From: Phycisphaerae bacterium
Lineage (GTDB): Bacteria > Planctomycetota > Phycisphaerae > Sedimentisphaerales > Anaerobacaceae
DNA length: 64,000 bases
NCBI GenBank assembly: GCA_030604525.1
Contig: JAUVVQ010000009.1
Coordinates: 1 to 64,000, forward strand
Direction: 5' to 3'
The position numbers and the translations under genes were made by a program. This document shows positions 1 through 64,000 of the stretch, piece after piece. The notes beneath the pieces were generated by a model, which worked only from the letters and a program-made list of their open reading frames with translations, made no database searches and was not told where the DNA came from. Within the stretch, counting starts at the first letter, position 1; each line of letters starts with the position of its first letter.

Positions 1-128
1 CGATTAGTCGAGATGTGGGCTACTTATGAGCGAATATTAAATTATCAAAGAGCAAAACCGGTTTAACCCTGCAAATTATAAAAAATTCTAAAATCTGCAA
101 CAAAAGAACCTTTGGGCAACACGCCCAA

Positions 129-2270
129 TTAGTCATAAGGCTTGATTGATAACTGTACCGGTCTGGTCGATTCCAGTTTAAGCCATATAACCAGATTCAC
201 ACCTTCCAATGTGGAGGCATGTCCGATTCTACACAGCTGTCCTGTCGGTACTGGTTTATCATTAATGTAAACTTCTGCTGGGGTTCTACCCCATTGTTTT
301 ATAATCAGAGCAGGATTAACAAGGGGAGTCTCCTGGCTGGCATTCAGTTCCAGATGCAAGAGGGATGGGCGTCCGTTATTATTTGCCTGTATGACATACG
401 TTCTCTCGGTCTGGTCGTAGCCGATATTTTTAAATTCACCTGCCAGAATTCTCGCTTTTGGTGCCTGAAGCCAGGATTTGGCGAGGTCAACGAGTTCTTC
501 CGGATTTTTTTCTGTCAGGCCCTGTAACATGATTCTGGTTTTTGTGCGGTCGGTCAACTTATGGTCCTTCCATTGCAGAAATGTCGTCAGGTTGAAATGA
601 CTGGCGTGGTCAGGATTGAGAACCCATCGACCGTCACCAGGAACCTGGGCAATCGGCCAATGATTCCACCATCCGTAGACTGAAGGAACAGAGTCAGGGC
701 GATAGCCCTTTCCCTGTTTGGCACTATAGGTACGGAAGAATGGAGATTCCTTTTTCATTTCTTTTGTTTCAAAGGAATCGGGGGGCAAGATCAGGAACGG
801 ACGATATTTTGACTTTAAATTAATTACTTCAATATTCGCCCCTTCAGGTTCGTTTAGAACTACGGGAAGGTCATCATCCCAGGCATAACTGTGTTTCTGC
901 CCCCGCATATTAACCAGGGTAATTTCCGGCGAGTTGATTACTTCTGCCGGTTTCGTGCCAGGAGGAAGAACTACAATCTGCTCCGCCCAGTCATGCGGAC
1001 GAATTGGCTTCGAATAATGCAGAATCATCTTACGGATGCCTGAATAATCAGGATATATAATATAAAACTCGTCACACCATTCTCCTCGCGAGTCATCACC
1101 AACAGCGACAAACTTGTAATAGGTATCAATGAGAGCATATCTCCAGTGAACCACCGTGCGTGCGTCATGATTTTCTATTATGCGGACATGCGAAAAACGG
1201 CAATCTCTATCCATAAGTGGTTCGGCGCAACTACAGACATCCGGTCCCCATGTTTCCAGCCATTCATTCGTAAACCAAATTCCATTTTCCGTTACCCAGC
1301 AAGGAACAAAACTTGTACCGCGCCAGAAAATCAGCTTGCCCGACATGTTGTCAAAACGAATGAGGACATCTGCCAAATCGCTGACCCGCCAGAGAGCGTC
1401 CCATTCATCATAATAATTGAGTTTGGTGTAATATGCTCCAAAGGCCCCGGATTTACGATGAACTTTAGGAAACTGCCGGTCAGGCAAATCAGGTTTGTGC
1501 TTTGGACGAGAACGGAGATATGCTTTTTGGACTTCACTGGAACTCAGGGCTTTGGAGTTGATTTTGAGCCCATCGATTATTCCATCGAAAAAGGAATAAA
1601 AGTCAGTGGTAGTCAGTTGGTAATCTTCCCAGGGTTCCTGAGTGTAATTGCGACCAATAAGAAGCGGGGTTCCTTTTGGAATTATAAGATTCGATTTTAT
1701 TATGAAGGAGCTTTTGGGTCGGCCATTCACAAAGAAGGATAGGCGGCTTTTTTCATCATATACGGCTGCAATATGAATCCAGGTTCTCAGTGGCAATTGC
1801 TGGTCGGATAAATAACTTTGCCATTTATCTGCCGCCGGCACTCGCATTCCGAGGTAACCTTTGTTGTCAATACCAAACATAAAACCTTCAAATTCGGCAT
1901 TACGGAGTTCGATAACCGGCGCCCAAAACCACGGATATGCTCCCAATGCTATCCATGTTTCAATAGTAAAGTTACCGGTTATTTGGGGGACATCTTGGGC
2001 CTTGCGGCGAATGTATGTGCGAAAGCCATCGAATTTCAGTGCATTTCCTTCAACACCTTTGACCAGTGTATATTTTCCATAAATCTGGTCATAGATATTA
2101 CCTGCATCATCTTCGATTCTATTGTCAACGACACTATCAAAGGTCCAGCAGGAAATAATGTTTTTTTCATCAGCATTGACTGTCCGACAGCAAAAAACGA
2201 TAAGCAAAAAAGTGGACAAGGCAATTGAGAACAAAATTGATTTCGTGACTTTTAAACACTTTCTGTGCAT
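129..2270 (-). CDS. Secreted LamG-domain protein, large uncharacterised C-terminal region
   Basis: 713 residues. The N-terminus has a basic stretch and a hydrophobic core ending near residue 33, a signal peptide, so the protein is exported. Residues about 37-250 match a LamG/concanavalin-A-like jelly roll: it opens with SCWTFD, carries FTIETWI and WIHIAAVYD, and ends with a DGIIDGLKI strand followed by an S-SEVQKAY tail, all typical of Laminin_G_3. Such domains usually bind polysaccharide. Residues about 270-713 are rich in Trp and Tyr and match no catalytic motif I recognise. The ATG at 2270 follows AAGGAG at a good distance. It runs off alone toward the window edge. Role in glycan binding or turnover is inference from the domain. 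Confidence 0.75.
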   Translation of the reverse strand: MHRKCLKVTKSILFSIALSTFLLIVFCCRTVNADEKNIISCWTFDSVVDNRIEDDAGNIYDQIYGKYTLVKGVEGNALKFDGFRTYIRRKAQDVPQITGNFTIETWIALGAYPWFWAPVIELRNAEFEGFMFGIDNKGYLGMRVPAADKWQSYLSDQQLPLRTWIHIAAVYDEKSRLSFFVNGRPKSSFIIKSNLIIPKGTPLLIGRNYTQEPWEDYQLTTTDFYSFFDGIIDGLKINSKALSSSEVQKAYLRSRPKHKPDLPDRQFPKVHRKSGAFGAYYTKLNYYDEWDALWRVSDLADVLIRFDNMSGKLIFWRGTSFVPCWVTENGIWFTNEWLETWGPDVCSCAEPLMDRDCRFSHVRIIENHDARTVVHWRYALIDTYYKFVAVGDDSRGEWCDEFYIIYPDYSGIRKMILHYSKPIRPHDWAEQIVVLPPGTKPAEVINSPEITLVNMRGQKHSYAWDDDLPVVLNEPEGANIEVINLKSKYRPFLILPPDSFETKEMKKESPFFRTYSAKQGKGYRPDSVPSVYGWWNHWPIAQVPGDGRWVLNPDHASHFNLTTFLQWKDHKLTDRTKTRIMLQGLTEKNPEELVDLAKSWLQAPKARILAGEFKNIGYDQTERTYVIQANNNGRPSLLHLELNASQETPLVNPALIIKQWGRTPAEVYINDKPVPTGQLCRIGHASTLEGVNLVIWLKLESTRPVQLSIKPYD

Positions 2271-2364
2271 TGAAAAGCTCCTTATTATAAATGTGACTTT
2301 TGTTCGGTAAATACACCAAAAAACAGATTCAGTTCGTGCTTGATGGAGGAGTCACAAGAGACGG

Positions 2365-2607
2365 TCAAGGCGGTGAAATAGAAAGAGGGCAATTATCAAC
2401 CACAAAATGATAGCTGCCTGAACCAATCTCATAAATCGCCGCATTTTCTTCTCTTTTGACAAAGCGAACCCCTTCAGCTTTTTCGGCCGGCACACCAAAG
2501 TCGACATTTAGCATGTTCACATAGGCAGTCAGAGCATCAAACCATTTTACAGCTACAACATAATCAATTAACTGTCCAGCGTCAACTATAATTTCTCTTA
2601 ACGACAA
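2365..2607 (-). CDS. Small hypothetical protein, 80 aa
   Basis: Reads from a TTG start with AAGGAAG seven bases upstream, and stops at 2365. The product is acidic to neutral with no membrane segment; it contains WFDALTAYVNMLNVDFG and ends in a beta-rich stretch (IYEIGSGSYHFVVD). I recognise no family. It lies between the LamG gene and an istB remnant, so it could be cargo or a fragment of a longer gene. It is kept because the start signal and amino-acid composition look like a real gene; function unknown. Confidence 0.45.
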   Translation of the reverse strand: MSLREIIVDAGQLIDYVVAVKWFDALTAYVNMLNVDFGVPAEKAEGVRFVKREENAAIYEIGSGSYHFVVDNCPLSISPP

Positions 2608-2661
2608 TTATTTCTTCCTTTCAGTTATCACATCTTTCCCATGAATGAATGCTTCTGGGGG

Positions 2662-2677
2662 TGCCCCCATGGGGGCA
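2662..2677. repeat. Perfect 16 bp palindrome
   Basis: TGCCCCCATGGGGGCA is its own reverse complement and sits about a dozen bases beyond the stop of the decayed istB tail. It may be a terminator stem, a protein site, or part of an insertion-sequence end. No T-run follows on either strand. Confidence 0.5.
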
Positions 2678-2689
2678 AAATTCTGGATA

Positions 2690-2857
2690 TTACTTATCCC
2701 TATCCTTCCGCTTCCTTGCCTGCTCGGCTCGATAGCTGGGTACATTCAATTCTAATATCACGCTGTGATGGACCAGTCTGTCAATTGCAACCGGAACTGA
2801 CAAGGTCCTTCCATCTGACTGGACACATACTGGACAAACATGCGTCCAGAGACGACT
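2690..2857 (-). pseudogene. istB: Decayed 3' end of an IS21-family istB helper ATPase
   Basis: The minus strand encodes a 55-codon open stretch ending with TAA at 2690-2692. Its second half reads VPVAIDRLVHHSVILELN followed by VPSYRAEQARKRKD, which matches the C-terminal end of IstB-type ATPases (LLDRLxHHxxxxEIxGESYRxxE, then a basic tail). The upstream part up to an in-frame TGA at 2858-2860 does not look like IstB, and neither the Walker motifs nor an istA transposase is present, so only the last ~40 codons survive. It marks an old IS21 insertion next to the tRNA-Arg gene. Recognition is by eye; a profile search would settle it. Confidence 0.6.
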
Positions 2858-2875
2858 TCAGGCGAACACTAGCGA

Positions 2876-2914
2876 ACAAAAAAACTGCGATAACGATAAC
2901 GAAACCGCAGTTTT
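2876..2914 (-). terminator. Rho-independent terminator behind tRNA-Arg
   Basis: AAAACTGCG (2881-2889) pairs with CGCAGTTTT (2906-2914). Read on the minus strand the stem follows the tRNA directly and runs into a T-tract at 2878-2884. This is a standard tRNA terminator. Confidence 0.75.
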
Positions 2915-2917
2915 GAC

Positions 2918-2991
2918 CACGCCCGGCAGGACTCGAACCTGCGACCTACGGATTAGAAATCCGTTGCTCTATCCGGCTGAGCTACGGGCGC
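2918..2991 (-). tRNA. tRNA-Arg(TCT)
   Basis: 74 nt cloverleaf on the minus strand: acceptor GCGCCCG paired with CGGGCGT, D arm GCTCAGCCGGATAGAGC, anticodon arm ACGGA-TTTCTAA-TCCGT giving anticodon TCT, and T arm GCAGG-TTCGAGT-CCTGC. The discriminator is G and the CCA end is not encoded. It reads AGA codons. An IS21 remnant and a terminator lie just downstream. Confidence 0.93.
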
Positions 2992-3352
2992 TCATATTTA
3001 TATTAACTTCAATATACTCATTTCGCAGAGTTTGTGTCAAGCTGTTTTATCTAACCAAGAAGCTCAGAAATTCCCGTAGCAAAGAGCTTAATTCATATCA
3101 ATCCGAAAGAAGGGATTTTCCTCAGTGATGAGGTTATTTAAAAATCGATACAACCACAATTGCAGGGGCTCTTTTAAAATTACTATAAAGCAAATTCCTG
3201 CATTTCAATAAACTACAATTCCAAGCTATGAAAAGAAACTGTAATGTGATATATTATTTATCTTTTTTACGATTTGGTTATCAATTTATTCAGGCAACAA
3301 GTAAAATACAACTAAAGCATATTACGATTTTGCAGATTGAAAAGAGGTTGCG
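2992..3352. other. Intergenic, no gene seen
   Basis: AT-rich spacer between the divergent tRNA-Arg and site-2 protease genes. It should hold both promoters, but I find no clear consensus pair. A short imperfect inverted motif (AAGCTC near 3060 and GAGCTT near 3085) is the only structure noticed. Confidence 0.5.
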
Positions 3353-4486
3353 ATGACAGGTAAGCGTATTTTTCTTTTTAACCTTTTCGGCTTTAAAGTG
3401 CAGATGCACACGAGCTTGTTGATACTTGCGTTATTTATCTCGTGGTCTCTTGCTACGGGTGGGTTTCCGCGCTGGTATCAGGGTTTCTCAACTATAACGT
3501 ATTGGCTGATGGGTATGGGCGGCGCATTAGGGTTATTTTTTTCAATTGTTTTTCACGAATTTTTTCATTCGATAGTAGCAAGGCAGTACGGGCTTGAAAT
3601 GAAAGGGATAACACTTTTTATTTTCGGCGGTGTAGCCGAGATGAAAAGCGAGCCGCCGAGTGCCAAAGCTGAGTTTATGATGGCTATAGCCGGCCCAATT
3701 TCCAGTATAGCACTGGGGGGAGGGTTTTACCTTTTGCAGAGGAGCGGTATATCTCTGGATTTTCCTATGCCGATGATTGGTGTTCTCGGTTATTTGACGT
3801 TTATAAATTTCGTACTTGCAATTTTTAACCTTATTCCGGGATTTCCATTAGACGGCGGCAGGGTTCTTCGTTCCATACTCTGGGCTATCAAAAAGGATAT
3901 AGTATGGGCAACACGAATTGCTTCAGGAATCGGTTCCGGGTTTGGTGTATTTCTGATTGTAATGGGTATTCTAAGTGCCTTCTATAATGAACTCTTAGGA
4001 GGGATTTGGCTTTGTCTTATCGGGTTATTTTTGCGTGGGGCATCCAGGACATCTTACAAACAGTTAATAATCCGCAAAAGACTCAAGGGGCAAAAGGTTT
4101 GCAGTTTTATGATAACCGAGCCGGTAACGGTATTACCGACAGCCACCATAGAAGAATTTATAGAGGGACATATTTACAGATATCATCTTGCACTTTATCC
4201 GGTGGTAGATAAACATATTGAGCTTATCGGGTTTATCACTCCTGAGGAGGTTAAGAAGATTCCGAGAGAAGAATGGTCAGAACGCACAGTTGGTGAAACG
4301 TCACTGCCCTGCTCATCAGCCAATACTATAAATCCCGAGGCGGAAGCGACGGAAGCGGTTTCGCTGATGCAGAAAAGCGGCAGCGAAACTTTAATGGTAG
4401 TCGACGGCGGCCGTCTGGCAGGTGTAATCACTTTAAAAGATACGCTTAAGATTTTAGAACTTAGAAACGAGTTTGGCGGCAAATGA
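3353..4486 (+). CDS. Site-2 protease family (M50) zinc metalloprotease with CBS pair
   Basis: 377 residues. Several hydrophobic segments span residues about 15-235. The zinc-binding HExxH motif is present as HEFFH at about residues 68-72, and the second motif NLIPGFPLDGGR, whose Asp is the third ligand, lies near residue 160. A cytoplasmic CBS pair follows (about 245-375), which in this family binds adenine nucleotides and gates activity. The product cleaves substrates within the inner membrane; in bacteria it typically handles anti-sigma factors or signal-peptide remnants. The ATG follows AGAGG. No partner such as an anti-sigma factor is adjacent, so its substrate is unknown. Length and order match the M50 subfamily with C-terminal CBS domains. 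Confidence 0.9.
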   Translation: MTGKRIFLFNLFGFKVQMHTSLLILALFISWSLATGGFPRWYQGFSTITYWLMGMGGALGLFFSIVFHEFFHSIVARQYGLEMKGITLFIFGGVAEMKSEPPSAKAEFMMAIAGPISSIALGGGFYLLQRSGISLDFPMPMIGVLGYLTFINFVLAIFNLIPGFPLDGGRVLRSILWAIKKDIVWATRIASGIGSGFGVFLIVMGILSAFYNELLGGIWLCLIGLFLRGASRTSYKQLIIRKRLKGQKVCSFMITEPVTVLPTATIEEFIEGHIYRYHLALYPVVDKHIELIGFITPEEVKKIPREEWSERTVGETSLPCSSANTINPEAEATEAVSLMQKSGSETLMVVDGGRLAGVITLKDTLKILELRNEFGGK

Positions 4487-4690
4487 TTATCTTTTAAGTA
4501 ACCTTTCAAGTTCACTCAAAGAGCTTGTGTTCACAACATCACCTTTTTCAAGCCAGCACCTGCCCCTGGAAGCCGACCGGAATAATGAACATAACATAGG
4601 CCGGCAGGATGGACAGGCCTTGATTATAGAGACTCAGGCGGTTACTTTGGCGTTTCTCAGTGCGAGCTCTTTTTCTTTTGAACAGGCATA

Positions 4691-5425
4691 TTATTTTTCA
4701 ACAATTTGTTTTAATCCGGCGGCGTCCTGCGGGGCGTAGCCGGCTTCATCATTATCGAAGTAACAAAAAATTCTCTTTTTCTGCTTTTTCCATTTTATGA
4801 TATCTTCAGCCCAATAGGAAAGGGTTCTCCTGCCGTATCGGCCTTCGTACGGTCCATTTGGTCCGTGAAGTCGGATATAAACGAAATTTGCGGTTACTTC
4901 TTTAGGTGACATTCGGTGGTTGAAATGATAGATACAAAGTGTGGCATTGTGTTCGGCAAGTATATGGAAGACTTCATCAGTAAACCACGTTGGGTCTCTA
5001 AATTCGAAGGCAGAGTCATAATCACCGTGTAAAGCCCGAAGGAAAGCTTCCAATCTTTCGGGATTTACCTTCCATCTCGGCGGCAACTGGAAAAGAATGG
5101 GGCCAAGTTTTTCTTTCAATACATCTATCCTGTTTAAGAATTTAGAAAGCGTTTTTTCGGGGTCTTTTAGTTTTTTCATATGTGTGATGTAACGACTTGC
5201 TTTTACAGCAAATATGAAGTTATCCGGGGCGGTGTCATACCAGAGTTTGAGAGTTTTCTCTTTTGGTAATTGATAAAAAGAATTATTGATTTCAACGGTG
5301 TGGAAATGTTGGATATAGTAATTTAAAAAATCTTTCTGGCGGATATTAGCGGGATAAAATGCTCCTTCCCAATGCCGATAATGCCAGCCGGATGTACCGA
5401 TTTGGATAAGTTTGTTTTTGCCCAT
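4691..5425 (-). CDS. DUF72 family protein (YecE-like)
   Basis: 244 residues from the ATG at 5425, which follows GGAGG by six bases; an upstream TTG at 5455 is less likely. The N-terminal IQIGTSGWHYRHWEGAFYP and the internal KASRYITHMKKL, LGPILFQLPP and FEFRDPTWF are signatures of DUF72, a TIM-barrel-fold family resembling AP endonucleases, with no settled activity. It is cytosolic, with no signal peptide. It is third in a minus-strand run after the GH57 and malQ genes but separated from malQ by about 108 bp, so co-transcription is possible but unproven. Confidence 0.88.
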   Translation of the reverse strand: MGKNKLIQIGTSGWHYRHWEGAFYPANIRQKDFLNYYIQHFHTVEINNSFYQLPKEKTLKLWYDTAPDNFIFAVKASRYITHMKKLKDPEKTLSKFLNRIDVLKEKLGPILFQLPPRWKVNPERLEAFLRALHGDYDSAFEFRDPTWFTDEVFHILAEHNATLCIYHFNHRMSPKEVTANFVYIRLHGPNGPYEGRYGRRTLSYWAEDIIKWKKQKKRIFCYFDNDEAGYAPQDAAGLKQIVEK

Positions 5426-5532
5426 TAGCAACCTCCGCAGATTCCGCCCACTCAATGTTCAAACTGCCACATACGATTATATGGTTTTTGGTTTGAAACA
5501 AAAGGCAAAAGGATGGCGGAGATAATGGAAGG

Positions 5533-7029
5533 TTAAATACGGTCGTAAGTTTTAGTAAGGTTTAGGATTTTCCCTGAGAGCTTTTTTGTAAGTTGAGCTG
5601 ATTTAAGTCTCCATCGCCAGTTTCCTTTTTTTCTGGCGGGGTGATTCATACGAGCATTATGGTCTAAGCCCAGGATGTCCTGGACAGGAATAATTACGAG
5701 GTTTGCCGCTGAACTCATAGCTAAACGAATCAATTTCCAATGAATACGGCTGGGCGGAACTTTGCGACCGAGGTAACTGAAAAGGTTTGTTTTTGTTTTA
5801 AGGTTTGCTTCCTTTGTGAACCAGCCCTTTGCGGTGTTATTATCGTGAGTGCCGGTATATGCAATGCAATTCTTTATATAATTACCAGGGCAATGAGGAC
5901 TTTCGGGAAATTGACTTCCGAAAGCAAAAAGCACAACTCTCATCCCGGGAAACTTATATTTTCTGACAAATTCCCTGACATCAGGCGTGATATATCCTAA
6001 ATCTTCAACAATAATTGAAGAGTGCGGAATATGTTTTAGCAAAGTTTTCAGGAAGTCATCTTTGGGACCATCAACCCACTTTCCGTTAACAGCGTTTTTT
6101 GCACCGGCGGGTATCCGCCAGTACTTAACAAGGCCTCTGAAGTGGTCGATACGAACAAGGTCAAACAAATTCAGGTTGTGTTTTATTCTATTGAGCCACC
6201 ATTCGTAACCGTTTCTTTTCAGTGTATTCCAATCATAGAGGGGGTTATTCCATAACTGTCCGGTTTTGCTGAAGAGGTCTGGAGGGACACCGGAGACGGC
6301 TGCGGGTTTTTTGCCTTTTGACAGTTGAAAGTTCTGCGGATTAGACCAGGCATCTGCGCTGTTATAAGCAACGTATATGGGGACATCGCCTATTATTCTG
6401 ATTCCTTTTTTATTACAGTATCTTTTCAGGGCGAACCATTGGCGGAAAAATATAAACTGGAGGAACTTTTGCTTTCCTATCCGGTTGCGGAGAGCCTCTT
6501 TTACCGATTTGACAGCTTTTTTATTGCTGTCTCTGAACTTCTTAGGCCAATCGCACCATAAGCGGGGATAAAAATAATTACTTAGAACTTCAAAGCAGGC
6601 GTAGTCATCGAGCCAATATTTGTTCTGCAGGCAAAATTTCTTATAATCCGATTTTGTCGATTGTTTTTTGAATTTCTCAAAAGCGATACTAAAAAGTCTG
6701 GCTTTGTACGCCTTTACTTTTCTGTAATCGACTTTCGAATCTGGGAAAGTCGGTACCTCGGATATATCCTCTTTAGAGAGGAGTCCATATTGATATAATA
6801 ACCCGGGGCTGATGAGCAAAGGATTTCCTGCGAAAGCTGAGACGCAATTGTATGGCGAATTATTGCTTTTGCAGGTAGGAGGATTTAAAGGCAGTAACTG
6901 CCAATAGGATTGGCGGGAACGGTTGAGAAAATCGATGAACTTATAGGCCTGAGGCCCCAAGTCACCTATGCCGAATTTCGACGGCAATGATGTTATATGC
7001 AGTAGTAATCCGTTTGCTCTTTTTATCAT
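5533..7029 (-). CDS. malQ: 4-alpha-glucanotransferase (GH77, amylomaltase)
   Basis: 498 residues, a usual MalQ length, starting at ATG with RANGLLLHITSLPSKFGIGDLG. The enzyme moves alpha-1,4-glucan segments between malto-oligosaccharides. GH77 landmarks are present: YWQLLPLNPP, GDVPIYVAYNSADAW, the nucleophile region VRIDHFRGL (Asp near residue 294), the acid/base IVEDLGYITPDV, and AYTGTHDNNTAKGW. There is no signal peptide, so it works in the cytoplasm. It lies 42 bp downstream of the GH57/DUF3536 gene on the same strand, indicating a shared transcript and a joint role in glycogen or maltodextrin turnover. The RBS is weak. Nothing looks broken. Confidence 0.95.
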   Translation of the reverse strand: MIKRANGLLLHITSLPSKFGIGDLGPQAYKFIDFLNRSRQSYWQLLPLNPPTCKSNNSPYNCVSAFAGNPLLISPGLLYQYGLLSKEDISEVPTFPDSKVDYRKVKAYKARLFSIAFEKFKKQSTKSDYKKFCLQNKYWLDDYACFEVLSNYFYPRLWCDWPKKFRDSNKKAVKSVKEALRNRIGKQKFLQFIFFRQWFALKRYCNKKGIRIIGDVPIYVAYNSADAWSNPQNFQLSKGKKPAAVSGVPPDLFSKTGQLWNNPLYDWNTLKRNGYEWWLNRIKHNLNLFDLVRIDHFRGLVKYWRIPAGAKNAVNGKWVDGPKDDFLKTLLKHIPHSSIIVEDLGYITPDVREFVRKYKFPGMRVVLFAFGSQFPESPHCPGNYIKNCIAYTGTHDNNTAKGWFTKEANLKTKTNLFSYLGRKVPPSRIHWKLIRLAMSSAANLVIIPVQDILGLDHNARMNHPARKKGNWRWRLKSAQLTKKLSGKILNLTKTYDRI

Positions 7030-7071
7030 TTTTCGACTTTACAACAGGGATTCATAAAATCGTATACTTTT

Positions 7072-9516
7072 TCAATCGGCATCTTTCTGAGTTATTTTCA
7101 CCTTGAGATAGTTTGCCAGGCCATCAAACTGTTTAATCCATTTTTTAGCAATATCGTCACCGGCGTTGGCTTTTTTATTCATATTGCGATATTTTTGTCC
7201 TGCTAATGCAAATAAGATATTCTGAGCTTTCTGAAGGTCCAGTTGAGGGGCGATTTTACGCAAGGGTTTAAGTGTTTCTTTTATTTCTACAAGCAGGTCG
7301 ATGTTATCAGGGGAATTTTTCAATCTTTCCGCAAGCCGATTCATTTTCCGGGTAGCTTCAAAGCTGAGCTTTGTTCTATCAAGATTCAAAGATAATCTTT
7401 TTGCCTGAGCAATTAAAGTTTTGAGTTGTTCAATGTTGGTGTCGCTGTTTTGTATAATTTTCGAGATATCCTGATTGATTATAAACTCGGCCGGGACAGA
7501 TAGTGCTTTGGGCAGAGGCGTTTTCATATCCTGCATCATTTCCATAACGGTGCAATTATGCTCATAAATGTGCCTGAATGAAGCATCAATTTCCTTCCAG
7601 GTAGTATCAAGCAGCTCGTACAGGATATTCCTCCGGTCGTCTTTGAAAAGATGCCAGAGCGAATAGTTATTTCCGCTAAAAGCTACATTCATAAGCCGCA
7701 TAACCTCAGTGGTATTGCCGCTACGAAAGGCGGTCTCCAGGTTTTCCTGCACTTTGGAAAATTCATTATTATTCATTGCCGGGGTTACAGCACTGATAAG
7801 ATTGTGGTCCCCGAGATGCAAGACAGCAAAATCAACGATGTGTTTTTCAAAAACGATTTTAGACCGGACAGAAGCCCGTCCAGTTGCAAGGATTTGAATT
7901 CCAGCATCGAGACGTTTATAAACTTCGATATCGGTTGCATAGCAATAGATATCCGGATTATTTTTCGGATTTTGCTCTAAAATAGAGCTGACAGCAAGGT
8001 GAGCAGCGACTCTATTCAGGTCGATGGCAGAAGATTTTATAAGTTTTTCGTAAGCGTCTTTTCCATTTTTAAACTTTTCTTCATTAACCTGGGCCTTTTT
8101 AAGGATACTCATAAATTCCGGCTCCAGGTCTTCGCCCGCGATTTCCTTTGTCAATTGAATTGCTCTGGAGGCATACTGCAATATTTGCAGACTTTCGATA
8201 CCGCAGATATCATCGAAGAACCAGCCGCAGCTTGTGAACATCAGCATTGCATTTCTCTGCAACTCAAGTAATTTCAGGAAAAGCACTTTCTCGTCGTCGG
8301 TAATTTTCTTTCGGATACAATTCGGAACGAACTTATCAATGTTAGCGTATGACCTGTCATTTACAACCTGGATATATTCATTTCTTATTTCCCAGGGGTC
8401 GTCCGAGAATTTATCCATTTGTTTTTCATATATAGATGCGGTTTTGTCACGGAGGTAATTCATAGCTTCTCTTAACGGTTCTCTGAACTGTTGTTTCCCG
8501 GAAGGGTATCTACCATAGAAGCAACCGCAATTACTTCTCCATCGTTCGACGCCGTGAGGGCAGCTCCAGGAGGTATTTTCATTGATTTTGACTTCGTCCT
8601 GAGGAGGGAATTTTTCGAGGAATTCGGCGTAAATGGTTGGAGTTGCGAGCTTGTTTTTTTCAATATAGCTCAGGCAGAACGCCAGTGCCATATCCGCATG
8701 TCGGTGGTGATGGCCGTACGTTTCACCATCAGTTGCGATATTAGCAAGTTGGAGATGTTCAGGATTATCATCCATTATGTCAATTAAGCTTTTAGCAAAT
8801 TTATCACCGCTTTTCAGTAGTGAACCGTAAGCAACACCGTGAGAGACCGGTCCATAATAGAAAAACAAGTTTATTTTATTTCCTGAAGGCAAATTGCAAA
8901 GATACGGAACTGTAGTATCCAGGGAATCCTGGTTTACGTCCTGCCATTTGTCGGTATTTATTTTTCTGATTTTTGCAGCTTGATGAGGCGCCAGGATGGT
9001 AAACTTGATGGCGTTCTTGGCCAGGACTTCAAGTGTTTCGATATCTACGGCAGTTTCCGGAAGCCACATACCTTCAGGTTTCCTACAGAAGTGTTTTTCA
9101 AAATCCTTTATCCCCCAAATAACCTGAGTTTCTTTATCCCTTTTGTTTGCCAGCGGCATAATTATGTGGTTGTATGCCTGGGCAATTGCAGGACCGTGTC
9201 CTGAGAAGCTTTTTTGTCCCTGTTTGTCGGCATCCAATATGGCTTGATAGACTTCATTTGCATTTTTTTTGAGCCAGGAGAGTAAAGTTGGTCCGAAATC
9301 AAAACTTATTTTTGAGTAGTTATTTACAATATCAATAATTTTTTTCTTGGAATCGAGTATTCTCGAAGCTGCATTCTGGCTGTAACATTCGTGGTTTATT
9401 TTTTCGTTCCAGTCGTGAAAGGGATAGGCGGAATCCTGTAATTCCACATATTCGAGCCAGGGATTTTCCCTTGGCGGCTGATAAAAATGGCCATGTATGC
9501 AAACGAATTTATTCAT
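7072..9516 (-). CDS. GH57 family glycoside hydrolase with DUF3536
   Basis: 814 residues from the ATG at 9516, giving MNKFVCIHGHFYQPPREN; a TTG at 9543 is an alternative but the family N-terminus begins at the ATG. The first half carries the GH57 barrel motifs: HGHFYQPPRENPWLE, SGHGPAIAQAYNHIIMPL, PEGMWLPETAVD containing the likely nucleophile Glu, and TDGETYGHHHRHAD with the acid/base Asp. The C-terminal half, after WSCPHGVERWRSNCGC, is the helical DUF3536 region of this subfamily. It acts on alpha-glucans such as amylose or glycogen; exact reaction (amylase, transferase or branching) cannot be told. It lacks a signal peptide and is first gene of the group with malQ. Confidence 0.9.
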   Translation of the reverse strand: MNKFVCIHGHFYQPPRENPWLEYVELQDSAYPFHDWNEKINHECYSQNAASRILDSKKKIIDIVNNYSKISFDFGPTLLSWLKKNANEVYQAILDADKQGQKSFSGHGPAIAQAYNHIIMPLANKRDKETQVIWGIKDFEKHFCRKPEGMWLPETAVDIETLEVLAKNAIKFTILAPHQAAKIRKINTDKWQDVNQDSLDTTVPYLCNLPSGNKINLFFYYGPVSHGVAYGSLLKSGDKFAKSLIDIMDDNPEHLQLANIATDGETYGHHHRHADMALAFCLSYIEKNKLATPTIYAEFLEKFPPQDEVKINENTSWSCPHGVERWRSNCGCFYGRYPSGKQQFREPLREAMNYLRDKTASIYEKQMDKFSDDPWEIRNEYIQVVNDRSYANIDKFVPNCIRKKITDDEKVLFLKLLELQRNAMLMFTSCGWFFDDICGIESLQILQYASRAIQLTKEIAGEDLEPEFMSILKKAQVNEEKFKNGKDAYEKLIKSSAIDLNRVAAHLAVSSILEQNPKNNPDIYCYATDIEVYKRLDAGIQILATGRASVRSKIVFEKHIVDFAVLHLGDHNLISAVTPAMNNNEFSKVQENLETAFRSGNTTEVMRLMNVAFSGNNYSLWHLFKDDRRNILYELLDTTWKEIDASFRHIYEHNCTVMEMMQDMKTPLPKALSVPAEFIINQDISKIIQNSDTNIEQLKTLIAQAKRLSLNLDRTKLSFEATRKMNRLAERLKNSPDNIDLLVEIKETLKPLRKIAPQLDLQKAQNILFALAGQKYRNMNKKANAGDDIAKKWIKQFDGLANYLKVKITQKDAD

Positions 9517-9900
9517 CTGTAAAACCCTTATTTGCCCGTTCAACCACTATCTGCCCGTAGAGGATTTTCCCGTACCAACAAACAGCAGATTTTATTATTT
9601 ATTAAAAATCCGTCTCAAACTGCTTGAATACTTGCGTCCAATTACATTTTTATCGGCCTAATGTAAAAGACGCTTAAGGATGAAGGAAAAATGTTTTCGC
9701 TCGCTATTATTCGTACTATCAGGTGTTATTCAGGGGTTAGAATCTGCCAATTTGGCACAATCAGCTTTTTAGTCGTTTGATATAAGTCTTTTTCACATAT
9801 AGTGTTATATTTTATTTTGCTTCGGGCACACGTTTTGCGGAGAATTTATAAGTGTTCTTGGAAATCAAGCAAAAAGCTATTTTCTATAAAGAGGTAAGAT
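9517..9900. other. Divergent intergenic region, clpB / GH57
   Basis: 384 bp between two divergent genes, so it holds both promoters. A weak candidate for clpB is TTGATA at 9777-9782 with TATAGT at 9798-9803 (15 bp spacer). I see no CIRCE element (GAGTGCTAA-type inverted repeat) and no convincing sigma-32 site. AAAGAGGTAAG just before 9901 is the clpB ribosome binding site. Confidence 0.4.
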
Positions 9901-12486
9901 ATGAAATTTGATAAATTTACGCTGAAAGCCCAGGAGTCCCTTGCAACAGCACAGCAAATTGCGATGGCTAAATCAAATACAGTTCTTTCACCGCTTCACT
10001 TATTAAAAGCGATATTGGAGGATGAACAGGGTATTGCCAGCATGGTTTTAAAGAAGATAGGCGCTAATGTTTCTCAAATCAAGGAGATGGTGGAAAGCGA
10101 AACAGGAAAACTGCCCCAAGGCAACAAGAGCAGCGATATGCTCATTCCTGAACCGGGTTTAAATCAGATTGTATTAGACGCCCAAAATCGAGCTGATGCT
10201 ATGGGAGATGAATATCTTAGCGTAGAACATCTTTTGATTTCGCTGGCTTCGGTGGACAGTGACGCCAAACAAATTCTTGAGTTAAATTCCATCACGCCGG
10301 AACAGATTGAAAAGGCTTTGAAAGATATTCGGGGCGGCGAGAAAGTTACCGACCAGAATCCGGAAGATAAATATCGGGCTTTGGAGCGTTACGGTATAGA
10401 CCTGCTTGCTATGGCTCAAAAAGGAAAACTTGACCCGGTGATAGGCAGGGACGAAGAAATACGTCGATGTATGCAGGTATTAAACCGTCGGACTAAAAAT
10501 AATCCCGTATTGATTGGTGAGCCGGGAGTAGGTAAAACCGCAATTGTCGAAGGGCTCGCACAGAGGATAATGGCAGGTGATGTCCCGGCAGGATTAAAAA
10601 ATAAAAGGATAATCGCTTTGGATATGGGTTCTCTTTTAGCAGGGACCAAGTTCAGAGGAGAATTTGAAGAAAGATTCAAAGCGGTGTTGAAGGAGATAGT
10701 CAAATCCGAAGGGCAAATAATCCTTTTCATCGACGAATTGCATACGGTGGTTGGAGCAGGTAAGGCCGAAGGAGCAATTGATGCAGGTAATCTTTTGAAG
10801 CCCTCCCTGGCAAGAGGCGAACTTCGCTGTATTGGTGCCACTACGATAGATGAATACAGAAAACATATTGAAAAAGATGCGGCACTTGAGAGACGTTTTC
10901 AACCTGTGATGATAGAGCAGCCGAGCGTGGAAGAGACAATAGCTATTCTGCGTGGTTTGAAAAACCGTTATGATATGCATCATGGTGTCAGGATAACAGA
11001 TTCGGCTCTTGTCGCCGCTGCAACGCTCTCCAACCGTTATATAACAGATAGATTCCTGCCTGATAAGGCGATAGATTTAGTCGATGAGTCAGCATCTAAA
11101 CTTCGGTTAGAAAATGATTCGCTTCCTGCGGAACTCGACGATATCCGCAGAAAGATAGTGCAGTTTCAGATTGAATGTGAGGCGCTGAAAAATGAAAGTG
11201 ACAAAGCCAGTGCGGAACAATTAAAAAAGACTGAGAAAAAATTAAAGGAACTCAAGGGAAAGGATAAAGAGTTAACATCACAATGGGAAAGTGAAAAGTC
11301 GGATATCGACCAGATAAAACAGCTCAAAGAAAAAATCGAACAGGCCCAGCACGAATTCCAGGACTCGCAACGAAAAGGAGAACTCGAGACGGCAGCTCGT
11401 CTAAAGTACGGTACAATAACAGAGTTGGAAAAGGAACTTGAAGAAAAAGAGTCGGAGCTAAGCAAAACTGACAAAGGCAAGATAATTCAAAACGAAGTAA
11501 CACAAGAGCATATCGCTGAGGTTGTTTCCAAATGGACCAGGATACCGGTTTCAAGACTGTTGAGCGGAGAGCGTGCGAGATTAATGAAGATGGAGAAAGC
11601 TATACGAAATCAAGTAGTGGGACAGGATGAGGCGGTCTCAGCACTGAGCAATGCGGTAAGGCGTAATCGAGCCGGGCTGGGCGACCCTAACCGCCCGATA
11701 GGTACGTTCTTGTTTTTAGGTCCTACCGGTGTGGGTAAAACAGAATTATCGAAGGCGCTTGCAGAGTTTTTGTTTAGCGATATCAATGCGATGGTACGGA
11801 TAGATATGAGTGAATTTATGGAGCCGCACAGTATCGCCAGATTGATTGGCTCTCCCCCCGGTTATGTCGGCTATGAAGAAGGCGGCAGACTTACCGAGCA
11901 AATCAGGCGGAGACCTTATTCAGTAATTCTACTGGATGAGATAGAGAAGGCGCATCCTGATGTTTTCAACATATTACTTCAGGTATTCGATGACGGCCGA
12001 CTCACAGACGGGAAAGGCAGAACGGTCGATTTTAAAAACACGGTAATTATTATGACCAGTAACATCGCCAGCCAGCAAATACAAAAACTCAGTGAAGAAT
12101 CCGGAGCAGACTGGGAAATTGAAGCTCACGTGAAAGACACGCTGAAGCAATATTTCAAGCCGGAGTTCTTAAACCGTATTGATGAGACGATTGTATTCCA
12201 TACTTTAAGCAAGGAAGATTTGAAAAAGATAGTGGATATCCAATTAAATTACCTTTCAGAACGACTGGCAGGACGTAATATAACAGTTGAATATACGGAT
12301 AACGTTCGCGATAAGCTTATGGAGGAAGGTTATGATACGGTTTTTGGGGCTCGTCCTCTGAAACGGGTAATACAACAGCGTATCGAGAACCCGCTGGCTA
12401 CAGAATTATTAGCCGGCAAATTTGCCGACGGAGATAAGCTGAAGATTGATGCCGGCACCCACAACTTTACTTTCGAAAAAACTTAA
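9901..12486 (+). CDS. clpB: ATP-dependent disaggregase ClpB
   Basis: 861 residues, normal for ClpB. Domain order: N-terminal Clp repeat domain (1-150), first AAA+ module with Walker [10 protein letters not shown] near residue 206 and Walker [10 protein letters not shown], a long coiled-coil middle domain (about 410-525, very rich in Lys and Glu), and a second AAA+ module with GPTGVGKTE near residue 607, the pore loop [14 protein letters not shown] and [16 protein letters not shown]. The hexamer rescues aggregated proteins together with DnaK. The middle domain separates it from ClpA and ClpC. Start follows AGAGGTAAG. It stands alone and converges on hisF. No heat-shock operator was recognised upstream. 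Confidence 0.97.
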
Positions 12487-12522
12487 ATGAAAGCCGCAGC
12501 GATTCCCAAGTACCTCTCGGCA

Positions 12523-13287
12523 TCACAAATTAACCGGGACACCTCGTTCTTTTAGATACTTCTTCATCTGCTTTATAGTGTAGTTCTGGAAGTGCGTGAT
12601 AGAGGCCATCAGGACGGCATCGGCATTGCCTTTGACGATTGCATCGTATAAATGCTCAAGCGTTCCCGCCCCGCCGGAAGCGATTACCGGGATATTTACG
12701 GCATCTGTAACAGCTCTATTCAGCTCATTGTCATAACCTTCTTTCGTCCCGTCGGCATCCATACTGGTCAGCAGGATTTCGCCTGCGCCGAGCTGTTCAG
12801 CTTTTTTTGCCCATTCGACTACGTCTATGTCGGTAGGTTCTGAGCCGGCTTTGATACAAACATTCCACTTATTGTTTATTTTTATAGAACGACGCGCATC
12901 AATTGCCAGAACAACGCACTGATTTCCGAAGCGTTTTGCAGCTTCGCTTAGCAGTTGAGGATTTTTGACAGCGGCAGTGTTCACCGATATTTTTTCGGCT
13001 CCGCTTCTTAAAAGCTGGTCGAAATGTTCAATTGTCTGCACCCCCCCACCGACGGTAAAAGGAATAAAAACATTCTCAGCAACTCTTTGGACAAGCTCAA
13101 CGATCGTTTTCCGGGACCGGATTGTAGCAGTGATATCAAGGAAAACCAGTTCATCTGCGCCCTGGTCGCTGTATCCTGCACCGAGTTCGACGGGGTCACC
13201 GGCGTCACGGAGGTTGAGAAAATTTATTCCCTTTACGACACGATTATCTTTCACGTCCAGACAGGGAATGATTCTTTTAGCAAGCAT
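12523..13287 (-). CDS. hisF: Imidazole glycerol phosphate synthase cyclase subunit
   Basis: 254 residues, full length. It opens [20 protein letters not shown], with the catalytic Asp at residue 11, and carries the second catalytic Asp in VVLAIDARR (about 130). Phosphate-binding motifs TVGGGVQ and [10 protein letters not shown] are intact. The (beta-alpha)8 barrel takes ammonia from HisH and PRFAR to give imidazole glycerol phosphate and AICAR. It begins two bases after the hisH stop, so the pair is co-translated. No other his genes are in the window. HisH/HisF pairs apart from the his operon sometimes serve sugar amidation, but no such partner is adjacent, so histidine synthesis is the default call. 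Confidence 0.96.
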
Positions 13288-13289
13288 TA

Positions 13290-13898
13290 TTAAAATCCCC
13301 TTTCAGCTATACGGGCGAAATTTCCCAAAACCTTCAACCCCTGTTTGCCACTTTTTTCCGGATGGAACTGTGTGCCGAATATGTTTTTTTTCTGCACAGC
13401 CGCCGCTAAATTGAAACCATAATCTGTATAGGCGATTTCAGCTTCTTTATCGGTTATATCGGCATAGTAAGAGTGGGCGAAATAAAAGTACCTGCCGTTT
13501 TCGAAGTTGTTAAAGAGCTGCATATTTTCCGGAAATTGAACTAAATTCCATCCCATATGTGGAACAATTTTCTTTTTCGGCAAAGAGATAACACTGCCGG
13601 CAATCAAAGCAAGTCCTTTGTGTCTGCCGTGTTCGCAGCTTTCTTCAAAAAGCAGCTGGAAACCCACACAGATTCCAAGCAATGGTTTCCCGTTTTCTGC
13701 ATTTTCTTTGACAACCTTGGCGGTATCACCCAGGGCGTTTACAGCATACCCATAAGCGGCAACACCCGGCAAGACCAGGCCGGAGGCACGTTCAATATCC
13801 TTTATGCTGTTACTTAGTTTTACCTGGCAGCCGATATGCCTGAAAGCATTGCAAACGCTTTTTACGTTTCCTATGTCATAGTCTATGACTACTATCAT
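13290..13898 (-). CDS. hisH: Imidazole glycerol phosphate synthase glutaminase subunit
   Basis: 202 residues from the ATG at 13898 ([15 protein letters not shown]), which fits the family N-terminus; a TTG at 13913 would add five residues. The class I glutamine amidotransferase triad is visible: nucleophile Cys in [13 protein letters not shown], and the His and Glu in [11 protein letters not shown]. It hydrolyses glutamine and channels ammonia to HisF, which follows after two bases. Both act in the cytoplasm as a heterodimer. The upstream region to nagB (about 260 bp) is divergent and should hold the promoter. Confidence 0.95.
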
Positions 13899-14159
13899 AA
13901 CCCACTCTTGCAATAAGATAGTGTTTTTAGTTTCATAAGATATTTAATACTATATACTACAGAGCTTATTATGACAATAGAATGGAGTTGCCAATTGTCA
14001 TAGTTTTTTCTATAATGCCCGGCAACACCTGAGGTTGAAAGAGATGCAGATATGAGTTATTGCCGGATTTCGGGACGAAAGTTGCGATTGGCTTTGTATA
14101 TCAATATTGAGTGTTGTGCAATGAAGATTTAAGGAAACTAATTAAAAGGAGCAAAAGCA

Positions 14160-14951
14160 ATGGAAATAATTATTACGCCCGATTATGAGCAGATGAGCAA
14201 GACTTCCGCACAGATAATCGCCAGGGAAATCAGAAAACAGCATGATTTAGTTCTGGGTCTGGCAACCGGCGATACGCCGGTGGGAACATACAAAGAACTT
14301 GCGAAAACGCATAAAGAGGAAGGTTTGGATTTCTCGAAGGTTACGGCGTTTAATCTGGATGAATATGTCGGTCTGGCTCCACTACACGAAAACAGTTACA
14401 ACTTTTTTATGGAGGAAAATCTGTTCAAAGACATCAACGTAAACCCTGAAAATGTTTACGTGCCTCAGGGAAATACTAACGACCCGGAGGAATTCAGCCA
14501 GTGGTATGAGAAAAAGATTAAAGAAGCAGGGGGCTTAGACCTTCAGGTGCTGGGTATAGGTGGTGACGGACATATCGGGTTCAATGAGCCGGGTTCATCT
14601 TTTGCCAGCAGGACCAGGGTCAAGGCGCTGGAAAAACAGACTATCGAAGACAACTCCCGGTTTTTCGAAAAAGAAGAGGACGTTCCGAGATTCGCTATCA
14701 CTATGGGCATAGGGACAATACTGGAGGCGAAAAAGATTCTCCTGATTGCGAACGGAGAGAACAAGGCAAATGTATGTGCACAATTCATCGAAGGGCCTGT
14801 CAGCAGTCAGATAACCGCATCTGCGCTTCAACTGCATAGTTATGTTACGGTGGTGCTGGACGAAGCGGCGGCATCAAAACTCAAGAGAAAGGACTATTAT
14901 AACTGGGTTCGTGACAACAAGCATCTGGTTCAGAAAAAGGTCGGACGCTGA
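14160..14951 (+). CDS. nagB: Glucosamine-6-phosphate deaminase
   Basis: 263 residues. It converts glucosamine-6-phosphate to fructose-6-phosphate and ammonia. Family motifs are clear: LGLATGDTPVGTYKEL near the N-terminus, FNLDEYVGL with the catalytic Asp, and GIGGDGHIGFNEPGSSF with the Asp/His/Glu set of the active site. The start follows AAAGGAG. It is followed by a mobile palindromic repeat, a DUF4954 gene and glmS, which runs the opposite reaction direction, so the locus controls flux between glycolysis and amino-sugars. There is no nagA nearby. Nothing is broken. Confidence 0.96.
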   Translation: MEIIITPDYEQMSKTSAQIIAREIRKQHDLVLGLATGDTPVGTYKELAKTHKEEGLDFSKVTAFNLDEYVGLAPLHENSYNFFMEENLFKDINVNPENVYVPQGNTNDPEEFSQWYEKKIKEAGGLDLQVLGIGGDGHIGFNEPGSSFASRTRVKALEKQTIEDNSRFFEKEEDVPRFAITMGIGTILEAKKILLIANGENKANVCAQFIEGPVSSQITASALQLHSYVTVVLDEAAASKLKRKDYYNWVRDNKHLVQKKVGR

Positions 14952-14979
14952 TTTAGTGTGTGTAAAAGACGCTGCCGAC

Positions 14980-15114
14980 AGTAACTAATATCTGTTGCAG
15001 AAAGCCAAAATCGGCGATGTCACCCCTGTGAAAACAGGGGGCTACGACGAAAAAACTGGATTCCCGCTTACGCGGGAATGACAGAATGTTGTTTCCGCAA
15101 CAGGAAGTAACTAA
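14980..15114. mobile_element. MITE-like palindromic element with 9 bp target duplication
   Basis: A 117 bp segment (14989-15105) is flanked by exact direct repeats AGTAACTAA at 14980-14988 and 15106-15114, as left by a transposition. Its ends are imperfect inverted repeats: CTGTTGCAGAAA on the left and TTTCCGCAACAG on the right (one mismatch). Inside are two hairpins: CCCCTGT-GAAA-ACAGGGG (15024-15041 approximately) and ATTCCCGC-TTAC-GCGGGAAT (15060-15079). No ORF fits. A second copy lies at 57071-57182 on the other strand. It is probably moved in trans by a transposase elsewhere in the genome. Confidence 0.72.
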
Positions 15115-15275
15115 ATAAACGTTGAACTCTCAAAGATATCAATACAGCGGTGTTTTCTTAAAAACGAAACTTTTTGCTCCAAGGCCATCAAGGTTGTTTA
15201 GTTAGTGGTTTAAAACCGGCCGCTGGATGATTTACCCTGGTGGCTAATAGCTACTATTCACAGGAGGTATTTGAA

Positions 15276-17273
15276 ATGGCATCGGATATTCGCCCGTTAA
15301 CTAAAAATGAGATATCTCAGTTACAAAACCAGGGATGCAGTTCATCAGACTGGAAGAACATCAAGGTCGCTGACCGTTTCAACCCTGAAAGAATCAAATC
15401 CGTACATTTCTCAGGCAATGTTGAAATAGGTGAGCTTGAGAAAACGATAACTTTTTATGGCGGCCTGAGAAAACCATCGGGCATAATCGGTGCTGCAATC
15501 CATAACTGCAAAATTGGAAACAACGTATATATTAGCAATGTCAGCAATTACATAGCCAATTATACAATCGAGGATGATGTAGTTATAGACAATGTTGACC
15601 TGGTGGCGGTTGATGGGGAAAGCGGGTTCGGCAACGGCACTGAAGTCAGCGTTTTAAACGAAGGCGGCGGCAGAGAGATACCCATCTACGACCATTTAAC
15701 TGCGCAGATTGCTTACATCTTGGCTCTTTACCGTCACCGCAGGAAAACGATTGAGAATATTCGGAAGATGATTTCCCAATACGTTAGTTCCGTCACATCT
15801 TCTCAGGGACTTATATCATCCGGTGCGCAGATTTCCAACTCCGGCACTCTTAAAAATGTAAAGGTCGGCTCTTGTGCGGTGATTGAAGGAGCAGCGAGAC
15901 TGGAAAATGGAACAATAAACAGTTGCTCTGAAGCTCCGACGTATATTGGCCAGGCAGTTGTAGCTGAGGATTTTATCATTTGCTCAGGTGCACAAGTTAC
16001 CGACGCTGCGATATTATCTAAATGTTTTGTGGGTCAGGCCACGGTTTTAGGCAGACAGTTTTCAGCAGAGAACTCGACGTTTTTTGCCAATTGCGAAGCA
16101 TTTCACGGCGAGGCATGCTCGCTTTTTGCCGGACCTTACAGTGTTACGCATCACAAATCGACACTTCTTATCGCCGTTATGTGCTCTTTTTACAACGCAG
16201 GAAGCGGAACAAATCAAAGTAACCATATGTACAAGTTAGGACCGGTTCACCAGGGAGTTCTTGAAAGGGGTTCCAAGACCGGCTCGTATTCCTACTTGCT
16301 CTGGCCTGCCCGCCTCGGCGCCTTTTCCACCGTCATCGGCAAGCATTATGCAAGATTTGATACGTCTGGATTACCTTTTTCTCAAGTTTTGGAATCAGAA
16401 GGCAAAAGCGTAGTTGTCCCGGCGGTGAACCTCGGAACTGTTGGAACAGTCAGGGATGCAGATAAATGGCCCAAACGCGACAAACGCAAAGACCCACAAA
16501 AAATGGACTTGATAAATTTCAAGTCATTAGCCCTCAATCCTTTCACCGTCCAGAAGATGTTCGCCAGCCGGCAGATACTGTTAAATCTTCAGGCCAATTT
16601 TGACAAAGAATCCAATTATGTAAACTACGGAGAGCTTTATTTAGATAGAAAAAATTTACAGAAAGGTATTGAACTTTATCAAATGGGCATTGATAAATAT
16701 CTTGGCGATTGCCTCATCGAACGGTTAAACAATAATTCTGTTGAAAATCTTAAGCAGCTAAGAGCTGTTTTAGCTTCGGATACCAATCCGGAGGAAGCAG
16801 GCTGGGTTGATATGTTCGGGTTACTTGCTCCCGAGCAGACGGTGGAGGAAATTCTAAAATCAGTTGAAGAAGAAACTTTAAAGACAGTTGAACAAATAGA
16901 GCGAAAATTCCAGGATGTTTACGAGAGGTATCCTGAATATGAATGGGCATGGGTGGTGAAACAGATTGAAAGGATTTTAGCAAAAAACATCGAGAAGGCA
17001 ACCGGCAAAGATATAACCGGGCTGATAGCCCGATGGAAAAAGGCAACAGAGACGCTCAATGGTTTGATTTTGAAAGATGCTGAGAAAGAATTTGCGGCCT
17101 CTTCGATGACCGGCTACGGCCTTGACGGAGATGAGAAGAGAAAAGAAGCTGACTTCCGTATGGTAAGAGGCAGCTATGAGGAGAACAGTTTCGTCCGCAG
17201 CATTAAGAACGATACGGTTGAGAAAGGGGAAATAGCCGATAAGCTGTCAGCAAAAATAGCCGGATGTGATTAG
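15276..17273 (+). CDS. DUF4954 family protein, left-handed beta-helix
   Basis: 665 residues from the ATG at 15276, which follows AGGAGGT by seven bases; a further upstream start at 15240 has no such support. Residues about 45-400 show hexapeptide-like repeats (for instance GNNVYISNVSNYIANYTIEDDVVIDNV and GSCAVIEGAARLENGTI split into coils), as in nucleotidyltransferase-associated beta-helices. The C-terminal third is helical and charged. The family is DUF4954, common in Bacteroidota and PVC bacteria, with no proved reaction; a link to UDP-sugar metabolism is suggested by resemblance to the acyl/pyrophosphorylase helix and by its place between nagB and glmS. Cytosolic, no signal peptide. Confidence 0.8.
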   Translation: MASDIRPLTKNEISQLQNQGCSSSDWKNIKVADRFNPERIKSVHFSGNVEIGELEKTITFYGGLRKPSGIIGAAIHNCKIGNNVYISNVSNYIANYTIEDDVVIDNVDLVAVDGESGFGNGTEVSVLNEGGGREIPIYDHLTAQIAYILALYRHRRKTIENIRKMISQYVSSVTSSQGLISSGAQISNSGTLKNVKVGSCAVIEGAARLENGTINSCSEAPTYIGQAVVAEDFIICSGAQVTDAAILSKCFVGQATVLGRQFSAENSTFFANCEAFHGEACSLFAGPYSVTHHKSTLLIAVMCSFYNAGSGTNQSNHMYKLGPVHQGVLERGSKTGSYSYLLWPARLGAFSTVIGKHYARFDTSGLPFSQVLESEGKSVVVPAVNLGTVGTVRDADKWPKRDKRKDPQKMDLINFKSLALNPFTVQKMFASRQILLNLQANFDKESNYVNYGELYLDRKNLQKGIELYQMGIDKYLGDCLIERLNNNSVENLKQLRAVLASDTNPEEAGWVDMFGLLAPEQTVEEILKSVEEETLKTVEQIERKFQDVYERYPEYEWAWVVKQIERILAKNIEKATGKDITGLIARWKKATETLNGLILKDAEKEFAASSMTGYGLDGDEKRKEADFRMVRGSYEENSFVRSIKNDTVEKGEIADKLSAKIAGCD

Positions 17274-17602
17274 CACGGGACTGTAAATTATTTTTTTTTG
17301 ACCAGCTGGCTAATATCTTGTCCGCCGTCTGTTTATATGCGACAAAAACCACCAACAGATACTGCTGAAAAACCCGTTGAGCTCTACATCACACTTTGTA
17401 ACAACAAAACGTTGCAGGCGCTCTTGAGATTTCCTACGTTATAATCGATAACACCTACTCATAGTTTTTGCCTTGCCCTTCACAGGCAATGGCTTAAAAC
17501 AGCAGTTACCAAATACTATTCACGCCTCAAAAAAATTGGATTGTGAAAGGAGCTGGATTCGTTTACAATTGACAAAAATTTACCCAAGTGAAAGGGACTA
17601 AG
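17274..17602. other. Intergenic upstream of glmS, nothing clear
   Basis: 329 bp without a credible gene. I looked for the glmS ribozyme core (GCGCC and its pseudoknot partners near the start) and did not find it. TTATAAT near 17440 is a possible -10 box but lacks a well-spaced -35. AAAGGGA before 17603 is the ribosome binding site. Confidence 0.45.
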
Positions 17603-19474
17603 ATGTGCGGTATAGTAGGTTATTTAGGCCGGAAGGCCGCCCAGCCGATTTTAATCGAAGCTCTAAAGCGGCTGGAGTACCGGGGCTACGACTCAGCGGG
17701 TATTGCAACTTTAAGCGATGGGGTAATAAAGATTAAGAAAGAGCAGGGCAAAATCAGCAAACTGGAAGAGATTCTGGATGCCCCAAGCAATGACGAGAAG
17801 CTCGGCATAGCTCATACACGATGGGCCACCCACGGGAAGCCAAATCAGCTCAACGCTCATCCGCATTCAGACTGGACCGGCAAGATAGCAGTTGTTCACA
17901 ATGGTATTATCGAAAACCATGCGACACTTAAGACCTGGCTATCAAGTAAAGCAGTTGATTTTGTCAGTGAAACCGATACTGAAGTAATAGCCAATTTAAT
18001 CGGTTACTTTTACTCTGAAGTCAATAGCGGCAAAGACCATACACAGGCACCCCCGGACCAGAACAAGTTTGAATGGTCGGTTCAGCGAGCCCTGGCAGAG
18101 CTTCACGGAACTTACGGTCTGGCAATTTTGTGTGCGGATTTTCCTAAGATGCTCATCGGTGCGAAAAAAGGCAGCCCCTTGATTTTAGGCGTAGGTGAAG
18201 GTGAATACATCCTGGCATCGGATGCAGCGGCAATAGTAGAACATACACAGAAAGCGATATATCTTTCAAATAACGAGATGGTAACGATTACCCCGGACGG
18301 ATTTAATACCAAGACTATTGATAATGTTGCAGTAAGCAAAGAGCTGCATCAAATCGAATTTTCGCTGGAACAAATCGAGATAGGCGGCTTTGCCCATTAT
18401 ATGCTCAAGGAGATATTCGAGCAGCCGGAGGCGTTGAAGACCTGTATGGGAGGCAGGATTGACCGTCAGAACAACAGGATTAAGCTTGGGGGGTTAGCTT
18501 CATATTTGCGTGAATTAACGCGAACTAAACATCTTATTTTGACCGCCTGCGGGACAGCGTTCCACGCATCTCTTGTTGGTGAATTTTTATTTGAGCATTT
18601 AGCACGCATTCCAACAGAGACAGAATACGCCAGCGAATTCAGGTATCGCAATCCGATTATAGAGGACCAAACGGTGGTAATCTCGATAAGTCAATCGGGT
18701 GAGACGGCAGATACCCTTGCAGCGGCGGAGTATGCCAAAGAGCGAGGTGCCACAGTACTTGGGATAGTAAATGTCGTTGGTTCTTCTATTGCCCGCACGA
18801 CTGATGCAGGGATATACCTCCATGCTGGTCCCGAAATAGGTGTTGCCAGTACGAAAGCATTTACAGCACAATTGGCAGTATTAACGATGCTTGCAATAGA
18901 GCTTGGCAGAAGGAAAAACATAAGTGACACAGAAGCAGGCAGACTTATTGAAGAGCTTTCAGCTATACCGGAAAAGATCAGCCGGATTTTGAAACAGTCG
19001 GAACATATCAAGGAAATCGCTTCTGCCAATATAAAGAAAAACAACTGGTTGTTCTTAGGTCGGGGATTTAACTATCCGGTTGCATTAGAAGGAGCATTAA
19101 AGCTCAAGGAGATAAGCTATATACATGCAGAGGGACTGCCAGCAGCAGAGATGAAACATGGTCCTATTGCTTTGATATCAAATGGTACGCCGGCGGTTTT
19201 CATTGCGACTTTGGGACCTCAATATGATAAGATTTTGGGTAACATATCGGAGGTAAGAGCCCGGGGCGGAAAGATTATTGTTGTCGCCACAGAAGGCGAT
19301 GAGAGCATCAAGCAGTATGCAGACCACTTAATCACCATACCCGAAGCACCGGAGATGCTTCAACCGATGTTAACCGTCCTGCCATTGCAAATACTCGCTT
19401 ATCACGCAGCCGTACTTAGAGGCAAAGATGTAGATAAACCACGTAACTTAGCTAAAAGCGTTACGGTCGAGTAA
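17603..19474 (+). CDS. glmS: Glutamine-fructose-6-phosphate aminotransferase (isomerizing)
   Basis: 623 residues from the ATG at 17603, giving MCGIVGYLGRKAAQP so that Cys becomes the N-terminal nucleophile; a GTG at 17588 would bury it and is rejected. The glutaminase half has RRLEYRGYDSAGIA-type sequence (LEYRGYDSAGIA), THTRWATHGKPN-like AHTRWATHGKPNQLNAHPH and NGIIENH. Two SIS domains follow, with TACGTAFHAS, SQSGETADT, and the C-terminal KPRNLAKSVTVE. It makes glucosamine-6-phosphate for peptidoglycan or LPS. RBS AAAGGGA is well placed. It ends the nagB-DUF4954-glmS series; gaps of over 300 bp argue for separate promoters. No ribozyme control was found. Confidence 0.97.
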   Translation: MCGIVGYLGRKAAQPILIEALKRLEYRGYDSAGIATLSDGVIKIKKEQGKISKLEEILDAPSNDEKLGIAHTRWATHGKPNQLNAHPHSDWTGKIAVVHNGIIENHATLKTWLSSKAVDFVSETDTEVIANLIGYFYSEVNSGKDHTQAPPDQNKFEWSVQRALAELHGTYGLAILCADFPKMLIGAKKGSPLILGVGEGEYILASDAAAIVEHTQKAIYLSNNEMVTITPDGFNTKTIDNVAVSKELHQIEFSLEQIEIGGFAHYMLKEIFEQPEALKTCMGGRIDRQNNRIKLGGLASYLRELTRTKHLILTACGTAFHASLVGEFLFEHLARIPTETEYASEFRYRNPIIEDQTVVISISQSGETADTLAAAEYAKERGATVLGIVNVVGSSIARTTDAGIYLHAGPEIGVASTKAFTAQLAVLTMLAIELGRRKNISDTEAGRLIEELSAIPEKISRILKQSEHIKEIASANIKKNNWLFLGRGFNYPVALEGALKLKEISYIHAEGLPAAEMKHGPIALISNGTPAVFIATLGPQYDKILGNISEVRARGGKIIVVATEGDESIKQYADHLITIPEAPEMLQPMLTVLPLQILAYHAAVLRGKDVDKPRNLAKSVTVE

Positions 19475-19499
19475 TAGCAACCCCATAACGGATAAATCA

Positions 19500-20270
19500 A
19501 TGCAAATCATCTGGTTCCAATACGCACAAGCCAAACTGCCTTTTGGTTTCAATCCGAAAGGTTCGGCCACGAAGCCGGCTTTTACACTCATTGAAATGCT
19601 GGTGACAATTGCAGTCATTGCCCTGTTAATGGGAATACTTTTACCGATACTTGGCCGGGTAAAGTCAATGGCAATGAGAGTCAAATGTGCTAATAATCTC
19701 AGGCAAATCAATTTAGGAGTGAACTTTTTTCTTAATGAAAATAACAATACCTATCCTTGTGATGACGACCCTGTCTCCGCTGACCCGTGCAACACCTATT
19801 GGCTTTGGATGGGCAGGGGCTGGCGAGATGTTATCGAACCGTATTTACAGGTCAACTCCAGCCGGAAAAATCCTTCAGTGTTCCTTTGTCCTCAAGACAC
19901 GCAATCTCCTGACAAATACGAATCCACCAGCTACGGTTATTCAATGGCTTTTTATCATAGCGCTGAACAGATTGATGAAATGAACAGCCCCGCTGATACT
20001 TACAGCAACCCACAGCCGGGCATACCACAGAGAAGCGGAAATGTGAGCAGAGCCGGCGGCAAAATAATGTTCGGTGAATGGCTCAGCAACCATCAACCCA
20101 TCAAGAAAGGAGATGACCTCGGCTGGTGGTGCTGGAAGGGCAGCAGAAATTATCTCTTTGCCGACGGTCATGTTATATTTCTTAAAGCCGAGAAATTGCG
20201 CGAGGCAAATGACGGTTATCCGGATATTAATCTGACAGTTCACGGTATAAAAGGAACCGACTGGCCTTGA
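19500..20270 (+). CDS. Prepilin-type (type II pseudopilin) protein with ADGHV C-terminal motif
   Basis: 256 residues. After a 27-residue leader, KPAFTLIEMLVTIAVIAL is a type IV prepilin cleavage/methylation helix: cut before Phe, Glu at position 5 of the mature chain. LRQINLGVNFF follows, then a beta-rich body with WGRGW-like and SYGYSMAFYH parts, and NYLFADGHVIFLK near the end, the motif of the large prepilin-associated H-X9-DG family that is amplified in Planctomycetota and Lentisphaerota. It is inserted in the inner membrane and processed by a prepilin peptidase. It lies 25 bp after glmS but no secretion genes are near, so its system is encoded elsewhere. No clear RBS before the ATG at 19500. 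Confidence 0.82.
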   Translation: MQIIWFQYAQAKLPFGFNPKGSATKPAFTLIEMLVTIAVIALLMGILLPILGRVKSMAMRVKCANNLRQINLGVNFFLNENNNTYPCDDDPVSADPCNTYWLWMGRGWRDVIEPYLQVNSSRKNPSVFLCPQDTQSPDKYESTSYGYSMAFYHSAEQIDEMNSPADTYSNPQPGIPQRSGNVSRAGGKIMFGEWLSNHQPIKKGDDLGWWCWKGSRNYLFADGHVIFLKAEKLREANDGYPDINLTVHGIKGTDWP

Positions 20271-20347
20271 GAGTAAACGACAGCTATTGCCGGGTCTCGT
20301 CAAACAGCAAAGTTTTTCCCCTAACCAGCAAGATGGCAATACAATTA

Positions 20348-23683
<3,336 letters not shown>

Positions 23684-23720
23684 TTATATTTTGCTTTCCG
23701 GTAAATTTCCAAGGGCTTTT

Positions 23721-23966
23721 TTAGTTCGCACGCCTACCTATTTTTATTGAAGACATCCAGGCCGGCCGATATTCATCGTCGCTGCCGAATGCCTTGATAA
23801 TAACAAAACCGACTATCTCAAAAATTAGACTGACATCATTGTGTAATGATTCGCAAATGTTGGGTTCTCTCGACTCCATTTTGACCCACACAATCAATTT
23901 GGCTGCGCCATCAGTATCAATGACAAGCCCCTTGGTGGAAATCCGGGCCTTGTGGTTCTTTGTCAC
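23721..23966 (-). CDS. Small hypothetical protein translationally coupled to the propeller gene
   Basis: 81 residues from a GTG that overlaps the stop of the upstream propeller gene (GTGA), a classic coupling arrangement; an in-frame TAA two codons earlier rules out read-through from that gene's other frame. The sequence is beta-strand-like (GAAKLIVWVKMES, VSLIFEIVGFVII) with a basic end (IKIGRR). There is no signal peptide, although both neighbours are exported, which raises the chance that it is the tail of a decayed domain rather than a free protein. I do not recognise it. Confidence 0.4.
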   Translation of the reverse strand: MTKNHKARISTKGLVIDTDGAAKLIVWVKMESREPNICESLHNDVSLIFEIVGFVIIKAFGSDDEYRPAWMSSIKIGRRAN

Positions 23967-25432
23967 CGTTTACCGTCAATGCGGGTTTTGAGAATCCTTA
24001 AATTGCCTGAGTTGCGGTTGTCTTTGTTTACCTTTGGCCAGGAGGACTTTGTAGAAAGCGGGCTTGAGCCGTTGACGGCATAAATACGGCCTGCCGCGTA
24101 TACGTAAACGGTTCCATCCGGGCCTATGGCGTGGTCGTTGCTTGTTCCATCTTCGCTGTCTGTTTTATCAAAGACTGATTGCCACTTGAATTCACCGGTT
24201 TTACCATCGAGTGCGATGATGCGGTCTCTTCCGGATACGCCGAAAATAATCGTTTCATCTTCGGCAACGGTAACGGTAAATGGTATGCCCCGCTCAACCG
24301 GTCTTTTTGACCATTTTAGTGTGCCGTCGGGGTTAAGGGCGTAGAGATTCCGGTCTTCACTGGCAATATAAATAGTGCCTTCTCCACCGATTGTAACGGA
24401 CTGATAGACTTCATTATGTGTTTTGAATTTCCATTTAACGGTTCCATCAGGATTGAAGGCATAGACATTGTAGTCGTTGTTGCCAACATATATCGTGCCG
24501 TCTGCGGCGACGGCGGCAGAACCCCAGAATTCCTGGTACTTAGTAGGGGCCGTGGATAGGGGCTCGCCCTTGACTTCATACCGCCAGAGCTCTTTCGCTT
24601 TGTCGCCTTCATCTTTAAGAGCGTAAAAGATTCCGTTAAATCCGCCGAAGTAGATTGTCCCGTCAGGACCTATGGCAGGGCATGCGAATATGGAGGTTCG
24701 AAACGTGTCGGTTGCTTCTAACTCAAAAATCCATTTCAGGGTGCCGTCAGGATTGACGGCGTAGAGGCGTTTGTCTGAGAACCTTCTTTTTATAACCTTG
24801 TCCATATCGATTCCCATTCTCTGTGCTTCCCGCCATTGGTCGCCCCACCAGTCGCCGGAACCGATATAGATGGTGCCGTCATCGCCGATTGCAGGTGACG
24901 AACAAAATCCCCCACCCGTATTGAGACGGTCTTCTTTAACCTCAGGGATTTTCCGCACGTTAAATTTCCATACAACAGAGCCGTTTTCTGCGTTTATACA
25001 GTAAACATTTCCGCTGTTGATTCCGCCTATATAGAGTTTTTTCCCATCGGAAGTTAATGTGGGTGAAGAGTGGCACAGGTTTTCGCTTGTTAATACACCG
25101 TCGGGTAATATGATGGAATCCGGTATTTCTTCCTTTTTAATATCTTCCGGAAGCGAACCCTGATATTGGGGAAAGTTTTCGTAAGGTTCTTTTGGATTGA
25201 GATTTATCTCCCATTTGAGTGAGCCATCTTTTTTAACAGCATATACAAAACCTGCTTCATCGCCTGCGTACACCGTCCCGTCCGCCCCGAGCGCAACTCC
25301 CCCTTTGGTCACAACGCCTCGGATTTTATAAGACCACTTGATTGTTCCGTTCCTGGTTTCGGGCTTCGATGAAGCCCTGGTGACGGGAATTAGAATTGAT
25401 AAAAAGATAATTAGCCAGGTTAAACTTTTCAT
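23963..25432 (-). CDS. Secreted PQQ-like beta-propeller repeat protein
   Basis: 489 residues with a signal peptide (about 1-20). At least seven blades repeat the pattern DGTIYVGxxxxxVYAxNPDGTLKW, for example TVYAGDEAGFVYAVKKDGS and TIYIASEDRNLYALNPDGT. This is the PQQ/YVTN-type propeller without the catalytic residues or Cys pair of quinoprotein dehydrogenases, so an enzyme role is unlikely; a binding scaffold for glycans or proteins is plausible. The C-terminus has WPKVNKDNRNSGNL, a usual end of planctomycetal propellers. The start follows GAGGTAAAT. It lies between the esterase fusion and lacZ in one operon (137 bp after the fusion gene). Confidence 0.88.
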   Translation of the reverse strand: MKSLTWLIIFLSILIPVTRASSKPETRNGTIKWSYKIRGVVTKGGVALGADGTVYAGDEAGFVYAVKKDGSLKWEINLNPKEPYENFPQYQGSLPEDIKKEEIPDSIILPDGVLTSENLCHSSPTLTSDGKKLYIGGINSGNVYCINAENGSVVWKFNVRKIPEVKEDRLNTGGGFCSSPAIGDDGTIYIGSGDWWGDQWREAQRMGIDMDKVIKRRFSDKRLYAVNPDGTLKWIFELEATDTFRTSIFACPAIGPDGTIYFGGFNGIFYALKDEGDKAKELWRYEVKGEPLSTAPTKYQEFWGSAAVAADGTIYVGNNDYNVYAFNPDGTVKWKFKTHNEVYQSVTIGGEGTIYIASEDRNLYALNPDGTLKWSKRPVERGIPFTVTVAEDETIIFGVSGRDRIIALDGKTGEFKWQSVFDKTDSEDGTSNDHAIGPDGTVYVYAAGRIYAVNGSSPLSTKSSWPKVNKDNRNSGNLRILKTRIDGKR

Positions 25433-25569
25433 ATTTACCTCATACTTTATATAGTCTGCTTGAAAAAAATCACTTAGAACCTATCCCCTCGATTTTCACG
25501 AGGATATCGGCATACCTGCCGGAGATGTCCTCATCGTCAAAATCAAGATGAGTACAATACACTTTAATT

Positions 25570-28500
25570 TTACTTACCGGCGGAATTCGAACTGACGCTG
25601 CTGTTTTCAATATCCTTTTCCAGACCGAATTGTTTCTTGAAGAATTTTGTTGCCAGTTCAATACCTAAATCGGTGCCTTCATAGAAGTCATGGCCTTTAT
25701 CCGGAATCCATTTTAATTTAACATATGCACCGACTTCTTTGTACCTGTCATACAAATCCTGTGAGTTCTGCGTGTCCACCGTTTCATCGGCGGTTCCTTG
25801 GACGAGGTAAAGCGGAGCAGAATCCGAAGATATGTTTTCATAAGGTGAAATTAGCTTCATATCTTCTGTTGTTAGTCCAAATTTTCTTGCTTCCCTTGAA
25901 CTTTCGCTCCCCATTTTGAATGCGGGTGTAGCAAAACCCACGCCCGCCTGGATAGCGCTGGATACTCCCTGGTTTCCTCCGCTTCCTTCCAGTTCAGGCA
26001 CATTAGCTGTGGTTGCCAGAAGCGCTGTAAGATGTGCCCCGGCAGAAGCTCCCAGGGCGCCGATTCTGTCGGGGTCAATACCGTATTTTTCAGCATTGGC
26101 ACGCACCCAACGGACGGCCACTTTGCAGTCATAAACGCAGTCAATGATTTCTACGGCAGGCAGCATTCGGTAGTCGATTGTCACCGCTGCGATTCCCTTT
26201 GAGGCAAGGTATTTTGCAAACGGCTCAAACCAGATTCTTCTGTTAACGCGCCATCCTCCGCCGTGAATGCAAACCACGCACGGCATTGGTTTATCTAACG
26301 GTTCCTCCGGCAAAAACAGGTCAAGCTCAAGTTTCTTGTTCGGATACTCTGCAAAGACCAGGTTGCGATGCTCGATTACGTTATCTGCAGAGAACTCAAA
26401 TATGGGTATGTTCGCATAAAGCTCATAACTGAGAATAACCAGCGTCTTCTCCCACTCTTTTTCACATCCATCGTTAAGATAATCATTTTCCCGGCAGAAC
26501 TTGACAAACCGTTCCCTGTAGTCTCCAACTTCTTCATCGCTGACGCTAACGCCCAGAAAGAATTCTCGACGCGCCTTTCTGTATGCGTCGTCGAGACGAG
26601 TGATGCATTTTTTTTCAGCGGCAAAAAAACCGATATATGGTTCTTCTTCCTGGACTCGTCTGTAAAACTCGTTGTAAGCGTGGTCTTTATCTGAAGGCAA
26701 CTCCTGAATAACAGAGCCGAGCTGGTTGGCAGTGTTTCCGTTATTTTGAATATTTCCCATATATTTCGGCCACGGTGAAGTCTTACTGAGTCCCTGGCTG
26801 TTGCCCTTTATAGCGAAAAGGGCATGAGGACTCTCGACACCGGAGGTTACATATATGTCACCATTGGGGCCGATATTTACATTTGTTTCGTTAAAGGCAA
26901 GCTCTTTTGTAATTGGTTCGGAAAACCATTCAATCACTCCCTTGTCACCATCATCGCGGATACAAACAACATGTGCAGCCCCCTTTAATTGCGAGGTCAC
27001 AATAATTCTGTCATCGGCCCTGACCAGCGGGTCTCCTCCCCAATGCTCGAACTCAAGATTATTCCACTTCACCGTCCCGTCCGGATTAAAAGCCCAAAGA
27101 CGATGGTCCTCGGAATTTGCATAGACCGTACCGTCAGAAGCAATTGCGATAGCGGCAAAGACCTCGCCTGCAAGAGTTTTGACCGGCCATTTGCCTTCCG
27201 CTTTTTTCCCGGTGCGTGAATCAACCTTATGAATATATCCTCCGGCAGAGCTGCTGCCGACGTATAAATATCCTTTGGCATCCATTGCCGGCGGCATTCG
27301 CATTTCAGCGCCTACGTTATAAACCCAGTTTTCGGTGAAACTATCTCCGTTATCGGTTAAAGATATTAACCAGCCGTGCTGACTTGCAACATAAACCGTA
27401 CCGTCAGGACCGAGAGATGCTCCGCCTAAGTATCCGCGAGTATATCTGCCCTCTTCGACTTGCTGCGGTGGATGCGGCATCACGTATTCCCAGACGACCG
27501 AACCATCTCTGGTGTCAATGCAATAAAAAGAATCGCTCGAAAAATCATTGTCTCCCGCACCGGCGTAAAGTCTGGTTCCGTCGGCGGAGATGGCAGGTGT
27601 CGTTGCAAATATTTTAGGATAATCTTTAGATGCGATTTCCTTCCACATCTTTACCTGCTCTTCAAATCCTTTTTCAGCAAATTCATAGTAATTATCAAAT
27701 ACGGTTTTCTTCCAGAGGACTGTGCCGTCACTGGTCCTGAATGCAAAGACACCGGCGTAACCGGTGATATATACTCTTTTACCATCCGGACTGACTGCCG
27801 GCGAAGATGCTACACCCAAAGCATACGGATATTCCTGCTGCAGGCCTTTGCAACCTTTGTCGAGAGGGCAGGTTTCCCATCTTAGTTTTCCATCGGGACT
27901 AAACGACCATACATAACCGCTGCCGGTAGTGTATATATTACCCTCGTCATCAATGGTCGTAGTTGCTTCAATGTTTTCACCAACAGTATGCTGCCAGGGA
28001 ATATCACCTTCTTTATGTATATGAAAACTATTAGTGTTCCGGATATTCCCCGCGGCCAGTTCAGGCCTCAGATTTTTTTTGAAGAACTGCACCATTTTAT
28101 TCAGGTATTTCGGCTCGATAAGTCCGTCACCGTGGCCGGCGCCTTCGACGAGGGTAAAGTCAGACGGCACACCTGCCTTATCCAAAGCGGCATCAAGTGC
28201 TTCGCTATTGCAATAGGGCACGAGGGGGTCTTTGTCACCGTGGAAAATCATAAACGGCGGGTCATCCGAACTGACGTATGTTATCGGATTGGCCAGCCTG
28301 CATTTGTCCGGGTTCTCCTGTATCGGGCCTCCAATCAGTATCGACTCCGGGGAGTCGGGTGCATCATGATTCATTTCGCTGCCGCAGGAATCCATCACCA
28401 TAAAATCTGTTGGGCCGAACCAGTCACAGACCGCCTGAACACAACTGCTCACGCCCGTGTGGACGCCGAGTGAGCCTTCAATATCCATTGTCACGTCCCC

Positions 28501-28980
28501 GAGGGTATGTTTCTTGACCCCACCGGATGTGCCGAGCATTGCAACAAGATGACCACCGGAGGAACAGCCGGTCGCACCAATGCGGGAGGGATCAAGATTG
28601 TAGGTTGCGGCGTTGGCACGGATGAAACGTATGGCCGCCTTAACGTCGTGAATCAGGGCCGGAAAAATGACCTTATCCGTCTTCGTCCCCCGATGATTGA
28701 TAGCAGCCACTGCGAATCCAGCCCTGCCAAGGACAGGTAGAAAATCCTCTCTAACGCTGCTTTTGCCGTCGTTGTTCATAAAAGCACTGCCGTAGATATA
28801 TACAACCACCGGATACGGACCTGAGCCGGCCTCGGGCAGGTAGATATCGAGCCGATGCCCCACGATGCCGTCCCCCACATAATCTACATCACGCCAGCTC
28901 GACTGTTCTTCTGCAATGAGTAAACCTGCTGATGAAAACAAAATAACTCCGACAAAGCTCAACATTATTCCTTTTAACAT
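25570..28980 (-). CDS. Secreted esterase - PQQ-like propeller - esterase fusion
   Basis: 1136 residues with a signal peptide (about 1-23). Three parts are visible. Residues ~28-310: alpha/beta hydrolase of the BD-FAE/acetyl-xylan-esterase-like type, nucleophile Ser in GATGCSSGGH, acid Asp in FHGDKDPLVPY, His in EGAGHGDG; its oxyanion motif is YIYGSAF rather than HGGGW. Residues ~330-765: propeller blades such as TVYASQHGWLISL and WPKYMGNIQNNGNT. Residues ~880-1115: a second hydrolase with HGGGWRV, Ser in GALGASAGAH, Asp in QGTADETVD and His in PDKGHDFYEG. Both triads look complete. It likely removes two kinds of acyl groups from a polysaccharide before LacZ acts. First gene of the operon; RBS AAGGAA. 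The linkage of three domains is unusual. Confidence 0.88.
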   Translation of the reverse strand: MLKGIMLSFVGVILFSSAGLLIAEEQSSWRDVDYVGDGIVGHRLDIYLPEAGSGPYPVVVYIYGSAFMNNDGKSSVREDFLPVLGRAGFAVAAINHRGTKTDKVIFPALIHDVKAAIRFIRANAATYNLDPSRIGATGCSSGGHLVAMLGTSGGVKKHTLGDVTMDIEGSLGVHTGVSSCVQAVCDWFGPTDFMVMDSCGSEMNHDAPDSPESILIGGPIQENPDKCRLANPITYVSSDDPPFMIFHGDKDPLVPYCNSEALDAALDKAGVPSDFTLVEGAGHGDGLIEPKYLNKMVQFFKKNLRPELAAGNIRNTNSFHIHKEGDIPWQHTVGENIEATTTIDDEGNIYTTGSGYVWSFSPDGKLRWETCPLDKGCKGLQQEYPYALGVASSPAVSPDGKRVYITGYAGVFAFRTSDGTVLWKKTVFDNYYEFAEKGFEEQVKMWKEIASKDYPKIFATTPAISADGTRLYAGAGDNDFSSDSFYCIDTRDGSVVWEYVMPHPPQQVEEGRYTRGYLGGASLGPDGTVYVASQHGWLISLTDNGDSFTENWVYNVGAEMRMPPAMDAKGYLYVGSSSAGGYIHKVDSRTGKKAEGKWPVKTLAGEVFAAIAIASDGTVYANSEDHRLWAFNPDGTVKWNNLEFEHWGGDPLVRADDRIIVTSQLKGAAHVVCIRDDGDKGVIEWFSEPITKELAFNETNVNIGPNGDIYVTSGVESPHALFAIKGNSQGLSKTSPWPKYMGNIQNNGNTANQLGSVIQELPSDKDHAYNEFYRRVQEEEPYIGFFAAEKKCITRLDDAYRKARREFFLGVSVSDEEVGDYRERFVKFCRENDYLNDGCEKEWEKTLVILSYELYANIPIFEFSADNVIEHRNLVFAEYPNKKLELDLFLPEEPLDKPMPCVVCIHGGGWRVNRRIWFEPFAKYLASKGIAAVTIDYRMLPAVEIIDCVYDCKVAVRWVRANAEKYGIDPDRIGALGASAGAHLTALLATTANVPELEGSGGNQGVSSAIQAGVGFATPAFKMGSESSREARKFGLTTEDMKLISPYENISSDSAPLYLVQGTADETVDTQNSQDLYDRYKEVGAYVKLKWIPDKGHDFYEGTDLGIELATKFFKKQFGLEKDIENSSVSSNSAGK

Positions 28981-29378
28981 AATTTAGTTCCTTTTTGAAA
29001 TTTGGGATTTCTCATTTATACTTGCTTAGCTACGCCGCTGCTGAACCATATTTCCTATAGAATATCAAGCCCGCCTTGAAAATTCAAGCTTTCCAGCTCG
29101 GCCCCACAAAACCCCCCAAATATGGTTCCCGGCTTTACATTCTCTCGTATTTGAGTGTTAGAACCGTTCAAGTAAAGTTCCAACTCTTCGGTCAAAAGAT
29201 TCATCCGATTATTTCCGCCTCGGCGATTGCCCATCTCAGACAGTCCGGATTCCGCATTATTTTATGTATCCATATTTGTCTTAAACAACACAATTATTTC
29301 AATATATACCGGCTAAAAGCACATCTTCAATGCCGAGCTTAAGGATACATTAAGAAAAACCCTCATTACCTGGTTTGG
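28981..29378. other. Non-coding, upstream of the esterase operon
   Basis: About 400 bp without a credible gene; short plus-strand reading frames here have no RBS and odd composition. The promoter of the minus-strand operon must lie here but no consensus pair stands out. Confidence 0.4.
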
Positions 29379-29486
29379 TTACGAGAGTATTCGAATCGGG
29401 GCGACTGGTGGAAGGTTCTCTGTCAGTGTTGCAATCTCGTCAGCAAAATCGACAGTTTTCTAATAGACTTCGAGATTCTCGAACAT
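29379..29486 (-). pseudogene. N-terminal remnant of a four-helix bundle (23S rRNA IVS-type) protein
   Basis: From the ATG at 29486 the minus strand reads MFENLEVY, TAG stop at 29460-29462, then KTVDFADEIATLTENLP. Intact members of this small family start FExLEVYQKAxxFAxxIYxLTxxFP, so TAG replaces the CAG glutamine codon and the rest is lost after the first helix (the chain ends at TAA 29379-29381). Family members are encoded within 23S rRNA intervening sequences or stand alone. This copy cannot make a normal protein. Recognition is by eye from the N-terminal motif. Confidence 0.6.
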
Positions 29487-29590
29487 AAACGCCATAAGCT
29501 TTTCCTTTTGAGCAGTTGAATGGTTAAGCAGAAAACCGCAGGCAATTGGGTTTTCAGCACCCAAATCTCAATCATCGGCGACAGCCAATT

Positions 29591-29653
29591 TCTTCACCTG
29601 TTCACCTATCTACTGTTCACCTGCTCTATTGTGAACCTTATTTGGTTCACAAT
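29591..29653. repeat. Clustered GTTCAC repeats with a 10 bp hairpin
   Basis: GTTCACCT occurs in direct orientation near 29600 and 29615, with a partial copy at 29593, followed by the inverted repeat ATTGTGAACC (29628-29637) / GGTTCACAAT (29644-29653). AATCGGGGCGA follows the second arm and also occurs at about 29394. It resembles a cluster of operator-like half sites or the edge of a decayed element; no function can be assigned. Confidence 0.4.
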
Positions 29654-29804
29654 CGGGGCGAGTGGACGATTTTAGAACTGCCGTCACTTTGAATCTTGTT
29701 GCTCTTGATTTGTCTTGCCTATAACGTATTCTGCTACAAAGAGTAAATAATGACATCGCAATTACTATAGGCATCATTCTTCTCCAAACCTTGCGAACCA
29801 CTGC

Positions 29805-30533
29805 CTACTCTTTGATGAAGTATGGCAAAGTAACCTCTTTTATGTTAGGAGGTTCTGGTATTTCCGCTTCGGTACATTCCAATCCTAAGTGTTTCTTTGC
29901 AATAACCAATAAACACTCTCCCAAGAAATCTTCGAACCACCTTGCGACTTTAACACCGTCACGGAGCAACTTATCCATCGCGTTATGGAGGTCAGAACCG
30001 CCCGTACACTTCAAAATGCCAAAATTCACCATGGTATTGGACATAGAAAAAAGACAGTTGCCAAAAAATTCTGACATAAATATTTCAAAAATTTCCGAAT
30101 CTGGCGTTTCATCAATTAGTTTTGCAATCTCCTCTGATAACGGATAATGAAAGCAAAATCCAGTTCTAACAAAAGACATCCAATTCTCGTTTGTGCTAAA
30201 ATAACGTTTAAGATTTTTAAGGCTTTTCCTTGCTGGCTCTGACAATAATGGTTCATACTCTTTAGACAGTTGGGTGCCAAAGTAATTCTTTTGCAGTAGC
30301 TGCCACCCTTCAGACAATATGCCTATCTGAAACCTTGCGAGGCTTAATGCCTGCATGTTTTGGGCTGCCCGTACTACTCGATTTGTTGCCCTATTGTTAG
30401 TAGAAAAAATCATGAACTTTTGGAACATGCTCAAATCATTTAACAATGCCCCAAACAGGACAAAGAATATCATCTCGTTTTGTGGCATTAGAGAGAGCTT
30501 TGATTTTGGTATCGCAACTTTAAAGAGTTTCAT
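29805..30533 (-). CDS. Hypothetical helical protein, 242 aa
   Basis: Start taken at ATG 30533; a TTG at 30551 is the alternative. No strong RBS. The protein is predicted helical by composition and has no signal peptide or clear membrane span. Recognisable stretches are IPKSKLSLMPQNEMIFFVLFGALLNDL near the start (given here only as the region about residues 9-35), ILSEGWQLLQKNYF and LFSMSNTMVNFGILKCTGGSDL. It resembles hypothetical proteins annotated near defence or HEPN-like genes, but I can show no catalytic motif such as RxxxxH. It sits in a gene-poor stretch with remnants on one side and a BamE-like lipoprotein on the other. Function unknown. Confidence 0.65.
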   Translation of the reverse strand: MKLFKVAIPKSKLSLMPQNEMIFFVLFGALLNDLSMFQKFMIFSTNNRATNRVVRAAQNMQALSLARFQIGILSEGWQLLQKNYFGTQLSKEYEPLLSEPARKSLKNLKRYFSTNENWMSFVRTGFCFHYPLSEEIAKLIDETPDSEIFEIFMSEFFGNCLFSMSNTMVNFGILKCTGGSDLHNAMDKLLRDGVKVARWFEDFLGECLLVIAKKHLGLECTEAEIPEPPNIKEVTLPYFIKE

Positions 30534-30600
30534 ATTAAACCGCTTTAACAAAAGTTACCTTTCACCGCGTCATTTTAACGCTGCCGACTGTTGTTTTTAC

Positions 30601-30981
30601 TTATCTCTGCTTAATCGTCTGGTCTATTTTCACATCATATCTTTTGGTTCTATCAATATAAAAGTTTCTACCCCAACCTACAAGGCAGTTATTTTCAAAA
30701 GCAAGAGGGGTGTAATCGCTCTCTACGCGAACAGCATCAAACAGCTCCTCTCGGACATTTGTACGATAAAACCACCATTCGCATTGCTCGCTCGCTTCTC
30801 TCTGATAAGGCTTGCCCATTATGTTTCTTACCTCACTTTTGGACATACCAACTTCCAACTTATTAAGATTATTTCGGTTTGCAGCAGCAGCAATTCCAAC
30901 AACTGGGCCACATCCCTCCAGAAACAACAATGGCGTTACGAACGTTGTTATTCCCAAAAGCCAAAAAATTTTTGCTTTCAT
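30601..30981 (-). CDS. SmpA/OmlA (BamE-like) domain lipoprotein
   Basis: 126 residues from the ATG at 30981, preceded by AAAGGGG. The signal peptide ends in FLEGC, a lipobox, so the mature protein is lipid-anchored. LEVGMSKSEVRNIMGKPYQ is the hallmark of the SmpA/OmlA fold, followed by EWWFYR and strands. BamE itself is about this size and supports outer-membrane beta-barrel insertion, but many unrelated small lipoproteins share the fold and no bam genes are near. Localisation beyond membrane anchoring is not shown: Asp at +2 is absent (Gly follows Cys), which fits outer-membrane sorting in proteobacterial rules only. Confidence 0.75.
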   Translation of the reverse strand: MKAKIFWLLGITTFVTPLLFLEGCGPVVGIAAAANRNNLNKLEVGMSKSEVRNIMGKPYQREASEQCEWWFYRTNVREELFDAVRVESDYTPLAFENNCLVGWGRNFYIDRTKRYDVKIDQTIKQR

Positions 30982-31229
30982 AATAACCCCTTTCAAAAAA
31001 GTAATAAGTACTGCACCATTTTAACGATTGCCGGTCTTTATTCAATAAACAAGTTTGGTTAATGATCTAAAAACAAAAGTCATATTTGTTTTTTTGAAAG
31101 TAGAAAGTGGTAAGTAGACCACAGTAGAGGGATTTTACGTTATCAAAACACTATTATTGTTTGCGCAGCAGGCAATTTACTCTGCTTCCTACTTTCTCCG
31201 TTCTACTGCTCTGATTCGCCAAAGGCGAA

Positions 31230-31305
31230 TCGGGGTGATAGGATTCGAACCTACGGCCTCCTGCTCCCAAAGCAGGCGCTCTAAGCCAAGCTGAGCTACA
31301 CCCCG
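31230..31305 (-). tRNA. tRNA-Pro(TGG)
   Basis: 76 nt cloverleaf on the minus strand: acceptor CGGGGTG with CACCCCG, anticodon arm CCTGC-TTTGGGA-GCAGG (anticodon TGG), T arm GTAGG-TTCGAAT-CCTAT, discriminator A, no encoded CCA. GATTCGCC-AAA-GGCGAATC (31212-31230) is an inverted repeat directly at its 3' end and may act in 3' processing or termination, although no T-run follows. Confidence 0.94.
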
Positions 31306-31421
31306 CAAAGATATGGGTATTTTACAGAAAATCACGTAGGGTTGCAACAAAATCATCCCGTGAACTTTTTCGATATTACCTGCTTCTGTTTTTGAGGATT
31401 TCAGTAACCTCAAAAATTAGC

Positions 31422-31450
31422 TTGCAAATTCATCCCAGCTTAGATATAAT
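31422..31450 (+). promoter_or_regulatory. Sigma-70-type promoter for the 31500 gene
   Basis: TTGCAA (31422-31427) and TATAAT (31445-31450) with a 17 bp spacer. The start codon of the following gene is 50 bp downstream, a normal leader length. Confidence 0.6.
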
Positions 31451-31499
31451 TTTATTGTTGTCCATTATATAAAATTAAGGTTTTTTTTATTTGATAATT

Positions 31500-31937
31500 A
31501 TGAAATCCAAGGCAGAAAAAGGCTGGCTGCTATTAGTAACTTTGTTTTTGGGCGTATTTCTCGTCTTATTATCAGGCGGCAAGACTAACACCTCGCTTGA
31601 TGCCGAGAATCAAATTCAGACCGGCTCCGACAGCAAAATTACTGTATTGCCGCTTCAGATAGCAAGAGACAGTTACGGTCTGGCAATGATAGACCATCAA
31701 AGGCAAACCCTTTGGATATATGAGATAAATTCACGAGGCCCTGTACATAATCGCCTGAAGCTGCTGGCAGCTCGCAGTTGGAAATATGACAAATTCCTAC
31801 AGGATTATAATACATCAGAGCCAAAACCTGAACAGGTAAAACTGCTTCTGGAAGCACTGGGGAAATTCCCTGAGAATATCAAAAGCTCTCGAGCGCCTGA
31901 GGGTACGGTAGAAATTGCAGAGCCGAATAGTAAGTAA
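31500..31937 (+). CDS. Membrane-anchored small hypothetical protein
   Basis: 145 residues from the ATG at 31500; a TTG at 31491 is possible. One hydrophobic segment (about residues 9-27, WLLLVTLFLGVFLVLLSGG region) anchors it, with the rest outside. The soluble part has LPLQIARDSYGLAMIDHQRQ and TLWIYEINSRGP, a beta-strand pattern in which a short propeller-blade-like sequence appears once, then a Lys/Glu-rich tail. No family recognised. It is preceded by a good promoter and followed by the HTH/membrane protein gene about 100 bp on, so they may be co-transcribed. Confidence 0.65.
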   Translation: MKSKAEKGWLLLVTLFLGVFLVLLSGGKTNTSLDAENQIQTGSDSKITVLPLQIARDSYGLAMIDHQRQTLWIYEINSRGPVHNRLKLLAARSWKYDKFLQDYNTSEPKPEQVKLLLEALGKFPENIKSSRAPEGTVEIAEPNSK

Positions 31938-32039
31938 TTCTTAGCTTGGTTACAACCTGATTACTTATATGCGTTTTTTGTCAAATTTATAAAAGAAATT
32001 AAAAAGCAGGAAAAAAAACTTGCAGGAGGATAAACAATT

Positions 32040-33146
32040 ATGGCTGGTATGTTCTATTCATTAAAAGAAGCCGCTGAGAAACTAAAGAAGACAGAAGATG
32101 AAATCAAAGAATTAGTAAAAGCAGGCAGATTGCGTGAGTTTCGAGATGGACCTAATTTGTTGTTCAAGGTCGATGAAATACAGGCATTAATGTCAGATAC
32201 AACTTTTATGTCTTCGCAAAAAGCTTCCGGCAAAGCTGCGGAATCCAACGAAGAGGAACCCGAAAAAGCAACCGGTCAGGAAGAAATATCCCTTGAGTCG
32301 GAAGCGGAAGAAACCTCGATTCCTGAAGCTATGACCTCAGAAGAAGAACAGGAACCCGCCGCAGAGGAAGACCAGGCAGAGCAGACAAAGGCAGAGGAAG
32401 TTTCCCTTCCGGAGACGGAAGATGAAGAAATGCCAATTGGGGAAGATATAACAAGCGCAGACACAGCTATTACAAGTGAAGGAATTAATGTTCTTGGAGA
32501 AACTGAGAGTGAGTATCCGTTATCAGAAGATACCAAAGCAGAGACACAAGCAGAATCCGAAGAGGCGTCCCTGGAAGAAATAGAAGAAGATGTGAACTTA
32601 GATAGTTTCGGGAGCGGTTCCGGACTTTTAGACCTTTCCCTTCAAGCAGATGACACTTCACTGGGCGGTATACTTGACGACATTTATACGTCAGAAGAAG
32701 AAGGTGAGGAAAAAGCAGTTGAAGGTTCAGCGGCAGATATGGCAGCAGAGGCAGACCAAATGCTCGCTGAAGAACCTGCTCCACAGGCAGCGGTGGTTCC
32801 GGGTATGGTTCAGGCATATGCTGAGCCGGCACCGGATACAATAAGTAACGCCTTTGGGATTATGCTGTTTTTGCCTTTGCTGGTGGTTGTTTACACCGCT
32901 ATAGTGGTTGTTGCCGGTTTCAAGGGCGCAATACCAACGATTATGCAAAACATCCAGGGTCTCATCTGGTATATTATGGCAGGAGTTACCGTAGCATCCG
33001 GCCTGATAATTGGGGTAGCTTTTACGCTCGTCACAAGCAAAGCAAAAACAGCTAAACCAAAGAAGGCGAAGAAAGCAAAGAAAGGTAAGAAAAAAACCGA
33101 AGAAACGACCCCGGAAGCAATAGAGACCAAAGAAAAAAACGATTAA
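32040..33146 (+). CDS. HTH-domain protein with acidic linker and C-terminal membrane segments
   Basis: 368 residues; AGGAGG lies ten bases before the ATG. Residues 1-50 are an excisionase/MerR-like helix-turn-helix (FYSLKEAAEKLKKTEDEIKEL, region 5-25, then AGRLREFRDGPNLLFKVDEI). Residues about 60-260 are extremely acidic, low-complexity Glu/Ala/Ser sequence; within it GSGLLDLSLQADDTSLGGIL is a motif I associate with planctomycetal proteins of this design. Two hydrophobic segments follow (about 275-300 and 310-335), and the end is a Lys-rich tail (KAKKAKKGKKK). A DNA-binding-like head tethered to the membrane by an acidic linker is inferred; its partner is unknown. The Lys and Glu stretches could bind each other. 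Confidence 0.7.
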   Translation: MAGMFYSLKEAAEKLKKTEDEIKELVKAGRLREFRDGPNLLFKVDEIQALMSDTTFMSSQKASGKAAESNEEEPEKATGQEEISLESEAEETSIPEAMTSEEEQEPAAEEDQAEQTKAEEVSLPETEDEEMPIGEDITSADTAITSEGINVLGETESEYPLSEDTKAETQAESEEASLEEIEEDVNLDSFGSGSGLLDLSLQADDTSLGGILDDIYTSEEEGEEKAVEGSAADMAAEADQMLAEEPAPQAAVVPGMVQAYAEPAPDTISNAFGIMLFLPLLVVVYTAIVVVAGFKGAIPTIMQNIQGLIWYIMAGVTVASGLIIGVAFTLVTSKAKTAKPKKAKKAKKGKKKTEETTPEAIETKEKND

Positions 33147-33653
33147 CAAACAGAGACTGACAACATCTCTGGCTTATGAAAATTCTCCAAAAAAGGGTGT
33201 GTGCATCACTCCCTGGGCAAGATGTATGCTCCGAAAATCAGCTCATTAAGTAACAGCAAACAATAGCCATAAACCGCTGACAATTTCTTTTCGCTCCGAT
33301 ACTCATACTAAAATAGCTGCTGACAGCAATTTAAATAATGCAAGTTGCGGGAATAATTTCCCTTTACCCCTCCAGACACAAAAAAACAACTCAGGGCTTC
33401 CTGTTTACTAATACCGCTACGTAAATAGTTCAATATTCCTGCTTAATTCCTTTTCAGAATATCGCTTGTAAATCTTCTTTTTATGAGCTTATATTTTGAA
33501 AGTTTGTTCTTGACTGATTAACAAAAATCAGTTTTACTGCAAATCAGTAGGGTAATTACAGTAGCGAAATATAATAACTGCTTATAAGCCCTTAATTTAT
33601 AGGACGTTTAAGAAATGTTAAATCGTCTTAAATATCTTGGAAAGGGAGTAATG
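33147..33653. other. Long intergenic region upstream of the OmpA-ndk pair
   Basis: About 500 bp with no credible gene. A 7 bp hairpin ACTGATT (33513-33519) / AATCAGT (33526-33532) followed by TTTT could be a terminator or an operator for the next gene. TTGACT at 33510 overlaps it, but no good -10 is seen at the right spacing. Confidence 0.4.
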
Positions 33654-34436
33654 ATGAGCACTTTAAAACTTTCTTTGACTTCATTTTTATGTATCTGTTT
33701 GATTGTGATAAGTGGATGCGTATCTGAACAGCAATACAAAGAACTCAGGGTCCAGAATAACACTCAACGCAAGCGGATTTCCGAAATTGAGAGCGAGCTA
33801 AAAGCCACCAAGCTAAAACTCGACAGGTTGCAACGCAAGTTAGATTCAGCCGAGAAGCTAAGCGGTGTCGAAACAGACACCCTTCAGCAAAAAATCGCAG
33901 CCCTCCAGGAAGACCTGGCTAAAAAGAAAGAACTCATAGCAATCATGCAAAAACAACTTCTTTACGGAGGTGCTCGACTGCCGGTAGAATTGAGCACAAA
34001 ACTTGAAGATTTTGCCAAGGATAAAGAGCTTGTAACTTTTGATTCCGAGCGCGGCATTGTTAAATTCAAGAGTGACTTGCTTTTCGAGCCGGGCAGTGAT
34101 CAGGTAACGCCCTCCTCGATTGAAGCAGTTAAGTCACTTTGCAGTATCTTGAATTCGAAGGAGGCGGATAAATTTGACATTATAGTAGCCGGCCATACAG
34201 ACAACATCCCCATTGCTAAACCTGCCACCAGGCAAAAACATCCAACCAACTGGCATCTCTCAGCAGACAGGGCAATAGCAATTCTGAAAGTAATGGAAAA
34301 CAACAAAGTTAGCTCAAAGCGAATGAGTGTACGCGGTTTCAGTAAATATCGCCCCGTCGCACCGAATAAGCCAAACAATAAAGGAAATCCTGAAAACAGA
34401 CGTGTGGAAATCTACATTGTTCCAAAGGGAATGTAA
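33654..34436 (+). CDS. OmpA/MotB-domain lipoprotein with coiled coil
   Basis: 260 residues. GGGAG fits the ATG at 33654 (spacer 5); the ATG at 33651 is also possible. The signal peptide ends LIVISGC, a lipobox, so the Cys is lipidated. Residues ~25-100 form a heptad-rich coiled coil (KLDRLQRKLDSAEKL). The C-terminal OmpA domain binds peptidoglycan: LLFEPGSDQVTPSSIEAV, IIVAGHTDNIPI, WHLSADRAIAIL and ENRRVEIYI. It resembles Pal or YiaD-type proteins that tie the outer membrane to the wall. ndk follows 53 bp on. No Tol genes are close. Confidence 0.87.
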   Translation: MSTLKLSLTSFLCICLIVISGCVSEQQYKELRVQNNTQRKRISEIESELKATKLKLDRLQRKLDSAEKLSGVETDTLQQKIAALQEDLAKKKELIAIMQKQLLYGGARLPVELSTKLEDFAKDKELVTFDSERGIVKFKSDLLFEPGSDQVTPSSIEAVKSLCSILNSKEADKFDIIVAGHTDNIPIAKPATRQKHPTNWHLSADRAIAILKVMENNKVSSKRMSVRGFSKYRPVAPNKPNNKGNPENRRVEIYIVPKGM

Positions 34437-34489
34437 AACCATCCGGTTTTTGAAGATTTTTCTTAAAGGAACAAAAAAAGATATCAAAT

Positions 34490-34951
34490 ATGTCAAAGCA
34501 AACATTAATTATCATCAAGCCGGATGGAATACAACGTCACCTGGCAGGTGAAATAATCTCCAGATTTGAAAAAAAAGGATTTAAGCTCGTCGCAGCAAAA
34601 TTCGTCCAAATATCCGAAGCTCTATCCCGAAAACTCTATGCTGAGCACAAGGGAAAACCATTCTTTGAAGGTTTAGCAAAGTATCTTTCTTCTTCACCCT
34701 CCCTGTTGATGGTCTGGGAAGCCGAAGGCATAATTGATATGACTCGCAAAATGCTGGGCGACACTTTCGGTTATGATGCCCAGCCGGGGACAATCAGGGG
34801 AGACTTTAGTTGTTCAAGAGGATATAACCTGGTGCACGGCTCGGACAGTGCAGCATCGGCTGAAAAAGAGATACCCCTGTTCTTCGGAGCTGATGAAATA
34901 GTAGATTATGAGCTTGCCGACTCATGCTGGCTTTACGGCAGGAATGATTAG
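34490..34951 (+). CDS. ndk: Nucleoside diphosphate kinase
   Basis: 153 residues, close to the usual size. It begins KQTLIIIKPDGIQRHLAGEI and carries the active site around the phospho-histidine in NLVHGSDSAASAEKEI. It transfers the gamma phosphate of ATP to NDPs through His. Differences from the consensus are QPGTIRGDFSCSRGYNLVHGS, which keeps the PGTIRGDF core, and GLAKYLSSSPSLLMVWE where PVVAMVWEG is more common. Cytosolic. Spaced 53 bp after the OmpA lipoprotein; AAAGGA is present but 19 bases from the start. Confidence 0.96.
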   Translation: MSKQTLIIIKPDGIQRHLAGEIISRFEKKGFKLVAAKFVQISEALSRKLYAEHKGKPFFEGLAKYLSSSPSLLMVWEAEGIIDMTRKMLGDTFGYDAQPGTIRGDFSCSRGYNLVHGSDSAASAEKEIPLFFGADEIVDYELADSCWLYGRND

Positions 34952-35184
34952 CCGACTTGAACCGGTATTTCACATACGCTTTTGAATCCCGCCTTCTTCC
35001 AGTTTTAATTTTTTGTGTATCAGCTTTCAGTCATCATACAACCTTATCTGCCTCAGTAGGATACAATGTTCCTTGGCCATCCCAATCTGTAAAAAGTTAA
35101 TTATTGCCAAAATATACAAAATCGCATATATTTCCGGTTAAAACTACGTGTGTTAATTTAGGGAAGATTTAAAGGAGTCGACAA

Positions 35185-37098
35185 ATGGTGGAACTAAGTG
35201 GTCTTGATTTAGGAATTATATTGGCCTTCTTCATTTGTGTAGTTTCCCTGGGGCTTTACAAAAGTCGTAAGGAAAAAACAAGCGAAGACTATTTTCTGGC
35301 CGGTCGAGGTCTTAACTGGGTGCTAATAGGCTTTTCGCTTATCGCAGCCAATATCTCCGCAGAGCAGTTCGTAGGGATGTCAGGCCAGGCAGCGAAGGAT
35401 TCAATAGGTTTAGCAGTGGCAAGTTACGAATGGATTGCTGCGGTCACTCTGGTCGTAGTGGCTTGTTTTTTTCTTCCGAAATTTCTTAAGAGCGGGATTT
35501 TTACGATACCTGAATATTTAGAATATCGTTTTAATCACCAGGCCCGCTTGGTAATGTCGTTGTTGATGGTGATTATTTATGCTGCCGTGACAATTCCCAC
35601 GGTAATCTTTCTTGGCGCCAAAGCACTGGAGCCGTTGTTTCAACAGGAGTTATTTGGAATACCGATTAATATTGTTACCCTCTCCTGGTTTGTTGGTATT
35701 CTGGCTGGTATTTATGTTGCGGCCGGCGGACTCAAGGCCTGTGCCTGGGCCGACTTGATTCAAGGGTCAGCATTGATTATAGGTGGTGCGATAATAATGG
35801 TGCTGGCATTTATGGCGCTGGATAAACCGGCTAATTTCGAAGGAACCAATGCGGCAGCAACGATAAATTCTTCCCTGGGCGTGGAACAGACAGCTACTCT
35901 GGGGGAAAAGTTCATGGCACTAAAAGAGTCAAAGATGCATATGGTTCTACCCAGGGCAAGCACCTTTTTACCCTGGACGGCTTTGCTAATAGGAATCTGG
36001 ATTCCGAATTTTTACTACTGGGGCTTAAACCAGTATATTATGCAGCGGACACTCGGTGCCCACTCCCTGCGCGATGGTCAAAGAGGGGTGGTCTTTGCAG
36101 CTTTTCTGAAATTAATCATTCCGTTCGTTGTGTGTATACCGGGCATTATCGCATTCACGCTGTATAATCAAAAGATGCAGGATAATGCAATGAACCTGGA
36201 GACGTTAAATAAACCGGCTCTTGAAGCTTTTCAACAGGCCAAAACAGATCCTGAGGGAGCCAAAATGGTTATCCCGTTTGATAGCGACTTCGCAAATCTT
36301 AAGCCGGAATTAGCGGGACAAATACTCTCTTTTAACGCAGCAGCACTGGGTAAAGAAATACCTTCAGGCCAGTACCTCAACGCAATAAACGGGCAGCTTC
36401 TTAAAGGGGTTAAAAAAACCCATCCCGACTTCGATGTTAAACAGGAACTGGTGGGCTATGATTATGACGGCGCATTTCCAATGTTGATTCGATACCTAAC
36501 CCCGAAAGGATTAAGGGGATTTGTACTTGCAGCTTTGATGGGGGCCGTAATTAGTTCGCTGGCTTCTATGCTGAATGCAACCTCGACAATCTTTACTATG
36601 GATATCTTCAGAGAATGGTTTAATAAAAACGCCTCTCAGAAAACGTTAATCTGGATAGGCCGTTCCTGCATACCAATAGCAGTCGTTACCGGCTGTCTTA
36701 TCGCACCGGTTTTAGCCAGCCCAAAATTCAAAGGTGCGTTTGCATTCATCCAGGAATTCCAGGGATTTATTTCGCCCGGTATCCTGACAATATTCCTGTT
36801 TGGATTGTTTGTGAAAAAGGCGCCGAGGATTTGCGGTGTTCTCGGGCTTGTCTTGAGCCCGGTTATTTACGGAATCTTATTCTTCGGCTTTGGCGATATA
36901 GCTTTTCTCAACCGTATGGCAATTACAGTCGGGGTCATTGCGTTAATTCTGGCAATAATTACATTCATAAATCCTCTCAAGGAAAAAATTACCTTGCCGG
37001 AGCAGAAAAAAATCGAATTACGCTGGTCTAAAGGTTCAGTGTACTTCGGCATATTTGTGATAATTTTAACGGTAATTCTTTACGGAATCTTCTGGTAA
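35185..37098 (+). CDS. Sodium:solute symporter (SSS family), sugar type
   Basis: 637 residues with about 14 hydrophobic spans. SSS signatures include SEDYFLAGRGLNWVLIGFSL, ISAEQFVGMSGQA, and GLKACAWADLIQG with the sodium-site helix. The layout is like SglT/SGLT sugar symporters, with an inserted periplasmic or cytosolic loop at about 330-415. Start follows AAAGGAG. The next gene, a galactokinase-like kinase, begins 15 bp after its stop, so the likely cargo is galactose or a related sugar brought in with Na+. That assignment rests on context. Confidence 0.9.
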   Translation: MVELSGLDLGIILAFFICVVSLGLYKSRKEKTSEDYFLAGRGLNWVLIGFSLIAANISAEQFVGMSGQAAKDSIGLAVASYEWIAAVTLVVVACFFLPKFLKSGIFTIPEYLEYRFNHQARLVMSLLMVIIYAAVTIPTVIFLGAKALEPLFQQELFGIPINIVTLSWFVGILAGIYVAAGGLKACAWADLIQGSALIIGGAIIMVLAFMALDKPANFEGTNAAATINSSLGVEQTATLGEKFMALKESKMHMVLPRASTFLPWTALLIGIWIPNFYYWGLNQYIMQRTLGAHSLRDGQRGVVFAAFLKLIIPFVVCIPGIIAFTLYNQKMQDNAMNLETLNKPALEAFQQAKTDPEGAKMVIPFDSDFANLKPELAGQILSFNAAALGKEIPSGQYLNAINGQLLKGVKKTHPDFDVKQELVGYDYDGAFPMLIRYLTPKGLRGFVLAALMGAVISSLASMLNATSTIFTMDIFREWFNKNASQKTLIWIGRSCIPIAVVTGCLIAPVLASPKFKGAFAFIQEFQGFISPGILTIFLFGLFVKKAPRICGVLGLVLSPVIYGILFFGFGDIAFLNRMAITVGVIALILAIITFINPLKEKITLPEQKKIELRWSKGSVYFGIFVIILTVILYGIFW

Positions 37099-37112
37099 CA
37101 GATGGAGATATG

Positions 37113-38360
37113 ATGGCTTTAGACAAGTATAATCAACAGGCCGTTTCGAAACTAAAAGACTTAGCCGGACAGGGGAATATTGACATAGCCGGCGCCAAAA
37201 TAAGGCGGACTTCTTCACGCTTTTGTCTTGGTGTCGAGCATGGAGATTATAACGGAACAGAACTATTCGGCGTCGGAACAGACAGGTTCATCTGGCTGGG
37301 TTTCAAACCCAACGGCACCGACAGGGTAAGACTGTTCAGCGGCAACTTTCCTGATGACGGAGTGGTTGAATTTAAATTGGGAAACGTCCCCGAGCCGAAA
37401 TCGCCTGCCATCGCCGATACCTGGGCGAGATTCCCCTACGGAGTAGAATATGTTTTAAGACGCGAGAGCTTCAAAATCAAAGAAGGTATCGATGGGGTGA
37501 TTTACGGTAATATCCCGGGCGGAGGAATGTCCCGGTCCGCCTCGCTGAGCTTGAATTTGATTCTATCCCTGCTTGAGGCCAATAGTATTGAGACCGAAGA
37601 CAAGTTCAGGATTGTAGATATGGCCCAGGCGGTCGAAAACGATTACATCGGCTCGCCCTGCGGTCAGCTCGACCAGATTATGATACTCTTTGCAAGAGAA
37701 AATATGGGCACTCATTACGACCCGAAAACAAACAGTATAAATTACGTACCGTTGGGAAAAGGTGCAGAAAACCTGAGAATTGTTGTGCTCGATACAGGCA
37801 CGGTCAGGCCGGGACTTGAAAAATCCACTTATAAAATAAGACGTTCTGAGTGTGATAACTTTGTCGCCCTGCTCAAAAACAGCGGCTACAAAATTGACTG
37901 TCTTGCTGATATTAGAGAAGAAAGTCTTTATCAAAAAATACTAAAGCAGTTTCAAACCGAACATTCCAACCTTTGCGAAAGGTTAAAATACATATACTCC
38001 GCTCAGGAAAGATTTTACCAGATGCTGAATGCCTGGAAAAACGGAGATATCCAGACGGTAGGTAACTTATTTAGAGCGGACGGCATTGGTTTAAGAGACG
38101 AATATAGGATTTCCGGTCCCGAGCTGGAGACGATGTGTGATATTGCCAGAACAATCCCCGGCGTGCTTGGCGAAAGGATGCTCGGCGGCGGTGACAAAGG
38201 AGCTGCCGGTGCACTGGTGCAGGCCGAAAGCGTGGATGCTCTCAAGCAAGCGGTTAAAACCGGTTATCCAAGAAGTTACCCGGCCAATGCTGAAAAATGG
38301 GCCGTCCATTCCTGTAAACTAGTTGACGGCGTTAAAGTTTACGAAGGGCTGCTGGATTAA
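37113..38360 (+). CDS. galK: GHMP kinase, galactokinase-like
   Basis: 415 residues; GGAG is five bases before the ATG at 37113 (37110 is too close). GHMP motif 1 is SRFCLGVEHGDYNG, keeping EHxDY of galactokinases but not the GRVNLIGEHTDY form. Motif 2 is YGNIPGGGMSRSASLSL, matching PxGxGxSSS loosely, and motif 3 is MLGGGDKGAAGALV. EYVLRRE and SPCGQLDQIM match the galactokinase SGIMDQ region. It would phosphorylate galactose at C1. Divergence in motif 1 leaves room for another sugar. It overlaps functionally with the symporter upstream and with lacZ 14 kb away. Confidence 0.78.
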   Translation: MALDKYNQQAVSKLKDLAGQGNIDIAGAKIRRTSSRFCLGVEHGDYNGTELFGVGTDRFIWLGFKPNGTDRVRLFSGNFPDDGVVEFKLGNVPEPKSPAIADTWARFPYGVEYVLRRESFKIKEGIDGVIYGNIPGGGMSRSASLSLNLILSLLEANSIETEDKFRIVDMAQAVENDYIGSPCGQLDQIMILFARENMGTHYDPKTNSINYVPLGKGAENLRIVVLDTGTVRPGLEKSTYKIRRSECDNFVALLKNSGYKIDCLADIREESLYQKILKQFQTEHSNLCERLKYIYSAQERFYQMLNAWKNGDIQTVGNLFRADGIGLRDEYRISGPELETMCDIARTIPGVLGERMLGGGDKGAAGALVQAESVDALKQAVKTGYPRSYPANAEKWAVHSCKLVDGVKVYEGLLD

Positions 38361-38400
38361 AACTGTAATTAAAACCTTAAATCACAACAGGAGCATAAAT

Positions 38401-39418
38401 ATGAAATGCATGAAAAATATGACTTGGGCTTTGGCCCTCAGCTTCCTTTTTCTATCCTCAATTCGCAAACGCCAAATCCAAATCGCCTCTTGATAAACTG
38501 CCTTCCTATATTAAGCGACTGACATATTTTGGCCAACGGGCGGATTGGTCTCACGACGGCACTAAGATTTTATTTATCGAGAAAACCTTCGGCGATGTTT
38601 ACGAGGTTGAAGTGAAAACAGGCGATATCAGGCCAATGACTCATCACTATTTTCATGAAGGTTATACAAGAGCACTTTACCTCAGTAACGGTGATATTCT
38701 GCTTTCCGGAGCAAGAGAATTTGATTCCGAACATCCGTGGAAAAGCAGAGACCAGGAAAATGCAGAGCTTTGGGTTTTAAAGAAAGATTTATCTGAGCCG
38801 CCCACACCATTAGGCGTTCACTGCAAGGAAGGCCCTGCTGTCTCACGCAAAAATATGAAAATCGCCTGGGCTTTGGAAGATAAAGTTTATATGGCCAACA
38901 TCGTTTATAAAAACGGTCTGCCAAAACTTGCCCATAAAAAAGAAATCTTCAACGCCGATGACCTGCCGTTCGAATGTGACATTGAAACGCAAAATTTCAG
39001 GCCGCCGAATGAAAAGGAAATAATCTTCAGCGCTTACGGCTATCAGGGCTCTGAAGTTGCAGGATACAATATCGAGACCGGCAAGGTCGTCAACTACTCA
39101 AAGGCCCCGGACCAATATGACGAGCCGGAAGGCATCTTCCCCGATGGTAAATTCACCACCGTCGAGTGTGATAAGCATTCTCGCAAGGGTACACACTACA
39201 ATGATATTTACAAGCTCGCTCTGGACGGCAGCGGAAAAACAGAGAGGATTACCTTTTTTGCAGACTACAAAGGATATAAATCAACGAACCCGGTTATAAG
39301 CGATGACGGCAGGTATATGGCCTTCCAATTTGCCAAAGACTCAGACCCCGCAGGCGTCGGAAGAGGTATCCTGATATTCGATTTAAAGATGTACGAAGAG
39401 ATGAAAAAAAAACAGTAG
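38401..39418 (+). pseudogene. Secreted TolB/PD40-like propeller protein, frameshifted in the signal peptide
   Basis: From ATG 38401 (RBS AGGAG) the frame reads MKCMKNMTWALALSFLFLSS and then runs to an early stop. Removing one base near 38460-38461 joins it to ...SFANAKSKSPLDKLPSY and to the long frame that ends at 39418, giving about 338 residues with a perfect ANA-K signal cleavage site. The body is a six-bladed TolB-like propeller: RADWSHDGTKILFIE, ADDLPFECDIETQNF, NPVISDDGRYMAFQFA. A start inside at 38612 would lose the signal peptide and the first blade. It is either a real one-base frameshift or an assembly error. It lies between galK and the HzsA-like gene. Confidence 0.75.
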
Positions 39419-39687
39419 TAACTGAAAAACTGAGAACCTCTGTAAAAAGCCATTTCCTCGCTGCAGCAACGATGTAGATACGTCACTAAATTAGTAACCA
39501 GCCGGTAAATTCTTTTACGACTTCGCTGAATGATATACCTTCGAACCGCAGTATATAGTTGATTTTCCAAAACCAATCTGGTATCCTGTTAAAATCAGCT
39601 TGCCGGCGTATCTAAACCAAGACATATAGAAAACTTATGGCTGCCTCTTTTATCGGCTGTGTTAATGCTCGGAACTTATGGAGGAAA

Positions 39688-42048
39688 ATGGTTTTTGATA
39701 TGAAAGAGATAAAGAAAAAACTGCCTTTGATTTTTTTGTGTATTTTGGGATTTATATCTTCCAATCTTCAGACAATCGCTGCAACACCGACCGGAGGAGA
39801 CCGGCTGGACCCGGATGAATTAGGTTTTAATAAAATTTTATTTATAAAACGCCCCACGTTCGCTTCGGACCACTTCTACACTGACTTTATCAACGGCTGC
39901 GAGGACGAGCAATTTAGAAACGACAACGGTGTGTATGTCTATAATCTGAATACTAAAGAAGTTACTCCGGTAATAACTGCCACTGATATGCTTGCAGAGA
40001 CCGGTTCTGATGACGGTGTCTTCTATCGTTTCGATATATCTTTTGATGCGAACAGGATAGTTTTCGATTACAAGCCCTCTATCGAGGAAGGTTTCAGAAT
40101 CTGGGAATGCAATATCGACGGCAGTGGTCTTCATCAGCTTACTTTTACTCCGCCGGATGAAGATGGCAATACTCGAGAATATGACCTGGGCAATGATTTG
40201 TTTAACTTCCATTATGATGATATGCATCCCTGCTATACCCCGGACGACCACATTATATTCACTTCCACCCGCTGCAAGTACACAACTCTTTGTGACTATT
40301 CCGGAATTCTTGTAACACCGGTTCTGCATCGTATCGACCTTGACGGCAGCAATATGGAAAAACTTACCGACAGCCCGGTCAGTGAGTTCTGCCCGACAGT
40401 TATGCCGGACGGCAGAATCCTATATACTCGTTGGGAATACGTAGATAAAAGTTCGGTTCGTATCAAGGTATTGATGGCAATGAGGCCTGACGGCAGTATG
40501 CCTGAGGAGATATTCGGCCTGGACCATATGGACCCCGCAGCCCTTATGTACGGGCGAGTTGTCCCCGGTGCCGGCAACCTTGTCTCCTGCATCGGCTGTC
40601 CACATTGCCCACAAGGAGGCAGCCTGGGCTCGGTTCTGCTTATCAACACAAGAAAAGAGATAAGAACCAGAGAACCTATCAGTCGTGTTACGCCAAATGT
40701 GAGGATGAATTACGAAGGGGGCTGGGAATTCTGGAACGGAAACTCCTGGAAACAAGACCCCAGAGGTCGAAGTGGACGGCTGTATGGGACTCCTTATCCT
40801 GTCGATAGAAATACGCTTATGGTATCCTGTAAATACAACGAATCTGATAGATGGAATGACCTCGATGCTTACGACCTCTACCTGATTGACACTTCCGGCA
40901 ACCACACTTATATTTATGGCGAAAACGATACATCCTGCTGGTATCCGGTGCCCCTGGCTGCTCGCGAAAAGCCGCCTGTAATTTCCACGCCTAAGGACTC
41001 GCAGCTCGCCGCGACGAATCAGGCAAAGTGTATTGTTACTGATATGTACAAGGGAATAAAAGGCGTCGAAAAAGGTGATATTAAGTATCTGCGCGTCAAT
41101 ATAGCAGTATCTCGTCCCTGGGCTGCACATCGAATTCCTCTCTGGGGCGACCCGATCCTTTCCAGTACCGGCTGGCGAGGAGCAAGCTGGCCCAGAGTCC
41201 AGCTTGGCATCGTTCCAGTGGAGGAAGACGGCTCGGCTCAGTTTATTGTCCCTGCAGATGAAAACATACAACTGCAGGCACTCGATGAAAACTATATGGA
41301 GGTCCAGAGGGAGCGGACTTACTTTAATATGAGGCCGGGTGAAATACGTTCCTGTATCGGCTGTCACGAAAGAAGGAAGCGTGCACCATCAAATAATAAG
41401 AGCAAAGGTGTCCCTCTGGCTTTGTATAAGGAACCCTGTATTCCCGCACCCCAGCCGGGAGAGGCCAGCGGTAAAGGGAAATGGACCGACTGGGGAACAA
41501 ACGTTATTCATTACGAATCCGATATCCAGCCGATTTGGGAAAAACAAAGGGCCGGCGGCAGTTGTATTAGCTGCCACAGCGGCCGTAAGCCAGCTGCAGG
41601 CCTTAATCTAAGCGGTGACGTGACAGAGTATTATTGCGCCTCTTATGAGAATTTAGTCAATGTTGGTAACCCGCCGCCCGAACTTGGATACCCTCAGTGG
41701 GAAAGAGGAACAAGATACCTGGGTCTTATCATCGGCGAGGTTGCTCTTCACGAGCAGGAAGAAGATAATAATGGAGCATATTTCCCGCCGTACTCACTGG
41801 GGTCCCCCACCAGCTACCTTGTAGGAGTCCTGCAGGGAAAGCACGATGACATCCTGAGCGAAAAGCACGCCGGCAAGCTGACAAAGGAAGAGTTAATTCA
41901 GGTCGTAACCTGGGTTGATTCAAATGCACAATACTACGGCAGCTACTACGGACGACACCACAGCCACTGGAAAAGACATCCAAACTTCAGACCTGTACCA
42001 ACCTTCCAGGAAACCATAAGCAACAACGCACCGCCCTGGCATAAATAA
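39688..42048 (+). CDS. Hydrazine-synthase-alpha-like (PD40 plus c-type heme) secreted protein
   Basis: 786 residues from ATG 39688, three bases after GGAGG; ATG 39700 is the alternative and gives the same signal peptide (ends AATPT). The N-terminal two thirds is a PD40-type propeller (DLDGSNMEKLTDSPVSEFCP) with the CIGCPHCPQGGSLGS loop seen in the HzsA middle domain family. Two CxxCH heme sites follow: SCIGCHERRK (about residue 550) and SCISCHSGRKPAAG (about 625). Homologues are common in PVC bacteria that do no anammox, so hydrazine synthesis should not be inferred. It is exported and may carry electrons or bind glycans. Its neighbours are a propeller gene and galK. Confidence 0.82.
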   Translation: MVFDMKEIKKKLPLIFLCILGFISSNLQTIAATPTGGDRLDPDELGFNKILFIKRPTFASDHFYTDFINGCEDEQFRNDNGVYVYNLNTKEVTPVITATDMLAETGSDDGVFYRFDISFDANRIVFDYKPSIEEGFRIWECNIDGSGLHQLTFTPPDEDGNTREYDLGNDLFNFHYDDMHPCYTPDDHIIFTSTRCKYTTLCDYSGILVTPVLHRIDLDGSNMEKLTDSPVSEFCPTVMPDGRILYTRWEYVDKSSVRIKVLMAMRPDGSMPEEIFGLDHMDPAALMYGRVVPGAGNLVSCIGCPHCPQGGSLGSVLLINTRKEIRTREPISRVTPNVRMNYEGGWEFWNGNSWKQDPRGRSGRLYGTPYPVDRNTLMVSCKYNESDRWNDLDAYDLYLIDTSGNHTYIYGENDTSCWYPVPLAAREKPPVISTPKDSQLAATNQAKCIVTDMYKGIKGVEKGDIKYLRVNIAVSRPWAAHRIPLWGDPILSSTGWRGASWPRVQLGIVPVEEDGSAQFIVPADENIQLQALDENYMEVQRERTYFNMRPGEIRSCIGCHERRKRAPSNNKSKGVPLALYKEPCIPAPQPGEASGKGKWTDWGTNVIHYESDIQPIWEKQRAGGSCISCHSGRKPAAGLNLSGDVTEYYCASYENLVNVGNPPPELGYPQWERGTRYLGLIIGEVALHEQEEDNNGAYFPPYSLGSPTSYLVGVLQGKHDDILSEKHAGKLTKEELIQVVTWVDSNAQYYGSYYGRHHSHWKRHPNFRPVPTFQETISNNAPPWHK

Positions 42049-42128
42049 TAACCGCCCCGGAGAAAAATACCAATACCGCTGTTTACAACTTAGCTTTTAA
42101 ACTAAACTCAAAAACGAAGGGAATATTA

Positions 42129-43532
42129 ATGGAAGCAAAATTACATTTCCTGGGAGCAGCACAGAACGTTACCGGCTCAAGCCACCTGCTCGAAGCCAAC
42201 GGTTCCAGAATTCTGGTCGATTGCGGCCTTTATCAGGAACGAGAATTCAAGTCAAGAAATTGGGAGCCGTTTGCCGTCCCACCTGAAAAAATAGATGCCG
42301 TCCTTTTGACTCATGCTCATCTCGACCATTGTGGATTGCTGCCAAAATTGGTTAATGAAGGTTTCAATGGGAAAATTTATTGCAATGCCGCCACAGCCCA
42401 GATTGCTAAAATTATATTGTTGGATTCAGCCAAAATACAACAGGAGGATGCTAAACATAAGCGCAAAAGACACGAACGCCAGGGCAGAAAAGGACCTTTC
42501 CCGGAAGTCCCGCTCTATACTATCAAGGATGCCGAGAGATGCTTTTCATTATTTAGCCCCATCAAATACCGAGAGGCGGTAAATCTCGGCAAGGGACTGG
42601 AAGCAACCTTCTATGATGCCGGGCATGTCCTCGGCTCTTCGATAATAAGAGCAAAAATTCGGAACGAACAAGAGAGGATTGTAATATTTTCAGGAGATAT
42701 CGGTCGTCCCGACAGACCAATCGTCTGCGACCCCTCCGTCTTTGAAACCGCCGACTATGTGCTCATAGAGTCCACCTATGGCAACAGAGTGCATGAAAAA
42801 ACTGAAGATGTAAAAAAGCAGATAGCTAACGTCATAAATAATACAATTGCTGCCGGCGGAAATATCGTGATTCCCAGTTTCGCACTGGAACGCTCACAGG
42901 AAGTATTGTATTACATTAACGAATTAATCCTCGAAGGGACAATTCCTCGATTAAAAATATTTCTGGACAGCCCGATGGCTTCACGCATCACGAAAGTTTT
43001 TGAAAATCACCCGGAACTTTTTGATAAAGAAATGAATGAATTCGTAAGGAAGAATCATTCTCTTTTTGACCTTCCCGGCCTCGAAATGACCGCCGATGCG
43101 GAAGCATCAAAAGCCATAAACAATATCAAGGGCACAAGCATAATTATCGCCGGTTCAGGTATGTGCACCGGAGGAAGAATTAAACATCACCTCGTGCACA
43201 ACATCGAACGAGCCGAGTGCACGATAATGTTCGTCGGATACCAGGCCGCGGGAACACTGGGAAGACGAATCGTCAACGGAGAGAAAAAGGTCAGAATTTT
43301 AGGACAACAATATGATGTCAACGCAAACGTAGCCAAAATAAATGGTTTTTCCGCCCATGCCGATAGAAATGAGCTGCTTGCCTGGTTAAAAAAGCTGGAA
43401 TCTCCGCCGAGAAAAATATTTGTTGTTCACGGTGAAAGTAAAAGCGCAAAATCTTTCGGCGATTACATAAAGCAAGAAACGGGCTGGCAGGTATCCGTCC
43501 CGGCCTATCAGGATGAGGTAAAATTAGATTAG
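42129..43532 (+). CDS. Beta-CASP metallo-beta-lactamase RNA-processing nuclease
   Basis: 467 residues. Zinc motif HAHLDHCGLLPKL is HxHxDH, followed by ATFYDAGHVLGSS and FSGDIGRPDRP. The beta-CASP insert carries IESTYGNRVHE, IPSFALERSQEVLYYI, LDSPMASRIT and AGSGMCTGGRIKHHL, and the RMMBL end has FSAHADRNELLAWL and VHGESKSA. The layout is that of CPSF-73/TTHA0252-type enzymes that cleave RNA. It is cytosolic. Starts at ATG after CGAAGGGAAT. Converges on tatC. Confidence 0.93.
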   Translation: MEAKLHFLGAAQNVTGSSHLLEANGSRILVDCGLYQEREFKSRNWEPFAVPPEKIDAVLLTHAHLDHCGLLPKLVNEGFNGKIYCNAATAQIAKIILLDSAKIQQEDAKHKRKRHERQGRKGPFPEVPLYTIKDAERCFSLFSPIKYREAVNLGKGLEATFYDAGHVLGSSIIRAKIRNEQERIVIFSGDIGRPDRPIVCDPSVFETADYVLIESTYGNRVHEKTEDVKKQIANVINNTIAAGGNIVIPSFALERSQEVLYYINELILEGTIPRLKIFLDSPMASRITKVFENHPELFDKEMNEFVRKNHSLFDLPGLEMTADAEASKAINNIKGTSIIIAGSGMCTGGRIKHHLVHNIERAECTIMFVGYQAAGTLGRRIVNGEKKVRILGQQYDVNANVAKINGFSAHADRNELLAWLKKLESPPRKIFVVHGESKSAKSFGDYIKQETGWQVSVPAYQDEVKLD

Positions 43533-43632
43533 CTCCTTCGTCGTGAAACGCTGATTCATAGTTGCCTCGCTAATACTAAACTTTAACTTCAAAAATATGG
43601 CAGGGATCTATGCTTGATACGCTTTAAACTTT

Positions 43633-44397
43633 TCAGGCGCTGCCTTCGCTGCCTTTTTTGACGTTAACCACTCGGCACAAAAGCATCCCCAATTCATAGA
43701 GACCGTATAGCGGAATCGCAAGAGTTACCTGTGATATGACATCCGGAGGCGTTGCTATCATAGCGATGATGAACACTCCCAATAAAACATATTTCCTCGC
43801 ATTTCGTAGTGTCTGCAGGGAAGTAAGGTTCGTCCTGTTCAGTATAAAAATTGCGACGGGAGTTTGAAACCCCAAACCGAAAACCAGCATAAGCATAGTT
43901 ATGAAAGAAACATATTTTTGAAACGTCCAGTTAGGAGCAATGTCTATAAGGGTTCCAAATTTAAGAAAAAAAGCAAGTGAGAGCGGAGCAACAACAAATA
44001 AAAAAAACAATGCACCGCCTGCGAATAAAACGGCGGAAAAAGGAACGGCGATTTTGACATAACGCCTTTCGCTTGGATAAAGGCCGGTAGCTACAAACAT
44101 CCATAATTGATAAAAAACCCATGGGCAGGAAAAGATAAGACCCGTGATGAGGCATATCTTCATATATCCTATGAATGCATCGGCAGGAGCAAGCGCCACA
44201 AGAGAGGCATCCGGCATCAAACTGCTGTAAGGTTTTTGTATAAAAGCCACTATTGCCTTACCGAAGAAAAGTGAGCCGATTACCCCCACCGCTAAGCCAA
44301 CAAGGGCAAGAATTAATCTATATCGCAGTTCTTCAAGATGGTCACCAAGTGTCATTGACAAATCGTCAGATTTCTTTTTTTTATCTGGTTCAGGCAT
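43633..44397 (-). CDS. tatC: Twin-arginine translocase subunit TatC
   Basis: 254 residues with six hydrophobic segments. TatC marks are LGDHLEELRYRLI at the N-terminus, PADAFIGYMKICLITGLIFSCPWVFYQLW (split over 85-113) and FGLGFQTPVAIFIL. It is the receptor for twin-arginine signal peptides in the inner membrane. The tatA-like gene lies 60 bp upstream on the same strand. The plus-strand cluster starting at 44909 encodes several proteins with RR-motifs, a fitting neighbourhood. Confidence 0.96.
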   Translation of the reverse strand: MPEPDKKKKSDDLSMTLGDHLEELRYRLILALVGLAVGVIGSLFFGKAIVAFIQKPYSSLMPDASLVALAPADAFIGYMKICLITGLIFSCPWVFYQLWMFVATGLYPSERRYVKIAVPFSAVLFAGGALFFLFVVAPLSLAFFLKFGTLIDIAPNWTFQKYVSFITMLMLVFGLGFQTPVAIFILNRTNLTSLQTLRNARKYVLLGVFIIAMIATPPDVISQVTLAIPLYGLYELGMLLCRVVNVKKGSEGSA

Positions 44398-44457
44398 TCT
44401 ATAAAGTTTATTCCCGGGAGAATATAAAATTACATAATTGCATCCCCCGCTGTTTTT

Positions 44458-44742
44458 TTAACTGTTTTCTTTATCTTCTTCGGTGTCGTCCTTGACAAGG
44501 CCGGCTGCCTTTTTGGTCTCGTTTATAACGTCATCTTTGGCTTTTTTGACGTCATTTACGAAGTCATCTTTGGTCTTTTCTGCTTCGTTCACGCCCTTTT
44601 TGAATTCAGTTAAACTCTTCCCAAGCCCGCGGGCAATCTCAGGAAGCCGTCTGCCGAATATCAATAAAGCTATGACAAGGACAACCAACAATTCGGGCCA
44701 ACCGGGGGTCCAGGCTAAAATATGATGCATACTTTCGAACAT
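44458..44742 (-). CDS. tatA: Twin-arginine translocase TatA/TatB family subunit
   Basis: 94 residues. One N-terminal hydrophobic helix (PELLVVLVIALLIFGRRLPE) with the FGxxxLPE hinge, then an amphipathic helix (IARGLGKSLTEFKKG) and an acidic/Lys tail. This is the pore-forming subunit; TatA and TatB cannot be told apart by this alone, and only one is present. AAGGAG precedes the start by a good distance. Transcribed with tatC. Confidence 0.93.
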   Translation of the reverse strand: MFESMHHILAWTPGWPELLVVLVIALLIFGRRLPEIARGLGKSLTEFKKGVNEAEKTKDDFVNDVKKAKDDVINETKKAAGLVKDDTEEDKENS

Positions 44743-44828
44743 TTCAATCTCCTTCTTCTATAACACAGCATTAAAACAATCAGTTCGACAACTAATACAA
44801 ATACCTGTTGCGAATCAGTGAAAATCAT

Positions 44829-44858
44829 TTGACATTGGTATCATAAAAAAACTATAAT
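44829..44858 (+). promoter_or_regulatory. Sigma-70-type promoter for the DUF6599-DUF362-FeS-AKR operon
   Basis: TTGACA (44829-44834, exact consensus) and TATAAT (44853-44858, exact consensus) with an 18 bp spacer, 50 bp before the first start codon. It lies back to back with the tatA promoter region. Confidence 0.7.
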
Positions 44859-44908
44859 TTAATTTATTATAAATTCAAGTAAATATTATGGTGGGAGCAT
44901 AGTGGCTG

Positions 44909-45934
44909 ATGAGTTCTGAACGACGAGTTCAAGGGCTTGCCTCGAAAATAAGTATCTTCCTGTTGGCAGTGATTTTGCTTATTGCGGTTGGAATATTCCT
45001 CAAACAGATGCACTGGGATATGAGCAGATTCGGCCTAAATACCACCGATTCAACCTCCTTGGCAAACTCCAGGGCAATACAGAGAGAGCAGGAGCTTCTA
45101 AATTCGTTGGAAATCGATGGCTTCCAGAAACTTTCTGAGACCGGCTTTTATACCGCTGAAAATCTTTACGAAATAATTGACGGCAAAGCCCCGCTTTACC
45201 TCGAATCCGGCTTCCGTAAGCTCTTTAATCTGCGATTGGTCAGCAAATCAGATGAAAACTCCTGGATGAAAATCCTGCTGTTCGATATGGGACAAATCAA
45301 AAATGCCTTTAGTGTCTTCAGCACCCAAAGACGAATCGGGGCAGAAAATATACCGGATTTGCAATTTGCTTACAAAACAACCAACGGCTGCTACTTTGTA
45401 AACGGAAAATATTATACCGAGATAACCGGCTCTTCAGAAGATAAACAGCTTTTCTCAGCCATCCTAAAAGTCGGTAAAAAAACAAACAATAATCTGAATG
45501 TGGACGGTAACAAAAAAATTGAAGAAATAAACTGGTTTCCCAAAAAGAATCTTATTCCCGATACCATCATGCTATACCTTTCAGGCGCCTTTAGCTTTGC
45601 CGAATTCAAAGAAGTTTTTACTGCCAAGTATAAATTCGAACAGGAAAATACCACCGCGTTTTTCGGCAAGACGAAGAATCCACAAGATGCTCGAAAGCTC
45701 GCACAAAGATACAAAACCTTCCTGGTTAATAATGGTGCTGCTGTAACAGGAAAACAGGAAGCAACCAAAGAAGCTGTTATTTTGGATTATTACGGGACAA
45801 CGGAGATTATTTTCACTGCCGGCCCTTTTGTCGGGGGCGTGCATCAGGCAGAGAATCAAAAATTAGCTGAGCAGACGGCAATAATACTTTTCAATAAGCT
45901 TAATGAAATCTCCAGGGGGTTAAAAATTGAATAG
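44909..45934 (+). CDS. DUF6599 family protein, membrane-anchored
   Basis: 341 residues with one N-terminal hydrophobic segment (ISIFLLAVILLIAVGIFL, residues 14-31). The body has the DUF6599 signature FYTAENLYEIIDGKAPLYLESGF (split over about 82-104) and related strands such as KILLFDMGQIKNAFSVFS. Members accompany Fe-S and DUF362 proteins in PVC and deltaproteobacterial genomes; no reaction is known. A GGGAG sequence lies 13 bases before the ATG. Its end overlaps the TTG start of the DUF362 gene, so the two are coupled. Confidence 0.8.
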   Translation: MSSERRVQGLASKISIFLLAVILLIAVGIFLKQMHWDMSRFGLNTTDSTSLANSRAIQREQELLNSLEIDGFQKLSETGFYTAENLYEIIDGKAPLYLESGFRKLFNLRLVSKSDENSWMKILLFDMGQIKNAFSVFSTQRRIGAENIPDLQFAYKTTNGCYFVNGKYYTEITGSSEDKQLFSAILKVGKKTNNNLNVDGNKKIEEINWFPKKNLIPDTIMLYLSGAFSFAEFKEVFTAKYKFEQENTTAFFGKTKNPQDARKLAQRYKTFLVNNGAAVTGKQEATKEAVILDYYGTTEIIFTAGPFVGGVHQAENQKLAEQTAIILFNKLNEISRGLKIE

Positions 45935-46925
45935 TAAAAACTCCAGAGGAATAGGCCGCAGGAAATTCTTATCGCGGGCCTGCAAAGCAGGAGCTTCTAT
46001 AGTTGGAGCAGGAGCGGCTGCATATCTACTTTACGACAAGAAGGGACCACAGCCGGGGGTGAAACCCGATGAATTAGTAAAACTTGCCGATTTCTCCATA
46101 CCTCGACGACCGGGAAAAGATATGAGCATCGTTAAGGGACATTCACGAACCAAGACCGTGGACAAGGCGATAGAATTGCTCGGTGGCATTGAAAGATTCG
46201 TTAAAAAAGGCGAACGGGTAATAATAAAGCCCAACGTCGCCTTTGCACAATCTGCGATGATGGGCTCTACCGCACATCCTGATTTGGTTGCCGAAATTGT
46301 TCGGCTCTGTCTTAATAAAGCGGGCGCCAAAGAAGTAATTGTCACCGACAATCCAATCAACGACCCCAGGAGCTGTTTTACCTTAAGCGGTATCGGCAAA
46401 GCCGCCGACCGGGCAGGTGCCAAGGTCGTAATGCCTCGTGAAAACTTGTTTAAGCCCACAACTCTCGAGGGCGGAAAGCTTATCAAAAACTGGCCTATAT
46501 TTTTCGAACCATTTGCTAAAGCAGATAAAGTTATAGGCATCTCCCCTGTCAAGGACCATGCACGAAGCGGTGCATCGATGTCGATGAAGAACTGGTACGG
46601 CCTCTTGGGCGGAAGGCGCAACATTTTTCATCAGGATATAAATACAATTATTTCTGAATTAGTAATGATGGTAAAACCAACTCTCGCTATCCTTGACGGC
46701 ACCCAGGTTATGATGACCAACGGCCCTACCGGCGGTTCGGTTGCCGACCTCAGAAGGGCTGATACGATGATAGCATGCCTGGATTGTGTTGCCGCTGATT
46801 CCTACGGCTGCACACTGCTGGATTTGAAAGTATCAGACCTGCCCTATCTGGGACTGGCCGAAAAAGCCGGCGCAGGCATTACTGATTATAAATCTTTAAA
46901 ACCAATTTTTGCTGAAGTTAGTTAG
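45927..46925 (+). CDS. DUF362 domain protein with twin-arginine signal
   Basis: 332 residues from a TTG start that overlaps the DUF6599 stop; GGGGG is seven bases upstream. The N-terminus has GIGRRKFLSRAC followed by a hydrophobic stretch of small residues, a Tat-type signal. The body matches DUF362 (KPNVAFAQS, VTDNPINDPRSCFTLSGI, SPVKDHARSGASMSMKNWYGLLGG). Many family members carry a ferredoxin domain; this one does not. It may take part in assembly or use of Fe-S enzymes. It is followed 10 bp later by the NapH-NapG-like gene. Confidence 0.85.
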   Translation: MNSKNSRGIGRRKFLSRACKAGASIVGAGAAAYLLYDKKGPQPGVKPDELVKLADFSIPRRPGKDMSIVKGHSRTKTVDKAIELLGGIERFVKKGERVIIKPNVAFAQSAMMGSTAHPDLVAEIVRLCLNKAGAKEVIVTDNPINDPRSCFTLSGIGKAADRAGAKVVMPRENLFKPTTLEGGKLIKNWPIFFEPFAKADKVIGISPVKDHARSGASMSMKNWYGLLGGRRNIFHQDINTIISELVMMVKPTLAILDGTQVMMTNGPTGGSVADLRRADTMIACLDCVAADSYGCTLLDLKVSDLPYLGLAEKAGAGITDYKSLKPIFAEVS

Positions 46926-46935
46926 AACAAAAATA

Positions 46936-48681
46936 ATGAAGATAGTTACAGTAAGACGAATAGCTCAGATTTTCTTTTTCTCGTTATTTACCTGGTTTTG
47001 CATTGTCAGCACAGTAGGCGAAAAGTTCTGGCAGATTAGGGCCTGGCCAATAAACTTCTTTTTGGAGCTTGACCCTCTCGTGGCCATAGGTACCATCCTG
47101 ACAACACATACGCTATACTGGACGCTCACAGGGGCAATAATTACCGTTCTTTTGACAATACTCTTCGGACGGTTTTTTTGCGGCTGGGTATGTCCCTTCG
47201 GCTCAATACATCACTTCTTCGGATTCCTGAGCAAAAAAAATAAAACTACCGCACAAAAAGTCAAGCTCAACAAATACCGAAAAGCTCAAAACATTAAATA
47301 CTTCATTTTAATAGCTTTTCTTGTGATTGCGGCCTTCCCGTCACTCCAGTCAAGCCTGCAAATCGGCCTCCTGGACCCAATAACATTAGTAACTCGCTCA
47401 TTTAACCTCGTGATAGTTCCAATAGTTAACAGGTTTACCGGTTTCATTTCTGTGCCCAACCGTTTTTACGAAGGCGCCTGGCTGGTCTTCGGTGTGTTTT
47501 TTGCAGCAGTGCTCCTCAATTTTGTCATACCTCGATTCTATTGCAGATTTATTTGTCCCCTTGGCGCATTATTCGGTGTAATTGATAGATTCGCAATATG
47601 GAGAATCGGAAAAACGCAAAAAGAATGTATCGACTGCAAATTATGCGAGCAGGACTGCGACGGCGCTTGTGAACCATCGGGGAATATGAGAATCAGCGAG
47701 TGCATCCTTTGTTTTAACTGCTTCCATAAATGCCAGGATGATTTAATAAAGTATCAGACACAGCCCTCCTTAGCTGGAGAAATTACCTCTCCCGATGTTT
47801 CCAGAAGAGGTTTCCTCCTTTCCTTAGTCGGTGGACTGACAGGAATATGGGCAACAAGACTGGGTAATAAGCTCGGCAGTAACTGGTATAATAAAACTAT
47901 TCGCCCCCCCGGTGCTTTGGAGGAAGAAGAGTTTCTCAAAAGATGTATTAAATGCGGCCAATGTATGCGGGTATGTCCCACAAACGTCATCCAGCCGGCG
48001 GGTATCCAGGGAGGCCTGGAAAATCTCTGGACGCCGGTATTAAATAATAGAATTGGCTCAAGTGGATGCCAACTGAACTGTGTAGCCTGTGGACAGGTTT
48101 GTCCAACTTCAGCTATCAGGCCCATCAAACTTTCAGAAAAATTAGGAACCGCCGAATTTAAAGACGCCGGGCCTATCAAAATCGGCACCGCCTTTTTCGA
48201 CAGAAACAGGTGCCTTCCCTGGGCAATGAATAAACCCTGCATCGTCTGTCAGGAAAATTGCCCCGTCAGTCCAAAGGCAATCTACACAGAAGAGTATTTC
48301 AGCACCATAAGAGACGGTATTGTAACTGTCAAGGAAGCAAGCGAGTCAGCAATCGAAACTGTAGAAAATGATTTTTCTCCGGGTCAGCTTGCAAGCGGCG
48401 ACTTTTACTTTTCTTTTAAAGGAAAAAAACTTGCAAAAATCGTCTCAAACACAGAAAATATTATAGAATTCGCACCCGAACTAAAAAAGATGGTAATGCC
48501 CTCAAAAGGTGATAAAATTGGGATTCAGGTGCGTTTGCAGAAACCTTTCGTAGATATAGAAAAATGTATCGGCTGCGGAGTTTGCGAACACGAATGCCCT
48601 GTTAGCGGTAAGAAAGCTATAAGGGTCTCCGCAGAAGGTGAGACAAGAAGTGCTAAAAACCAATTATTACTCAAACGTTAA
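46936..48681 (+). CDS. NapH-NapG-like fused polyferredoxin membrane protein
   Basis: 581 residues from ATG 46936 (a TTG at 46909 overlaps the previous gene and is less likely). Residues 1-~225: five hydrophobic spans with CGWVCPFGSIHH and CRFICPLGALFG, the NapH/YccM quinol-dehydrogenase pattern, then two 4Fe-4S sites (CIDCKLCEQDC and CILCFNCFHKC). At about 288 an internal SRRGFLLSLVGG, a twin-arginine-like motif, opens a NapG-like half with IRPPGALEEEEFLKRCIKCGQCMRVCP, split over the start of that half, plus CQLNCVACGQVCP, CIVCQENCP and CIGCGVCEHECP. It should pass electrons from quinol to a periplasmic acceptor. A real gene fusion, not a frameshift, since the frame is continuous. Confidence 0.85.
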   Translation: MKIVTVRRIAQIFFFSLFTWFCIVSTVGEKFWQIRAWPINFFLELDPLVAIGTILTTHTLYWTLTGAIITVLLTILFGRFFCGWVCPFGSIHHFFGFLSKKNKTTAQKVKLNKYRKAQNIKYFILIAFLVIAAFPSLQSSLQIGLLDPITLVTRSFNLVIVPIVNRFTGFISVPNRFYEGAWLVFGVFFAAVLLNFVIPRFYCRFICPLGALFGVIDRFAIWRIGKTQKECIDCKLCEQDCDGACEPSGNMRISECILCFNCFHKCQDDLIKYQTQPSLAGEITSPDVSRRGFLLSLVGGLTGIWATRLGNKLGSNWYNKTIRPPGALEEEEFLKRCIKCGQCMRVCPTNVIQPAGIQGGLENLWTPVLNNRIGSSGCQLNCVACGQVCPTSAIRPIKLSEKLGTAEFKDAGPIKIGTAFFDRNRCLPWAMNKPCIVCQENCPVSPKAIYTEEYFSTIRDGIVTVKEASESAIETVENDFSPGQLASGDFYFSFKGKKLAKIVSNTENIIEFAPELKKMVMPSKGDKIGIQVRLQKPFVDIEKCIGCGVCEHECPVSGKKAIRVSAEGETRSAKNQLLLKR

Positions 48682-48702
48682 AATTATTAGGAGGTTTATG
48701 TG

Positions 48703-49953
48703 ATGAACAAAAATCACAATAAATTCGATAGAAGAAATTTCTTAAAAAGCATTGGAGCAGCAGGCCTGGGGTCGGTTTTCGCGGCAAGTTCCATACGGGC
48801 CGATGAAAGCAAATCCGGTTCCACCAAAGAGAAAGCAAAAGAAGAGGGAAAAAGCGAGTTCCCCCAGGTCCCGACAAGGAAGTTAGGTAAAACCGGCATC
48901 GACGTATCTACACTTTCTTTCGGTGCGATGTTCAATGTGATGGACAACCAGATTATCTTAAGAAACTGTCTTAAATGGGGCGTTACTTATTGGGATACCG
49001 CTTATGGCTATGCCGGCGGAAGAAGTGAGCAGGGAATAGGCCAATATCTCAAGAAAAATCCAGACATTCGCAAGAAGCTCTTTATTGTAACAAAAGCCTC
49101 GGGTGCGAATACCAATAGCCAAAGAGACAAGCGGCTTCAGACCTCCCTGGAAAGAATGAATACGGATTACGTGGATATGTACTACGGCATTCACGGACTT
49201 GATGACCCGGACCAGTTAACCAACGAATTACGGGATTGGGTAAAGAACGCAAAGAAAGAAGGATTAATCCGCTACTTCGGTTTCAGCACGCACGAAAATA
49301 TGGCGAATTGCCTGAAAGCAGCGGCTAAAACCGGCTGGATTGACGCCATAATGACAAGCTACAACTTCCGAGTTATGCAAAACTCTGAGATGAAGGAAGC
49401 TGTCCAAACCTGTCACAAGGCAGGCGTAGGCCTTATTGCTATGAAAACACAGGCTGGAGAACAAAAAATCAGAAGCGATGAAGACAAAAAACTCGCTGGA
49501 CATTTCCTCGAAAAAGGATACACCGAAGGACAAGCAAAAATTAAAGCCGTTCTGGAAGATGAAAGAATAAGCTCTGCCTGCGTTGGAATGAGGAGTATTA
49601 ACATCTTAACTGAAAACGTAGCAGCAGTACTTGATAAGACCAAGCTCACCGCTAAAGACAAGAAAGTCCTCGATACATATGCAGCAGCAACCTGCAGCGG
49701 TTATTGTATGGGCTGCTCACAAATTTGCAAACAAGCAGTTCCCCAGGTTCCACACGTCGCAAAAATAATGCGATATTTGATGTACAATAACAGCTATGGC
49801 GAACACGAAAGAGCTAAGAAGCTTTTTGCACAAATACCGGCAAACGTAAGGAGCAAACTTCTCACAACGGACTACTCAGCAGCAGAAACATGCTGTCCGC
49901 AGAATATGCCGATAGGTCAGCTAATGAACGAAGCTGTAAGAAAACTGGCATAA
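48703..49953 (+). CDS. Tat-exported aldo/keto reductase with Cys-rich C-terminus
   Basis: 416 residues from ATG 48703, eight bases after AGGAGG. The N-terminus FDRRNFLKSIGAAGLGSV is a twin-arginine signal. The barrel has VPTRKLGKTGIDVSTLSFGAM, then YWDTAYGYAGGRSEQGIG with the Asp and Tyr of the AKR tetrad, and VTKASGA with the Lys. The tail has CSGYCMGCSQIC, which suits a 4Fe-4S site, as in the family of predicted Fe-S aldo/keto reductases. NADPH use in the periplasm is uncertain. It is last of the DUF6599 operon and may receive electrons from the polyferredoxin. Confidence 0.87.
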   Translation: MNKNHNKFDRRNFLKSIGAAGLGSVFAASSIRADESKSGSTKEKAKEEGKSEFPQVPTRKLGKTGIDVSTLSFGAMFNVMDNQIILRNCLKWGVTYWDTAYGYAGGRSEQGIGQYLKKNPDIRKKLFIVTKASGANTNSQRDKRLQTSLERMNTDYVDMYYGIHGLDDPDQLTNELRDWVKNAKKEGLIRYFGFSTHENMANCLKAAAKTGWIDAIMTSYNFRVMQNSEMKEAVQTCHKAGVGLIAMKTQAGEQKIRSDEDKKLAGHFLEKGYTEGQAKIKAVLEDERISSACVGMRSINILTENVAAVLDKTKLTAKDKKVLDTYAAATCSGYCMGCSQICKQAVPQVPHVAKIMRYLMYNNSYGEHERAKKLFAQIPANVRSKLLTTDYSAAETCCPQNMPIGQLMNEAVRKLA

Positions 49954-50054
49954 AGATATCGGTTGATTCCGTGACTGACAGAGCTATTCTGCCAAAAAGC
50001 TGCAGACAAAGACCTTGCAATTAATGGCTTTCAGTTTAACAGAAAAGATTAATC

Positions 50055-50088
50055 GGGGCATACTGGAAATGGAGTTCTTGTGTGCCCC
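50055..50088. terminator. Hairpin behind the aldo/keto reductase gene
   Basis: GGGGCATAC (50055-50063) pairs with GTGTGCCCC (50080-50088) through nine pairs including one G-U, with a 16-base loop. No T-run follows, so it is either a factor-dependent terminator or an mRNA stabiliser for the operon that ends at 49953. Confidence 0.45.
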
Positions 50089-50135
50089 TAACTTATTTGC
50101 AGGCAAGGGCTTATGGACTATTTGAAATAATTTCC

Positions 50136-50165
50136 TTGATTTTACTATTGGATTTTAGGTATAAT
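50136..50165 (+). promoter_or_regulatory. Sigma-70-type promoter of the small transcription unit
   Basis: TTGATT (50136-50141) and TATAAT (50160-50165), 18 bp spacer, 41 bp before the small start codon. An 18 bp spacing and exact -10 box make it plausible. Confidence 0.6.
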
Positions 50166-50206
50166 AGTGTAACGTTATTAGAAGGACTTTTGGGGGTAAT
50201 ATTAAA

Positions 50207-50308
50207 ATGGCAATAAAAAGAATTTATAATGAGTTCTGGGTTCCTTTTACTATGACTAAACGTCGTATTTTAGTTCTGGCAATTGCCAGTTATATTGCTC
50301 TTTGTTAA
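50207..50308 (+). CDS. 33-residue basic/hydrophobic small protein
   Basis: ATG with GGGGG ten bases upstream, stop TAA at 50306-50308. The product MAIKRIYNEFWVPFTMTKRR continues into a hydrophobic end (ILVLAIASYIALC). It is net positive and could be a single-span membrane micropeptide, or the leader peptide of an RNA element. It sits alone between its own promoter and an intrinsic terminator. I recognise no family. Confidence 0.5.
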   Translation: MAIKRIYNEFWVPFTMTKRRILVLAIASYIALC

Positions 50309-50336
50309 AAATCTTTTTGATTTTGACCTCTATCCG

Positions 50337-50364
50337 GACCGCCTTTTTCAGGCGGTCTCTTTTT
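50337..50364 (+). terminator. Intrinsic terminator of the small transcription unit
   Basis: GACCGCC (50337-50343), loop TTTTTCA, GGCGGTC (50351-50357), then TCTTTTT. Seven pairs and a T-run make a strong terminator. Confidence 0.85.
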
Positions 50365-50461
50365 GCGCCAAATCAGGGTAAATGTTTGACATTATGACAC
50401 TCAAAATTTATATTCAAGGCGTCGATTAAGGAAAAAACAATAAATATTAAGGAGCAAGCGA

Positions 50462-51436
50462 ATGATAATTGTCACTGGAGGCGCCGGCTTTATAGGTTCA
50501 GCTTTAATCGCCGCTTTAAATGGACGCGGCGTTAGCGACATTCTGGTAGTCGATGAACTATCAAAAGACGCAATTCCAGGCTGCGAAAAGTGGAAGAATT
50601 TGCGCAATTTATCCTTTGCCGACTATATCGAAAAAGATGATTTCCTCCAAATGGTCATTGAGAATAAATTTAGTGCCCCTGTCAAAACGGTTTTTCACCT
50701 CGGAGCTTGTTCAAGCACAACGGAAACCAACGCAGCATACCTTATTAAAAACAATTATGAATATACGAAGCTTTTGGCTCAATGGGCAACTTCTGAGAAA
50801 ATCCGTTTTATTTATGCTTCCAGCGCAGCTACTTACGGCGACGGCTCAGCCGGCTTCAGCGATAACGAACAAGCAATAGAAAAGCTTAAACCGTTAAATA
50901 TGTACGGCTATTCAAAACATCTGTTTGACCTCTGGGCAAAAAGAGCAGGCCTTTTAAAAAACATTGCCGGTCTCAAATTTTTTAATGTCTTTGGGCCGAA
51001 CGAATATCATAAGGCCGATATGAGAAGCTTCGTATTAAAAGCTTACGAACAGATAAACGCAAAAGGTAAAGTGCAGCTCTTCAAATCACATAATCCCGAA
51101 TATGCCGACGGCGAATATCTGCGCGACTTTATCTATGTAAAAGACGCTGTCGATATGACACTTTTTTTCTATGACAATCCGAAAGTTTCCGGCCTGTTCA
51201 ATATCGGCACAGGTAAAGCCCGCAACTGGAACGATTTGGTAAAAGCGGTCTTCTCCGCTATGGGAAAAAAGCCGAACATCGAATATATCACAATGCCCGA
51301 ATCAATCCGCAGCCAATACCAATACTTCACTGAAGCCGACATTACAAAACTCCGCAACGCCGGCTATGATAAAAAAACTACCACTCTTGAAAACGCTATC
51401 AACAACTATGTCAAAAATCACCTGCAGCAAGAGTAA
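50462..51436 (+). CDS. hldD: ADP-L-glycero-D-manno-heptose-6-epimerase
   Basis: 324 residues, correct length. It begins MIIVTGGAGFIGSALIAALN, the NADP-binding Rossmann motif, then FHLGACSSTTETNA, the catalytic YGYSKHLFD with Tyr and Lys, and FNVFGPNEYHKADMRS. The enzyme makes the L,D-heptose nucleotide used in LPS inner core. This supports a Gram-negative cell envelope. AAGGAG precedes the start. tyrS follows 118 bp on. Confidence 0.95.
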   Translation: MIIVTGGAGFIGSALIAALNGRGVSDILVVDELSKDAIPGCEKWKNLRNLSFADYIEKDDFLQMVIENKFSAPVKTVFHLGACSSTTETNAAYLIKNNYEYTKLLAQWATSEKIRFIYASSAATYGDGSAGFSDNEQAIEKLKPLNMYGYSKHLFDLWAKRAGLLKNIAGLKFFNVFGPNEYHKADMRSFVLKAYEQINAKGKVQLFKSHNPEYADGEYLRDFIYVKDAVDMTLFFYDNPKVSGLFNIGTGKARNWNDLVKAVFSAMGKKPNIEYITMPESIRSQYQYFTEADITKLRNAGYDKKTTTLENAINNYVKNHLQQE

Positions 51437-51554
51437 AACACTTTTCCAGGTAATTTCCGGTTTTTATTCCATCAGCAGTTCGGCTCTTGCCTGTTTTGCA
51501 ATTTTCAGTTATAATTCTTCTCCTTAGGAATCCTGAATTTCTTGAGATGAGCTT

Positions 51555-52763
51555 ATGAAAAAAGAAATTAAAGAACAGTTGGAATTTTTAAAAAGAGGAG
51601 TAATCGAGCTTTTCACGGAACAGGAGCTTGCAAAGAAACTCGAAGATTCTACCCGACAAGGCCGGCAGTTAAGAATCAAGCTCGGACTTGACCCAACCAG
51701 TCCGGATATCCATCTCGGCCACACTGTAGTGCTTAGAAAAATGCGCCAGTTCCAGTACCTCGGCCACAAAGCCGTTCTTATCATCGGAGATTATACCGCC
51801 CGTATCGGAGACCCCTCAGGCCAAAATACAACCAGGCCGATGCTCTCAGCAGAGCAAATCAAAGAAAACGCAAAAACCTATCTGGACCAGGCGGGAAAGG
51901 TGCTTGACACTTCCGAAGAAAAACTCGAGGTGAGAAATAATAGCAAATGGATTGAAAAGCTAACCGCCATCGAAATAATTCAACTCGTTGCCAAAAAAAC
52001 AGTCGCACAAATGCTTCAGCGAGACAGCTTCAAAAAGCGGCTTAGTGCCAACGAAGATATCTTTATGCATGAATTCCTGTATCCCATTATGCAAGGTTAT
52101 GATTCCGTGATGGTAAAAAGTGATGTCGAGTTAGGCGGCACGGACCAAACCTTCAATAACCTGGTAGGAAGAGATATCCAGCGGGCTTATGGACAAGAGC
52201 CGCAGATAGTAATCACTATGCCCATCCTCGTCGGACTCGACGGCACTGAGAAAATGAGCAAATCCAAAGGTAATTACATCGGTGTTACAGACAAACCCTC
52301 GGATATGTTCGGCAAGGTTATGAGCATATCGGATGAGATGATGGAAAATTATTTCACTCTTCTAACTGACCTCTCTGCAGAAAGAATAGCTGAACTCACT
52401 AACCCTGATAAAACCCATCCTAAAGAGGCGAAAGTTCTGCTGGGCAAAACAATCGTCAGTCAGTTTTATGACGAACAAACCGCCCAAAAAGCCGCTATGG
52501 AATTCCAGAAGGTTTTCGCCGACGATGAATTGCCGGAGGATATGCCCGAAATTGATATTGACGCTCAGCCAATCTCCGCTAAAAAACTCCTGCTGCACTG
52601 CAAACTCGTATCAACCGGCGGCGAAGCAAAAAGAATGATAAAACAATCAGCGGTAACCATCGACGGCGAGAAAATACAAGACCCTAATATAGAAATCACC
52701 CCGAAAAACAATATGGTTATCCAGGTCGGAAAAAGAAAATTCGCAAAATTAAGGTTACGTTAA
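51555..52763 (+). CDS. tyrS: Tyrosyl-tRNA synthetase
   Basis: 402 residues. The HIGH motif is HLGH at 53-56, preceded by LGLDPTSPDI, and KMSKSKGN is near 235. The C-terminal S4 RNA-binding domain includes LLLHCKLVSTGGEAKRMIKQ and ends IQVGKRKFAKLRLR. It charges tRNA-Tyr. The last 26 bases of identity with a second copy at 53807 are described separately. The start has a weak Shine-Dalgarno sequence. Not broken. Confidence 0.96.
   Translation: MKKEIKEQLEFLKRGVIELFTEQELAKKLEDSTRQGRQLRIKLGLDPTSPDIHLGHTVVLRKMRQFQYLGHKAVLIIGDYTARIGDPSGQNTTRPMLSAEQIKENAKTYLDQAGKVLDTSEEKLEVRNNSKWIEKLTAIEIIQLVAKKTVAQMLQRDSFKKRLSANEDIFMHEFLYPIMQGYDSVMVKSDVELGGTDQTFNNLVGRDIQRAYGQEPQIVITMPILVGLDGTEKMSKSKGNYIGVTDKPSDMFGKVMSISDEMMENYFTLLTDLSAERIAELTNPDKTHPKEAKVLLGKTIVSQFYDEQTAQKAAMEFQKVFADDELPEDMPEIDIDAQPISAKKLLLHCKLVSTGGEAKRMIKQSAVTIDGEKIQDPNIEITPKNNMVIQVGKRKFAKLRLR
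52719..52744 (+). repeat. 26 bp direct repeat, copy 1 (tyrS 3' end)
   Basis: Part of the tyrS coding end, beginning ATCCAGGTCGG and ending AAATTCGC. An identical 26-mer lies at 53807-53832, 1088 bp away, enclosing the nucleotidyltransferase pair. Confidence 0.9.
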
Positions 52764-52845
52764 GATTTATCTGCTTATCAGCAGTAGTTCCTATTTCGTG
52801 TTTTTGATATCTCCTTACACAGACAAACGTTACAAGGACTGATGT

Positions 52846-53391
52846 ATGAGCGAAGAGCTTGAAGTACTGAGAATAGTAACTCTGCGATTAAAAAAAGCAA
52901 ATATCCCCTATATGATTTCCGGTTCTATAGCCGGTAATTATTATACCATCCCGCGAATGACAAGAGATATAGATATTGTAGTAGAATTGTCTCAGCCGGA
53001 TATCGACAGGTTCCTTGAACTCTTCCAAGAGGACTTTTATCTCGATGAAAAGATAATAAAAAAAGAAATCTTGAAACAGGGAATGTTCAATTTAATCCAC
53101 AATCAATATGTCATCAAAGTGGACTTCATCGTCAGAAAATCTTCTGCGTATAATGAAACCGCCTTTTCGCGAAGGAAAAAAGTTTTAATTGAAGACAGTC
53201 CTATGTGGTTTATCTCGCCGGAGGACCTGGTTATATCCAAACTCAGATGGGCAAAGAACAGCCGCTCGGAAATGCAGATAAGAGACGTGCAGAACCTGAT
53301 GAAAACCGTTGCTGATTTAGATATTAAATATATTGAAAACTGGGTCTCGAAGCTCTCTCTGGAGCAGATTTATCAAGAGGCAAAAGGATGA
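52846..53391 (+). CDS. Predicted nucleotidyltransferase (AbiEii/DUF6036-like)
   Basis: 181 residues; AAGGA lies nine bases before the ATG. The fold signature is SGSIAGNYYTIPRMTRDIDI, where GS and the DxD-type pair DID coordinate Mg-NTP, followed by IKVDFIVRKSSAYNE with the third Asp, and WFISPEDLVISKLRWAKN. It resembles AbiEii-type toxins and DUF6036 proteins. It overlaps the next gene by four bases. Whether it acts as toxin, on tRNA, or on a small molecule is unknown. The pair is bracketed by a duplicated tyrS end. Confidence 0.82.
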   Translation: MSEELEVLRIVTLRLKKANIPYMISGSIAGNYYTIPRMTRDIDIVVELSQPDIDRFLELFQEDFYLDEKIIKKEILKQGMFNLIHNQYVIKVDFIVRKSSAYNETAFSRRKKVLIEDSPMWFISPEDLVISKLRWAKNSRSEMQIRDVQNLMKTVADLDIKYIENWVSKLSLEQIYQEAKG

Positions 53392-53654
53392 ATGATACTC
53401 ACCCCAAAACAGCTCAGCGTTTTGTAAACTTAATGATGAGCAAATCCAACGAGCAGCGCCTGTTTATGGGCTTCTCTATGTATGATACCGCCAGGCAGAT
53501 AGTACAAAACGCTATTTGCAATCAAAATCCGACAATAACATCCGATGCGATGAAAAAAGAAATTTTCTTAAGGTTCTACGGACAGCAGTTCAGCCAGGCC
53601 CAGATTGAAAGGATACTGCCGATGCTCACCCAAGGCAGCAAACACCAGGAATAA
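53388..53654 (+). CDS. Small partner of the nucleotidyltransferase
   Basis: 88 residues starting with an ATGA overlap of the previous stop. The core is RFVNLMMSKSNEQRLFMGFS, MYDTARQIVQNAI, and KEIFLRFYGQQF. Such 85-95 residue proteins occur beside predicted nucleotidyltransferases in many bacteria, so the two are likely a unit. It has no DNA-binding motif that would mark an antitoxin. Function unknown; a binding or substrate-presenting partner is a reasonable guess. Confidence 0.72.
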   Translation: MNDTHPKTAQRFVNLMMSKSNEQRLFMGFSMYDTARQIVQNAICNQNPTITSDAMKKEIFLRFYGQQFSQAQIERILPMLTQGSKHQE

Positions 53655-54075
53655 ACAAGAGCTTTTCACACACCCTTGAGGGAACGCTATCTGCTTTTAG
53701 CAAAATATTGATAAAACGCCGCAGGCGTTATCCCCGCAGACCATTTAAATTATCATTATAATTACTAAGCCCAACAAACAAATCACCACCCTCCGAAGGC
53801 ATGCTCATCCAGGTCGGAAAAAGAAAATTCGCCAAACTACAAGTAAGATAAAAAGCGACGGAGAACACCGAGAAAATAAAACTCAGCCACGACAAGGCAC
53901 AAAAAACACGGGGAAAATGTCTCTTTTGCTTCTCAGCTTTTTCACGGCTGTCTTCTCCCCTTATTTAATTAGTATCAACCACCTGTTAATCCACCTCTAA
54001 CTTTCCTCCATAACCTGCGAAATCTGCGACGAAAAAAACCGTGCAATCCACGAAATACACGGTTATAATAATAAT
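53655..54075. other. Intergenic region holding the tyrS remnant and two hairpins
   Basis: Besides the tyrS remnant there is ACGCC-GCA-GGCGT near 53715-53730 directly behind the partner gene, and ACCGTG...CACGGT near 54042-54065 before the next start. No T-run makes either a sure terminator. The rest, 53850-54040, shows nothing. Confidence 0.5.
53770..53851 (+). pseudogene. tyrS: Displaced remnant of a tyrS 3' end
   Basis: The stretch reads PNKQIT, then after a frame change MLIQVGKRKFAKLQVR and stop TAA at 53849-53851. tyrS itself ends PNIEIT...MVIQVGKRKFAKLRLR. Positions 53807-53832 match tyrS base for base, while flanks differ, as in a second, partly decayed copy. The rest of tyrS is absent here. 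Confidence 0.75.
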
Positions 54076-54657
54076 ATGAAACTGCCTGAATTACAAAACA
54101 GTGAAAAATACGTCGGCCTGTATGTGGTCGATTTCGGTGAGCATACCGGCGTCGGATTTACCGCACAAGAGGTCACAGAAATCCTGGAAAGTGAAAAATA
54201 TCGGGACTGCAGGGTCTATAAAATACATCGGGCGTATCCGAACGGAGGGCTTGAGTTAAAGGGAATATCCCATCAAACATTCCATCTCGAAGCCGGCATG
54301 TTTTTCTACTCCCGGGAACTTGAGACGGCTCGAAACGATTTCCAAAAACTTATCAGTCTGGCAAATCACTCGAAACCGCCCTGCCGAGCAAAACTCCATT
54401 TAGCAGAATACAATGAGAAGAAATTCGCAGCAGCCCTCATATATCCTGCCGAATATGATGATGAGGTAAGCTCCTGGCTATTGGATGAAGATTACAAAAC
54501 CACAGGCGCAGCAGAAGGTGGAACCGGTGCGGTTCAGAGATATTATGATGCAAAAGTCAAAGTTTTAGAACGTAAACAGATTTACGGTAAAGAACAATCC
54601 GAGAGTAGAAGCGGCGAAGCCCTGTTGGCCAACCTAAAAAAAACTGTTCAAAGATAA
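54076..54657 (+). CDS. Hypothetical protein, 193 aa
   Basis: No recognised family. The N-terminal part KYVGLYVVDFGEHTGVGFTA and FTAQEVTEILES is alpha/beta in composition; LHLAEYNEKKFAAALIYPAEYDDE and VSSWLLDEDYKTTG follow. No signal peptide or membrane segment. The start has no obvious RBS but is preceded by a hairpin and AT-rich bases. It could be a planctomycetal core gene, since it sits in an ordinary setting before the ribonucleotide reductase. Confidence 0.65.
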   Translation: MKLPELQNSEKYVGLYVVDFGEHTGVGFTAQEVTEILESEKYRDCRVYKIHRAYPNGGLELKGISHQTFHLEAGMFFYSRELETARNDFQKLISLANHSKPPCRAKLHLAEYNEKKFAAALIYPAEYDDEVSSWLLDEDYKTTGAAEGGTGAVQRYYDAKVKVLERKQIYGKEQSESRSGEALLANLKKTVQR

Positions 54658-54951
54658 ACCCGTATTAAGTGGACCACAATGATATTTCATTCGAGGACAA
54701 ACAAGTTGCTCGGACACATTGCTGCCGTCCTCATTCCAGGATTCGGAAAAAATAAAACTGAGCCGACTTCCCGGGACCTCCGCTCCTCCGAGTTCAAAAC
54801 CAGCACACAACTGATGGGAATCCGCTTTAATGACAGAATTCGGCAGGTCTTCAGATTCAAATGGCTCAAAATAAAAAGAAATAATAAAAAAGATATTTGA
54901 CTGCAATAACTTAACGCTTAGCAGCTTACTTTCTTGATTTTAAGGTGTCTT

Positions 54952-56802
54952 ATGGTTGATATTGACATAAAACCAGCACCGGGTCAGGAACCGCATCTTA
55001 GTGACAACGCCCTGACCGTTCTTCAAAGCCGATATTTAGTCAAGGACAAAAAGGGTAATTGTATAGAACTGCCTTCAGAGCTCCTCAGCAGAGCCGCACT
55101 GCTGGCATCCGAAGCAGAGTTAAAATACGGCGCCGCCCAAAGCGACCTCAAAAAGTGGCACAGAAGATTCTATGATTTAATGGCATCACTTAAGTTCCTG
55201 CCCAATTCGCCGACTCTTATGAACGCAAAACGCCCAAAGGGGATGCTCAGCGCCTGCTTCGTCCTCCCCATCGAAGACAGCATAGATGCTATATTCGAAA
55301 CGGTCAAGCAGACCGCTTTGATACAAAAGGCGGGAGGAGGGACGGGCTTTTCATTTGATAAATTACGTCCAACAGGCGACAGGGTCGCATCCAGCGGCGG
55401 AACTACATCAGGACCCATCAGTTTCTGGCGAGTGTTTTCTGAGACAACCAATGCTATCCAACAGGGTGCTTTCCGCAGAGGCGCCAATATGGGAATGATG
55501 AGTGTCGAGCATCCTGACATTCTCAAATTTATGTATGCCAAACAGAATTTGAAGGCATTTACCAACTTTAACACCTCTGTAAAGATTACTGATAAATGGA
55601 TGAAAGAGGTCCTGAAAGGCGGCAAGGCGCTGCATATAGTTGAAAATCCGCGGACACGGGAACGGTTTTTAATACCTAAGGGTATAGACGTCGAAAACTG
55701 CACAATTAAAGACCTTGTTAAAGTAACCGAAAAATCTGAACCCAAAGCCGGCAGAGCCGGGCGATTTTACACAGTCGGCGACATCTGGAATATAATTATT
55801 AAAAACGCTCACAAAACCGGTGAGCCGGGAGTGGCCTTTATCGATAGAATAAACAAGGACAATCCAACACCGGCCTTAGGCAGTATAGAAGCCACAAATC
55901 CCTGTGGTGAGCAACCGCTCCTGCCATACGAAGCCTGCACGCTTGGCAGTATCAATCTCGTCAAGTTCATCCGCTCCGCCACCGGCAAAACAGAGATTGA
56001 CTGGGAGCAGCTTGGAAAAACAGTCGAGCTGGCTGTCAGATTCTTAGACAATATACTCGATGTTACCGAATATCCCGTCAGAGAAATAATACGACTGACG
56101 CAGGCGAATAGAAAAATCGGGCTGGGAATTATGGGCTTCGCAGACTCTTTGTTTCTGCTCGGCATACCTTATGACAGCGATAAAGGCATACAGCTCGCCG
56201 AAACAATAATGAGCTTTATCAACAAACAAGCACGCAAAGCCAGTCGTAAGCTTGCAGATATGCGAGGACCGTTTCCAAACTGGTACGAAAGCAAATGGCG
56301 AAAAGAAAAAAATATCAAAATACGCAACGCATCGCTGACCTGTATCGCCCCGACGGGCACGATAAGTATCATTGCCGACTGCTCAGGGGGAATAGAGCCG
56401 ATTTATTCACTGATATTTACAAGACAGATACTCAGTGGAGAAAAACTAATTCAGGTAAATCCGATTTTTAAGCAAATTGCTCAAAGCCGGGGTTTTTACA
56501 GCAAAGAGTTGGAAGCAGAAATCAGCAAGACAGGCGGTATTCAGAAGGAGAAAAAAATCCCCCCTGAAATCAGAAAAATATTCAAATGTGCCTATGATAT
56601 CCAACCCGAATGGCATATACAAATGCAGGCAGCTTTTCAGAAACACTGCGATGCAGCCGTGAGCAAGACCATAAATTTCCCGGAGCAAGTACCAATAAAA
56701 ACGGTAGATAAGGCCTATAAGCTCGCTTATGAGCTTGACTGTAAAGGAGTTACGGTCTATCGCAGAGGCTGTCGCGAAAGCGAACCAATGTGTATTTGTT
56801 AA
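54952..56802 (+). CDS. nrdJ: Adenosylcobalamin-dependent ribonucleotide reductase, class II
   Basis: 616 residues from ATG 54952 with AAGGTG upstream. It carries FLPNSPTLMNA, GMLSACFVLPIEDS with the first redox Cys, GGTGFSFDKLRPTGD, RRGANMGMM, and NPCGEQPLLPYEACTLGSINL with the radical Cys and the Glu. The C-terminal tail GVTVYRRGCRESEPMCIC supplies the reductant Cys pair, close to the usual CxxC form. It makes dNDPs or dNTPs without oxygen, fitting an anaerobic or microaerobic life and a need for B12. No cobalamin riboswitch was seen upstream. Confidence 0.95.
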   Translation: MVDIDIKPAPGQEPHLSDNALTVLQSRYLVKDKKGNCIELPSELLSRAALLASEAELKYGAAQSDLKKWHRRFYDLMASLKFLPNSPTLMNAKRPKGMLSACFVLPIEDSIDAIFETVKQTALIQKAGGGTGFSFDKLRPTGDRVASSGGTTSGPISFWRVFSETTNAIQQGAFRRGANMGMMSVEHPDILKFMYAKQNLKAFTNFNTSVKITDKWMKEVLKGGKALHIVENPRTRERFLIPKGIDVENCTIKDLVKVTEKSEPKAGRAGRFYTVGDIWNIIIKNAHKTGEPGVAFIDRINKDNPTPALGSIEATNPCGEQPLLPYEACTLGSINLVKFIRSATGKTEIDWEQLGKTVELAVRFLDNILDVTEYPVREIIRLTQANRKIGLGIMGFADSLFLLGIPYDSDKGIQLAETIMSFINKQARKASRKLADMRGPFPNWYESKWRKEKNIKIRNASLTCIAPTGTISIIADCSGGIEPIYSLIFTRQILSGEKLIQVNPIFKQIAQSRGFYSKELEAEISKTGGIQKEKKIPPEIRKIFKCAYDIQPEWHIQMQAAFQKHCDAAVSKTINFPEQVPIKTVDKAYKLAYELDCKGVTVYRRGCRESEPMCIC

Positions 56803-56927
56803 TCCAAACGAAAAAAAACGAGCTTTTCAGAGGATTGGGGGGCTTTTACATTTCTAAGACGTATTTTTAAAGGCAAAACAATTAAGTAGACGATATTCAT
56901 TAGTGGAAAGCATTTTCTCCCCTCCGG

Positions 56928-56967
56928 AAAACATCGAGCAATAGGAAGTTGCTCGATGTTTTCTTTT
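56928..56967 (+). terminator. Strong intrinsic terminator behind nrdJ
   Basis: AAAACATCGAGCAA (56928-56941) pairs perfectly with TTGCTCGATGTTTT (56949-56962) across a 7-base loop, followed by CTTTTC. A 14 bp stem ending in T's terminates nrdJ; it would also work on the minus strand because the 5' arm begins with A's. Confidence 0.85.
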
Positions 56968-57070
56968 CAAAAGCTCAAACCTGCTGAATCTCATTGTAAC
57001 TTTGACCGCTGACTTCATTATACAAACCGATAAGACAGGTTACAGATTATGCTAAAAACATAATTAGTAT

Positions 57071-57182
57071 CTGTTGTCAAAACAGTATTTTTCTCATTCC
57101 TGCGGAAGCAGGAATCCAGTTTTTTGCTTGCTAACTCTGTTTTCACCGGGTTAACTTCATCGATTTTCGCTTTCCGCAACAG
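57071..57182 (-). mobile_element. Second copy of the MITE-like palindromic element
   Basis: On the minus strand it starts CTGTTGCGGAAAGC, contains GGTGAAAACAG, AAAAAACTGGATTCC and the hairpin ATTCCTGC-GGAA-GCAGGAAT (57096-57115), and ends TTTTGACAACAG. It aligns along its length with the element at 14989-15105. It sits exactly where the GH97 reading frame is lost. No clear target duplication remains. Confidence 0.7.
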
Positions 57183-57531
57183 GGATATTTCTTCTCGCGC
57201 AGCAATAATTGCAGCTCGTTGTAATAGTTCCGAATTGTTTTATGCTTGCCAAATAGAGGTCCCCATCTTTTATTAACGCTTTGGGTCTTCTTATCTTCAA
57301 TAACAAAGTCTTTTTCATAAGCAGCAGAAACCGCAAACTCAAGACTAAATGCCGATTCAAAATAATCACTTCGTTATTAAAGCTTATTGTGTAAGTGATA
57401 CGGTCTTCTATATTCAGCTCAAACCTTACAGCTTTGTCAGGTGACAATAATACTATTGGTTTTGCAGATAACTGTTGTGCAGTGCCGATAAATATGAAAC
57501 TGAATAAAATGATTGTTCTTAAGAGTTTCAT
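57183..57531 (-). pseudogene. Truncated, frameshifted GH97 glycoside hydrolase (N-terminal domain only)
   Basis: ATG 57531 opens a signal peptide (LLRTIILFSFIFIGTAQQ) and IVLLSPDKAVRFELNIEDRI, YTISFNNEVII, the N-terminal beta-supersandwich of GH97. A frame change near the isoleucines then continues in another frame: ESAFSLEFAVSAAYE, RWGPLFGKHKTIRNYYNELQ and LLLREKKY, where family members have WxPVWGExxxIRNHYNEL. The catalytic barrel is missing; the repeat element begins right there. An original protein of about 650 residues is reduced to about 115. It once belonged to the alpha-glucosidase/alpha-galactosidase family. Confidence 0.8.
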
Positions 57532-57745
57532 TCTATAAATCTCCTTACATATCTTCGTTGCCGGATGCAGACTGTTAATATCTTCTGCTTTAGTTCATTT
57601 GAATTTAATAAACTTGATGCCAATTTCCTTTACATCGGTAACCATTACGAGTTACTCCCGGTTTGTGCTTCGTGATTCGTGGATTGATTGGTTTTAAGTC
57701 GTTAATAAATAGAAAAGGTTGACGGTTAGACGGTTTAAGGGATGT

Positions 57746-59389
57746 TTAATCGGTGGTTGGGACAATTGGTTCCCAGCGGACTTTTGCGGCGCCGAGGAGA
57801 GTTCCCGTGGCAAAGGCCAGGTCCACCTGCGCTATCTGATACTCCGTCAGTGCGAGAATCTCTGCGCTTTGGGCCTGGGCAAACTTTGTCTGAGCATCAA
57901 GAACATCGGTAGATGTGCGAAGCCCGAGTTCAAACTGTCTTTTCTCCGCTCGAAAAAGTCTGCCGGAGAGAATGCTATTTTGCCTGCTGGCCAAGATGCG
58001 CTGCCAATTTGCCTCGAGCTGGTCAACGGCTTTAAGGACTTCAACCTCAATTAGTGCTCTTCGGCTTTTGCGCGTGGCGAGTCGCTGCCGGCGCTGGTAG
58101 AAGGCCTGACGCAAGCGGCTTTTGGCGGCTTCGTTTCCCAATGGGACAAGCAGCTGCAGACCGAGTGAATGGTCCTCAAAATGCTTGTCGTAAAGCAAGT
58201 CGTACGCATCTGGCCTGGTGGCGCCAAGACCGTTTATGTTATATGTATAATTGAGAGTGACGAGGGGAAGCGCCTGGTTGCGGAGGTAGTCAACGGTGCT
58301 GGCATCCCTTGCAAGCCGCAGTTCAAGCTCGAGCATCTCCGTGCGATTTTCAATAGCAGCTTTGACGACGCGGTTCCCATCCAATTCATAATGGACGGGG
58401 TCCGGCTCAGTAGCGCAAATCAACACTGTAGAGCTTTGAGTATCCAGCCCGGGCTTATTCAGAAGCTGCTTAAGTTCTCGCTCTCTATCACGGACGCTGT
58501 TTTCGGCGACAATAATTGCCTCAAGCTGAGCAGCGACACCTGCTTCGGCACGGATGACCTCCACCTGAGCGCGCTCACCTGAGTTGACAAATCGCCGGGC
58601 CTGCTCGAGCTGGGTCTGGGCCAAATCGTACTGCTGCTTGCGCACAGTGAGCTCTTTTCTTGCGGCGTAAAACCGCCAGTAGGCGCGGTCCGCAGCGGCG
58701 ATGACCCTTATGACCTCAAGCTTGGTCTGTGTCTCGCTTATCTGTTGGTCGTATTGTGCGATACGAATGGAGTGTGTGTTGGTGCGGTTACCGGCGTTTT
58801 TTAAGAGGGGCTGACTGATTGAAACCGCAAAATCTGAATTGTATCGAGGATTAAGGGATTCGCTAAACTCGGAGAACGCTTCATCCATTTTAACACGGCT
58901 GTCAATTACATCGAAGGAGACGTTTCCGCCGGTACGCAGTGGTATTTGAACACCAAGGTCAACATTTGAGACATCGACCGAAGAGCCGGCAAGGGTTGTC
59001 TCGGTAGGAGTGTCGGTCTTTATGTAAGAGGCGGTTGTAGAAAAGGCAGCCTCGAATTTGGCTTCTTCCTGGCTTACTTGTTGGGCGGCGATGGCAGGGG
59101 CGATAAGCTGGGCTTTGATACTGAGGTTATTGGATATCGCAAGCGCGCGACATTCCTGGAGCGTAAGCTGGAGCTTTCCTGTTGGTGGTTCATTAACATC
59201 GCCTGGTTGTTCGGGAGTGGCCTTCAATTGCTCCCAATCAAATTGTTCTATTTGCCGCAATTTTGCAGGCGGGGTTTTTATTTCGTAAAACTCCCGGCCA
59301 GTTGGAATCTGTTCGCAACCAGCAACAAGCAACAAGCCGAACGCAATAAAGAAGGTTATGGATTTTGTTGTGAATAATTGTTTACTCAT
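57746..59389 (-). CDS. TolC-family outer membrane efflux lipoprotein
   Basis: 547 residues from ATG 59389; a start at 59413 is possible but inside the permease gene. The signal peptide ends LLLVAGC, a lipobox. Two OEP repeats follow: LTLQECRALAISNNLSIKAQ at the front, long helices with RQQYDLAQTQLEQARRFV, and GLRTSTDVLDAQTKFAQAQ near the end, typical of TolC-type trimers. The start overlaps the last codons of the permease gene, so translation is coupled. With the MacB-like permease and ATPase it makes an export system without a visible adaptor gene (MacA) in the window. Confidence 0.9.
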   Translation of the reverse strand: MSKQLFTTKSITFFIAFGLLLVAGCEQIPTGREFYEIKTPPAKLRQIEQFDWEQLKATPEQPGDVNEPPTGKLQLTLQECRALAISNNLSIKAQLIAPAIAAQQVSQEEAKFEAAFSTTASYIKTDTPTETTLAGSSVDVSNVDLGVQIPLRTGGNVSFDVIDSRVKMDEAFSEFSESLNPRYNSDFAVSISQPLLKNAGNRTNTHSIRIAQYDQQISETQTKLEVIRVIAAADRAYWRFYAARKELTVRKQQYDLAQTQLEQARRFVNSGERAQVEVIRAEAGVAAQLEAIIVAENSVRDRERELKQLLNKPGLDTQSSTVLICATEPDPVHYELDGNRVVKAAIENRTEMLELELRLARDASTVDYLRNQALPLVTLNYTYNINGLGATRPDAYDLLYDKHFEDHSLGLQLLVPLGNEAAKSRLRQAFYQRRQRLATRKSRRALIEVEVLKAVDQLEANWQRILASRQNSILSGRLFRAEKRQFELGLRTSTDVLDAQTKFAQAQSAEILALTEYQIAQVDLAFATGTLLGAAKVRWEPIVPTTD

Positions 59390-60641
59390 GTCTAAGAGCC
59401 TCAATAGGGTCAAGTCTGGCGGCCTTAATTGCCGGAAAGAGTCCGAAACACACGCCTACAACGCCGGCAAAACCAAATGAAAGCACGACCGCCCAGAGCG
59501 GAATATAAGTTTTTGCGAGAAGAGGATTTATCATTGATATTCCCAATGTCAGGAGTTTGCCGAATCCAACGCCTATCAGCCCTCCAAAGAAACACAAAAT
59601 AACCGCTTCAACGAGGAATTGTGTGAGGATTGCAGATTTTTTCGCACCAACGGCTTTTCGAAGACCGATTTCCCGTGTGCGTTCGGATATGGATACAAGC
59701 ATAATGTTCATAATACCAACACCGCCGACGAGCAGAGAAATTCCTACAATTCCACCCGCTACTAACGTTACCACAAGAGCTATGTTGTTGAATGTTTGTA
59801 TGGCGCTCTTAAGAGATAGAACGCTGAATGTGTCCGGGTCGCCCGGCTTGATACGGCGGGTACGCCGCAGGAAAAACTTTATCTCCGCAACGGCTTCTTC
59901 CAGTGCTTTGGTTGATTTGCTCTCTGCAAGAACCATTATCCAGGGTTTACCAAACTTATAACTCGTCCTGAACGGGATAATAGCTTCGTAATCTTCGCGG
60001 TTTGTTCCACCGAAATTGAAACCCATTTGCACTTTTTTCTCTATTACTCCAACAATGCTAAATGTGTTATGGCCGATGCGAATCAACTGACCGATGCAGT
60101 CGATATCCAATCGAAGTTTGTCACGCAATTGAGGGTCGATGAGACAGACGTATCGCGTCTGGTCAATCATCGAAAACTTCCTGCCGAGGACAATAGGCCG
60201 GCTTTCAATTTCGTGCCAGGAAGGCTCCACTCCACTGACATCGACATCCCTGACCGATTTTTCGCCAAATCGCACGGTCTGTTGGTTCCCACTTAATCGC
60301 GTGTATCTGGCGACCGAAGGGCAATGTTCGAGCATACCGTCAAAATCCTCCGCCGAAAAGCGAACATTCCACAAGGGCAAATGGCTTAAGGGGCCCGTAT
60401 CGGGCCTTTGGGGACTTATGATTATAGAGTTGCTGCCGAATGACTCGACCTGGCTGAGAACAGTGGCCTTGAGCCCGGTCAAAGCGGCGATAACGGCGGT
60501 GACCGAAGCCACGCCAATTACGATGCCAACAGTGGTGAGCAATGACCTTGTCTTGTTCGCCCAGATCTGACTAATCGCAAGATGGGTGCTCTGATACAAG
60601 AGTTGTGCACAAACCAGAGGCATCAAGAACAGCTTTCTCAT
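59382..60641 (-). CDS. MacB-like ABC transporter permease
   Basis: 419 residues. Four hydrophobic segments: one at the start (after LFLMPLVCAQLLYQSTHLAI), three near the end in the FtsX domain (ISLLVGGVGIMNIMLVSISERTREIGLRKAVGA region, then VILCFFGGLIGVGFG and the last). A large periplasmic domain (about 65-280) lies between. The family drives lipoprotein, macrolide or peptide release by mechanotransmission. It overlaps the ATPase gene by four bases and the efflux gene by eight. Nothing is broken. Confidence 0.92.
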   Translation of the reverse strand: MRKLFLMPLVCAQLLYQSTHLAISQIWANKTRSLLTTVGIVIGVASVTAVIAALTGLKATVLSQVESFGSNSIIISPQRPDTGPLSHLPLWNVRFSAEDFDGMLEHCPSVARYTRLSGNQQTVRFGEKSVRDVDVSGVEPSWHEIESRPIVLGRKFSMIDQTRYVCLIDPQLRDKLRLDIDCIGQLIRIGHNTFSIVGVIEKKVQMGFNFGGTNREDYEAIIPFRTSYKFGKPWIMVLAESKSTKALEEAVAEIKFFLRRTRRIKPGDPDTFSVLSLKSAIQTFNNIALVVTLVAGGIVGISLLVGGVGIMNIMLVSISERTREIGLRKAVGAKKSAILTQFLVEAVILCFFGGLIGVGFGKLLTLGISMINPLLAKTYIPLWAVVLSFGFAGVVGVCFGLFPAIKAARLDPIEALRHE

Positions 60642-61270
60642 GACATTTCCTCCTGCAGACCGCCACTGGAACGTGACTTCTCAGAGGTGTCACTGTTTGT
60701 CGGCAGGTCGCTGCAGATTCGGCCATCTTCGAGATGAATTATCCGATTAGTATGCTTAGCGACATACTCTTCATGCGTTACCACGATGATAGTCTGACCT
60801 TCGCGATGAAGCAGGTCAAAGAGTTCGAGTATGCCTTCGCTGGTTTTGCTGTCCAGATTTCCGGTTGGCTCATCGGCAAGGAGTATGCTCGGGTTACATA
60901 TCAGAGCCCTTGCGATGGCAACACGTTGTTTTTCACCTCCGGAGAGCTGGTTTGGTTTGTGCTTTATTCGGTCGGTCAGTCCTACCCGCTCGAGTGCCTG
61001 CATTGCCTGTTTTCTTCGACCGAACCAGCCATTGCGCGAATAAATCAATGGCATCTCGACATTCCCGAGAGCGGTGAGCTGGCTGAGTAACTCAAACGAT
61101 TGAAAAACAAAACCTATTCGTTCATTCCGAACCCGCGCGAGTTCGACTTCACTAAGTGTTGTGGTGTCCTGGTCATCCAAATCGTAGCAACCGGAAGTTG
61201 CCTTGTCGAGACAGCCCATCACATTCATGAGTGTGCTTTTGCCGGAGCCCGATTGTCCGATAGTGAACAA
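60638..61270 (-). CDS. MacB/LolD-type ABC ATPase, lacking its N-terminus
   Basis: 210 codons can be read from a TTG at 61270. Present are Walker [11 protein letters not shown]-loop FVFQSFELL, signature [15 protein letters not shown], Walker [14 protein letters not shown] and the switch His in VVTHEE. Missing are the 35-40 residues before Walker A that hold the A-loop and first strands; homology stops at about 61262, next to a run of nine A's (on the plus strand). Family members begin well before this. The gene is thus 5'-truncated, probably inactive, at the prophage joint. The TTG start is only what the frame allows. Confidence 0.8.
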
Positions 61271-61510
61271 AAAAAAATAATTACCGAACTCATTTCCGCC
61301 CCTAAAAGCAATAGTGCTCAGGTCAAGAACCGAGATAAAAAAACTTTACAGGATGCCATTGACACCATAAAAAAAACCGCTAAAATAGAACGGACTAACC
61401 CGGGTTCCATCGTGAAAGTTCTCAGTAAAACCGATCAGCTTGAGTTCCGGCAGCTCGCCGAGCAGCTTGCCCCTGCTACCGGAAAAGATAAAAAAGCCAA
61501 AGAGGGTTAA
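61262..61510 (+). CDS. 5'-truncated or frameshifted small gene at the junction
   Basis: The plus frame reads [58 protein letters not shown] and ends LAPATGKDKKAKEG. No ATG is in frame after the junction. A GTG at 61264 would give MNKKKIITELIS only if the A-run had ten A's in place of nine. So it is either cut at the joint or shifted in a homopolymer. The charged helical product is unrecognised. Two bases after its stop region the zinc-ribbon gene begins. Confidence 0.5.
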   Translation, partial: SEQKKIITELISAPKSNSAQVKNRDKKTLQDAIDTIKKTAKIERTNPGSIVKVLSKTDQLEFRQLAEQLAPATGKDKKAKEG

Positions 61511-61512
61511 AA

Positions 61513-61971
61513 ATGAAAACTCAATGCCCTGAATGTAAAAAAGTATTCCACCTGCCTGCTGTCTACCTGGACAAGCAAATAAAGTGCCCCCGCTGCAAAA
61601 CCGAATTCCCCGCACGGAAGTTCAAAAAACCACCCATCGTCATCCCCGACCAGCTTCCGCTAAAAACCGATTCCTGGCCAACCGCTGCAAAAAAAACAGC
61701 ATACGCAGGTTATACCCTCCAGGTCTTTGGTATATTAGTAGCGTTGTGTAACATATTTAATCTCACCCTGGCAGCAAGATGGGAGAAACAAAACTTCTTA
61801 CAGGAAAAATTATATCATGATTCACTGGGGCTTCCCACTGTACCTCTACCGGAATACGCAGCAGCATTCACCTGGCTTTTTGTTTTTTTAGGGCTCTTAC
61901 TCTTTGCCATAGGAAACCTCATTTGTTGGCTCGGTAGAATTTATCTCATCTTAAATGACAAACAAAAATAA
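61513..61971 (+). CDS. Zinc-ribbon membrane protein
   Basis: 152 residues. The N-terminal CPECKKVFHLPAVYLDKQIK then CPRCKTEFP is an MJ0042-type zinc ribbon with two CxxC knuckles. Two hydrophobic segments (about 75-95 and 117-143) follow. A zinc-ribbon head on membrane helices is common in Planctomycetota, with unknown task. It starts three bases after the junction gene, so it could be either host or prophage cargo. A phage-type promoter lies after it. Confidence 0.75.
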   Translation: MKTQCPECKKVFHLPAVYLDKQIKCPRCKTEFPARKFKKPPIVIPDQLPLKTDSWPTAAKKTAYAGYTLQVFGILVALCNIFNLTLAARWEKQNFLQEKLYHDSLGLPTVPLPEYAAAFTWLFVFLGLLLFAIGNLICWLGRIYLILNDKQK

Positions 61972-61985
61972 TTTAATTTTTCCCC

Positions 61986-62013
61986 TTGACATCGCCGACT
62001 ATCCTCATATAAT
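61986..62013 (+). promoter_or_regulatory. Consensus sigma-70 promoter of the prophage operon
   Basis: TTGACA (61986-61991) and TATAAT (62008-62013), both exact consensus, with a 16 bp spacer. It points into the prophage genes. Confidence 0.78.
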
Positions 62014-62071
62014 TACTGAAAACTGAATATGACGGCCTCATCAGCCGCCGAAAAGCGAGCTTGTAAACACG

Positions 62072-62114
62072 GCCCGCCGACTGAGTTGAACTACTTAGTT
62101 GTCGGGCGTTTTCT
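62072..62114 (+). terminator. Leader hairpin with T-run between the promoter and first prophage gene
   Basis: GCCCGCCGACTGAGT (from 62072) pairs with ACTTAGTTGTCGGGC (ending 62107) through 14 of 15 positions, including two G-U pairs, then GTTTTCT. It could terminate a short RNA of about 90 nt or attenuate the operon that starts at 62183. Confidence 0.6.
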
Positions 62115-62182
62115 ATGCGCCTGCCTGAGAATTTTTAACGCGGATAATGGACATCCGCCAAAAATTTACAAGGAGGTAAAAA

Positions 62183-62767
62183 ATGAAGACACATCTCGCA
62201 TCAATCCTAATTGTTTCTTTTATTCTCGCTCTCGTGAGCGCCGGCTGCGCCAATCCCCTGCGGCTGGCTCCGACTGAGCCGCAGAAACAAATCACCTTCC
62301 GCACCCACCTGAACGCCCTCGCCGTCAACTCCTCCGGAGCCGAGGCGAACACTCCCGCCACCAAGCAGCTCGTCGAAGGCACTGCCGCCTCGCTCGATTA
62401 TGCCGGCCAGCCGGCAAATCCCGACATCACCGACTATACAGCTACTCTTTCAGCCGCCCGGTCCGATGCCGTAAGGCGGCCGACAATCGAGAAAATCTCC
62501 GGCGGTATTAACGAAGGTCTGTCTTTGGTGGCCCAGATTGCACTCGCATTCGGTGTAGGCGGCTCGACTCTCGGCGGCAAAAAGCTTCTCGACTGGGTCA
62601 AATTAGCCAAGGTCAAAAACAAGGCGTTAACTGAAATCATCCAGGGCAACGAGTTTCTTAAGTCAACATTAACCCCCGCCGCAATAAATGATTTTAAGAG
62701 CAAACAAAGTCAGGCCCAGTCCATATCAACCGAAAAAATCGTAAAGGACATTAAACTCGGAGATTAA
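62183..62767 (+). CDS. Prophage lipoprotein
   Basis: 194 residues; AGGAGG lies eight bases before the ATG. The signal peptide ends LVSAGC, a lipobox. After an Ala/Thr/Ser-rich stretch (AEANTPATKQLVEG) there is one weakly hydrophobic segment (LSLVAQIALAFGVGGSTLGG, about 115-134) and a helical end. Codon choice is more GC-rich than in the neighbouring bacterial genes. Its place before the gp25-gp27-type genes suggests a lysis or entry-exclusion role, but that is a guess. Confidence 0.7.
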   Translation: MKTHLASILIVSFILALVSAGCANPLRLAPTEPQKQITFRTHLNALAVNSSGAEANTPATKQLVEGTAASLDYAGQPANPDITDYTATLSAARSDAVRRPTIEKISGGINEGLSLVAQIALAFGVGGSTLGGKKLLDWVKLAKVKNKALTEIIQGNEFLKSTLTPAAINDFKSKQSQAQSISTEKIVKDIKLGD

Positions 62768-62769
62768 CG

Positions 62770-63159
62770 ATGGTAGCCCCCGCATTCCAGATATTGAGTA
62801 TCCTGTTATCCGCCGCCGCTGCGTTAGTCGGCGGCTTAGTCCTTTATAATTTCAGGATGCTCACCAAGCGGCTGGACATCCAGGACAAAAAAATCTCGAA
62901 TATCGAAGCCGCTCAGCAGCGTCTATCAGCCAGGAAGGAGACCTGTCAGCGGGAATTCGTCTCGACAGAGGTTTTCGTCAGGGAAAGCGGCTTCACCCGC
63001 AGCCGGCTCAACCGTGCTGTCGAGGGCATCGAGCGGCTTTCCGCTAAATTAGATTCGATCAATCAGCTCCCTCAGCTCGCCGGTCAGGTCGCCTCGCAAA
63101 CGGTAAAAGAAATCTTTAAACATATAAATCTAAAGGAATCCGCCCATGTCGAATCGTAA
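62770..63159 (+). CDS. DUF2730-like (Mu gp25 position) membrane protein
   Basis: 129 residues. One N-terminal hydrophobic helix (FQILSILLSAAAALVGGLVLY) then a long coiled coil (LDIQDKKISNIEAAQQRL, AVEGIERLSAKLDSI). In Mu-like phages gp25 (DUF2730) has this design and stands two genes before gp27, exactly as here. It begins three bases after the lipoprotein stop and overlaps the following gene by 14 bases. Family assignment by design and order, not by motif. Confidence 0.62.
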   Translation: MVAPAFQILSILLSAAAALVGGLVLYNFRMLTKRLDIQDKKISNIEAAQQRLSARKETCQREFVSTEVFVRESGFTRSRLNRAVEGIERLSAKLDSINQLPQLAGQVASQTVKEIFKHINLKESAHVES

Positions 63160-63466
63160 TGCCAAAAGGATTAAACTTACCCGCCGCTGGATGCTTGAGA
63201 GTCTCGAGCTGATGTACCCGACCCCGTTGACTATGCGCACCTTGTTTGACGCCGTCTTATTGCTCGACGAAATTTACGATATCGATTTATTAAAAAAAGA
63301 TATCACTTATTTCAAAGATAAAGGATGGCTCCGCTTTATCGACATCAGCGACCCTCCTCCCTCCTTCATCGACAGGGTAGTCAGCTTGACCGCTGCCGGC
63401 AAGGAGATTGCAGAGCGGACCATAAACGACCCAGCTCTCGAGGAGATTTTGAGACCTAATGTCTAA
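63146..63466 (+). CDS. Winged-helix-like phage protein (Mu gp26 position)
   Basis: 106 residues. LTRRWMLESLELMYPTPLTM, IDLLKKDITYFKDKGWLRFI and VVSLTAAGKEIAERT have the helix-helix-wing pattern of winged-helix proteins that hold this slot in Mu-like prophages. Overlaps the upstream gene by 14 bases and the next by eight. Probably involved in packaging or head-gene control, with no direct evidence. Confidence 0.6.
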   Translation: MSNRNAKRIKLTRRWMLESLELMYPTPLTMRTLFDAVLLLDEIYDIDLLKKDITYFKDKGWLRFIDISDPPPSFIDRVVSLTAAGKEIAERTINDPALEEILRPNV

Positions 63467-64000
63467 ACGCAGAACGCACAGCACAATCGACAGACTGCCG
63501 CCTGGCTTGCATCAGACGATCACCGAGATGCTCGTCGACAACTTCTGGCCGTCGGACTTCGACCACAGCAAAAACAAAGGCAATCCCCGCTACGAAGATG
63601 TCGCTGCCTATTGCGAGGCCAGGGGTTTCGTTATCTCCGCATCCGCCGTCGGCAGATTCGGCATGCGTATGCGGAATCTGGCAACGTTGAAGCAGGCAGG
63701 CATCATCGTCAAGGATGTAATGTCTGATATGACTGCCGAGAAAGCCACTGAGCTGCAGAAAGCCACCAGCCAGATCATAACCGCCAAGGTAATAGAATTC
63801 GCCGTCGAGGGTAAGCTGAAGGCCAAGGAGCTTGCCAACATCGCCCAGGCCGTCAAGAACTGCACTAAGGTATCTATCGACGCCGACAGATACATCGCCG
63901 CCCAGCTCGAAGAAAAAGCCGCCAGGTCGGCTAAATCCACGAGGAAAAAGCTGACTAAGGCAGGCGTTAACAAAAAACTTATTCAGGAAATTATCGATGA
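63459..64000 (+). CDS. DUF3486 (Mu gp27-like) protein, 3' end beyond the window
   Basis: Open from ATG 63459 to the window edge (180 codons seen). The start THSTIDRLPPGLHQTITEML and the later VISASAVGRFGMRMRN match DUF3486 proteins of Mu-like phages (a STIDxLP start and a SxSAVGRYxxR helix). A Lys/Ala-rich helical part follows (LKAKELANIAQAVKN). gp27 is thought to work with the terminase; gp28, the large terminase, should follow just outside. High GC at third positions agrees with a phage origin. Partial only because the window stops. Confidence 0.78.
   Translation, partial: MSKRRTHSTIDRLPPGLHQTITEMLVDNFWPSDFDHSKNKGNPRYEDVAAYCEARGFVISASAVGRFGMRMRNLATLKQAGIIVKDVMSDMTAEKATELQKATSQIITAKVIEFAVEGKLKAKELANIAQAVKNCTKVSIDADRYIAAQLEEKAARSAKSTRKKLTKAGVNKKLIQEIID

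Follow-up and report, generated by a model that had tools for sequence, protein, structure and literature searches.

A 120-bp MITE in a Phycisphaerae genome, from a family with shared ends and variable hairpin cores

The window analyzed here, a stretch of 64,000 nucleotides, belongs to the 2.35-Mb metagenome-assembled genome (MAG) of a Phycisphaerae bacterium, which is 82% complete and consists of 89 contigs. As listed in Table 1, one 120-bp segment is intergenic, with nagB on one side and a second gene on the other; the latter gene starts at either 15240 or 15276, where an ATG is found. The original prediction described a non-coding segment of 117 bp at this site. The segment is non-coding, but its length is 120 bp according to the family alignment. 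It contains two perfect hairpins, as predicted, with stems of 7 bp (15023–15040) and 8 bp (15060–15079). The ATTCCCGC hairpin is scattered, as had been proposed, and also occurs outside the element; here, however, it is paired with a second hairpin in inverted orientation. Relatives of hairpin A that lack the ends of the element (hereafter, the shell) are present in the same genome.

Table 1. Coordinates of the element, its parts, its neighbours and its copies in the host genome
Feature	Position	Strand	Remark
nagB, glucosamine-6-phosphate deaminase, upstream neighbour	14160..14951	+	
Left target-site duplication, TAACTA	14982..14987	.	
MITE, non-coding, 120 bp	14988..15107	+	Boundaries by alignment of 79 copies and 121 distinct copies
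Left terminal inverted repeat, consensus GTWYCTGTTGCGGAAAG	14988..15004	+	First base here A, consensus G
Core hairpin A, TGTCA tag	15018..15040	+	Stem CCCCTGT / ACAGGGG, 15023–15029 and 15034–15040
Core hairpin B, TGTCA tag, inverted relative to A	15060..15083	-	Stem ATTCCCGC / GCGGGAAT, 15060–15079
Right terminal inverted repeat	15091..15107	-	Terminal base off consensus
Right target-site duplication, TAACTA	15108..15113	.	
Downstream neighbour gene	15240..17273	+	Weak match (E 4e-4) to mannose-1-phosphate guanylyltransferase model
Second copy of the element in the window	57071..57189	-	Older, duplication decayed
Copies in the host genome (contig:position)	C44:14980, C46:14428, C64:15902, C45:14622, C44:57071, C87 ~11.5 kb, C40 ~16.6 kb		

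The boundaries of the element were analyzed in 79 aligned copies from L091–L170, two more being dropped at contig edges. At each of the six positions outside the ends, the left and right bases agree in 68–71 of the 79 copies. The base adjoining each end is fixed: it is G in 74/79 copies at the left end and C in 73/79 at the right end. This base shows no covariation with the flank on the other side; therefore, it belongs to the element, and a duplication of 9 or 8 bp is ruled out. The 6-bp duplication is perfect in 76 of 121 distinct copies, compared to a mean of 7.5 and a maximum of 16 in 2000 shuffles, and at least five of the six bases match in 97. The duplicated sequence differs among copies and matches within each copy; its consensus is TAnnTA. 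Around the window copy, AGTAACTAA is indeed repeated at 14980–14988 and 15106–15114. The 9-bp duplication that was read from this repeat does not stand, as the duplicated sequence is TAACTA and the other three of the nine bases match by chance: both terminal bases of this copy are off consensus, which makes nine bases, instead of six, look repeated.

The inverted 12-mers reported earlier (14992–15003 and 15092–15103) are present and imperfect, with 11 of 12 bases complementary; the terminal inverted repeats of the family, however, are 17 bp in length (GTWYCTGTTGCGGAAAG). Positions 5–16 of the repeat were fixed by the search pattern, whereas G1, T2 and G17 lie outside it. Over the 17 core clusters described below, these three bases are conserved in 16, 16 and 14 clusters at the left end and in 15, 17 and 11 at the right end, respectively.

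Within the host genome, BLAST gave 35 matches to the element at E ≤ 10, and at least seven copies, mostly decayed, were recognized by eye (Table 1); the copy on C87 still has TATCTA on both sides. The original prediction had called for a genome search, and this search did return copies with matching ends. Including the host, 77 of the 99 genomes searched as relatives have matches at E ≤ 0.001, many of them to a hairpin only. Among the matches listed, near-full-length ones occur in 13 relatives, at 80–88% identity for most. In 14 genomes, chosen because they had matched, the exact 12-base end has a maximum count of 82 in one genome (G056), compared to at most 4 for a reversed-pattern control. 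These same-ended copies in the host and its relatives, together with their matched duplications, bear out the proposal of a palindromic mobile element.

The family is abundant in the Sedimentisphaerales, the host's own group, and patchy elsewhere in the Planctomycetota: any exact end was found in 25 genomes of a phylum sample of 392, and 15 or more ends in three only (G159, G248 and G475). A scan of genome contigs gave at least 115 stretches with the element; among the matches listed, 112 are titled as planctomycetes, and the titles of the others are Kiritimatiellae (L109), FCPU426 (L142) and an Actinomycetes MAG (L150). Since most hosts are MAGs, these three occurrences may be binning errors. 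The planctomycete-type MITE in the Actinomycetes-titled MAG reflects either transfer or a mistake in binning or naming. Viral contigs scanned for the element contained no MITE, and the 120 matches resembling its terminal repeat that were inspected in them are apparently fortuitous. Plasmids, queried with 30 bases of a MITE end, gave no match better than E 0.4.

Gene order around the window copy is not conserved in any relative examined. One unoccupied site was found for a different copy, located near L426 7237–7363 in G056, with TAATTA on both sides, in the interval separating a sulfatase-like gene from its neighbour. In G033, which is of the same genus, the syntenic interval is short and without the element, the flanks having diverged too far to define the empty site to the base. 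The segment is thus short and non-coding, has terminal inverted repeats and a duplication that varies among copies and matches within them, occurs in dispersed copies, and has an unoccupied counterpart for the G056 copy, all of which are the features of a MITE.

We also considered a static intergenic hairpin, either a terminator or a structured RNA, that is kept for its function and is flanked by direct repeats fortuitously. On the minus strand, hairpin B is terminator-like, with a T tract, and the fold of the segment as single-stranded DNA is strong (−28.3 kcal/mol, z = −5.85; none of 200 shuffles was equal). However, the dispersed copies lie in unrelated contexts and have matched duplications, the G056 copy has its empty site in G033, and no Rfam family matches the 120-bp segment at the gathering threshold, so that a static hairpin is extremely improbable.

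Several further arrangements of the element were seen. Tandem MITEs, in which neighbours share one duplication (L092 1655–1901, L248 2941–3343 and L256 3042–3272), look as if new copies enter an old target site. In G100 (L257–L275), many contigs stop inside a MITE, with the end located ∼70–80 bp from the contig edge, indicating that the repeat breaks assembly. In two related genomes (L528 and L529, ∼1500), a pilus-type ATPase gene has a lone element end fused to its stop codon, at an identical position in both, which points to an old insertion that was vertically inherited.

Different from the ends, the middle of the element is variable. When clustered by their middles, the 121 elements fell into 17 groups (73, 20, 7, 5, three of 2 and ten of 1), whose ends are common and whose cores have no similarity above the applied threshold. 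Representative cores of 15 of the 17 groups fold with z < −3, and nearly all are inverted hairpin pairs. G099, G100, G056 and G102 each contain more than one core type. Core-like places without a shell were found in four of nine hosts, the other five, with small amounts of sequence, having none. G099 has 34 such places in 319 kb, with no end within 170 bp, while G105 has 2, G100 one and G101 one. In the genome of the window, tagged hairpins occur without the ends too. These distributions suggest an origin of the cores by capture of dispersed hairpin repeats.

Some hairpins, both within and outside shells, contain a second hairpin in their loop (for example, L560, L094 and L016); such nesting was observed in the host genome at L015–L020, L024 and L026, and also in L148. 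In a first version of a loop-insertion test, the MITE cores acted as a confounder. A cleaner test gave 16 insertions into loops of ATTCC-type hairpins and 4 into those of CCCC-type hairpins, compared to 1–6 and 0–1, respectively, for breaks in the stems at a distance from the loop (hairpin elements 6–9 and 16–18); breaks near the loop give overlapping counts, and those near the edge are dominated by trivial matches. The counts weakly favour hairpin loops and are suggestive only. Y1 transposase genes of G099 (L457, L459 and L461) have repeated hairpins of their own alongside, unlike the MITE cores.

Given its core, a pair of inverted hairpins, the element could be a REP/REPIN-type palindrome that is spread by a tyrosine (Y1/RAYT) transposase and is flanked by a repeat by chance. 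Y1 transposase genes were present in all six hosts tested, and one Y1 gene of G000 has a nested hairpin ∼240 nt downstream. However, Y1 enzymes are not known to make target duplications, and the finding that 76 of 121 copies have matched 6-bp duplications largely refutes this explanation. In addition, one of the searched element or hairpin motifs was near 4 of the 30 Y1 loci fetched, with no consistent place there, and Y1/RAYT was rejected as the mover. We therefore regard spread by a Y1 enzyme as very unlikely.

A remnant in G471, which belongs to another planctomycete family, points to a different type of enzyme. In L527/L566, TAATTA and the adjoining element end, GTATCTGTTGCGGAAAAG, are followed by a decayed transposase on the other strand, whose stop codon is 199 nt from the element end. 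A readable stretch of 124 residues matches NF033593 (transpos_ISNCY_1) with E 6.5e-15 and 54.7 bits, compared to a cut-off of 325 for the full-length protein; IS5_1 is second, with E 2.2e-9. The remnant is a single case, from a different bacterial family than the window host, and its other end was looked for and not found. Its intact relatives are located on rhizobial plasmids and annotated as ISRtr6, ISRm17, ISMlo5 or ISNCY. An inverted-repeat search with no prior assumption on ends or duplication gave their terminal repeats, GTTTCCGTCCACAAAC or GTGCCCGTCCATAAAC and close variants, beside TAGCTA, TAGACTA or TAGTCTA. In a second search, the lengths were 1663–1669 bp and the stop-to-end distances 188–193 nt for five rhizobial elements, and one element on a Thermobacillus plasmid was 1617 bp in length, with TACTTA duplications and the ends GTTTCCCCTGAAAAAG and GTTGCTCCTGAAAAAG. 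All six intact elements have GT...AC ends, and their duplications are TAGCTA (three), TACTTA (one), TAGACTA (one) and TAGTCTA (one), i.e. 7 bp rather than 6 bp in two of the six. ISNCY-like matches on a Planctomyces plasmid (L572) and in L574 and L575 showed no clean ends. A passage in PMC10194956 assigns ISRm17 to the ISDol1 group of ISNCY.

Since the boundary bases, the target and the geometry match, an ISDol1-group transposase is the most likely, although not proven, mover of the MITE; from these sequence likenesses we infer both the identity of the enzyme and mobilization in trans. Among the sequences examined, no intact element combines the exact MITE ends with a transposase. Likewise, no full insertion sequence with these ends and 9-bp duplications, as originally envisaged, was found, and the best candidate parent group makes duplications of 6–7 bp. 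Over the sequence collected in the analysis, the ISNCY protein profile matched only the L527/L566 remnant, which was itself in the seed. Phages had no ISNCY match, and viral contigs had no relative of ISRtr6.

Kilobase-scale pairs of ends were rejected as autonomous elements, as those in L123, L503, L504, L505, L557 and L111 enclose ordinary genes (named from translations by eye only in L504). The L123 stretch (4812–7227; Candidatus Scalindua rubra) is 2.4 kb in length, and has MITE ends and TAATTA on both sides. Genes for a WbsX glycosyltransferase and a nitroreductase lie inside it, together with a SPASM fragment; the stretch is either cargo or two half-elements. PF01609 transposases, which were matched in six MITE-rich genomes, were also rejected, since they do not have such ends.

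Another DDE family, for example an IS6/IS26-like or an unrecognized IS5-type enzyme, could move the MITE instead. What we take to be the IS6/IS26 ends (GGnnCTGTTGCAAA) resemble the MITE ends, with CTGTTGC presumably at the same distance from the end, and the weaker IS5_1 match of the remnant is in favour of an IS5-type enzyme. However, IS6 duplications are 8 bp, compared to 6 bp in the MITE family, and PF13610 (DDE_Tnp_IS240) reached its cut-off in none of 15 MITE hosts, with one match below threshold; on the latter ground an IS6 parent was rejected. Overall, another DDE family is an unlikely mover, though less unlikely than a Y1 enzyme.

We favour an ISDol1-group enzyme: the segment is a non-autonomous MITE with a variable core of host-type hairpin repeats, and its 17-bp ends are probably recognized in trans by a DDE transposase, for which the ISDol1 group of ISNCY is the most likely source. 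The enzyme would cut at the GT...AC termini and insert the element into a palindromic YTAnnTAR target with a 6-nt stagger, which would leave the TAACTA duplication. Only the ends would be needed for movement, leaving the middle free to change; in the host lineage the middle would be an inverted pair of TGTCA-tagged host-type hairpin repeats, and in other hosts an unrelated pair. A more tentative proposal, which we consider possible rather than probable, is that a universal ISDol1-type end pair acts as a shell that repeatedly captures the common inverted hairpin doublet of each host, perhaps as a result of hairpin repeats inserting themselves into the loops of hairpins. The DDE-moved shell and the independently mobile hairpins would then form chimeras that spread together over the Planctomycetota and a few other phyla.

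The segment is of an ordinary kind, a MITE, with a less ordinary design, in which one shell carries many hairpin cores and is broadly spread. The ends, the 6-bp duplication, the multiple copies, the one empty site and the differing cores inside identical ends are established, while the little-known transposase group behind the MITE is plausible. In the open PMC literature, we found no description of a MITE family with these ends. The family is a large planctomycete repeat family that visibly breaks assemblies and is probably tied to a little-studied transposase group. As a natural case of one transposon end set carrying many unrelated hairpin cores, it opens the origin of REP-like doublets, and the interplay of these with DDE transposons, to testing. 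It also calls for caution, as hairpin repeats that are counted as independent REPs may ride in MITEs.

Compared to the ISDol1 group of ISNCY (ISRm17, ISRtr6 and ISMlo5), the MITE has the same GT...AC ends and TAn(2–3)TA duplication and, in the one remnant (L527/L566), the same placement of the end with respect to the stop codon of the transposase. It differs in the inner bases of the terminal repeats (CTGTTGCGGAAAG versus CCGTCCAYAAAC; ∼9 of 16 bases are common to the rhizobial and MITE ends), in its duplication of 6 bp versus 6 or 7 bp in the intact elements, and in the absence of a transposase. Being non-coding and without an ISNCY transposase, it is at most a derivative of this group and not a member IS. 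Judged from excerpts of their descriptions, bacterial MITEs such as Correia/NEMIS, Nezha, Chunjie and QMITE are likewise short and non-coding, with terminal inverted repeats, a target duplication and many intergenic copies; the 6-bp TAnnTA duplication and the identical ends around unrelated cores across phyla distinguish the present family from them. REP/REPIN/BIME doublets resemble the core only, as an inverted pair of tagged hairpins that stands alone in some hosts. Different from these doublets, the MITE core is enclosed by DDE-type ends and a duplication, and its tag is TGTCA, not GTAG or CGTC. Finally, the stem of hairpin B is of a type that we take to be that of the dRS3-type ATTCCC...GGGAAT repeats of Neisseria, whereas here this hairpin is part of a larger MITE.
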